A stretch of 28,824 bases of DNA from a virus: the IMG/VR virus record IMGVR_UViG_3300044620_001981, positions 1-28,824 of that record. One strand, written 5' to 3'. Under the pieces are notes generated by a model. That model saw only the letters and a list, made by a program, of their open reading frames with translations, was not told where the DNA came from and ran no database searches. The position numbers were made by a program, and so were the translations under genes. Positions 1-28,824 of this stretch are shown here, piece by piece (the first letter of the stretch is position 1; the number at the start of each line of letters is the position of its first letter).

Positions 1-1
1 C

Positions 2-394
2 TGTCCACTTCCGCCGACTCTTAATGAACAAATAAGATACGCTCGTGCAAATAAATTTAAAAGCGCAACTACTAAAAAAGAATGGGACTTTGATATACAA
101 AAACTTATTATAGAACAAAAAATTCCATGTTTTCCTGACAAAGTATGGATGCTTTACGAATGGCGAATTAAAAACTTTGGGCGTGACCCTGATAATGTTT
201 GTGGTAGCGCAAAATACGTTAATGACGCACTGAAAAAGACAGGAGTTATTGTCGACGATAATTTAAAATATATCTATGGATACGATTCAATATTCACGAA
301 ATGGACGAAAGACGAATTAAAGTTAACAATTAGCGATAAACCAATTCTAAACAAAATTTTTATAGAGGATGATAACAGCAATGTCATATCTTAA
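2..394 (+). CDS. RusA-like Holliday junction resolvase, 5' truncated by window edge
   Basis: The reading frame is open from base 2, so the N-terminus lies outside the window; 130 residues remain. It starts with an LPPTLN-type strand typical of RusA. It then carries the acidic signature RDPDN, a Lys, DAL, and GVIVDDN about 35 residues later. In RusA-family endonucleases these aspartates bind the metal that cuts Holliday junctions, in phages usually during recombination or to trim branched DNA before packaging. An internal ATG at 149 also lies in this frame, but starting there would drop the LPPTLN strand, so I treat the gene as beginning upstream. It overlaps the next small gene by 14 bases. 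Family assignment is by motif pattern and is fairly secure; activity is inferred. Confidence 0.8.
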   Translation, partial: CPLPPTLNEQIRYARANKFKSATTKKEWDFDIQKLIIEQKIPCFPDKVWMLYEWRIKNFGRDPDNVCGSAKYVNDALKKTGVIVDDNLKYIYGYDSIFTKWTKDELKLTISDKPILNKIFIEDDNSNVIS

Positions 395-542
395 GTTAGA
401 CCCGTCTATTGTCTGTGTTTTAATTGTTTTCGCCTGCTTGATTCATTCTTTTTTTACTCCTGAAACTACTGACACCTACGGCAATGTTATCGTGGCAATT
501 GTTTCAGGATACCTCGGCTACTTAAAAGGTTCCAGTAATTAA
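381..542 (+). CDS. small hydrophobic protein, 53 aa
   Basis: The ATG lies inside the 3' end of the RusA-like gene, in another frame. The product is 53 residues with one clear membrane segment (about residues 9-26, VCVLIVFACLIHSFF) and a second weaker one (about 37-49). Both are separated by a short acidic loop. The overlap with the preceding gene suggests translational coupling. The stop codon overlaps, on the other strand, the stop of the leftward gene at 539-973. Size and topology would fit a holin-like or other phage membrane protein, but there is no diagnostic motif and I do not assign a function. Confidence 0.55.
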   Translation: MSYLKLDPSIVCVLIVFACLIHSFFTPETTDTYGNVIVAIVSGYLGYLKGSSN

Positions 543-973
543 CTACCTTGATCAAATCTTGCATAAAGTTTAATTCTCCGTCCTAGTTTTGCGGCAATTC
601 CTAGCTGTTGACCCGTCGGGGACTCAAACACATTTAACTGTCTCACAAGTCCGATTCTGCCATTAATTGTTACCTGTAATTCTCCTGTACTCATGATCGG
701 GAACGGGTAATCTTTAGGCTTTACCAATCTTCCCTCAAAATATTCACAATCGAGATAACTACCTTCTTGTAATTCCGCTACAGGAGGTTTTGCCTGCTGT
801 AGCCAACAAGCAATTACTACAGACTCTATAGAAGATGCTCGCATAACTGGATTACCAACGGCATCGGTAGTCATGGTAGAGCCTGTAGCCACAGAAAAGG
901 ATAGAGAGGCATTAGCCTTAATCGTGGGATTTTCTAAAAATTTCCCCGCAACTCCAATAGCAGTGTCGAACAT
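539..973 (-). CDS. hypothetical protein, possibly virion structural
   Basis: This leftward gene encodes about 144 residues from ATG at 973 (FDTAIGVAGKF...). The frame extends back to a TTG at 1030, but the ATG is the more usual start and the extension has no better ribosome binding site. The protein is soluble, without signal peptide or membrane segments, and rich in short beta-strand-like stretches. Its C-terminal third contains GELQVTINGRIGLVRQL and a basic RRIKLYARFDQG end. I do not recognise a family. It is convergent with the genes on its left and divergent from the long operon on its right, so it stands alone. A minor head or tail component is a guess from general character only. Confidence 0.6.
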   Translation of the reverse strand: MFDTAIGVAGKFLENPTIKANASLSFSVATGSTMTTDAVGNPVMRASSIESVVIACWLQQAKPPVAELQEGSYLDCEYFEGRLVKPKDYPFPIMSTGELQVTINGRIGLVRQLNVFESPTGQQLGIAAKLGRRIKLYARFDQGS

Positions 974-1018
974 TTGTATTAATATAAATTTTTCTAATCT
1001 TAGTGTATCAAAATTATC

Positions 1019-1047
1019 TTGACAATTCAAGTAAGAAGGCGTACAGT
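1019..1047 (+). promoter_or_regulatory. candidate sigma70-type promoter for the 1082-8566 operon
   Basis: TTGACA at 1019-1024 is followed after 17 bases by TACAGT at 1042-1047. A second possible -10, TATAGT, lies at 1053-1058. The site sits in the only gap ahead of the long rightward operon. A related TCTTGACAATTC string recurs at 12502-12513. Confidence 0.4.
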
Positions 1048-1081
1048 TTGGTTATAGTAAATTTACAGAGGTAAGTACATT

Positions 1082-1327
1082 ATGAGAAACAATTTATCAG
1101 AGTCTAAAAACTGGTTAGATAATCTTTCTGGATCAATTTCTGATCAGGAGGCTTTTGAGAAAGCATTAGAATATGGGCGTGTTTTTCGTCAGAATGTACC
1201 CTCAGAAACTACCTTTCATTCCCTAACGGATGATTTAATCAATCTTGATTCTTGGACAAGAAACTTAGTGGGGGTTGTTGATTTAGTCCCAGAAGACCCC
1301 AAAGAATCGTATATCAAAAAGAGCTAA
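1082..1327 (+). CDS. small VapB/antitoxin-like protein, 81 aa
   Basis: This is the first gene of the rightward operon, with AGAGG (1066-1070) ahead of the ATG. Residues 11-36 (WLDNLSGSISDQEAF, EYGRVFRQN) resemble the short W-x-GS-x-D-x-F...GR-x-R pattern I associate with small VapB-type antitoxin proteins of cyanobacteria. The C-terminal half is acidic. The stop is 3 bases before the next ATG, which encodes a possible ribbon-helix-helix protein. No obvious PIN-type toxin is next to it. The antitoxin reading is from memory of the pattern and is tentative; it may simply be a small unknown phage protein. Confidence 0.6.
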   Translation: MRNNLSESKNWLDNLSGSISDQEAFEKALEYGRVFRQNVPSETTFHSLTDDLINLDSWTRNLVGVVDLVPEDPKESYIKKS

Positions 1328-1330
1328 AAC

Positions 1331-1534
1331 ATGAGTATCAAACAATTTCAAATAGAGTTTAATGGGAAAAGCTCAGAACATCTCGAAGAAATATCTCAGC
1401 AGTTGAATTTATCGAGAGATGAAATTATTCGCAAAGGATTAAAGTTTATGGCTTTGTACGCTAAATCTCAGGCAGAAAAAGATACTCGGTTAATACTTGA
1501 AAAAAATGGCGATCAAAAAGAGATAATCATCTAA
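1331..1534 (+). CDS. possible ribbon-helix-helix (CopG-like) DNA-binding protein, 67 aa
   Basis: It starts 3 bases after the preceding stop. The pattern is an N-terminal strand (KQFQIEFNG), a helix (SEHLEEISQQL), a turn with LSRDEIIRKGLKFM, then a lysine-rich helix and tail. This matches the strand-helix-helix plan of CopG/MetJ-type regulators, which dimerise to insert a beta ribbon into DNA. Length is right for such proteins. Together with the gene at 1082 it could be an operon autoregulator or an antitoxin. No partner toxin was seen. Confidence 0.6.
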   Translation: MSIKQFQIEFNGKSSEHLEEISQQLNLSRDEIIRKGLKFMALYAKSQAEKDTRLILEKNGDQKEIII

Positions 1535-1549
1535 AAGAGGTGTTATGGT

Positions 1550-1828
1550 ATGGATGCGAATCTAATAAAAAACCTTAAAAAAGACTTAATAAAATTAAGA
1601 AGTCAAATTTGGGATAAAATGTCGGATGCTCAAAAAGAACAATATTATCAAGATGAAGCTAACAATGCTATCAGCGTTGAAAACATTATTTCTTTTTTAC
1701 ATGAATACTCTGATAGAATAAAAAAAGAAATTGATAATCCTAATTTTCAAGATTTATTTAACAGAAGATTAGAGATGAAAATCACTTGTTTTGACAATTT
1801 TTGGGAGGAGTTAGACAGTGGAAGATAA
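1550..1828 (+). CDS. hypothetical helical protein, 92 aa
   Basis: GAGG at 1537-1540 precedes the ATG at 1550; another ATG at 1545 is out of frame and stops at once. The protein is charged and predicted mostly helical, starting with a lysine-rich N-terminus (LIKNLKKDLIKLRSQIW) and containing SVENIISFLHEYSDRI. No cysteines form a metal site and there are no membrane segments. It overlaps the next gene by 11 bases. I do not recognise it. Its position in the operon suggests an early-expressed small phage protein. Confidence 0.6.
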   Translation: MDANLIKNLKKDLIKLRSQIWDKMSDAQKEQYYQDEANNAISVENIISFLHEYSDRIKKEIDNPNFQDLFNRRLEMKITCFDNFWEELDSGR

Positions 1829-2012
1829 ATTCACGCTAGAAGATTACATCTATGTTCCCATTGAACCAGAGTTAGCAAGAAAGCTACTTAAATATCACGA
1901 AAAAGACTGGGAACCTTTTGACGAATTTAACGGCTTTTATCACTGCTTAAAACAAACGTTGGAAGATTTTGATAATAGATTTGAGCCTCAAAAAGAAGAG
2001 TCTGAATTTTAA
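1818..2012 (+). CDS. hypothetical acidic protein, 64 aa (GTG start)
   Basis: Translation probably begins at GTG 1818, with GGAGG at 1804-1808 placed correctly upstream inside the preceding gene. The product is acidic, with aromatic-rich stretches (LEDYIYVPIEP, WEPFDEFNGFYHCL). It has no known motif. The start overlaps the previous stop, indicating coupled translation, and the gene is followed directly by nblA. Function unknown. Confidence 0.55.
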   Translation: MEDKFTLEDYIYVPIEPELARKLLKYHEKDWEPFDEFNGFYHCLKQTLEDFDNRFEPQKEESEF

Positions 2013-2025
2013 TTTAGGAGTAATC

Positions 2026-2229
2026 ATGTCTCAACCTATCGAACTTTCTTTAGAACAGCAGTTCAATATTCGTTCTTTTCAGTCTCAGGTAGAAAAAATG
2101 AGCCAAGAGCAAGCGCAGGATTTCCTGATCAAGCTTTACGAACAAATGATGGTCAGAGAAAATATGTACAAAGCTTTTCTTAAACATCGATGGGGATTAG
2201 ATGATAATCCGTGGCAAAAAACAGAGTAA
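2026..2229 (+). CDS. nblA: NblA phycobilisome degradation protein
   Basis: The 67-residue product begins MSQPIELSLEQQF after a good ribosome binding site (TTAGGAG), with an upstream in-frame ATG at 1969 ignored because it lies in the previous gene. The sequence carries the full NblA pattern: PIELSLEQQFNIRSF, then SQEQAQDFLIKLYEQMMVRE and a C-terminal HRWGLD. NblA is a small alpha-helical adaptor that binds phycobiliproteins and recruits Clp protease, so that light-harvesting phycobilisomes are dismantled. Cyanophages of freshwater hosts are known to carry it, presumably to release amino acids and limit photodamage during infection. It sits in the same operon as the nucleotide-synthesis genes. 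Recognition is from the protein sequence itself and I am confident. Confidence 0.93.
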   Translation: MSQPIELSLEQQFNIRSFQSQVEKMSQEQAQDFLIKLYEQMMVRENMYKAFLKHRWGLDDNPWQKTE

Positions 2230-2241
2230 TACCACAATGCC

Positions 2242-2280
2242 AGTTATTAGTTATTAGTTATTAGTTATTGGTTATTGGTT
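2242..2280 (+). repeat. tandem heptamer repeat (AGTTATT)
   Basis: Five head-to-tail copies of the heptamer AGTTATT, the last as GGTTATT, lie just after nblA. Related AGTTATC runs occur at 15537-15558 and 17346-17377. Short tandem heptamers of this kind are common between genes in filamentous and colonial cyanobacteria. Confidence 0.9.
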
Positions 2281-2316
2281 TCTATATCTCTCAACAAAAT
2301 AAGGGCAAAATTAATT

Positions 2317-2466
2317 ATGATCATGACTCTTGAAGAAATCAACGCAAAACTGGACTTGCTTCTAGAAGAAATAGAAAACTGGAAACCTAAATCTGATTTA
2401 TTTCTGAAAGAAATAGAAACTTGGAAGCAACCCAATATTAAAGAAAAAGGAAAAGCCAATGTTTAA
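2317..2466 (+). CDS. small coiled-coil protein, 49 aa
   Basis: The likely start is ATG 2317 (AAGGG at 2301-2305), with ATG 2323 as an alternative. The product is a short amphipathic helix with a heptad-like run of Leu and Ile (LEEINAKLDLLLEEIENW) and a near repeat of the EIE-x-W motif 18 residues later. It ends in a basic tail. Its stop overlaps the ATG of the thymidylate synthase-like gene, so the two are probably translationally coupled. Function unknown; a small oligomerisation peptide is possible. Confidence 0.45.
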   Translation: MIMTLEEINAKLDLLLEEIENWKPKSDLFLKEIETWKQPNIKEKGKANV

Positions 2467-4057
2467 TGCAATCTACAAGCCCAATCAGTTGATTTTAGGC
2501 AGTGGCTATATTGCTATCTGTACAGGATGGACTCCTGCTAAGTCAGTAGCCGCAAAACTCGATCCCTCTGATTATGCCGTAATTGGTAATCTTTATAGCG
2601 CGTCAAGGGGAATTAACTTTTTAGTCCGTAATTTATTGGCCAATCCTCACGTTCGTTATCTTGTTGTAATGGATTTAACCCAAGAAGACAAAAATTCTGG
2701 TAGTGTTCAATGCTTGAAAGATTTCTTTGAGAATGGAGTTTATAGAGGGAAGAATTATGTAGGGAAAGAGTGCTGGGCAATTGATTCTTTAGTAAAAGGA
2801 TACATCGATTTAGATATTCCTTTAGAAGTTTTAAATCAATTACGATATTCTATGATTTTAATACCAAATCTTGAACGGGATATAGATATAAAATCAATAG
2901 TAGAAGTAGGAACCCTTGGTTCGTGGGCAGAACCGATGGTTTTTCCCTACAATGAACCTACATCAGAGGTAAAACCCGGGCCGCGCTATGGGCATCGGGT
3001 TGAGGGCAAAACTATTGCTGAAACTTGGATAAAAATATTGCAAAGAATCAAAACTATTGGCACTATCAGACCTACTGGGTATGATGGTAAATGGCAAGAG
3101 TTAATCGACTTAATGGCGATAGTTACCGATGAACCGAAAGACTTTTATTTTCCAGAACCTAACTATCTACCTTTAGACAGAGAGTATCTAAAGAACTATA
3201 TTCCACAAATACTTAATGATGCTGATTATCGAGAAGGGGTTAAATATACCTATGGTCAGCGATTACGCTCTTGGTTTGGTCAAGACCAGATTAAAGCAGT
3301 TATCAACAAATTGATTGAAGAAAATGACTCAGCTAGTGCCGTTATGTCTTTGTGGGATAGCGGAAGTGGAAACCCCCAAAGTCTTACCAGTGGATGTTAC
3401 AGCTTGGCTTTAAAAAGTCAGCTTTCCCGATCAAACGAGCTTTTTTTCGATTCTGACGGGTGGGAAATAGTACCAAATTCTATTGACCGAGGAGGCCGCT
3501 CGGTAGGCGATTCAGATCATAATCACAGCGGATCTCCCTGCCTCAATCATATCTGGGTAAGAGTAGTAGATAATGAACTCTCTTTAACAGCTACCTTTAG
3601 AAGTAATGATATGTTTTCCGCTTGGCCAGCTAATGCAATGGGATTACGGGCTTTACAGCGTCATATCAGAGATGAAATTGCTAGTGAATCTGAGTACGAT
3701 TTAACAATGGGTCCACTGATTACTATTAGTCAATCAGCCCATATTTACGATGATTGTTGGGAAAATGTAGAACAGCTAATTAATAATCAATATCAATTGA
3801 TTATTAACAAAGAGATTCAATCTTACAGTGATCCTGCTGGTAACTTCTTAGTAGAAACGGATGGAAACAATACCACAGTCAGTCAGCTAACCCCTAACGG
3901 TGAATTTGTGGGAAAATGGGAAGGTAAGAATCCTTTGAAGCTAATCCGTCAAATAATTGCCGATTGTCCCAGTATTCAACCTTTTCATATCGGCTACCTA
4001 GCTAGAGAAATTGAACGGGCATCTCAACTAAAAACAAATTACACTCAGGATAAATAA
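2459..4057 (+). CDS. thymidylate synthase-like protein with N-terminal MtrA/DUF4346-type domain
   Basis: 532 residues in two parts. Residues 10-95 resemble MtrA-like (DUF4346-type) domains: IAICTGWTPAKSV, then AVIGNLYSASRGINFLVRNL, ANPHVRYLVV and ENGV. Residues 172-440 resemble thymidylate synthase: GPRYGHRVEG (phosphate/fold motif), AVMSLWD, a catalytic-type Cys361 in GSPCLNHIW, the RSNDMFSAWPANAMGL motif (RSxD plus the Asn of the dUMP pocket), and QSAHIYDD with His and Tyr as in the nucleotide-binding end. The likely reaction is methylation or hydroxymethylation of dUMP or dCMP using a folate. Compared with the usual spacing between the LWD strand and the PC motif there are about 50 extra residues (302-355), which look like an in-frame insertion. 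A deoxycytidylate hydroxymethylase role cannot be excluded. It sits upstream of nrdA/nrdB in one operon. Confidence 0.8.
   Translation: MFNAIYKPNQLILGSGYIAICTGWTPAKSVAAKLDPSDYAVIGNLYSASRGINFLVRNLLANPHVRYLVVMDLTQEDKNSGSVQCLKDFFENGVYRGKNYVGKECWAIDSLVKGYIDLDIPLEVLNQLRYSMILIPNLERDIDIKSIVEVGTLGSWAEPMVFPYNEPTSEVKPGPRYGHRVEGKTIAETWIKILQRIKTIGTIRPTGYDGKWQELIDLMAIVTDEPKDFYFPEPNYLPLDREYLKNYIPQILNDADYREGVKYTYGQRLRSWFGQDQIKAVINKLIEENDSASAVMSLWDSGSGNPQSLTSGCYSLALKSQLSRSNELFFDSDGWEIVPNSIDRGGRSVGDSDHNHSGSPCLNHIWVRVVDNELSLTATFRSNDMFSAWPANAMGLRALQRHIRDEIASESEYDLTMGPLITISQSAHIYDDCWENVEQLINNQYQLIINKEIQSYSDPAGNFLVETDGNNTTVSQLTPNGEFVGKWEGKNPLKLIRQIIADCPSIQPFHIGYLAREIERASQLKTNYTQDK
4037..4057 (+). repeat. 21-bp direct repeat, copy 1
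   Basis: AATTACACTCAGGATAAATA at the 3' end of the thymidylate synthase-like gene recurs at 4470-4490 with one change (CAGG to CAAG). The two copies flank the gene at 4058-4456, as if that gene was inserted by, or is flanked by, a duplication. Confidence 0.8.
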
Positions 4058-4456
4058 ATGTCAACACAAATCATCCCAAAAGGACAATCCCTTCCCGACG
4101 GCACTTATCTGTATAAATGCCCTTGCTATGTTAATCCTTGCAACCTGTGTTTTAACGGCAATGAGACTGCTATAATTAACTCTTTAAAGACAGCAAAAGG
4201 ACAACAATATTATGGCAACTTAAAAGCTTATTTGGCTATAAAAGGACAGATCATTATATCTACTGCAAAGTCAATAAAAGAAAAAAATAACGGCAAATTT
4301 ACAATGATTAATATTACAGAATTAGCTGATACTCTAGGGTTTCCTAGAACACGAATTAAACCTTTAATAGAATATTTAGAAGAGTGTGGCTTTATAAAAG
4401 CTGGAACTTATGATAGACTGAGAATATCAATCAATTGGCAACCGACAAAGATGTAA
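4058..4456 (+). CDS. zinc-motif plus winged-helix DNA-binding protein
   Basis: 132 residues, starting directly after the previous stop. Residues 21-32 hold four cysteines, CPCYVNPCNLC (CxC-x4-CxxC), a likely zinc knuckle. Residues 60-70 begin a basic middle. The C-terminal third (ITELADTLGFPRTRIKPL, then LEECGFIKAG and DRLRISI) has the helix-turn-helix plus wing pattern of small winged-helix regulators. I infer a DNA-binding regulator, but no named family is recognised. The gene is flanked by 21-bp direct repeats, suggesting it arrived as a unit between the thymidylate synthase-like gene and the next small gene. Confidence 0.65.
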   Translation: MSTQIIPKGQSLPDGTYLYKCPCYVNPCNLCFNGNETAIINSLKTAKGQQYYGNLKAYLAIKGQIIISTAKSIKEKNNGKFTMINITELADTLGFPRTRIKPLIEYLEECGFIKAGTYDRLRISINWQPTKM

Positions 4457-4469
4457 TTACTTCAAATTA

Positions 4470-4490
4470 AATTACACTCAAGATAAATAA
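4470..4490 (+). repeat. 21-bp direct repeat, copy 2
   Basis: Second copy of the 4037-4057 element (20 of 21 bases identical). It lies just upstream of the next ATG at 4493. In copy 1 the same bases encode the last residues of the thymidylate synthase-like protein, but here they are noncoding. Confidence 0.8.
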
Positions 4491-4492
4491 CA

Positions 4493-4720
4493 ATGGACGC
4501 TAAACAAGTTCTTACAGAGTTAATACAATCGGTCAACGAAATTGATTTATACAATTTCTTATTACTTTATTCAAATATAGGAATTAAGAGTGAAAATAAA
4601 GTTGATGATGAAGTCGATCATGGAGAAATTAGGCATGATCAAATCAATGCTTGGATTGATAAAGCTATAGAAGCGACTTACGAAAAATCAGAAAAAAATG
4701 ACCGTCCTAATATTGAATAA
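4493..4720 (+). CDS. hypothetical acidic protein, 75 aa
   Basis: It starts a few bases after the second 21-bp repeat. The N-terminal half is helical and hydrophobic (QVLTELIQSVNEIDLYNFLLLY). The C-terminal half is strongly acidic (NKVDDEVDHGE) and ends with a helix (NAWIDKAIEATY). There is no recognisable motif or membrane segment. It lies 47 bases upstream of nrdA. Function unknown. Confidence 0.5.
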   Translation: MDAKQVLTELIQSVNEIDLYNFLLLYSNIGIKSENKVDDEVDHGEIRHDQINAWIDKAIEATYEKSEKNDRPNIE

Positions 4721-4767
4721 ACGCTAGGATTATTAAAGTAAAATTAAAAATCTGTAGGAGTAAATAA

Positions 4768-7029
4768 ATGATTAATGTAATTCAGAGAAATGGAGAAACT
4801 CGACCCTTAGACATCACCAAAATTCGGCAAGTAGTTGAATGGGCGTGTGAAGGGTTAGAAGTAAATCCCCTCGCTTTAGAATCAGGATTAACTTCTCGAT
4901 TACGAGATGGCATTACTACGCGAGAAATTCAAGAAAATTTAATCAATGTTGCCACACAATTGTTTTGTGTAGAAGAAACCGATTGGAAGTATGTAGCCGG
5001 AAGACTTCACATCTGGGGATTATGGAAAGATACAAGGATTAAAAGAGAATTTGGCGGCTATTTATCTCGCACGGTTTTCAGAAGATTGGAAGGAACCGAC
5101 TACGCTAAATATGTCCAGTGGCAAGTGGGTAGAGGTATTTATGATTCAAAAATTACTGAAATCTATGACGAAAACGATTTAAAGATTGCGGGGGATTGGA
5201 TGTACCCAGAATACGATAAAGATTTTGACTACGCTGGTGCAATCATGCTGTCAGAGAGGTATTTGCTTGATTGTGAATTACCTCAAGAGGCTTTCCTGAC
5301 TTGCGCTTTATTGCTTGCGAGCGTAGAGGAAAACCCAGAGAATAGATTAAGAATTGCGTTTCAAATTTACTTAGCTATAGCTCAAAGAAAAATCTCTTTA
5401 GCTACTCCAATTTTAGGCAATCTAAGAACCCCTAATGGTTCTTTAAGTAGTTGCTTCATCGTAGCAATGGAAGACAATCTAGAGAGTATTTTTAGCGAGA
5501 TTACTAATACTGCTCGCATCTCTAAGAATGGTGGCGGTGTTGGGGTAAATGTAAGTAGAATCCGTGCCACTGGTAGCTGGGTAATGGGGAAAGCTAACGC
5601 TTCTGGTGGGATTATTCCGTGGATTAAATTACTTAACGATACAGCTATCGCAGTCAATCAAGGGGGGAGACGCGCCGGGGCTGTCACTGTTGGGGTTGAT
5701 ATTTGGCATCTAGACGTGCCAGAATTTTTAGAAATGCAAACAGAAAACGGTGATCAAAGACGCAAAGCTTATGATATTTTTCCCCAATTAGTTATCACCG
5801 ATGAATTTATGCGTCGGGTAATAAATAAAGCCGAGTGGACATTAGTTGATCCTTATGAAGTTCGGATAAAACTAGGGATAGAATTAGCAGAACTATGGGG
5901 GGACAAATTTGAAGAGGCTTATGAATTAATTGAAGATAGTCTAGGAACAAAAATTACTCTCTACAAAAAGGTTAATGCTAGGGAGTTATTTAAAGATGTT
6001 ATGCGCCCTCAAATTGAGACAGGTATGCCCTATCTTGCCTTCAAAGATACCATTAATCGGGCTAATCCTAATAAACACGACGGGTACATCCCTCAAGTTA
6101 ATTTGTGCTGCGAGAGCTTTTCTAATGTCACACCGGGTAAAACAGCCCATTGCTGTAATCTAGTTAGTCTTAATTTAGCTAACATTGACACTTCTACTAA
6201 TTTATCAGAAATGTGTCATCTTGCTGTCAGGATGCTTGACAATACTATCGACCTCACTTGTCCCCCAATTGGTGAAGCCAAAAAACATAATGACCGTTAT
6301 CGCACTATTGGAGTTGGGGTTATGGGATTAGCTGACTGGTTAGCTAAACAAAAATTATTTTATAAAGACTTTAAATCTATCAATGATTTATTTGAAAGAA
6401 TTAGCTATTATTGTACTCACGCTTCGATGAGATTGGCTAAAGAACGCGGTGCTTATCAAGCTTTTTCCAGCAGTGAATGGAGTCAGGGTAAATTACTAGG
6501 GGCTAAACCATTAGAATGGTTCAACGTAAATTCTGATAATACCTATAATTGGCATCAATTAGCCAAAAGTATTCAACAATTTGGCATTAGAAATTCCCAT
6601 ATTACTGCTGTAGCTCCCAACACTACTTCTTCCTTAATTCAAGGTTGCACTGCCAGTGTTTTACCTGTCTTTAAGCGGGTATTTACAGAAAAGAACTCAA
6701 AGGGTGCTATCCCTAATTGCCCTCCTTTTATTAAGAAATTTTTTTGGTATTATCAAGAGAATCAAAATCTTGATCAAAAGATTGTCGTTCAAGCGATTGC
6801 TGAAATGCAAAAATGGATTGATACAGGGATTTCTATGGAATTACTATTTAACCTTAATCAGGGTGTTTATTTTCCTGACGAACCTAACCGCGTATTAACA
6901 GTTAAAGAAATTTACGAAACTCTAGTTTTAGCGTGGGAATCAGAATGTAAAGCAGTCTATTATGTACGGACTGTTCAGAAGGATAACTTTAAAGAGTCTG
7001 ACAATAGTTGTTCTAGTTGCGCCAATTAA
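4768..7029 (+). CDS. nrdA: class Ia-type ribonucleoside-diphosphate reductase, large subunit
   Basis: This 753-residue protein converts ribonucleoside diphosphates to deoxyribonucleotides together with NrdB. Residues 1-90 form an ATP-cone (MINVIQRNGETRPLDITKI), so dATP feedback control is possible. The catalytic barrel shows Cys229 (LSSCFI), Asn445/Cys447/Glu449 (NLCCES), Cys462/Cys463 (HCCNL), and the NGGGVG loop near 254-258. The radical-transfer tyrosine pair Tyr731-Tyr732 (AVYYVR) is present. The C-terminus ends SCSSCAN, supplying the two cysteines that exchange electrons with thioredoxin or glutaredoxin. GGAG lies upstream of the ATG. The gene is complete and all key residues are present, so it should be active. 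It would supply dNTPs for phage DNA synthesis. Confident. Confidence 0.96.
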   Translation: MINVIQRNGETRPLDITKIRQVVEWACEGLEVNPLALESGLTSRLRDGITTREIQENLINVATQLFCVEETDWKYVAGRLHIWGLWKDTRIKREFGGYLSRTVFRRLEGTDYAKYVQWQVGRGIYDSKITEIYDENDLKIAGDWMYPEYDKDFDYAGAIMLSERYLLDCELPQEAFLTCALLLASVEENPENRLRIAFQIYLAIAQRKISLATPILGNLRTPNGSLSSCFIVAMEDNLESIFSEITNTARISKNGGGVGVNVSRIRATGSWVMGKANASGGIIPWIKLLNDTAIAVNQGGRRAGAVTVGVDIWHLDVPEFLEMQTENGDQRRKAYDIFPQLVITDEFMRRVINKAEWTLVDPYEVRIKLGIELAELWGDKFEEAYELIEDSLGTKITLYKKVNARELFKDVMRPQIETGMPYLAFKDTINRANPNKHDGYIPQVNLCCESFSNVTPGKTAHCCNLVSLNLANIDTSTNLSEMCHLAVRMLDNTIDLTCPPIGEAKKHNDRYRTIGVGVMGLADWLAKQKLFYKDFKSINDLFERISYYCTHASMRLAKERGAYQAFSSSEWSQGKLLGAKPLEWFNVNSDNTYNWHQLAKSIQQFGIRNSHITAVAPNTTSSLIQGCTASVLPVFKRVFTEKNSKGAIPNCPPFIKKFFWYYQENQNLDQKIVVQAIAEMQKWIDTGISMELLFNLNQGVYFPDEPNRVLTVKEIYETLVLAWESECKAVYYVRTVQKDNFKESDNSCSSCAN

Positions 7030-7031
7030 TC

Positions 7032-7202
7032 ATGAATATTATCTCTAATGTAATTTTATGTACTGTAGGTCTTGTAGTTAGCACAATATTTGCCCTAACT
7101 GTTTTTTCAATTTCGTTTTATACAATTGGTTGGCTTGAAGGTTTTGTTGAATGTTTTATTGAAATTCTTGAAGATTTCATCAATACTCGAAAAAATAAAT
7201 AA
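7032..7202 (+). CDS. small membrane protein between nrdA and nrdB, 56 aa
   Basis: The ATG at 7032 lies just after the nrdA stop; an upstream in-frame ATG at 7017 overlaps nrdA. The product is one long hydrophobic stretch (residues about 5-36, with VILCTVGLVVSTIFALTVF) followed by a short acidic helix and a basic C-terminus (NTRKNK). Two adjacent membrane segments are possible. It lies in the nrd operon with a 5-base gap to the next gene. Function unknown; membrane proteins are not expected in ribonucleotide reduction, so this pair may be an unrelated insertion in the operon. Confidence 0.6.
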   Translation: MNIISNVILCTVGLVVSTIFALTVFSISFYTIGWLEGFVECFIEILEDFINTRKNK

Positions 7203-7207
7203 TCATT

Positions 7208-7489
7208 ATGGCAATAATAATTATTGACTTTCTAGCAACTATTGTATTAAGTATATTTTTACTTTATACTGCTTTAATTTTTGCTGTTGTCTTGTGTAGA
7301 GTGTTTTTTAGATTTAAGACTAATTTAATCTACACAGTTAAACAACTCAAATACTATTCAACAGCTGAATATAATCGGATTAGTTCTTGTAAATATTATA
7401 ATCCTGAAACCCATAAAGATTTTAATCTGAAATGTAGTGTAAATCCCTCTATTTCTTGTGTACAATGTAGAGACTGGGAACTAAAGTAA
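7208..7489 (+). CDS. membrane protein with C-terminal four-cysteine (DUF6464-like) motif, 93 aa
   Basis: The N-terminus (residues 4-34) is a membrane segment (LATIVLSIFLLYTALIFAVV). The C-terminal third carries CKYYNPETHKDFNLKCSVNP followed by CVQCRDW, i.e. four cysteines in the order C-x14-C-x7-CxxC. This strongly resembles the short cyanobacterial motif 'C-YF-...-LRCAVNP-...-CxxCRDFE' known from small uncharacterised (DUF6464-type) proteins, likely a zinc site. The tail would face the cytoplasm if the basic residues after the membrane segment obey the positive-inside rule. Situated directly upstream of nrdB. Family identity is from pattern memory; role unknown. Confidence 0.65.
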   Translation: MAIIIIDFLATIVLSIFLLYTALIFAVVLCRVFFRFKTNLIYTVKQLKYYSTAEYNRISSCKYYNPETHKDFNLKCSVNPSISCVQCRDWELK

Positions 7490-7498
7490 AGTAAAACT

Positions 7499-8566
7499 AT
7501 GTCATTGATCAGTCTTAGCAATAAAATGCCCATTTCCCCGATCTTCAATCCATCAGGAGATGATGCGACTGAAACTCGATCTATCTGGTTTGGTAACACC
7601 ACCAATTTGATGCAATTAAATGATGTTCGCTATACTTGGGCTGTAAGTTTGTATCAGCAGATGCGTGAGAATTTTTGGATCCCGCAAAAAATAGATATTA
7701 CTCAAGATATAACTGACTATAATAATTTAACTCTTGACGAAAGACGTGCCTATGATGGTATTTTGTCTTATCTAACTTTTCTTGATTCTGTACAAACCTG
7801 TAATATTCCTCACTTAAAATCTTGCGTCACAGCCCCAGAGATCAGCCTTTGTATGGCAGAACAAATTTCTCAAGAGGCTATGCACAATCAAAGTTATCAA
7901 TACTTGATTGAGACTATTATTCCCTCAAACAAAAGGGCTGAAATTTATGATTTATGGCGCACCGATAAAGTTCTCAAGGATCGCTGTGAATTTATTGCTA
8001 GTTCTTATCAACAATATATTGACAGCCCAACACAGAGTAATTATTTTGGTTCTCTGTGTTCTAATTATATTCTAGAAGGACTGTATTTCTATAATGGGTT
8101 CCAGTATTTTTATAATTTAGCTTCTAGACATCTAATGGCTGGAAGTGCCGATATTTTTAGGATGATTAATCGAGATGAATTGAGTCATGTTCGTTTGTAT
8201 CAAAAATTAATTGTGGAAGCATTGCAACTATTCCCAAAAGAGTCAATTAAAAAAAGTATAGCAAGTTCATTTTTGGAGGCTGTTAATCAAGAAATTAATT
8301 GGTCCAACCATATTATCGGTAATCAAATACTGGGCATTACTGAAGAAAGTATAGATCACTATACTAAATACCTTGCCAATATTCGACTAAAAGCCATCGG
8401 CTTAAATCCAATTTTTACCGAGGACAAATACAAAAAATCTCCCTATTCCCATTTAGAGAAATTCTCTGATACTCAAGGGGAAGGTCACACTAAGTCAAAC
8501 TTTTTTGAAGCAACTGTTACCAGTTATGTTATGTCTTCTGGCTTAACGGGATGGGATGATATTTAA
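7499..8566 (+). CDS. nrdB: ribonucleotide reductase small subunit, class I with tyrosyl radical
   Basis: 355 residues, ferritin-like fold. All six metal ligands are visible: Asp96 (TFLDSVQ), Glu126 and His129 (QEAMHNQSY), Glu193 (ILEGLYF), Glu227 and His230 (RDELSHV). The radical-bearing tyrosine is Tyr133 (NQSYQY), so this looks like a tyrosyl-radical subunit rather than one lacking the Tyr. The C-terminus SSGLTGWDDI should dock on NrdA. It generates the radical that starts catalysis in the large subunit. It closes the rightward operon, two small genes after nrdA. The nrdA-nrdB pairing and intact motifs make the call secure. Confidence 0.95.
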   Translation: MSLISLSNKMPISPIFNPSGDDATETRSIWFGNTTNLMQLNDVRYTWAVSLYQQMRENFWIPQKIDITQDITDYNNLTLDERRAYDGILSYLTFLDSVQTCNIPHLKSCVTAPEISLCMAEQISQEAMHNQSYQYLIETIIPSNKRAEIYDLWRTDKVLKDRCEFIASSYQQYIDSPTQSNYFGSLCSNYILEGLYFYNGFQYFYNLASRHLMAGSADIFRMINRDELSHVRLYQKLIVEALQLFPKESIKKSIASSFLEAVNQEINWSNHIIGNQILGITEESIDHYTKYLANIRLKAIGLNPIFTEDKYKKSPYSHLEKFSDTQGEGHTKSNFFEATVTSYVMSSGLTGWDDI

Positions 8567-8599
8567 CGGCATCGCTCGATAAGACAGAAAGCCGTTGAT
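8564..8599 (+). terminator. weak hairpin after nrdB
   Basis: AACGGC (8565-8570) can pair with GCCGTT (8591-8596) across about 20 bases, just after the nrdB stop, and a T-run (8609-8613) follows. It might end the rightward operon, but the loop is long and the stem short. Confidence 0.25.
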
Positions 8600-8600
8600 G

Positions 8601-8714
8601 TCACCATTTTTTCGGTTGTGCTAAAAGGTGGTTATTATTGCCACTCTTGTCTTGCCATGTGATCAATTCTGCTGGTGGAATACTAATTCCAGCTAAGTAT
8701 TTTCTGTAATTCAA
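8601..8714 (-). pseudogene. fragment of a LamG-like tail protein
   Basis: This leftward open frame of 37 codons could start at TTG 8714 with GGAG 7 bases upstream. It encodes LAGISIPPAELITWQDKSGN followed by NNHLLAQPKKW and a stop. WQDKSGNNNHLLAQ lines up with WNDLSGQNNHLIQP of the intact LamG-like protein at 8752-9528. I read it as the remnant of a third tandem copy, truncated soon after the SGxNNHL motif. It might still be translated, as the ribosome binding site is good. Confidence 0.5.
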
Positions 8715-8751
8715 TTTAAATTCTCCAAATATTTTCTGATTTTATTTTACC

Positions 8752-9528
8752 TTAAATATCAGAAACAAGAGGTGGACGATTTTTAAAAGGGTGATCTGTA
8801 ATCAACCTTGAAAGTAAAAGCCCCTGCCATCGATGTGCGAAATAACCTTCTATCTTCTGAATATCTGGTATTGTCCAATTGGTAAAAATTGCTATTTCAG
8901 TAAAGCGAGAAGCGGATGCAAAAAGATTATTATCGCGCTGACCCAAGCATAGCACAGACGTAATATTGTCTTGGCGAACGGGCGTAGCTTGTACGGCTCT
9001 CCCGTTTAAGTGCGCTCGCGTCACGTTGTTACCGCTCTCCCCGTAAGCTCCGCCGATAATGCAATTATCGTAAAAAGATTGGGGTGTACCAGTCGGCGTA
9101 TCGGCATACGTATGGCCGTCGTTGTTGATGGCTCTTATTGATCCATTAAAAGACAAATGAAGTTCTTGGCAGTTAGAATTAGTTCCATCATTTCTTGACC
9201 AAGCAAATGGAGGCTGAGAATTATTATTTGGATATCCAAAAACGGCAAAAATCGCTATATTTTGTGGTAAGACATTAGTTGTTAATAAAGAGTCATTTAC
9301 TCCATCAAGAGCAACACAAGGTCGTCCTGCAAAAGTGTCATTAATAGGTCGTTTTCCTGCTGTTGGTTGAATCAAATGATTGTTTTGTCCGCTCAAATCA
9401 TTCCATCGTGATACAGCATCAGCGACGAGAGTAATAGTTCCACTAAGAGAGGCATCCCACCAACCCAATAATTTAATACCAAGATTAGTAGGTGTCCATA
9501 ATGGGGGACTGGCATTAATTATTAGCAT
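8752..9528 (-). CDS. LamG/concanavalin-like phage adhesion protein
   Basis: 258 residues, leftward. The N-terminus LWTPTNLGIKLLGWWDAS and SRWNDLSGQNNHLIQP, the central RPCVALDGVNDSLLT and IAIFAVFG, and the C-terminus EGYFAHRWQGLLLSRL plus DHPFKNRPP give the typical plan of concanavalin A-like (LamG) jelly-roll domains in phage tail-associated proteins. The closing 'EGY-AH-W...HP-K-PP' motif is common in such proteins. A role in binding host surface sugars or displaying on the tail tip is inferred. It ends the leftward tail cluster and is flanked by two partial relatives (8601-8714, 9537-9767). Confidence 0.75.
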   Translation of the reverse strand: MLIINASPPLWTPTNLGIKLLGWWDASLSGTITLVADAVSRWNDLSGQNNHLIQPTAGKRPINDTFAGRPCVALDGVNDSLLTTNVLPQNIAIFAVFGYPNNNSQPPFAWSRNDGTNSNCQELHLSFNGSIRAINNDGHTYADTPTGTPQSFYDNCIIGGAYGESGNNVTRAHLNGRAVQATPVRQDNITSVLCLGQRDNNLFASASRFTEIAIFTNWTIPDIQKIEGYFAHRWQGLLLSRLITDHPFKNRPPLVSDI

Positions 9529-9536
9529 TTTTAAAA

Positions 9537-9767
9537 TTACAGACCTTTAAAAATCGCTATCAAATTAATTACTGCTTTTCTAAAGAAAGCAAATACTTTT
9601 TGTAGAAAATACTGATTACTTCCACCTTTTAAGATAAAAATACTATTATTTTTATCGCAACCAAAAGTAGTATTATCAGTAGCGTCAAACCAGAGATAAA
9701 GTCTTTTAGATTTTAGTTCTACTGGTGTCCACAATTGCGATTCTTGTGATTTTTTAGATTCAAACAT
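9537..9767 (-). CDS. truncated LamG-like tail protein, 76 aa
   Basis: The N-terminal 35 residues (LWTPVELKSKRLYLWFDATD, then NTTFG) match the opening of the LamG-like protein next to it (LWTPTNLGIKLLGWWDAS). After that the sequence diverges to a short hydrophobic, basic C-terminus (FAFFRKAVINLIAIFKGL) that no longer resembles a LamG domain. I read this as a decayed or shortened paralogue, possibly producing a peptide that still attaches to the tail. It has a ribosome binding site (AGGAGTT) upstream of ATG 9767. Confidence 0.5.
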   Translation of the reverse strand: MFESKKSQESQLWTPVELKSKRLYLWFDATDNTTFGCDKNNSIFILKGGSNQYFLQKVFAFFRKAVINLIAIFKGL

Positions 9768-9786
9768 AACAAAACTCCTACAAGAA

Positions 9787-10221
9787 CTAATTATTAAAAA
9801 CCGCAGACACTTTGAGAATATTTTGATTTAGCAATTGAGTCAACAGATTTTCGTCGTTGAATTGTTCTGTCACTGCCTGCAAAATATCCGATTCAGAAAT
9901 CGGATTTAATTTATCTCCAATATTAATAGAAAGCGTGAGTCTTGGAGTTTCTCCAAAGACTGCTGCCGTCATTCCCAATTTAGCTACATTCAGCTTGACA
10001 TAGGGATCAAAAACAATCATTTCTGACAAAATCCTTTTGTAAACATAAAATCGGACAGATTTATCATCGATTAAATTAGGCTTGATTTCACTATCAAAAA
10101 AAGCTGAATTAGTTGACATTTCATTAAAAGCCCCAGAAACATTTGTTAATGCAATTTGGTATCTTTCAATATATTCGGGACTATTTAAAAATAAGCTTTG
10201 AGCAGTTAAACTATTAGGCAT
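9787..10221 (-). CDS. hypothetical tail-cluster protein, 144 aa
   Basis: Leftward, its ATG abuts the stop of the upstream gene. The sequence is soluble, with helical N-terminus (SLTAQSLFLNSPEYIERYQ) and beta-rich middle (FGETPRLTLSINIGDKL). No known motif. Its position between tail-fibre-like and LamG-like genes suggests a structural or assembly protein of the tail. Function otherwise unknown. Confidence 0.6.
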   Translation of the reverse strand: MPNSLTAQSLFLNSPEYIERYQIALTNVSGAFNEMSTNSAFFDSEIKPNLIDDKSVRFYVYKRILSEMIVFDPYVKLNVAKLGMTAAVFGETPRLTLSINIGDKLNPISESDILQAVTEQFNDENLLTQLLNQNILKVSAVFNN

Positions 10222-10632
10222 TTAAGTTAGCGATGCTGTTTCGCGGAAAATTAACAAAAAAGGGATACTCAATGGTCCACCAGTAACGCTGGTAATATCG
10301 AATCGAATTTCTTGAGCAGTAGTAATAATTTGTCCTTGTCCAGATACTGTAAAATTAGCTCGGGCGGTAGTAAGAGATAGGTTAGATAGTCCTGGTATTG
10401 CCCCAAAAGAAACACCACTACCAAAGCTAAAAGTTATTGTAGCACTTCCTACGGTTGTGCGTAAATTTCGCACTTCTAAAAGAGTAATTTCTCTTAGAAA
10501 AGAAGTAACAGGAATCTGCTCTGTAGCAGAAATGTTCCTAATAGTTACTTTTTCATCTCGCAACCGACTAGCAACCCATCGGGCTGTAGTAATCGAATCT
10601 AAAGTATCAGTAGGCCCAAGAAATTCTTTCAC
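10222..10632 (-). CDS. hypothetical beta-rich virion protein, 136 aa
   Basis: Leftward gene in the tail cluster. It has alternating polar and hydrophobic residues in short strands (TVGSATITFSFGSG, LSLTTARANFTVSG, IRFDITSVTGGPL), no charged clusters, and a helix near the N-terminus (TTARWVASRLRDEK). This fits a beta-sandwich virion or tail-fibre component. No family recognised. It is separated by 4 bases from the tail-fibre gene upstream, so they share a transcript. Confidence 0.6.
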   Translation of the reverse strand: MKEFLGPTDTLDSITTARWVASRLRDEKVTIRNISATEQIPVTSFLREITLLEVRNLRTTVGSATITFSFGSGVSFGAIPGLSNLSLTTARANFTVSGQGQIITTAQEIRFDITSVTGGPLSIPFLLIFRETASLT

Positions 10633-10636
10633 AATA

Positions 10637-11446
10637 CTAAGCTAGTAATTTGGCTACAAATCCATTCACAGGAGGTACTGCTGTAGAGGCAAAAGTTAGA
10701 CGGATTGAAGTATTACTCAATCGTTCTGTAAAAACTCCTACAGTATCTCTATTACCGCTATTGCGAATTACTTCTACGCTGGGATTAGTATCAGTCAGGG
10801 TATGTGTGATCACAAACACCGTATTAGTGCCATCTCCAAAAGGATTAGTAGTTACTGATCGCCGTCTTCCGGACCAACTGGCAAGCAAGGAAGGGGTGAC
10901 ATATTTGGCTGTGTCTGTTCCCGCTTCTAGTTCGGCTAAAGTAGCACGCTGTACTTTACCCGATGTAGTTTCACTTGCGTCAGGAACTCCGGCCCCATGA
11001 ACTTGCCAGATTATAGGAGAAGTTCCCAAAGTCACGGATTGAGTAATCTGCCTGTAAGTCACGCCCTCATCGTTATTCCCACTACCAGAGGCAACAGTTA
11101 CAATCGCGTTTCTGAGTTCGGCTCCTGTACTAGCGTCAGCAGTGCGGGTAGCTGCAACAGAAGCTCCGTTCCAATTGTATAACCCGTTTTCTGTGTTATT
11201 AGTTTGATTTGCGGCAATAAAGCGAGAATTGGCTAAACTCATAGTTACCCCACCAATTGTCGAGCCAGGAGCATTTAAATTGATATTTGATGGGGCAGAA
11301 GCAAATACTGCGTCCTTGTAATCAAACCCTTCCAGAAGAGCATTTAAAGTACCAAAATTGACCAAATCGTTAGGATTTTCTGGGGCAACAGAAGCCCGAA
11401 TTTTTCCTTTAAATTCAGTGTCAGACCAAAATTCAATAAAAGTCAT
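10637..11446 (-). CDS. phage tail fibre protein
   Basis: 269 residues. The middle has NTENGLYNWNGASVAATRTA and the segments FDYKDAVFASAP and NLNAPGSTIGGVTM, matching the repeated 'dvv..NGiY' modules of tail fibres. Around residue 155, DASETTSGKVQRATLAELEA followed by GTDTAKYVTPSLLA is the classic tail-fibre connector (a short sequence that recurs in many phage fibres). The C-terminal part (VFVITHTLTDTNPSVEVI) is beta-rich. It should form part of the trimeric fibre that recognises the host surface. It belongs to the leftward cluster with 11449-11895 and 11892-12371. Confidence 0.8.
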   Translation of the reverse strand: MTFIEFWSDTEFKGKIRASVAPENPNDLVNFGTLNALLEGFDYKDAVFASAPSNINLNAPGSTIGGVTMSLANSRFIAANQTNNTENGLYNWNGASVAATRTADASTGAELRNAIVTVASGSGNNDEGVTYRQITQSVTLGTSPIIWQVHGAGVPDASETTSGKVQRATLAELEAGTDTAKYVTPSLLASWSGRRRSVTTNPFGDGTNTVFVITHTLTDTNPSVEVIRNSGNRDTVGVFTERLSNTSIRLTFASTAVPPVNGFVAKLLA

Positions 11447-11448
11447 AA

Positions 11449-11895
11449 TTACCTCGATAAAATTGCATAACCACTAAAGGGACTACTAAAAATAATTTGA
11501 GTAGTATTTAAAGAAAGGTTTTGTACAAAAGCTTCTATTTTTACTCCTCCTGAACTAAAAACTTGAGTTTGTGGCTCAAAGCCTAAATTATGAATAATTG
11601 TCCAGGTTGCAGAAGGAGTAGCTTGAGTATGCTTGTAAAAAGCACTTCCTTCTCCTGGACTACCGGGAGAACCTCGAACATCAACAGCAGAGCTAATTGA
11701 AGAAACTAATCCAGATATTCCAATATACCCACCCGTGGCAGGAGGAGTACCCGAACCTCCTACCCAATTAACTACCTGAAAAACCCGGCGATTACCGTCA
11801 GTAACTAGGGACAAAACAGGCGACCATCCAGCACCTCCAAGAGTAGCTGAAACAATTACTTGCCTAGAACTTCCAGTTATTTCAATTGGCATCAA
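11449..11895 (-). CDS. phage tail-fibre-like protein with GWSPVL and HNLG motifs
   Basis: 148 residues. The N-terminus GWSPVLSLVTDGNRRVFQV and NWVGGSGTPPATGGYIG is a common opening of phage tail-associated proteins, followed by a short collagen-like VRGSPGSPGEG. The C-terminus contains TWTIIHNLGFEPQTQVF and ends IFSSPFSGYAILS, a beta-domain typical of tail tips. It has two adjacent methionines at the start (ATGATG). Its ATG overlaps the stop of the upstream gene by 4 bases, indicating translational coupling. Likely part of the host-recognition apparatus. Confidence 0.75.
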   Translation of the reverse strand: MMPIEITGSSRQVIVSATLGGAGWSPVLSLVTDGNRRVFQVVNWVGGSGTPPATGGYIGISGLVSSISSAVDVRGSPGSPGEGSAFYKHTQATPSATWTIIHNLGFEPQTQVFSSGGVKIEAFVQNLSLNTTQIIFSSPFSGYAILSR

Positions 11896-12371
11896 ACTTC
11901 CCCCCTAACGACTACGGGAATTAAATCTAGTCCTAAAGGTTCAACAACGAGCCGATTAGCAATAGTTTTAGATGCCTCTAAGTCAGCTTGCCAGTAATCT
12001 CTTCCCACTTTTGGCTGTCCGATTTCCTTAAAAGCGACAGGAGTAACGTCCATCTCAGCAGTGATATTGCTATCGATAATTAAATGAAAATAAGTATAAT
12101 TTTGATATTCAATTGGGTCTTCTCCCTCTTCATTAGCAGGTAAAATAAAATCCCCAAACTGCAATTCATCAACTCGCCCGACTGCCATGCGATCTTCTCC
12201 AAATTGCTTTGCTACATAAAAATTAATGTTCCATGTAGTAAAATCCCCCTGAATAAAAAACTCCTCATCCCAAGTCGATCCCTTTTTAATCTCAATAACA
12301 ATTTCACTGGCAATCGTAGGATACGATTGCCCTTTAAGAAAATAGTTACCAGTAAGGACTTTTTGAGCCAT
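11892..12371 (-). CDS. tail/baseplate-associated hypothetical protein, 159 aa
   Basis: First gene of the leftward tail cluster. The segment EIVIEIKKGSTWDEEFFIQG, FTTWNINFYVAKQ and the later LIIDSNITAEMDV pattern resembles N-terminal domains of phage baseplate upper/fibre-anchoring proteins (BppU-type 'kGdt...i...l.d'). That match is weak. No membrane segment or signal peptide. A TATAAT-like -10 on this strand lies at 12400-12405. A role as the anchor linking fibres to the tail is inferred from order and pattern. Confidence 0.55.
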   Translation of the reverse strand: MAQKVLTGNYFLKGQSYPTIASEIVIEIKKGSTWDEEFFIQGDFTTWNINFYVAKQFGEDRMAVGRVDELQFGDFILPANEEGEDPIEYQNYTYFHLIIDSNITAEMDVTPVAFKEIGQPKVGRDYWQADLEASKTIANRLVVEPLGLDLIPVVVRGEV

Positions 12372-12440
12372 CGATGAGATGTGTACTGTTTCTTGTATTA
12401 TTATATCTTGAATTTTCTTTTTTGAGATATAATTAAAAGG
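12372..12440. promoter_or_regulatory. divergent promoter region upstream of tail cluster
   Basis: A leftward TATAAT lies at 12400-12405, about 30 bases from the tail-gene ATG. A rightward TATAAT lies at 12428-12433, preceded by TTGAAT at 12408-12413 with a short 14-base spacer. The rightward box would fire directly into the terminator hairpin at 12458-12500. The -35 boxes are poor on both strands. Confidence 0.3.
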
Positions 12441-12457
12441 AAAACATATTTACACCG

Positions 12458-12500
12458 CCGCGCTCTTTTATACCGCACCCGGGAGCGCGGTTATTTTTTT
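12458..12500 (+). terminator. GC-rich hairpin with T-run
   Basis: CCGCGCTC (12458-12465) pairs with GAGCGCGG (12483-12490) across a 17-base loop, followed by TTATTTTTTT. No protein-coding gene reads rightward into it, so either it ends a very short RNA beginning near 12440 or it acts as a barrier. An alternative stem ACCGC/GCGGT is nested in it. Confidence 0.7.
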
Positions 12501-12555
12501 GTCTTGACAATTCTATTAAGACTATGAGAGAATTTTTTTAAAGATTGACTTGGAT

Positions 12556-12587
12556 TACCGCCCTACGAGGGAGCGGTATTTTTTTTT
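12556..12587 (+). terminator. second hairpin with T-run
   Basis: TACCGC (12556-12561) and GCGGTA (12573-12578) close a stem with inner CCT/AGG, followed by nine Ts. It resembles the hairpin about 85 bases upstream in sequence and outline (TACCGC...GCGGTTA/TA plus T-run). A TTGACA lies at 12504-12509 between them. The two may end two short rightward RNAs. Confidence 0.7.
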
Positions 12588-12599
12588 ATCTATCCGTAT

Positions 12600-13318
12600 T
12601 ACATATACTACAAATACTACAGAGCGGTTGTTAGGTTGTAGATAGATTGTTAATAAGGTTATCGACAATCGAAACCCTTGCTGAGTATAGGCTTTAGACT
12701 TTGTAGATATTGTCGATGCCTTATAGAGGAAAAGAGAGAAAAGAAGATATACAGCAAAGTCAGCAATAAAAGTGATTAAACGCAAAACTGACTCTATTGA
12801 CAAAATGCCGTATTTTCGGCTAATCAGAGAATTTTAAAAGCGAGAAGTGCTTTATCTCTAATTTGTTCTTTTTGTAATTCAATTGTTAATAAGGTTATCT
12901 ACAATCAAAACCCTTACCCCGACTAGGTTTTAGGCTTTGTAGATATTGTTGATGCTCTATAGAGAGAAAAAAGATAAAGAAAACAAACAAGGTCAACAAT
13001 AAGAAAACACCAGGCTCAACAGTAAAACAAAAAAATACACACGGGGTAATTATCAACAATATCTACAAAGAAGTAAAAAAAGGATGAAAGCTATATATAT
13101 CAATACTTTCATCTTTTCTATCTTTGTAAATACCCTTATTTACAATCTATTTACAAACTAACAATCTAATTAATCGAAGTCAGCAACAAGAACACAAAAA
13201 ATCCTGACACAGGAATAAGGCTAACAATATAAACAAAGTCTGAAATCTATATATATCAAGGGTTCCATTGTTAATAAGAGTATCTACAATCTATTAACAA
13301 TCTAACAACCAGCCAATT
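12600..13318. repeat. noncoding palindromic repeat field A
   Basis: No credible gene lies in this stretch. It carries six copies of ATCTACAA or its complement TTGTAGAT (12636, 12701, 12897, 12937, 13061, 13282), plus near variants (TATCGACAAT, TTTACAATC). Around 12653-12724, ATAAGG and ATCGACAAT pair with ATTGTCGAT and CCTTAT to close a long stem. A related unit follows at about 12885-12960. A GATGAAAG/CTTTCATC hairpin is at 13083-13113 with a TATATATATC motif in its loop. The same motif set recurs, inverted, at 27132-27640. Confidence 0.75.
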
Positions 13319-13381
13319 TCCGAGCATTAGACAACAAGCTCCGAACATTAGACAACAAGCTCCGAACATTAGACAACAAAA
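13319..13381 (+). repeat. three tandem 21-bp iteron-like repeats
   Basis: Three head-to-tail units contain CCGAACATTAGACAACAA (the first with G for the second A of CCGAA) at 13319-13339, 13340-13360 and 13361-13381; the last unit loses its two final bases of consensus. The 21-bp period equals two helical turns, as in iterons bound by replication or partition proteins. They lie beside the repeat field and next to a terminator. Confidence 0.75.
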
Positions 13382-13406
13382 AACCCCTGTAGTTTCTACA
13401 GGGGTT
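13382..13406 (-). terminator. terminator of the 13493-14017 gene
   Basis: AACCCCTGTAG and CTACAGGGGTT form a perfect 11-bp stem around a 3-base loop. Read leftward, it is followed by TTTTTT, which fits an intrinsic terminator for the leftward gene. Confidence 0.85.
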
Positions 13407-13492
13407 AGCTTTATCAGTTATGTACCATTTATGGTGTCAATTTCAATTGTTTTTTATTTTAGCAGTAAATAATTTTGTTTACTGCTTTTTAC

Positions 13493-14017
13493 TTAATATC
13501 CCCCCATTAACTCGATTTGTTCCTCTAGAGTAGAGTTTTTGCTCTCAATCTCTTTGATTCGGTCTTTTAATCCGAGGATTTCATCGATATAGTCAACTTC
13601 TCGATAATCCAATTCGTCGATTTTGGCAGTTAATTTAGCGACTTGGCTCTCAAGTTGCTTGTTAGTCTCAATTGCCTCACTTTTGACCTGAAAACCGGCT
13701 AAGGTGTGAAGGAATAAGCGAACGCCCAACTGCATTACTTTTAGGGCTAGTTCGTGATTGTCTTTAATTAGCCACTGGCAGATTAAATTTTCTGGGATTA
13801 ATGCAACACCTTGTAACCCGCCTGCTGTCTCGATTTGAGCCTGTTCAAGACCCTTTTCACGCAAACCCCTCATAGTCAAACGGCGAGAAATAGTCGAAGG
13901 TATTTTCCCTGACATCCGGGCATATCCACTAATTGAGGCAAAGCTCTCACCGGTCTCGGTATTAATAATTAATTCAATACCATCGTGATCAAAACGCTGT
14001 AAACTAGAATTAGTCAT
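13493..14017 (-). CDS. uncharacterised cyanobacterial/phage regulatory-like protein (intact copy 1)
   Basis: 174 residues. Residues 1-25 (SLQRFDHDGIELIINTETGE) lead to SFASISGYARMSGKIPSTIS, which looks like a helix-turn-helix with a recognition helix around STISRR. Then follow AGGLQGVALIPENLICQWL and VMQLGVRLFLHTLAGFQV, and a C-terminal coiled coil (about 120-170). I recall this family only as hypothetical proteins of cyanobacteria and their phages, with a general likeness to phage antirepressor-type proteins. A damaged second copy lies at 25114-27131. Both have a short hairpin at the 5' end of the mRNA and a palindromic repeat field downstream. DNA binding is inferred. Confidence 0.7.
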   Translation of the reverse strand: MTNSSLQRFDHDGIELIINTETGESFASISGYARMSGKIPSTISRRLTMRGLREKGLEQAQIETAGGLQGVALIPENLICQWLIKDNHELALKVMQLGVRLFLHTLAGFQVKSEAIETNKQLESQVAKLTAKIDELDYREVDYIDEILGLKDRIKEIESKNSTLEEQIELMGGY

Positions 14018-14048
14018 GATTTACTCTGTAGTAGTAATTGTGATGAGT

Positions 14049-14081
14049 CCCCCGTTAACGCGGGGGCATACCAATATTATA
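14049..14081 (-). promoter_or_regulatory. promoter and 5'-leader hairpin of copy 1
   Basis: On the minus strand a TATAAT -10 lies at 14076-14081, with a possible TTGTCA -35 further upstream inside the divergent gene. Ten bases beyond the -10, CCCCCG (14049-14054) and CGGGGG (14061-14066) close a 6-bp hairpin with loop TTAACG. A similar arrangement with compensatory C/T-G/A changes stands in front of copy 2 (25049-25081). Confidence 0.65.
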
Positions 14082-14094
14082 CCGTATTTAAAAT

Positions 14095-14334
14095 ATGTCT
14101 GACAAATTTGACGGGTGTGGTGGGTATTCAGCAAAAATTGACCGATTACCGGGTATTCCTCCTGATTTCAAGTCGAATGTCGTCAAACCACCACAATCTA
14201 GGGTTATTGTTTTACTGAAAACCAGAGAGATCAGAGAAATCCCCGATGATCAGCTAGAGTCTTTCCTTGAGGAAAACCAAAATTTAATTCAAGATCGACA
14301 ATCACCCAGAAAAAGACCGATTAGAAAACTTTAA
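14095..14334 (+). CDS. hypothetical protein, 79 aa
   Basis: Rightward, divergent from the 13493-14017 gene. There is no clear ribosome binding site ahead of the ATG, so it may be translated from a near-leaderless mRNA. The middle is beta-like (RVIVLLKTREIREI) and the tail is basic (RQSPRKRPIRKL). No motif recognised. The stop is 4 bases before the ATG of the PadR-like gene, so both are likely co-transcribed. Confidence 0.5.
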   Translation: MSDKFDGCGGYSAKIDRLPGIPPDFKSNVVKPPQSRVIVLLKTREIREIPDDQLESFLEENQNLIQDRQSPRKRPIRKL

Positions 14335-14338
14335 AGCA

Positions 14339-14632
14339 ATGACAAACAAAGAAATCCTTGTTTTGCAGACTCTTTACAATAAAGAATTGTCGGGATTACA
14401 GATAATTGAATCTATAGCCAATACTAAAGGTAGAAGCCTTGATATTGGCTCGTTTTACCCTGTATTTCAGAAATTAGAGGAAAAAGGACTCATTAAATCT
14501 CGATGGGGAACCGAGCGATCTAACGATAGAGCCGGTGCTAGAAAAAGATACTATCGACTTACCCAATCAGGAGAAAAATCCCTTGCTGATATTCAAGGAT
14601 TTGATAATTCTCTTAATTGGAATTTTACTTAA
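14339..14632 (+). CDS. PadR-family transcriptional regulator
   Basis: 97 residues. The sequence ELSGLQIIESIA, SFYPVFQKLEEKGLIKSRWG and KRYYRLTQSGEKSL is the signature of PadR winged-helix regulators: recognition helix region around GSFYPVFQKLE, and the wing around RKRYYRLT. The short form has no effector domain of its own beyond the C-terminal helix. PadR proteins usually repress adjacent genes. It is preceded by a small unknown gene and convergent with a tRNA on the other strand, 5 bases away. Confidence 0.85.
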   Translation: MTNKEILVLQTLYNKELSGLQIIESIANTKGRSLDIGSFYPVFQKLEEKGLIKSRWGTERSNDRAGARKRYYRLTQSGEKSLADIQGFDNSLNWNFT

Positions 14633-14636
14633 TTAA

Positions 14637-14709
14637 TGTGGGGTCTAGGAGTCGAACCTAGTGTTTTAGGCTTATGAGGCCTATGTGGAAACCATTTCAC
14701 TCACCCCGC
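14637..14709 (-). tRNA. tRNA with anticodon CAT (Met, or Ile2)
   Basis: Read leftward, a 73-base cloverleaf folds: 7-bp acceptor (GCGGGGT with ACCCCAC, one C-A mismatch at position 2), 3-bp D stem, anticodon stem TAGGC/GCCTA with loop CTCATAA giving anticodon CAT, a 5-base variable loop AAACA, and T stem CTAGG/CCTAG with loop TTCGACT. Discriminator base A; no encoded CCA. The lack of GGG/CCC anticodon pairs argues against initiator tRNA. It could charge Met or, if modified, Ile. Position 8 is G instead of U, which is unusual. Confidence 0.85.
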
Positions 14710-14729
14710 TTTGCCAGTATATCACACTT

Positions 14730-14933
14730 TCAATCAATCCAATAGACAATTTCGTTAGGCTGTATCTCGTACCTATCACAGATTGCCTGTAAAACTGTGA
14801 TAGACGGCAAGTGACTAGGATTCTGAGATAGCTTGTATCCCGTAGACATCGCAATGCCTGTTTGCTGAATGAATTTATAGATTGTGATGCCTCTAGATTG
14901 CGTAAATTCCTTGACTCTGTTTTTTAGTACCAT
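14730..14933 (-). CDS. XRE-type helix-turn-helix regulator, 67 aa
   Basis: Small leftward protein with the standard Cro/CI-type helix-turn-helix layout: NRVKEFTQSRGITIYKFIQQ, TGIAMSTGYKLSQN, and ITVLQAICDRYEIQPNEIV. It is the whole protein, so it binds DNA as a compact repressor-like regulator. Its promoter region faces a rightward TTGACA/TAATAT promoter with an inverted repeat (14986-15015), suggesting it controls that divergent promoter, its own, or both. Confidence 0.85.
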   Translation of the reverse strand: MVLKNRVKEFTQSRGITIYKFIQQTGIAMSTGYKLSQNPSHLPSITVLQAICDRYEIQPNEIVYWID

Positions 14934-14985
14934 TGTATTAGTTTTGTGTCTCTATAATTTATTATAACTTTTTTTGGAATAATGC

Positions 14986-15015
14986 TTGACAATATTACTG
15001 ACTTCGCGGTAATAT
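14986..15015 (+). promoter_or_regulatory. promoter with inverted-repeat operator
   Basis: TTGACA (14986-14991) and TAATAT (15010-15015) are separated by 18 bases. The inverted repeat ATATTAC (14992-14998) / GTAATAT (15009-15015) spans the spacer and the -10, so a bound repressor would block RNA polymerase. It drives the rightward 15097 gene. The XRE protein encoded just upstream on the other strand is the obvious candidate to bind it. Confidence 0.65.
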
Positions 15016-15096
15016 ACAGATATAGAGAAAGACGACCACTCCCAACTCCAAATTAGTGTGATCGCCTTTCCGTCAACCCTTATCAGGTCAAAAGCC

Positions 15097-15534
15097 ATGT
15101 TAGCATCCAATCGCGTATCTGTCAAATCTAACTCCGTCCCCGTCGTATCTGGCAATTTTACTATGATCGCCAAAGGTCAAAAGCACCGTGTCGCTCTTGA
15201 AGTATGGGGAGAGGGTCAAATAACAACCCTTCGAGTCACTTGCCAGCAAACTGGTAAAGAATGGTTTTTCGATACCTTTAATAGCAAGTTAAGCCGTGGT
15301 TTCAGTCCTGACGGAAAACTCCCCAACTGCGAATTACCTGAGATTAAATTTCAACCCGTCAAAAAATCTTTTGTTATTTCCCCTACGATGGGATTCGTGG
15401 ATTGCGGAGGGCGTTGCTACGAGATTCCTAGTAACGAACCTACAGACGATTTTATTTATGATGATAACGAACCATCGGATCTAAGTCGGTACAGTGAACC
15501 GATGACAGACCCAATGACATGGCAAGAGTTTTGA
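15097..15534 (+). CDS. hypothetical protein, 145 aa
   Basis: Start chosen at ATG 15097 (MLASNRVSVKSNS), because the longer frame from GTG 15058 begins close to the promoter. The protein is beta-rich with EVWGEGQITTLRVTC and KEWFFDTFNSKLSRG. The C-terminus is strongly acidic (DDFIYDDNEPSDL). Cysteines appear in three places but not in a paired motif. No family recognised; may be a small regulator-controlled phage protein. Confidence 0.6.
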   Translation: MLASNRVSVKSNSVPVVSGNFTMIAKGQKHRVALEVWGEGQITTLRVTCQQTGKEWFFDTFNSKLSRGFSPDGKLPNCELPEIKFQPVKKSFVISPTMGFVDCGGRCYEIPSNEPTDDFIYDDNEPSDLSRYSEPMTDPMTWQEF

Positions 15535-15536
15535 TT

Positions 15537-15558
15537 AGTTATCAGTTGTCAGTTATCA
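15537..15558 (+). repeat. heptamer repeat (AGTTATC)
   Basis: Three copies, AGTTATC, AGTTGTC, AGTTATC, between two genes. Same family as 2242-2280 and 17346-17377. Confidence 0.8.
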
Positions 15559-15592
15559 GATGTGAGCTAACCATTATTTAGGAGTAAAAACC

Positions 15593-15970
15593 ATGACTAT
15601 TATCAACGCAACCCCTCACACTATCACCCTTGTTTCTAAACAAGGGGTAGAACAGGATAGCAAGAAACAATTTCTTGCTGAAACTGTTGAAGTTATCAAA
15701 AGTATCCCCTCGTCGGGGATACTTCCCCGTGTTTCTATGAGCAATTCCCCCGCAGGGGAAATTGACGGGATTCCTATTGAATCCGTCATCTATGGGGAGA
15801 TCGAGGGACTCCCTGAGTATCAGGAAGGGGTTCACTACATCGTGTCAGGATTAGTGGCTACCGCTGCCGCTAAGATAGGACGCACGGACTGTCTTGCGCC
15901 CGGCGCATTAGTCCGAGACAAAAATAATCCAAGCTTAATTTTAGGTTGTCTGTTTTTACAAAAGCCTTAG
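15593..15970 (+). CDS. hypothetical protein with NATPHTITLV start, 125 aa
   Basis: Good ribosome binding site (TTAGGAG). The N-terminus IINATPHTITLVSKQG is a recurring motif of small phage and cyanobacterial proteins (the NLTPH-type opening). The C-terminus IVSGLVATAAAKIGRTDCLA and ALVRDKNNPSLILGC again resembles that family. It is soluble and has no known catalytic motif. I am confident it is a real gene of a recurring phage-associated family, not confident of its function. Confidence 0.65.
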   Translation: MTIINATPHTITLVSKQGVEQDSKKQFLAETVEVIKSIPSSGILPRVSMSNSPAGEIDGIPIESVIYGEIEGLPEYQEGVHYIVSGLVATAAAKIGRTDCLAPGALVRDKNNPSLILGCLFLQKP

Positions 15971-15980
15971 ATTAGCAAGT

Positions 15981-15994
15981 AGTACAAATGTTCA
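15981..15994 (+). promoter_or_regulatory. LexA-box-like site 1
   Basis: AGTACAAATGTTCA fits the published cyanobacterial LexA consensus RGTACNNNDGTWCB at all but the last position. It lies 20 bases upstream of a phage-specific promoter. The related sites are at 27641-27654 and 28415-28428. Confidence 0.5.
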
Positions 15995-16000
15995 GAAATA

Positions 16001-16043
16001 ATTCTCCCATCTACTTGATTTTATTGGGAGAATATTGTAAGAT
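16001..16043 (+). promoter_or_regulatory. shared phage promoter/operator, copy 1
   Basis: Inverted repeat ATTCTCCCA (16001-16009) / TGGGAGAAT (16025-16033) surrounds the -35 box TTGATT (16015-16020); a -10 TAAGAT (16038-16043) follows with 17-base spacing. The same palindrome and spacing appear at 27661-27703 and 28435-28477. It drives the gene at 16079. Confidence 0.75.
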
Positions 16044-16078
16044 AAGACTAGGCAAACAAACACAAGAGGTAACAAGCT

Positions 16079-17347
16079 ATGACTTCTCAAATCACTCTCG
16101 CAGACATCCCCTTTGACCAAGAAGACGGAGGTCTGTTGTTTGAAACCCGCGTAATCGCGGTACAAGGGGGGTGTTTTTGGTACGATGACGGGTTTGAACC
16201 CCGCCTCGTCCCTCTCTCCACTGCCAGTTGGGCAGAGATTCAAGTTACGGCAGAAATGGCTCAATTAACCGGCGATTACGCTGGTTTATATTTACCAAGC
16301 GAGGAAATGACTACAGAAGGAAGTCTGTGGGCAGATGCTTGGGGAATTGATTTTAGTTCCCTAGCTTACTCAGTAGGCTTTGGAGATGATGAAATCAACC
16401 AGATAATTAATGATTATCTGGACTCTTTAGAAGCTTCTAAAGAGTCTTCTAAAAAGGCGAAAGAGGCAAAACAAGCCGAAAAAGAAAAAGCGGCAACAGC
16501 AAAACAAGCTGAAGAGGCGCGGGAAAAAGAATGGAATAGCTACCTGTCAATCAAAGACAGGTTAAAAAAACACAACCTTTATGAAAATAGCGATTACTAT
16601 GTCGTGACACACGGCATAGTAATCGATGAAAAAACTGAAAAGTTTTATTCCGAAGGATCAGATACTCTATCATCTGACGGAATGGGATCTCGATCCCATG
16701 GCGGTTATGTGACCGTTCGGGTCGTAACCTATCGGCTTCCCAGTGGGGAAGCCAAAAAATTGACCAATCCTCCAAAACCCAGATCGGAAAAAGACTGGGC
16801 GTTGAACCACAATTCTGGGTACTGGACCAAAAGAAAATGGGATATAGAAAATCCTAAAGTAGCAGTTTCCGAACCCGAACCTGCTCCTAAAGTTTCGGAA
16901 AATCAAAAATTAATTGAAGATTTTGGGGCTAAATTCCCCCAACTTGTCGAAGAATCCCTGTCTCTAGGGATTCAAATAAGACTTACAAGTGGCGAAGAAA
17001 GACGGGTAGTAGTCCGTAGCCGCGATTTAAGGAATGGTTACGAATCCTTTCCGAAGGATGCTACCGAACTGCATCAAGCAGTAATCGAAGCCATAGCCTT
17101 TAAGTCTCGCAAAAACGAGCTAGAAGCCTTGGAAAAGGCTAGAGAAGAGCAGATTACTGCTCAACAGAAGGAATCTCAACTTCCTTATAAGACAGCCTGC
17201 GAAAAAGCAGGGTACAAGGTGGAGTGGAACCAGGAATCCTATCTTGCCAAGGTCGGTAAAAGATGGACAGATTGCCGGACTGTCTGCCGGCAAAAAAACC
17301 TATCAGTTGAGTTTAGCAAAAAGCCTAAACTCATTCTCAAAAAATAG
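16079..17347 (+). CDS. large charged coiled-coil protein, 422 aa
   Basis: ATG 16079 follows AGAGG (16065-16069) by 9 bases. Residues 1-110 are a mixed domain with SWAEIQVTAEMAQLTGDYAG. Residues 118-150 form an Ala/Lys/Glu-rich helix (KKAKEAKQAEKEKAATAKQ), a typical coiled coil. The middle (about 170-240) has beta character (YVVTHGIVIDEKTEKFY, GYVTVRVVTYRLPSG). The C-terminus is lysine-rich and contains another helix (KSRKNELEALEKAREE). No catalytic motif is visible. Its promoter carries the operator shared with 27737 and 28511. Function unknown; a host-takeover or scaffold protein is plausible. Confidence 0.65.
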   Translation: MTSQITLADIPFDQEDGGLLFETRVIAVQGGCFWYDDGFEPRLVPLSTASWAEIQVTAEMAQLTGDYAGLYLPSEEMTTEGSLWADAWGIDFSSLAYSVGFGDDEINQIINDYLDSLEASKESSKKAKEAKQAEKEKAATAKQAEEAREKEWNSYLSIKDRLKKHNLYENSDYYVVTHGIVIDEKTEKFYSEGSDTLSSDGMGSRSHGGYVTVRVVTYRLPSGEAKKLTNPPKPRSEKDWALNHNSGYWTKRKWDIENPKVAVSEPEPAPKVSENQKLIEDFGAKFPQLVEESLSLGIQIRLTSGEERRVVVRSRDLRNGYESFPKDATELHQAVIEAIAFKSRKNELEALEKAREEQITAQQKESQLPYKTACEKAGYKVEWNQESYLAKVGKRWTDCRTVCRQKNLSVEFSKKPKLILKK

Positions 17348-17377
17348 TTATCAGTTATTAGTTATCAGTTATCAGTC
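17346..17377 (+). repeat. heptamer repeat (AGTTATC)
   Basis: Four AGTTATC-like copies beginning in the stop codon of the preceding gene (AGTTATC, AGTTATT, AGTTATC, AGTTATC). Same type as the runs at 2242 and 15537. Confidence 0.85.
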
Positions 17378-17400
17378 AATAAACATCAACCAAACAAAAA

Positions 17401-17949
17401 ATGGAACCTTTACATAAATTAGGCAAATATCACAATCTAGACAAGCTAAACAAGACAGTAGAATTGGTTTACAGCGTTACTACCTTTTCTACAAGAGCAA
17501 AACACAATTGGATTAACAATCCTTTAGACTTGTTTGATCCTTATTCTCTATGGTGGACGTTGGGGGTAGAATGGCACACTGACGACATTGATAAAGATAA
17601 AAAATATTCAATTATTTTAGTTGTTCAAAGCGACAATTATGAACTTTACGCTTCTACAATAGATAATAATACTTTAGAAAAACTTTTAAAAACAGATTAC
17701 TTTAGCAGTATTAATAAGCGGATAGATAATCTGTTAGTTTGCAAAAAAGACACTCAAAGACTAATAGTAAAATCGGGAGATATTTTATTACTAAATACAT
17801 CCTGCTACCATAAGCTGGAAAACACAAAAAAAACAGAAGACCCTTTTATGTTTATTAGCTTAGATATTGACTTTATTCCAAGAGTCAAGGAAGCGGTCAA
17901 GGTTGTCAATTATTTTGTTCACAATTTTTTTGTAATCAATAAGGAGTAA
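17401..17949 (+). CDS. possible 2-oxoglutarate/Fe(II) oxygenase-like protein, 182 aa
   Basis: Residues 51-62 give WWTLGVEWHTDD, an HxD motif (His59, Asp61), followed by YSIILVVQSDNYELY strands. About 75 residues later comes SGDILLLNTSCYHKL, with His137 in the place of the distal metal-binding histidine. The pattern HxD...H and the double-stranded beta-helix-like strands suggest a dioxygenase-like fold acting on phage or host components. The basic residue that would anchor 2-oxoglutarate downstream is not clear. There is no good ribosome binding site. Tentative. Confidence 0.5.
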   Translation: MEPLHKLGKYHNLDKLNKTVELVYSVTTFSTRAKHNWINNPLDLFDPYSLWWTLGVEWHTDDIDKDKKYSIILVVQSDNYELYASTIDNNTLEKLLKTDYFSSINKRIDNLLVCKKDTQRLIVKSGDILLLNTSCYHKLENTKKTEDPFMFISLDIDFIPRVKEAVKVVNYFVHNFFVINKE

Positions 17950-17953
17950 AACA

Positions 17954-18337
17954 ATGGAAGAATATATGGAAGAAATCGAAGAAACAATGGAAGAAGAAAT
18001 TGAAGAATGTATGACTCCAAGCCATTGTCATTTTTGGCTTTGCTGGTATCAATTATCTCTTCTAGAGAAAAAGATCTGTTTTTATTTTCTTTGTGGGTTT
18101 GATAACAAAGAAATTGCTAAAAAACTTTTACTAAAAACTGAAATAGTAAATAATTATACGACGACAATTTTAAAAAAATTTAATATTTCGACTCAACCTA
18201 AGTTTATGTTCTTTTTCTATCAGCATACGGGATGGGATATAGCCAAAGACATGATTGACGATGACGAAGAAAAGCAATGCGCTTTATGGGGTGTTCAAAA
18301 ATGTCTAATTCCGCCTGGAATATGGAAAAATATGTAG
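17954..18337 (+). CDS. LuxR-type helix-turn-helix regulator, 127 aa
   Basis: AAGGAG (17940-17945) precedes the ATG. The N-terminus is a glutamate run (residues 1-19) likely to be an acidic regulatory tail. Residues 34-72 match the LuxR/GerE helix-turn-helix: LSLLEKKICFYFLCGFDNKE, IAKKLLLKTEIVNNY and ILKKFNIST (the pattern LT-x-E...G-x-NKEIA...TV...KL). No receiver or ligand domain is present. It starts 4 bases after the oxygenase-like gene and 14 bases ahead of the HigA-like gene, so they form a group. DNA-binding regulation of phage or host genes is inferred. Confidence 0.8.
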   Translation: MEEYMEEIEETMEEEIEECMTPSHCHFWLCWYQLSLLEKKICFYFLCGFDNKEIAKKLLLKTEIVNNYTTTILKKFNISTQPKFMFFFYQHTGWDIAKDMIDDDEEKQCALWGVQKCLIPPGIWKNM

Positions 18338-18351
18338 TTTAACGAAAATCT

Positions 18352-18630
18352 ATGACTAATACTACCGAGAACACATACACACCAGATTTTGTTTCTCCAC
18401 CAGGAGAAACCATTGCTGAAATCTTGAGAGAGAGAAAAATACCCCGACGAGTATTTGCTAGTCGCATGAAGTTGCCGAAAAAGACTATTAATCAACTCAT
18501 AAAAGGTAAGGCAGAAATTACTGTTCGTACTGCTTATAAAATGGAATTAGCTCTAGGCACACCTTCTGCTCGTTTCTGGATAGAGCGTGAAAGACTTTAT
18601 CGAGAATTTCTAGTAAATCAAATTGATTAG
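18352..18630 (+). CDS. HigA-like antitoxin / XRE regulator
   Basis: 92 residues with the HigA/VapI-type signature: PPGETIAEILRERKIPRRVF, SRMKLPKKTINQLIKGKAEI, and TAYKMELALGTPSARFWIE. HigA is normally the antitoxin that blocks a HigB mRNA interferase and represses their operon. No HigB-like gene is next to it, so this is a lone copy. A phage may use it to neutralise a host toxin that would abort infection, or as a simple repressor. The motif match is strong; the role is inferred. Confidence 0.8.
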   Translation: MTNTTENTYTPDFVSPPGETIAEILRERKIPRRVFASRMKLPKKTINQLIKGKAEITVRTAYKMELALGTPSARFWIERERLYREFLVNQID

Positions 18631-18659
18631 AATATTTTTACAACTATTAACGAGGATTT

Positions 18660-18836
18660 ATGAATCTGTACTTAATTAGAGATTCAGTTACATCATTTGG
18701 TCTTCTTATTGCATCAGAATCAGAAACAGAGGCTATCTGGCATTGGTGCAGCTATTTTGATGGCAATAACGACAATCCAATCGAAATAGAGCGTATTAAC
18801 ATTAATACTTCTGGTATCGTTTGGGAATGTGGATGA
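18660..18836 (+). CDS. small hypothetical protein, 58 aa
   Basis: CGAGG lies about 4 bases before ATG 18660. The frame encodes NLYLIRDSVTSFGLLIASES, ETEAIWHWCSYF and NPIEIERINI, ending VWECG. It has a fold-like mix of strands and helices and fits the 'MNLYLIRD...GLVVASDTEEEAR' pattern of small predicted phage/cyanobacterial proteins. It ends 8 bases before the convergent terminase stop. The family is not named here, but a good ribosome binding site and coherent composition support a real gene. Confidence 0.6.
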   Translation: MNLYLIRDSVTSFGLLIASESETEAIWHWCSYFDGNNDNPIEIERININTSGIVWECG

Positions 18837-18843
18837 ACTACTA

Positions 18844-21735
18844 CTAACCCCTAAAACCGCTCCTAAACCGATTAACAGGAGCAGAAGTAATAATCGTGCT
18901 AATAACCTTTTCATGTCCCTGAAACTCATTTTCAAGGGAATAAAATGCTCCCGATAGGCTATCTACAATGTCATTAGTCGGAGGTGTTTTCTTGCTACCA
19001 TCAAAACCCTGGCAGGCATTTAAGAACCGAGTGTTCCATGTCCCATCTCTTAAGATAAAGATTTGTCCCCGACTAGCTGCCGTGGCTACTGGTAAAGCTC
19101 GTGTTAGCTTATCCCCTTGAGGTGCTATCGCTCTAATATCATGATTCGGATGATTTTCTCTAATTACATTAGTAATGGTATTTTCAACAAATTTACCGCT
19201 CGATCCCCCTTCTTGTTCCCATCTTACAGCTACAGTTTTCCCATCCAATTCAGCAGTATTTTTAAGCATTAATTCCACTTCCCCGACCTTTTTCTGCTCA
19301 CAGATATTATCGGCAATCACATAAGCAAATTCCTTAATCTCAGTTGAATCTGGCAGTGTGTTTTTAATTCTTTGGTATTTATAGACAAGAGTGCCACTTG
19401 TATAACAATGATAGTTCTCAGCATTCTCTTTAGCAGTTGCCGCTAAATCCCAGAATCTTACTTTACCTATTAACTTCCAATCATCGGGTATTTTATCGAG
19501 AATCTCAAACCAAGTCCGATCAAATACCGTACCAGCTTCATATTTAACTTTCCAGTTACCCCTGAGAAGTCTTTCCCGCTCAATAGGATGTAAAGCGTAA
19601 AGGTTAGCCAAATAGGTAGGGTTAACCCTAATTAAAGCTGGATTATCAAAAATCGTAGCAGGAATAAAAGTAAAGCTTTTAATCAGATTATCTGGTGTAA
19701 TATTAATATCTGTATTTGATAAAAACTTTTCTCTTTTATCTTTAGGAATAAGGTCAAAAAGTTCATCTTTAAGACTAAATTTATCGATTAGTTCTTCTTT
19801 AGTATCAGCCCAGTGGATTATGTTTTCTCGTCTAATAAAATATTTAACTATTCCCCCTCTTTCTTCAATAGCATACCCAGTCTTAGGGTCGATCCACCAA
19901 GAGATAAAACTAGCTACCCAAGAGTCAGCGTCAGGGTTACAGGTTGCTCTAACTGCGGGTTTAATTCCTGATACCGAACGGTTTCTAGAGAGAAGATAGA
20001 AAAATTGTTCTTCTGTAAAATGGGTTAATTCATCAAAACCTATCCTTGCAATTTGTCCCCCTTGATAAACATAGACAGTTTTTTCGTATTGTAAATGTCT
20101 AAAAGATATTTTCGATCCAAATGGAAATCGCCACCCTGGAGGCTTTTCAATAAAATTACCTTTCACTGCTTGATAGATTTTTTGGCTTTCATCTATTAGT
20201 CCACCCGCTTGAGTAAATTCAGGATACGTCCGACGAAATATAACAGCCCGATAGTCAGGATTGCTAATAAATTCTTGCCGGGCAAAATCAATTAATAGCC
20301 CGGCACTATTATGCGTAACTATATAATCATCTGTTAAATAAAGATGATTTGGATTACTAACAGTAATACAACGAGCGTAATCAATTTCAGTTGGTTCAAT
20401 AGAAACAATTCTTTTACCCGGCCAACTTGATCCCCCATTAAATTGTCCAAGCATTTTCGCTCGTTCAACTTTACGCGGCAAACTAAAAAGTAATTCAAGG
20501 TGATTTCCCTCAACAGCCACGACGTAAGCTGTACGACCATCTAAATGCTCCCCCTTGTATCTATATTTTGGTTGTCTTTTCGTAATCTTAGCCATATAAC
20601 CCAAAGAACGAACCAAAGAAGCTACCTGAATAGCCAAATCTTTACTGGTTGTGCAATAGGAAACTTCTCTTTTTTTGTCTCCAACAGTTCCATCTGTATC
20701 AAAAAGGCCTTGAGCAAACGCATAACGAAAATCAAGAGATGCCGATAAATAGCCGTCGGGAAATACTTTTTCCCACGCTCTTTTTCCTTTATATTCATTG
20801 TTGCTTATCCAAGACTTAACCCATTGAACTTTTGTCGCGTTGACGGATAAAACTTCTAAACGGTTATCTTTTATTGGTGTTCGTGTTTTAACGGTAGCTT
20901 CTTTCCCTAAAATATCAACGAGTTTATCAGCAATAAATCTATCAGAAGTTGTTACGATAATTGAATCACTACAATAAGAACCATCGCCTATTAAACAACC
21001 GTAAAAATAGGCTCTGCCAGTATCAGACCTGTTAAGTGCCGTAAATTGCAATGGCGCGTTAACTGGAACAATAAACCGTCTTCCTTTGCTAATCTCAGTA
21101 ATCAACCAATTAGTATCCCTAACCCTTGCTCTTGTAATGTAATTAGTATTCCATCCTCTAGGTGTCAGATTCTCCTCAATTCGATTAATCCCGTTACTAG
21201 ACTTCCTGCGGCTATTACGGCGAGATTCCCAAAAAGACCATAAATGATCGCCACAGCATTCTGTACTTGTACTGTCTTCAAAAGAAACCCGATAAAATTG
21301 CTTGAATCCCTGTTCGTGAATTTGGATGATTTCTTGATACTGACCATCAGGATTCATAATCTTATCCCCGACTTTAAGATCAGAGAAGTCGATCCATTGA
21401 CCGCTCCATCCCAAGACCTTTGAATCTTTCATTTGTGATTCATTAAAACTACTATTATATGATAATAGTCTTTTCCCTAAAAGCGCATCCGCCATAGAAA
21501 GCATTTTATCTCCAATCGCTTTTCCTGTCTTGGATGCACGCCCTGCTTTTCCACTTCCTGCGCCTCCGCCATAGAAGATTACATCAGCGTCAATTTCCCC
21601 AAATAAAGCTTGTTTTCCCTCTTGTAATTGAGGAAAAACAATTTCTTCTTTGGTGTTAACAAGTCGATATTTTTCGGTCGCTGTTTTTATCTTTGAGAGA
21701 TTTTTTAATGATAATTTACTCGCTTTCATCGTCAT
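18844..21735 (-). CDS. terL: terminase large subunit with inserted intein
   Basis: 963 residues as encoded; about 550 after removal of a 413-residue intein. Exteins: Walker A is split, GGGAGSGK (residues 56-63) ending before the intein and S477 after it, restoring GGGAGSGKSAGLL. Walker B is IARIGFDELTHF (D-E), followed by RATCNPDADSW. The nuclease domain shows FWDLAATAK (Asp), VAVRWEQEGG (Glu) and NDIVDSLSGAF (Asp), the RNase H-like metal sites. The protein pumps DNA into capsids and cuts concatemers. The small-subunit-like gene upstream overlaps it by 20 bases. The function depends on the intein splicing out; otherwise the P-loop is broken. Confidence 0.93.
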   Translation of the reverse strand: MTMKASKLSLKNLSKIKTATEKYRLVNTKEEIVFPQLQEGKQALFGEIDADVIFYGGGAGSGKAGRASKTGKAIGDKMLSMADALLGKRLLSYNSSFNESQMKDSKVLGWSGQWIDFSDLKVGDKIMNPDGQYQEIIQIHEQGFKQFYRVSFEDSTSTECCGDHLWSFWESRRNSRRKSSNGINRIEENLTPRGWNTNYITRARVRDTNWLITEISKGRRFIVPVNAPLQFTALNRSDTGRAYFYGCLIGDGSYCSDSIIVTTSDRFIADKLVDILGKEATVKTRTPIKDNRLEVLSVNATKVQWVKSWISNNEYKGKRAWEKVFPDGYLSASLDFRYAFAQGLFDTDGTVGDKKREVSYCTTSKDLAIQVASLVRSLGYMAKITKRQPKYRYKGEHLDGRTAYVVAVEGNHLELLFSLPRKVERAKMLGQFNGGSSWPGKRIVSIEPTEIDYARCITVSNPNHLYLTDDYIVTHNSAGLLIDFARQEFISNPDYRAVIFRRTYPEFTQAGGLIDESQKIYQAVKGNFIEKPPGWRFPFGSKISFRHLQYEKTVYVYQGGQIARIGFDELTHFTEEQFFYLLSRNRSVSGIKPAVRATCNPDADSWVASFISWWIDPKTGYAIEERGGIVKYFIRRENIIHWADTKEELIDKFSLKDELFDLIPKDKREKFLSNTDINITPDNLIKSFTFIPATIFDNPALIRVNPTYLANLYALHPIERERLLRGNWKVKYEAGTVFDRTWFEILDKIPDDWKLIGKVRFWDLAATAKENAENYHCYTSGTLVYKYQRIKNTLPDSTEIKEFAYVIADNICEQKKVGEVELMLKNTAELDGKTVAVRWEQEGGSSGKFVENTITNVIRENHPNHDIRAIAPQGDKLTRALPVATAASRGQIFILRDGTWNTRFLNACQGFDGSKKTPPTNDIVDSLSGAFYSLENEFQGHEKVISTIITSAPVNRFRSGFRG
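20308..21546 (-). other. intein with LAGLIDADG endonuclease, class 3-like, inside TerL Walker A
   Basis: Residues 64-476 of the terminase. It begins AGRASKTGKAIGDK, not Cys or Ser, and ends DDYIVTHN followed by Ser477. Trp166 in CGDHLWSFW, Cys456 in ARCITVSN and Thr474 in VTHN form the W-C-T set that marks class 3 inteins, where the block-F cysteine is the nucleophile. The endonuclease has two DOD motifs, YGCLIGDGSY (248-255 region, Asp251) and GLFDTDG (343-349). So it is a mobile element that homes into the ATP-binding loop. Class assignment is by motif; splicing is inferred. Confidence 0.85.
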
Positions 21736-22480
21736 CGCTTATCCTAGTGGGAACCATTACATCATCATCAAATTCTGCACTATCACGAATAATCGAGGTC
21801 AGTCCGTCGTCGAGTTTCTCTATGCCAGAATGTCCTATAAGTTTTCCGTCAGGGTCAATAACAGCTAATCCGTGCTTTTGAACAATATTAATTGCGTACT
21901 CGATGGTGTCAAAACCTAAAACTTTTTCAAAGGTATCAGTCAACGTTTTAGCCATAGTCACTGCGTCTCTATGATTCCAATTTCCGTTAGGTTCAATTGT
22001 TATGGCAATCGGCCGGCCCGATTCATCTACAGAATCTATCCGACGGCGAGAAATCGGATAATTAGTCATCTGTTCAATCTTTTCGAGGTTTTTTAGAGTA
22101 ATCTTTAGAGTCTTCTCTCGGATTTCTCGTAAAATGCTATCAGTGTAAGCTTGCTGCTCTTGAATCTTTAAAAGCCAATAGGCTTTCGCCCGCTCTTCCC
22201 ATCGATAGTTTTTATGCGCTAACTGCCAGTCATCGGGGACAGTTTTAGCTCGTTTAAATTTAGTCTTCTCTATCTGTTCCCCAGAAGCTTCCCCGCAGTT
22301 ACCGTAGGCTCGATTTAAAGTGCGATAGCCTGAAGGAATAGGAAGGTAAAAAATCTGAAATCTTTCAAACCAGTCAGGGGTTTCTAGTTCTTGCCGTTCC
22401 CAGATAGGATATTTGGTAAACTCGATTACCTCTTCATGAATAGAGTATGTACGCTTTCTGCCTCGATTAGTGACAACCAT
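21716..22480 (-). CDS. terminase small-subunit-like protein, 254 aa
   Basis: It precedes terL on the same strand and overlaps it by 20 bases. Residues 31-60 give ELETPDWFERFQIFYLPIPS, then VPDDWQLAHKNYRWEERAKA and an aromatic YW, a pattern I associate with small-subunit-like terminase proteins of cyanophages (aromatic W...W..RA region). The middle has a helix with RREKTLKITLKNLEK-like charge, and the C-terminus is acidic (DDDVMVPTRISDDDESE). The N-terminus is basic (NRGRKRTYS). DNA recognition at the packaging start is the expected role. Recognition is from position and pattern, not a clear motif. Confidence 0.6.
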   Translation of the reverse strand: MVVTNRGRKRTYSIHEEVIEFTKYPIWERQELETPDWFERFQIFYLPIPSGYRTLNRAYGNCGEASGEQIEKTKFKRAKTVPDDWQLAHKNYRWEERAKAYWLLKIQEQQAYTDSILREIREKTLKITLKNLEKIEQMTNYPISRRRIDSVDESGRPIAITIEPNGNWNHRDAVTMAKTLTDTFEKVLGFDTIEYAINIVQKHGLAVIDPDGKLIGHSGIEKLDDGLTSIIRDSAEFDDDVMVPTRISDDDESE

Positions 22481-22521
22481 TGGTTATTATAGTAGTAGAG
22501 TTACTTAATCTTACATCAATC

Positions 22522-23226
22522 ATGACAGATAAATTAGAAATTGAGTATCGACGGCTTTGCGACCTAAAACAACTAAAGGGTAATTCCAAAAAACACGCCA
22601 CTGAAAACACAATAGCTTCAATATTGGATCTGGGATTTAAAGACCCAATTGGCTACGATCCGAGCTTAAACGGCGGAAAAGGGGGGATTACTGAGGGTCA
22701 TGATCGGTGTGCCGCACTATTAGCAATTAAAAAGCGCAAAATAGATCGACCTAGAGGTATAGATATTGACAACGATGGGGAGTGGATGGTTCCTATTTTA
22801 GTAGGAGTTCACGCTAAAAATGAGGCTCAAGCTATAAAATACTCGATTATTCACAACCATTCTACGATTCACGGGGCGGGGCTTGACCTTGCTACGGAAT
22901 TAAAGCTTTTTGATACTGACTTACTAATTAGCCAAGCTGAATACCTTGATGAAGAGGGGGAGAATTTAGGAGTAATCGGCGATTTAAATTCAATCCTAGA
23001 AGCTTTAAATACTTCAGATAATTTAGATAATTCTGATAATTTTGAATCGAATATAACAGATAATTTTTCGGGAAAAAACAAAGAAATTGACATTGAGGGT
23101 ATGGATGGGCAAATGATAATTAAATTAAGTTATACAGAAAATGAATACTGGCAAGTAAAAGAACAATTAAGTAAAATAGCATCGACACCCGAACAAGCAG
23201 TATGGAAGCTTTTAGGTAATGACTAA
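22522..23226 (+). CDS. ParB-like protein paired with a cytosine methyltransferase
   Basis: Start at ATG 22522 (TDKLEIEYRRLCDLK); an upstream GTG-like extension is unlikely. Residues 8-60 resemble a ParB nuclease-type domain: LCDLKQLKGNSKKHATENTI, DPIGYDP and the signature GHDRCAALLAIKKRK. Residues 95-118 (VPILVGVHAKNEAQAIKY) continue it. The last third is acidic, low complexity (NTSDNLDNSDNFESN) then a folded end. Its stop overlaps the methyltransferase start by 8 bases, so they are translationally coupled. Such ParB-like proteins often precede phage DNA methyltransferases; the exact role is unknown, perhaps directing or regulating the enzyme. Confidence 0.7.
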   Translation: MTDKLEIEYRRLCDLKQLKGNSKKHATENTIASILDLGFKDPIGYDPSLNGGKGGITEGHDRCAALLAIKKRKIDRPRGIDIDNDGEWMVPILVGVHAKNEAQAIKYSIIHNHSTIHGAGLDLATELKLFDTDLLISQAEYLDEEGENLGVIGDLNSILEALNTSDNLDNSDNFESNITDNFSGKNKEIDIEGMDGQMIIKLSYTENEYWQVKEQLSKIASTPEQAVWKLLGND

Positions 23227-24292
23227 ACATAAATTTGCATATAAGTGGAATTTGTCAGATGGATACCCAGCACCCGGAATTGAAAAACATGGGTTAAAAG
23301 TATTTGGTACTTTTATCTGTGGCGGTGGTTCGACTATGGGTTACAAGTTAGCAGGTTTTGACCATTTAGGAGGTGTTGAAATAGACTCGCAGGTAGCTGA
23401 TGTATATAAAGTTAACCACAATCCTAAATATTTATTTATTGAAGATATAAGAGATTTTGCTGATCGTACAATCTTTCCTAATGAACTTTACAACCTAGAT
23501 ATTTTAGACGGCTCACCTCCCTGCTCTTCATTTAGCATGGCAGGAAATAGAGAAAAAGACTGGGGGAAAGAAAAAGTATTTAGGGAAGGTCAGGCTAAAC
23601 AGCGACTTGATGACCTTTTCTTTGATTACATACGATTAGCAAAAAAACTACAGCCAAAGGTCGTTATCGCTGAAAATGTTAAAGGAATTATTCAAGGTAA
23701 TGCCAAAGCGTATGTAAAGCGAATAAAAGATGAATTTGAAAAAGCAGGATATAAAGTACAGTTATTCCTCTTGAACGCCGCAAGCATGGGAGTGCCTCAA
23801 AAACGTGAGCGAGTGTTCTTTATTTGTCAAAGGAATGATTTAAACTTTAAAAATCTAGAGTTAAGTTTTAATGAAGAGCCAATTTTGTTTGGTGAATTTG
23901 GAACAAATGAAATTGGAGAAGCAATTAAATGTAATTATATAAAAAAACTTTTAAAAAACCCTATAACATCAACAGGTGCGTTACAAACACATAAAAAAAG
24001 TTTAAATGGCAAAATCGGCGGTATTGGATTTACTTTTGTTTGCTTAGAAAATCAAACGCCTTTAACAGTAATAGCAAACAAAAATAAACTAATACACAGT
24101 AACTTAAATAATTATATATCAAATAAAGCAACTTGCCTAATTGGTAGCTATCCACTCGATTACAACTTTAAAAATATCGATCCAAAGTATTTAATTGGTA
24201 TGTCAGTTCCTCCTGTAATGACTGCACAGATAGCGCATCAGATTTATTTACAGTGGTTTACAGAACAATCAGTACAAAAATACACACAGTGA
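23219..24292 (+). CDS. C5-cytosine DNA methyltransferase
   Basis: 357 residues with all core motifs in order: motif I FICGGGSTMGYKLAGF (residues 32-47), motif IV DGSPPCSSFSMAG with catalytic Cys102, motif VI VIAENVKGI (Glu152, Asn153), motif VIII GVPQKRERVFFI (Gln194, Arg196, Arg198), and motif X SVPPVMTAQIAHQIY near the C-terminus. The variable region between VIII and IX is short, consistent with a short recognition site. It would methylate cytosines in phage DNA, likely to escape host restriction, and is coupled to the ParB-like gene. No restriction endonuclease is adjacent. Confident of activity, not of the target sequence. Confidence 0.95.
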   Translation: MTKHKFAYKWNLSDGYPAPGIEKHGLKVFGTFICGGGSTMGYKLAGFDHLGGVEIDSQVADVYKVNHNPKYLFIEDIRDFADRTIFPNELYNLDILDGSPPCSSFSMAGNREKDWGKEKVFREGQAKQRLDDLFFDYIRLAKKLQPKVVIAENVKGIIQGNAKAYVKRIKDEFEKAGYKVQLFLLNAASMGVPQKRERVFFICQRNDLNFKNLELSFNEEPILFGEFGTNEIGEAIKCNYIKKLLKNPITSTGALQTHKKSLNGKIGGIGFTFVCLENQTPLTVIANKNKLIHSNLNNYISNKATCLIGSYPLDYNFKNIDPKYLIGMSVPPVMTAQIAHQIYLQWFTEQSVQKYTQ

Positions 24293-24310
24293 CACTTGAT
24301 AAACTGTCAC
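24289..24310 (+). terminator. small hairpin over the methyltransferase stop
   Basis: GTGACA (24289-24294) pairs with TGTCAC (24305-24310) around a 10-base loop that includes part of the stop region. No T-run follows, so it is at best a weak terminator or a mRNA 3'-end stabiliser. Confidence 0.35.
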
Positions 24311-24353
24311 GCTTTGCCAACTATCTGAAAATTATCATGATATATTTAAAATA

Positions 24354-24539
24354 TAAGCACTAAACCGAGTGCATCCATTAATTAGAGCCTCCATAAGCTA
24401 CTGGGCGGATCAGTAACCGACTTGAAATAGTAGTCGGCTGGTGAGACTGGTTAATGAGTCGTTCTAAGCTTGCTGGTGTAATTCCAGTAACCGATTTGAA
24501 ATAGTAGTCGGCTGACGCACGCACTTGGTCTAGTGCTTA
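24354..24539 (+). ncRNA. candidate structured RNA with two near-identical modules
   Basis: The ends pair in a 19-bp helix: 24354-24372 (TAAGCACTAAACCGAGTGC) with 24521-24539, with one A-C mismatch and one G-T pair. Inside are two modules. Each has CTG(G) ... CAG, then TAA, a 6-bp hairpin CCGAYT/AGTCGG around TGAAATAGT, and CTG. The 30-base cores at 24411-24440 and 24485-24514 differ at one base, where C-G becomes T-G, so the stem is kept. A GACT/AGTC pair (24445-24448 / 24457-24460) links them. A TAAAAT box at 24347-24352 could start transcription at the first stem. It matches no RNA class I know. The orientation is taken as plus because of that box. Confidence 0.7.
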
Positions 24540-24844
24540 TTACTTTAAATAGATTCTTAGTTATTCTAGCGATTTACTGTCACTGGATTTGGGCAAAAGT
24601 GATAACACCTAGACAAGCCTACATCTATCTGGTGTGGGCAAAAAACAATAATCTTGACCCAGTGCCTGTTACTTCCCGGCATCGGAACTATCGCTTTAGA
24701 GTGGCATCAACTACAGCAGAATTAGGAATAGGTAAAGAACGAGTTAGACAAGTTCTGGCTAAAGTCCTTGAACTGCTATCAAAAGGAAACCAAATTGAGG
24801 AGGCAACCGACCTAATACTACAAGAGTACAAAAAATTTAATTAA
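24533..24844 (+). CDS. small helix-turn-helix-like protein, start uncertain
   Basis: The frame is open from GTG 24533, inside the 3' arm of the RNA helix, or from GTG 24599 (VITPRQAYIYLVW). No ATG is available and no ribosome binding site is clear. Residues near the C-terminus (STTAELGIGKERVRQVLAKV) look like a helix-turn-helix. The upstream part (RFLVILAIYCHWIWAK) is hydrophobic. Because the first possible start overlaps the RNA stem, the helix could hide the start codon. It may also be the remnant of a longer regulator. Followed immediately by a strong terminator. Confidence 0.5.
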   Translation: MLITLNRFLVILAIYCHWIWAKVITPRQAYIYLVWAKNNNLDPVPVTSRHRNYRFRVASTTAELGIGKERVRQVLAKVLELLSKGNQIEEATDLILQEYKKFN

Positions 24845-24846
24845 TC

Positions 24847-24876
24847 AAAACCCGTCAATTGATTGACGGGTTTTTA
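24847..24876. terminator. perfect-stem bidirectional terminator
   Basis: CCCGTCAA (24851-24858) and TTGACGGG (24863-24870) form a perfect stem, preceded by AAAA and followed by TTTTT. Either strand would terminate here. It ends the 24533 gene and separates the RNA/regulator unit from the palindromes and copy 2 downstream. Confidence 0.9.
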
Positions 24877-24911
24877 GTTAATATTGCTAACAGATTGTTA
24901 GCAATATTAAC
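24877..24911. repeat. perfect 16-bp inverted repeat
   Basis: GTTAATATTGCTAACA (24877-24892) and its exact complement (24896-24911) around GAT. AT-rich. It directly follows the terminator. It has no T-run, so is more likely an operator or cruciform than a terminator. Confidence 0.85.
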
Positions 24912-24995
24912 AGTGAAAAGTATTGATATATATACGTTTTATTAGTTTGTTGCTACTGTTAATAGGTTTTCCGATTCTCGTTTTTTTGTGTCCAG

Positions 24996-25029
24996 ATTCC
25001 CTAATATAGAAAATTCTATATTAGGGAAT
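24996..25029. repeat. perfect 16-bp inverted repeat
   Basis: ATTCCCTAATATAGAA (24996-25011) and TTCTATATTAGGGAAT (25014-25029) around AA. It lies 20 bases upstream of the -10 of copy 2. Between this and 24911 a TTGATATATATAC motif related to the repeat fields also occurs. Confidence 0.85.
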
Positions 25030-25048
25030 AATTGATTATTTAATGTAG

Positions 25049-25081
25049 TACAATATTAATATGCCCTCGTTGACGCGAGGG
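25049..25081 (+). promoter_or_regulatory. promoter and 5'-leader hairpin of copy 2
   Basis: TACAAT -10 at 25049-25054 and a hairpin CCCTCG (25064-25069)/CGAGGG (25076-25081) with loop TTGACG. Compared with copy 1 the stem pairs change together. The -35 is not clear. Confidence 0.55.
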
Positions 25082-25284
25082 ACTAACTAAGTCAACCTAC
25101 TGTAGAGGCTAACATGGCTGATCTAATTTTACAGCGTTTTGATCACGATGGTATTGAATTAATTAATTCAATACCGAGACCGGTGAAAGCTTTGCCTCAA
25201 TCAAAGGATATGCTCGTATGTCCGGGAAAAGCCACAACGCTATCACTATGCGAGTGAACTACTCTCAACTCTGTTGAGAACTTC

Positions 25285-26466
25285 CTATTTCACGGGGGAT
25301 TGCCTCAAGACGGATTTGCGTCCACCTTTTGGTCTTACATCCCCTCCATAGGCAGTATCGCTAGTTCCTAGCGACAATATCCGTAAGGCTTCATTTTTGA
25401 TGTTTATCGCCGCATTTATATCACGATCATGGGTTGTTTTGCAATGCTCACAAGTCCATGTTCTAATATCAAGTGGTAAACTCGCTACTTGATTTAGACA
25501 GACATTACAAGTTTTAGAACTAGGGAAAAACCTATCAACTTCGATATAAGTTTTTCCTTCCCATTCTGCCTTGTATTTAAGCATTGTACAAAACATTCCC
25601 CAACCACAATCACTAATAGCCTTAGCTAAATTGTGATTGCGTACCATGCCTTTGACATTGAGATTTTCTACCGCAATAACTTGGTTTTCGTTAACTATTT
25701 TACAAGATAGCTTGTGTAGAAAATCTTCACGACATCTTGAGATTTTAGAGTGAACTTTAGCTACTTTATGTTTAGCTTTTTGACGGTTGATGCTTCCTTT
25801 CTTTTTACGGGATAGCTTCTGTTGTTTACGCTTGAGATTGCGCTGATGTTTGGCAAAATGTTTAGGGTTATCGTATTTACTACCATTGCTGGTAATAGCA
25901 AAATGAGTTAATCCTAAGTCAACTCCTATTGCTTTTCCATCGGAGAAAGGATGAGGACTTTTTTTTTCATCATCAACTAAAATAGAAGCGTAGTATTTAC
26001 CGTCTGGGTTTTTTGAGATAGTAACGGTTTTAATTGTCCCTTCAAATTCTCGATGTCGAACACAATAGACTAACCCAATCTTTGGGAGTTTTAAATAGTC
26101 CTCTTCAAGCTTAACGTTGGCAGGATAGCTAATTGATTGCCTACCGTGTTTAGATTTGAATCTAGGTAATTTAGCTCGCTTTTCAAAGAAGTTTTGATAG
26201 GCTTGCGATAAATTCAAAGCAACAACTTGTAAACACTGAGAATAAGCATCTGTTAGCCATTCGTATTCTTTTTTAAGACTAGGGAGTAGTCCTTGAATAT
26301 AACCTCTAGTTAATCCTTTTCCTGTTGATTGATAGGTTTCTTGGCACAAATTGAGGGAATAATTCCAAAACCAACGACAACAGCCGAAACTTTTTGCTAA
26401 GGCTATTTCTTGCTCGGTATTGGGATATATCCTGAACTTGTACGCTTTGTACATGGCTGTTATCAT
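25285..26466 (-). CDS. tnpB: TnpB RNA-guided nuclease (IS605 family)
   Basis: 393 residues from ATG 26466, with AAGG properly placed; a longer frame to 26526 exists. N-terminus MITAMYKAYKFRIYPNTEQE is the usual TnpB opening. The RuvC-like catalytic residues appear in AIGVDLGLTHFAI (Asp), IAVENLNVKGM (Glu) and HDRDINAAINIK (Asp). A zinc ribbon, CNVC ... CEHC, lies between. Such proteins cut DNA guided by an RNA from the element's right end, and maintain the element. The start region forms a hairpin GTTATCATG/CATGATAAC with the ribosome binding site in its loop. The gene looks intact. Confidence 0.93.
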   Translation of the reverse strand: MITAMYKAYKFRIYPNTEQEIALAKSFGCCRWFWNYSLNLCQETYQSTGKGLTRGYIQGLLPSLKKEYEWLTDAYSQCLQVVALNLSQAYQNFFEKRAKLPRFKSKHGRQSISYPANVKLEEDYLKLPKIGLVYCVRHREFEGTIKTVTISKNPDGKYYASILVDDEKKSPHPFSDGKAIGVDLGLTHFAITSNGSKYDNPKHFAKHQRNLKRKQQKLSRKKKGSINRQKAKHKVAKVHSKISRCREDFLHKLSCKIVNENQVIAVENLNVKGMVRNHNLAKAISDCGWGMFCTMLKYKAEWEGKTYIEVDRFFPSSKTCNVCLNQVASLPLDIRTWTCEHCKTTHDRDINAAINIKNEALRILSLGTSDTAYGGDVRPKGGRKSVLRQSPVK

Positions 26467-26486
26467 GAATTTACCTTCATGATAAC
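26459..26486 (-). promoter_or_regulatory. hairpin enclosing the tnpB ribosome binding site
   Basis: GTTATCATG and CATGATAAC, a perfect 9-bp inverted repeat, flank a loop with GAAGG. The start codon lies within the arm. Folding would mask the start codon while leaving the ribosome binding site in the loop, so TnpB translation may be kept low. Confidence 0.5.
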
Positions 26487-27146
26487 AGAGGTTTTGGGGA
26501 TTGTCTATATGTTGGTCAGCATTCATCCCGTCGCTAAAAGCGAGGGACTTCTGCTGACATTTAATTAAACCGGCTACCTAAAGAAGATAGCAAGGGGGTA
26601 ACTTCTGAATCTCCAAATCACCCTCAAATTCAAACAGGGAGCGGGTTACAAGGGGGTAACACAATGGGGTTAGGATTAGGATTGCTAAAACAGGCTCAAA
26701 TTCAAACAGAGGGCGGGTTGCAAGGGGTTTATCTAATCCCAGAAGACCTAATCTGTAAGTGGTTGCCAAAGGATAATCCTGAGTTAGCCTCTCAAGTGCT
26801 TAAGCTAGGAGTCCGATTATTCCTTCACACATTAGCTGGTTTTCGCGTCAAGAGCGAGGCAATTAAAGAGGTAAGGCAACTTGAGAGCCAAATCGTCAAA
26901 CTAAGCGAAGAGAAGCAAATACTAGAGGAGTTGATCAAAACTCAAAAGACTATGATCGCTGACTTTAGCAGTAAAAACTCGATGCTTGACTATAAGCGGC
27001 TAGTGATCGAAGAATTACACGCTGAAAAAGAGCGCGATATAGCTAAATTCAACCTACTCGAAACCGAACGAGAAAAAGCACGGGGATGGCGAGGCGGTCG
27101 AATGCTCATGAGAAACGATAAAAAACGGTAAAAATACCTAAACCCA

Positions 27147-27181
27147 TATAAACCCCCTATGGACTCATAAGGGGTTTATAG
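27147..27181 (+). terminator. terminator-like hairpin after copy 2
   Basis: ATAAACCCCCTAT and ATAAGGGGTTTAT form an imperfect stem 16 bases after the stop of copy 2. No T-run follows. It corresponds in position to the perfect terminator after copy 1. Confidence 0.5.
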
Positions 27182-27640
27182 TTTGTTGGTTTGTAAATAG
27201 ATTGTAGATAAGGTGATCAACAATAAAAAGCATTGATATATATAGGTTCTAGACTTTGTTTATATTGTCACTCTATTTCCCTGTGTCAAGATTTTTTATC
27301 CTTCTCTTATTGTCCAGTTCGTTTATCTCTCCCTATTTTTTCTCTCCCCTGCATAAAGTGCCAACAAGATAAACAAACTTTGAAACCTATACCCTGCAAG
27401 GCTTTCGATTGTAGATAACCTTATCTACAATCGAATCACAATCCAACAGCCTTGCTGTTGACCTTGTTTGCTTTTTTACTCTACAATTTTTTATTGTCCA
27501 GTCTGGTTTATTCTTTTATCTTTTTCCTTTATAAGACATCGACATTATCTACAAAGTCTAGAACCTTTACAGGGTAACGGTTTCGGTTGTCGATCACCCT
27601 ATCTACAATCTATCTACAATGGTAACAGGTAAATATACTT
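27182..27640. repeat. noncoding palindromic repeat field B
   Basis: No gene is supported here. It carries six ATCTACAA/TTGTAGAT motifs (27202, 27409, 27423, 27547, 27601, 27612). A perfect 15-bp inverted repeat TTCGATTGTAGATAA/TTATCTACAATCGAA sits at 27404-27435. ATCGACA...TGTCGAT encloses a segment at about 27549-27595. The blocks match field A in opposite orientation, and both fields lie downstream of a copy of the same gene. Confidence 0.75.
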
Positions 27641-27654
27641 AGTACATCTGCTCA
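27641..27654 (+). promoter_or_regulatory. LexA-box-like site 2
   Basis: AGTACATCTGCTCA, weaker fit to the cyanobacterial LexA consensus than sites 1 and 3. Confidence 0.35.
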
Positions 27655-27660
27655 GAAAAG

Positions 27661-27703
27661 ATTCTCCCAATCTATTGACTTTATTGGGAGAATGATCCAC
27701 AAT
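27661..27703 (+). promoter_or_regulatory. shared phage promoter/operator, copy 2
   Basis: ATTCTCCCA (27661-27669) and TGGGAGAAT (27685-27693) surround TTGACT (27675-27680). The -10 CACAAT (27698-27703) follows after 17 bases. The leader down to the ATG is nearly identical to the 28435 copy. Confidence 0.8.
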
Positions 27704-27736
27704 AAAAAGTAACCAAAACACACAAGGATTAAAACA

Positions 27737-28408
27737 ATGAACACTCAACAATCTAAACTAAACAAATACCAGACTAGCCTAGCTAGATTAACTGCTCAAC
27801 TAGCAGTTACTAAAGGTAATCGGAATAAAGCTAAAATCGTTTTAAATATATTAGAAATTGAATCAAATATTGAGTTTTTGTCCTCAACGATTAAAAATAT
27901 GCAATCTTTTAAAGATGAAGTAGTAACATTACCTCAACCAGAATGGTTACAAAAGTTATCAATTCCAGAATCTACAAAAGAACGAGTCGTTAATACAATC
28001 AACGCCCTTGACTGTAAGATTGAAAAATTAAATAACGATATAAACGGAATTACATCTCAAAATCACAACAATATCTTAAACTCTAGCCCTGCCGCTGACA
28101 CTGGTGGTATTAGAAATCAATCAGACAGTAAGCGTCAACAGTTTGACGATAGACTATTCCGGAATGCTAAAAATGCTGTTAACGCATCAAAAGAAAGAGA
28201 TACTTTAACAACACAGAAAAAACGGTATATCAAGGACATAAAAGAACGTCCTATCTTTGAAAAGGCATTAAAAACAGGTAAAAAATCATCGGGAGAATCC
28301 TATGATCGGGAGACAATGCAATTCATAAAAGATGAGTTAAAACTGATTAACGATAGAATATCTAAAATTGAGTTTTTAGTCACGACTCAAAAATTCAAGA
28401 AATTGTAA
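27737..28408 (+). CDS. hypothetical coiled-coil protein, 223 aa
   Basis: AAGGATT precedes the ATG. The protein is helical with long charged stretches (NKYQTSLARLTAQLAVTKGN, IESNIEFLSSTIKNMQSFKD, CKIEKLNNDINGI). A low-complexity linker (about residues 115-130, NHNNILNSSPAADTGG) separates it from a second charged helical part (RNAKNAVNASKERDTL). No catalytic motif and no membrane segment. Expressed from an operator-containing promoter shared with the next gene and with 16079, so probably the same expression class. Function unknown. Confidence 0.65.
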   Translation: MNTQQSKLNKYQTSLARLTAQLAVTKGNRNKAKIVLNILEIESNIEFLSSTIKNMQSFKDEVVTLPQPEWLQKLSIPESTKERVVNTINALDCKIEKLNNDINGITSQNHNNILNSSPAADTGGIRNQSDSKRQQFDDRLFRNAKNAVNASKERDTLTTQKKRYIKDIKERPIFEKALKTGKKSSGESYDRETMQFIKDELKLINDRISKIEFLVTTQKFKKL

Positions 28409-28414
28409 TAAAGT

Positions 28415-28428
28415 AGTACAAACGTTCA
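28415..28428 (+). promoter_or_regulatory. LexA-box-like site 3
   Basis: AGTACAAACGTTCA, close to the cyanobacterial LexA consensus (GTAC...GTTC with correct spacing; position D is C and the last base is A). Located 20 bases upstream of the promoter. Confidence 0.5.
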
Positions 28429-28434
28429 GAAATA

Positions 28435-28477
28435 ATTCTCCCAGATAGTTGACATTTCTGGGAGAATGATCCACAAT
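28435..28477 (+). promoter_or_regulatory. shared phage promoter/operator, copy 3
   Basis: ATTCTCCCA (28435-28443) and TGGGAGAAT (28459-28467) surround TTGACA (28449-28454). CACAAT (28472-28477) is the -10 with 17-base spacing. Confidence 0.8.
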
Positions 28478-28510
28478 AGAAAGTAACCAAAACACACAAG
28501 GATTAAAACA

Positions 28511-28824
28511 ATGACTACCAAAGCACAGCAACTAAAGAAAGAACTAACCCAAGCATTCCCAGAGTTAAAGTTTTCTGTAAAAACTAATAAAGGTGTTATT
28601 GATAAGATTTTTGTAGATGTCAAAGGTTTAATAGGTTCTTCTTATACAATGTCAGAAATTAAATTGGTTACTAATAAATATCATAGCTACGTTTCAAATT
28701 CTCTTGATGGTGGATATACAGGAGATACTATTGTTAGCGTAAGTAATAACGACTTAGACGCAATGTTTGATGAAATTAAAGTAATGCTAAATATCGAGAA
28801 CGAAAAATACGATCCCTATATTTA
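28511..28824 (+). CDS. LPD29-like protein, 3' truncated by window edge
   Basis: 104 codons are visible and the frame runs off the window. The N-terminus TKAQQLKKELTQAFPELKFS and KIFVDVKG pattern resembles the LPD29-type domain of mobile-element and phage polyvalent proteins ('..AFPGVKFSVRS...'). Position and promoter are shared with 27737 and 16079. Ribosome binding site AAGGATT. The assignment is from pattern only and the end is missing, so length and further domains are unknown. Confidence 0.55.
   Translation, partial: MTTKAQQLKKELTQAFPELKFSVKTNKGVIDKIFVDVKGLIGSSYTMSEIKLVTNKYHSYVSNSLDGGYTGDTIVSVSNNDLDAMFDEIKVMLNIENEKYDPYI

What the first reader, a model, noticed from the sequence alone, without database searches (positions are those of the whole stretch)
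13319..13381. Three 21-bp tandem repeats beside the palindromic field
Unit length of two helical turns and head-to-tail arrangement are as in iterons or partition sites. They lie at the end of a 700-bp AT-rich noncoding field. They are absent from field B, so they may mark the functional copy.
Basis: partly seen in the sequence, partly recalled or inferred. Interest (0 to 1): 0.5.

Follow-up and report, generated by a model that had tools for sequence, protein, structure and literature searches.

The report
Phage repeats matching host Schlafen-gene repeats
A virus, probably of bloom-forming cyanobacteria, carries a short DNA repeat whose core also forms repeat arrays inside the genes of bacterial Schlafen-type (probably anti-virus) proteins, so it is more likely a docking site or decoy for such a host protein than the virus's replication origin.

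Summary
The repeats are real: three 21-bp units at 13319-13381, directly behind the terminator of the 174-aa gene. They do not mark an origin: the window and 41 relatives carry 0-7 copies (0 in 10 of 42), and field B lacks them in 21 of 21 testable relatives. A 12-bp core, CTCCGAACATTA, is conserved; the 9-bp spacer varies. The same core at the same period forms arrays inside Schlafen-type (SLFN_AlbA_2-HATPase-winged-helix) genes of cyanobacteria, Microcystis included, and recurs in unrelated viruses, non-coding or in other reading frames. In Schlafen genes the core follows the C-terminal winged helix rather than the rest of the gene (0 of 5000 permutations, 20 loci), and array plus helix were exchanged together between two proteins 89% identical upstream. 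Two further Schlafen core types occur non-coding in viral contigs; three others searched were not found. Best reading: an iteron-like binding array for a host Schlafen-type winged-helix protein, perhaps a decoy. Binding, reader and decoy function are untested.

The parts
13319..13381 (-). three 21-bp tandem units; core TAATGTTCGGAG on the minus strand (CTCCGAACATTA on the plus strand), 9-bp spacer
   Evidence: core/spacer conservation
13318..13329 (+). core 1, degenerate (TTCCGAGCATTA)
13339..13350 (+). core 2, exact CTCCGAACATTA
13360..13371 (+). core 3, exact CTCCGAACATTA
13382..13406 (-). intrinsic terminator of the 174-aa gene; its T-run leads straight into the array
   Evidence: same arrangement in relatives
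13493..14017 (-). 174-aa phage gene upstream of the terminator (anchor gene for the relatives)
   Evidence: no PHROG or NCBIfam match, one Pfam match below its cut-off
12626..13310 (.). field A: AT-rich non-coding field of inverted repeats next to the array
   Evidence: repeated elsewhere in related records
27181..27213 (+). start of field B, which lacks the array; 1 mismatch in 33 to the field-A junction of the 0-copy relatives

Best explanation
The array is a tandem, iteron-like protein-binding site. Its 12-bp core is the recognition element; the 21-bp period puts successive cores on one face of the helix. The most likely reader is a host protein, the C-terminal winged helix (wHTH2) of a Schlafen-type SLFN_AlbA_2-HATPase-wHTH protein, whose own gene carries the same array just before wHTH2. 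Proposed working: wHTH2 binds the array in its own gene (autoregulation or a resting tether), and the phage carries extra copies that titrate or tether this probably defensive protein. Shown: shared core and period, core conservation in non-coding phage DNA, occurrence in different frames and outside genes, co-inheritance of core and wHTH2.
For: (1) The unit of some relatives (TAATGTTCGGAGCTTGGTGGG, e.g. L012) equals the Microcystis Schlafen-gene unit over 21 of 21 bases. (2) In 62 phage units (22 distinct) the 12 core positions carry 1.60-2.00 bits, the 9 spacer positions 0.76-1.76. Units were picked by core match with up to 2 mismatches, which favours the core, but the picked copies follow each other at 21 or 22 bp without a gap, so no unit was skipped. 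(3) Frame independence: one virus protein (L156) has three copies 22 and 20 bp apart read APNIT, NSEHY, TPNIS; in 6 of 11 Schlafen loci with this core it is read SEHY and, 19 bp on, LRTLA; in L152-L155 no ORF covers it. (4) The exact two-core scan found 26 viral contigs, 8 outside this phage family; the reversed control pattern found 0. (5) Core tracks wHTH2: partial Mantel r 0.53 with the upstream protein held constant, 0 of 5000 permutations; core against upstream protein with wHTH2 held constant, r 0.08 (20 of 29 loci, a few near-identical). (6) L203/L210: upstream 89% identical, wHTH2 region 53%, coding end and flank alike again: cassette swap. (7) Non-coding CTCCGTACATAA arrays were seen in viral contigs L251, L253 and the related pair L254/L255 before a protein search found a Schlafen gene with that core (L267). 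Conversely the core of Schlafen gene L266 (CTCCCTACATAA) was then searched and found in one phage contig, L271: two exact cores 33 bp apart with a partial one between, covered by no ORF of 90 aa or more. (8) wHTH2 is modelled as a winged helix (mean pLDDT 79.7), best PDB match a Fic-family protein at E 9.6e-4. (9) Schlafen RNase + minimal histidine kinase + wHTH proteins are described as widespread BREX-linked modules, with Schlafen-linked systems able to act against phage (PMC12839542, passages); PADLOC models of Argonaute-type systems match the N-terminal part.
Against: No binding data. Array absent in 10 of 42 loci. Only 3 of 12 Microcystis genomes have the array. Of 15 array-bearing genomes (G453, G499, G520, G539) gave no Schlafen match at 1e-40; in G539 the array is near a contig edge, but the others may have another reader. 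Three Schlafen core types had no viral counterpart: ATCATTT and ATCGTTT types 0 contigs, GTGCATAA in none of the 7 contigs; the CACATTT type was not searched. No wHTH2 relative was seen in the virus records, so the phage would depend on the host protein. Core-wHTH2 coupling could reflect a peptide contact (SSEHY linker with wHTH2) rather than DNA binding. The winged-helix Pfam matches are below cut-off. The reversed-pattern control was run for one core only.
Confidence: 0.4

Rival explanations
1. Neutral capture: a host-derived tandem repeat was picked up by illegitimate recombination behind a terminator and expands and contracts by slippage without function.
For: Copy number 0-7, changing in 21- or 22-bp steps, with homogeneous spacers within several arrays; 0-copy relatives have a field-B-like junction.
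Against: The core stays nearly invariant while the spacer changes; unrelated viruses hold the core in different contexts and frames, reversed control 0.
Confidence: 0.27
2. Phage iterons: sites for a phage or plasmid-type initiator acting with field A in replication or copy control.
For: RepA plasmids carry iteron-like repeats just downstream of repA in the 4 records opened; two (Pseudomonas pGLE121P3, Achromobacter pLM16A1) have CCGTACATTACCCACC, 15 of 16 to CCGAACATTACCCACC of the Microcystis unit.
Against: Array absent in 10 of 42 loci; no RPA family in 12 array-bearing records; no profile similarity of wHTH2 and RepA; no clear skew switch in the window.
Confidence: 0.15
3. Terminator-linked element: a roadblock or RNA element acting with the terminator of the 174-aa gene.
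For: In the 32 array-bearing loci the array lies directly behind a T-run in the same orientation (read by eye); L154 has a hairpin next to its array; Pseudomonas phage Littlefix has GGGGGTTTTTT + ATTGTCTGATGTTCGG.
Against: The 10 zero-copy loci keep the terminator; other arrays lie inside coding DNA; no Rfam match there.
Confidence: 0.1

Closest known systems
Iteron-like repeats downstream of repA ('replication initiator protein A', RPA/PF10134) in plasmids
   Same: directly repeated ~16-bp core at about 21-22 bp period, 15 of 16 bases alike in the best case
   Different: no RPA gene in 12 array-bearing virus records; copy number 0-7; the core also lies inside Schlafen genes
Intragenic tandem repeat of Schlafen-type SLFN_AlbA_2-HATPase-wHTH genes
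   Same: same 12-bp core, same 21-bp period, identical unit in Microcystis
   Different: there it is translated (SSEHYxx linker); in the phage it is non-coding
Lambda origin inside gene O (iterons recalled; an abstract listed says the origin lies within gene O)
   Same: repeated sites inside the gene of the DNA-binding protein
   Different: here the gene is a Schlafen-type protein, and foreign elements carry the array without that gene
Small cyanobacterial repeats such as heptamer arrays or small dispersed repeats (recalled)
   Same: short, tandem, cyanobacterial
   Different: one locus per genome in the 6 genomes checked; core shared with two non-cyanobacterial records

Membership tests
RPA-plasmid iterons | tandem direct repeats resembling CCGnnCATTAC | tested here: met
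RPA-plasmid iterons | initiator gene of the RPA family in the same replicon | tested here: not met
   0 of 12 virus records; records may be fragments, and the window's own record was not among the 12
RPA-plasmid iterons | needed for replication, so present in all relatives | tested here: not met
   0 copies in 10 of 42 loci
Partition site (parS/parC) | ParA/ParB-type partner acting on it | not tested
   a ParB-like ORF is suspected by eye at 22480-23226, without family match
Schlafen-type array | 12-bp core at 21-bp period | tested here: met
Schlafen-type array | lies in frame before wHTH2 of an SLFN_AlbA_2-HATPase-wHTH gene | tested here: not met
   non-coding in the window; its units read S-S-E-H-stop in that frame; no wHTH2 homologue by tblastn in 8 virus records and the window
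Schlafen-type array | bound by the cognate wHTH2 | not testable with these tools
   needs a binding assay

The most novel reading that the evidence does not exclude
Schlafen-type defence genes carry, inside their own coding sequence, the DNA sites read by their own winged helix; array and helix move as one specificity cassette; and phages carry non-coding or out-of-frame copies of the matching array as operator mimics that capture or silence the sensor. The window's three repeats are one such mimic.
Probability: 0.28. Interest if true: 0.85.

Novelty: new variant of a known kind. Interest (0 to 1): 0.6.

Why it matters
If right, it gives a sequence-level handle on how Schlafen-type proteins with a winged helix choose their DNA, a specificity code (core against helix) that can be read from genomes, and a counter-defence made of bare DNA sites. 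Even if the phage array is passive, the in-gene array coupled to the winged helix is a testable feature of a family of likely defence proteins that I did not find described (listings, which show at most 20 papers each, open-access only; passages of one paper).

Tried and rejected
Known phages: blastn of field A plus the gene against 50,697 phage records, no match. The L049 array against phages found 5 Pseudomonas phage records: a single 26-bp match in Littlefix and 98PfluR60PP (two records each) and a coding APNI array in Touem01. Rfam: only a tRNA. RPA initiator: 0 of 12. RepA against wHTH2 by profile: no similarity. wHTH2-like protein in eight virus records and the window: nothing convincing. 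ATCATTT/ATCGTTT-type arrays in viral contigs: 0. Codon-agnostic SSEHY-array search in 386 cyanobacteria: 4 genomes, 13 matches, all with the same codons; tandem copies are not independent, so this counts as 4, two of them Microcystis. L267-type array against plasmids: no match; L267 gene against phages: 17 records with short matches covering about 1% of the query, taken as chance. Literature for the repeat strings: 33 papers, 20 listed, none relevant by title. Papers on Schlafen, Microcystis phage repeats and phage decoys: no description of in-gene arrays in the listings seen.

Dropped rows: of 67 relatives, 41 were used for copy number; 22 (L058-L079, 50-56% identical) were taken as the field-B paralogue, and L048, L080, L081, L083 were left out as truncated or diverged (L080 and L081 lie on contigs that do carry arrays). 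Of 29 Schlafen loci, L216 and L220 could not be anchored; of the other 27, 24 had a 21-bp array with a CTCC-type core, L269 had another 21-bp unit, L219 and L270 none; 7 (L198, L207, L215, L217, L219, L269, L270) were too short or lacked the core and were not in the test. A first run of that script failed with an error.

Full report
What is there. The window is a virus record of 28,824 bases. The three 21-bp repeats at 13319-13381 are confirmed. On the minus strand the order is: 174-aa gene (13493-14017), terminator hairpin (13382-13406), T-run, then TTGTC-TAATGTTCGGAG units, then the inverted-repeat field A. Field A elements recur at several places in the seven related 78-91 kb records searched, so the field is a dispersed repeat family.

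Variation in relatives. A search with the 174-aa protein gave 67 loci. In the 41 with the field-A type 3' end plus the window, copies number 0 (10), 1 (6), 2 (14), 3 (2), 4 (9), 7 (1); in 29 distinct regions 5, 5, 10, 2, 6, 1. The 0-copy junction is like the start of field B (1 mismatch in 33), which has no array in 21 testable field-B loci. So the array is a variable, optional feature of one place. In 62 units the core TAATGTTCGGAG is nearly invariant while the spacer takes several forms.

Where else the unit occurs. Two cores at 21-bp spacing were found in 19 stretches of the genome collection: 17 cyanobacterial, 2 from records titled Desulfuromonadaceae and Desulfurivibrionaceae. In 15 of the 19 the array runs in frame (EHY) into a winged-helix-like C-terminus. 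The gene was opened in L091 and L092: Schlafen AlbA_2 and HATPase_c_4 domains, with winged-helix matches below cut-off. The array is read SSEHYxx; in 6 of 11 such loci a further core 19 bp from an SEHY core is read LRTLA inside the winged helix. Three of 12 Microcystis genomes have the array, with the unit TAATGTTCGGAGCTTGGTGGG, identical to units of phage L012 and one spacer base from those of L057. With spacings of 13-43 bp, 26 viral contigs have two exact cores; 18 belong to this phage family, 8 do not; the reversed pattern gives 0. In the 8, the core is read APNIT (L110, L111), in two frames within one protein (L156: APNIT, NSEHY, TPNIS), or is covered by no ORF of 60 aa or more (L151-L155). 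In 243 genomes of the Microcystis order, 15 have arrays; in G499 and G520 they have spacings of 13-25 bp and are apparently non-coding, in G453 they are read APNIT/TPNIT.

The Schlafen arrays. A protein-based search, free of the DNA bias, found 23 of 243 genomes at 1e-40 and 5 of 297 in the phylum of the Desulfuromonadaceae genome at 1e-60, the query genome included. Of 27 analysable loci, 24 have a 21-bp array with a CTCC-type core, but cores differ: CTCCGAACATTAC, CTCCGATCATTTG/A, CTCCGATCGTTTG, CTCCGTGCATAAC/T, CTCCGAGCATAAG, CTCCGTACATAAG, CTCCCTACATAAG, CTCCGCACATTTG. L269 has another unit; L219 and L270 none. Core distance correlates with winged-helix distance after the upstream protein is allowed for (partial r 0.53, 0 of 5000 permutations; core against upstream protein given the helix 0.08; 20 loci, some near-identical). 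The clearest case is L203 and L210: 89% identical upstream, array and helix exchanged (53%), then a near-identical coding end and similar flank. L214 holds mixed units. The helix folds as a winged helix in the model (pLDDT 79.7), nearest solved chain a Fic-family protein (E 9.6e-4, TM 0.59); this is modest evidence.

A two-way check. Non-coding CTCCGTACATAA arrays in viral contigs (L251, L253, and the related L254/L255) were seen before a Schlafen gene with that very core was found (L267). The core CTCCCTACATAA was first seen in Schlafen gene L266 and then searched in viral contigs: one phage contig, L271, with two exact cores 33 bp apart and a partial one between. Against: the ATCATTT and ATCGTTT cores gave 0 contigs, GTGCATAA is in none of the 7 contigs, CACATTT was not searched. 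L250, one of those 7, is itself a Schlafen-like coding array; L252 has the core in a 90-aa open frame.

Plasmid iterons. The Microcystis array finds 39 plasmids; in the four opened the match lies just downstream of repA: CCGTACATTACCCACC, CCGTCGATTACCCACC. They are not annotated as iterons; that name is my reading. Array queries inflate BLAST scores, and the proteins show no profile similarity, so kinship is open; the site type is the same.

Host. The window's TnpB region matches 12 of 12 Microcystis genomes, the best near-full-length match at 87%, and the terminase's best known relative is of an Aphanizomenon phage (42%). A Microcystis-like host is likely, not shown.

Mechanism. Schlafen RNases with a minimal histidine kinase and winged helix are described as widespread in BREX-related loci, and Schlafen-linked systems as able to act against phage (PMC12839542, passages read, which cite a preprint on bacterial Schlafens that I have not seen). 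That our genes are of this kind rests on domain order. I therefore read the phage array as a docking site for such a host protein. Decoy, silencing tether and recruitment are not told apart by sequence; the alternative that the array is what the sensor detects is weakened because the sensor's own gene carries it, but not excluded.

Verdict. Observation confirmed; origin or partition role not supported; iteron-like binding array plausible; the unexpected link to Schlafen genes is the finding.

Noticed in passing
window 18844-21735: The large terminase ORF is 963 aa against 551 aa in relative G001; the extra part sits at the P-loop (GSGK/A) and ends in VTHNS, which looks like an intein with an endonuclease-like middle (intein features recalled).
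   Followed up: partly
window 13493-14017 and 26664-27131: Two paralogous genes with fields A and B lie in opposite orientation about 13 kb apart, flanking tRNA-Met, terminase, methylase and TnpB; in several 80-90 kb relatives both are found a similar distance apart.
   Followed up: partly
window 12626-13310 and 27184-27619: Fields contain palindromes such as TTGTAGATAACCTTATCTACAA and recur at further places in related records; function unknown, the sites faintly resemble DnaA boxes (recalled).
   Followed up: no
L176 / L190 (G520): In a cyanobacterial genome an insert of about 190 bp with inverted ends splits a non-coding CTCCGAACATTA array that is unsplit in G499.
   Followed up: no
L162, Pseudomonas phage Touem01: A large hypothetical protein has an APNI-frame array of a similar core at 21-bp period, in a phage of an unrelated host.
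   Followed up: partly
L161, Pseudomonas phage Littlefix: A terminator directly followed by ATTGTCTGATGTTCGG, the same arrangement as in the window, as a single copy.
   Followed up: no
window 2459-4057: Thymidylate-synthase-like protein with a C-terminal pterin-binding DUF4346 match, near ribonucleotide-reductase-like genes (named by eye).
   Followed up: no
L214: Mixed units (SSEYY, SSEHN, SSVHN) in one Schlafen gene suggest that arrays change core type unit by unit.
   Followed up: no
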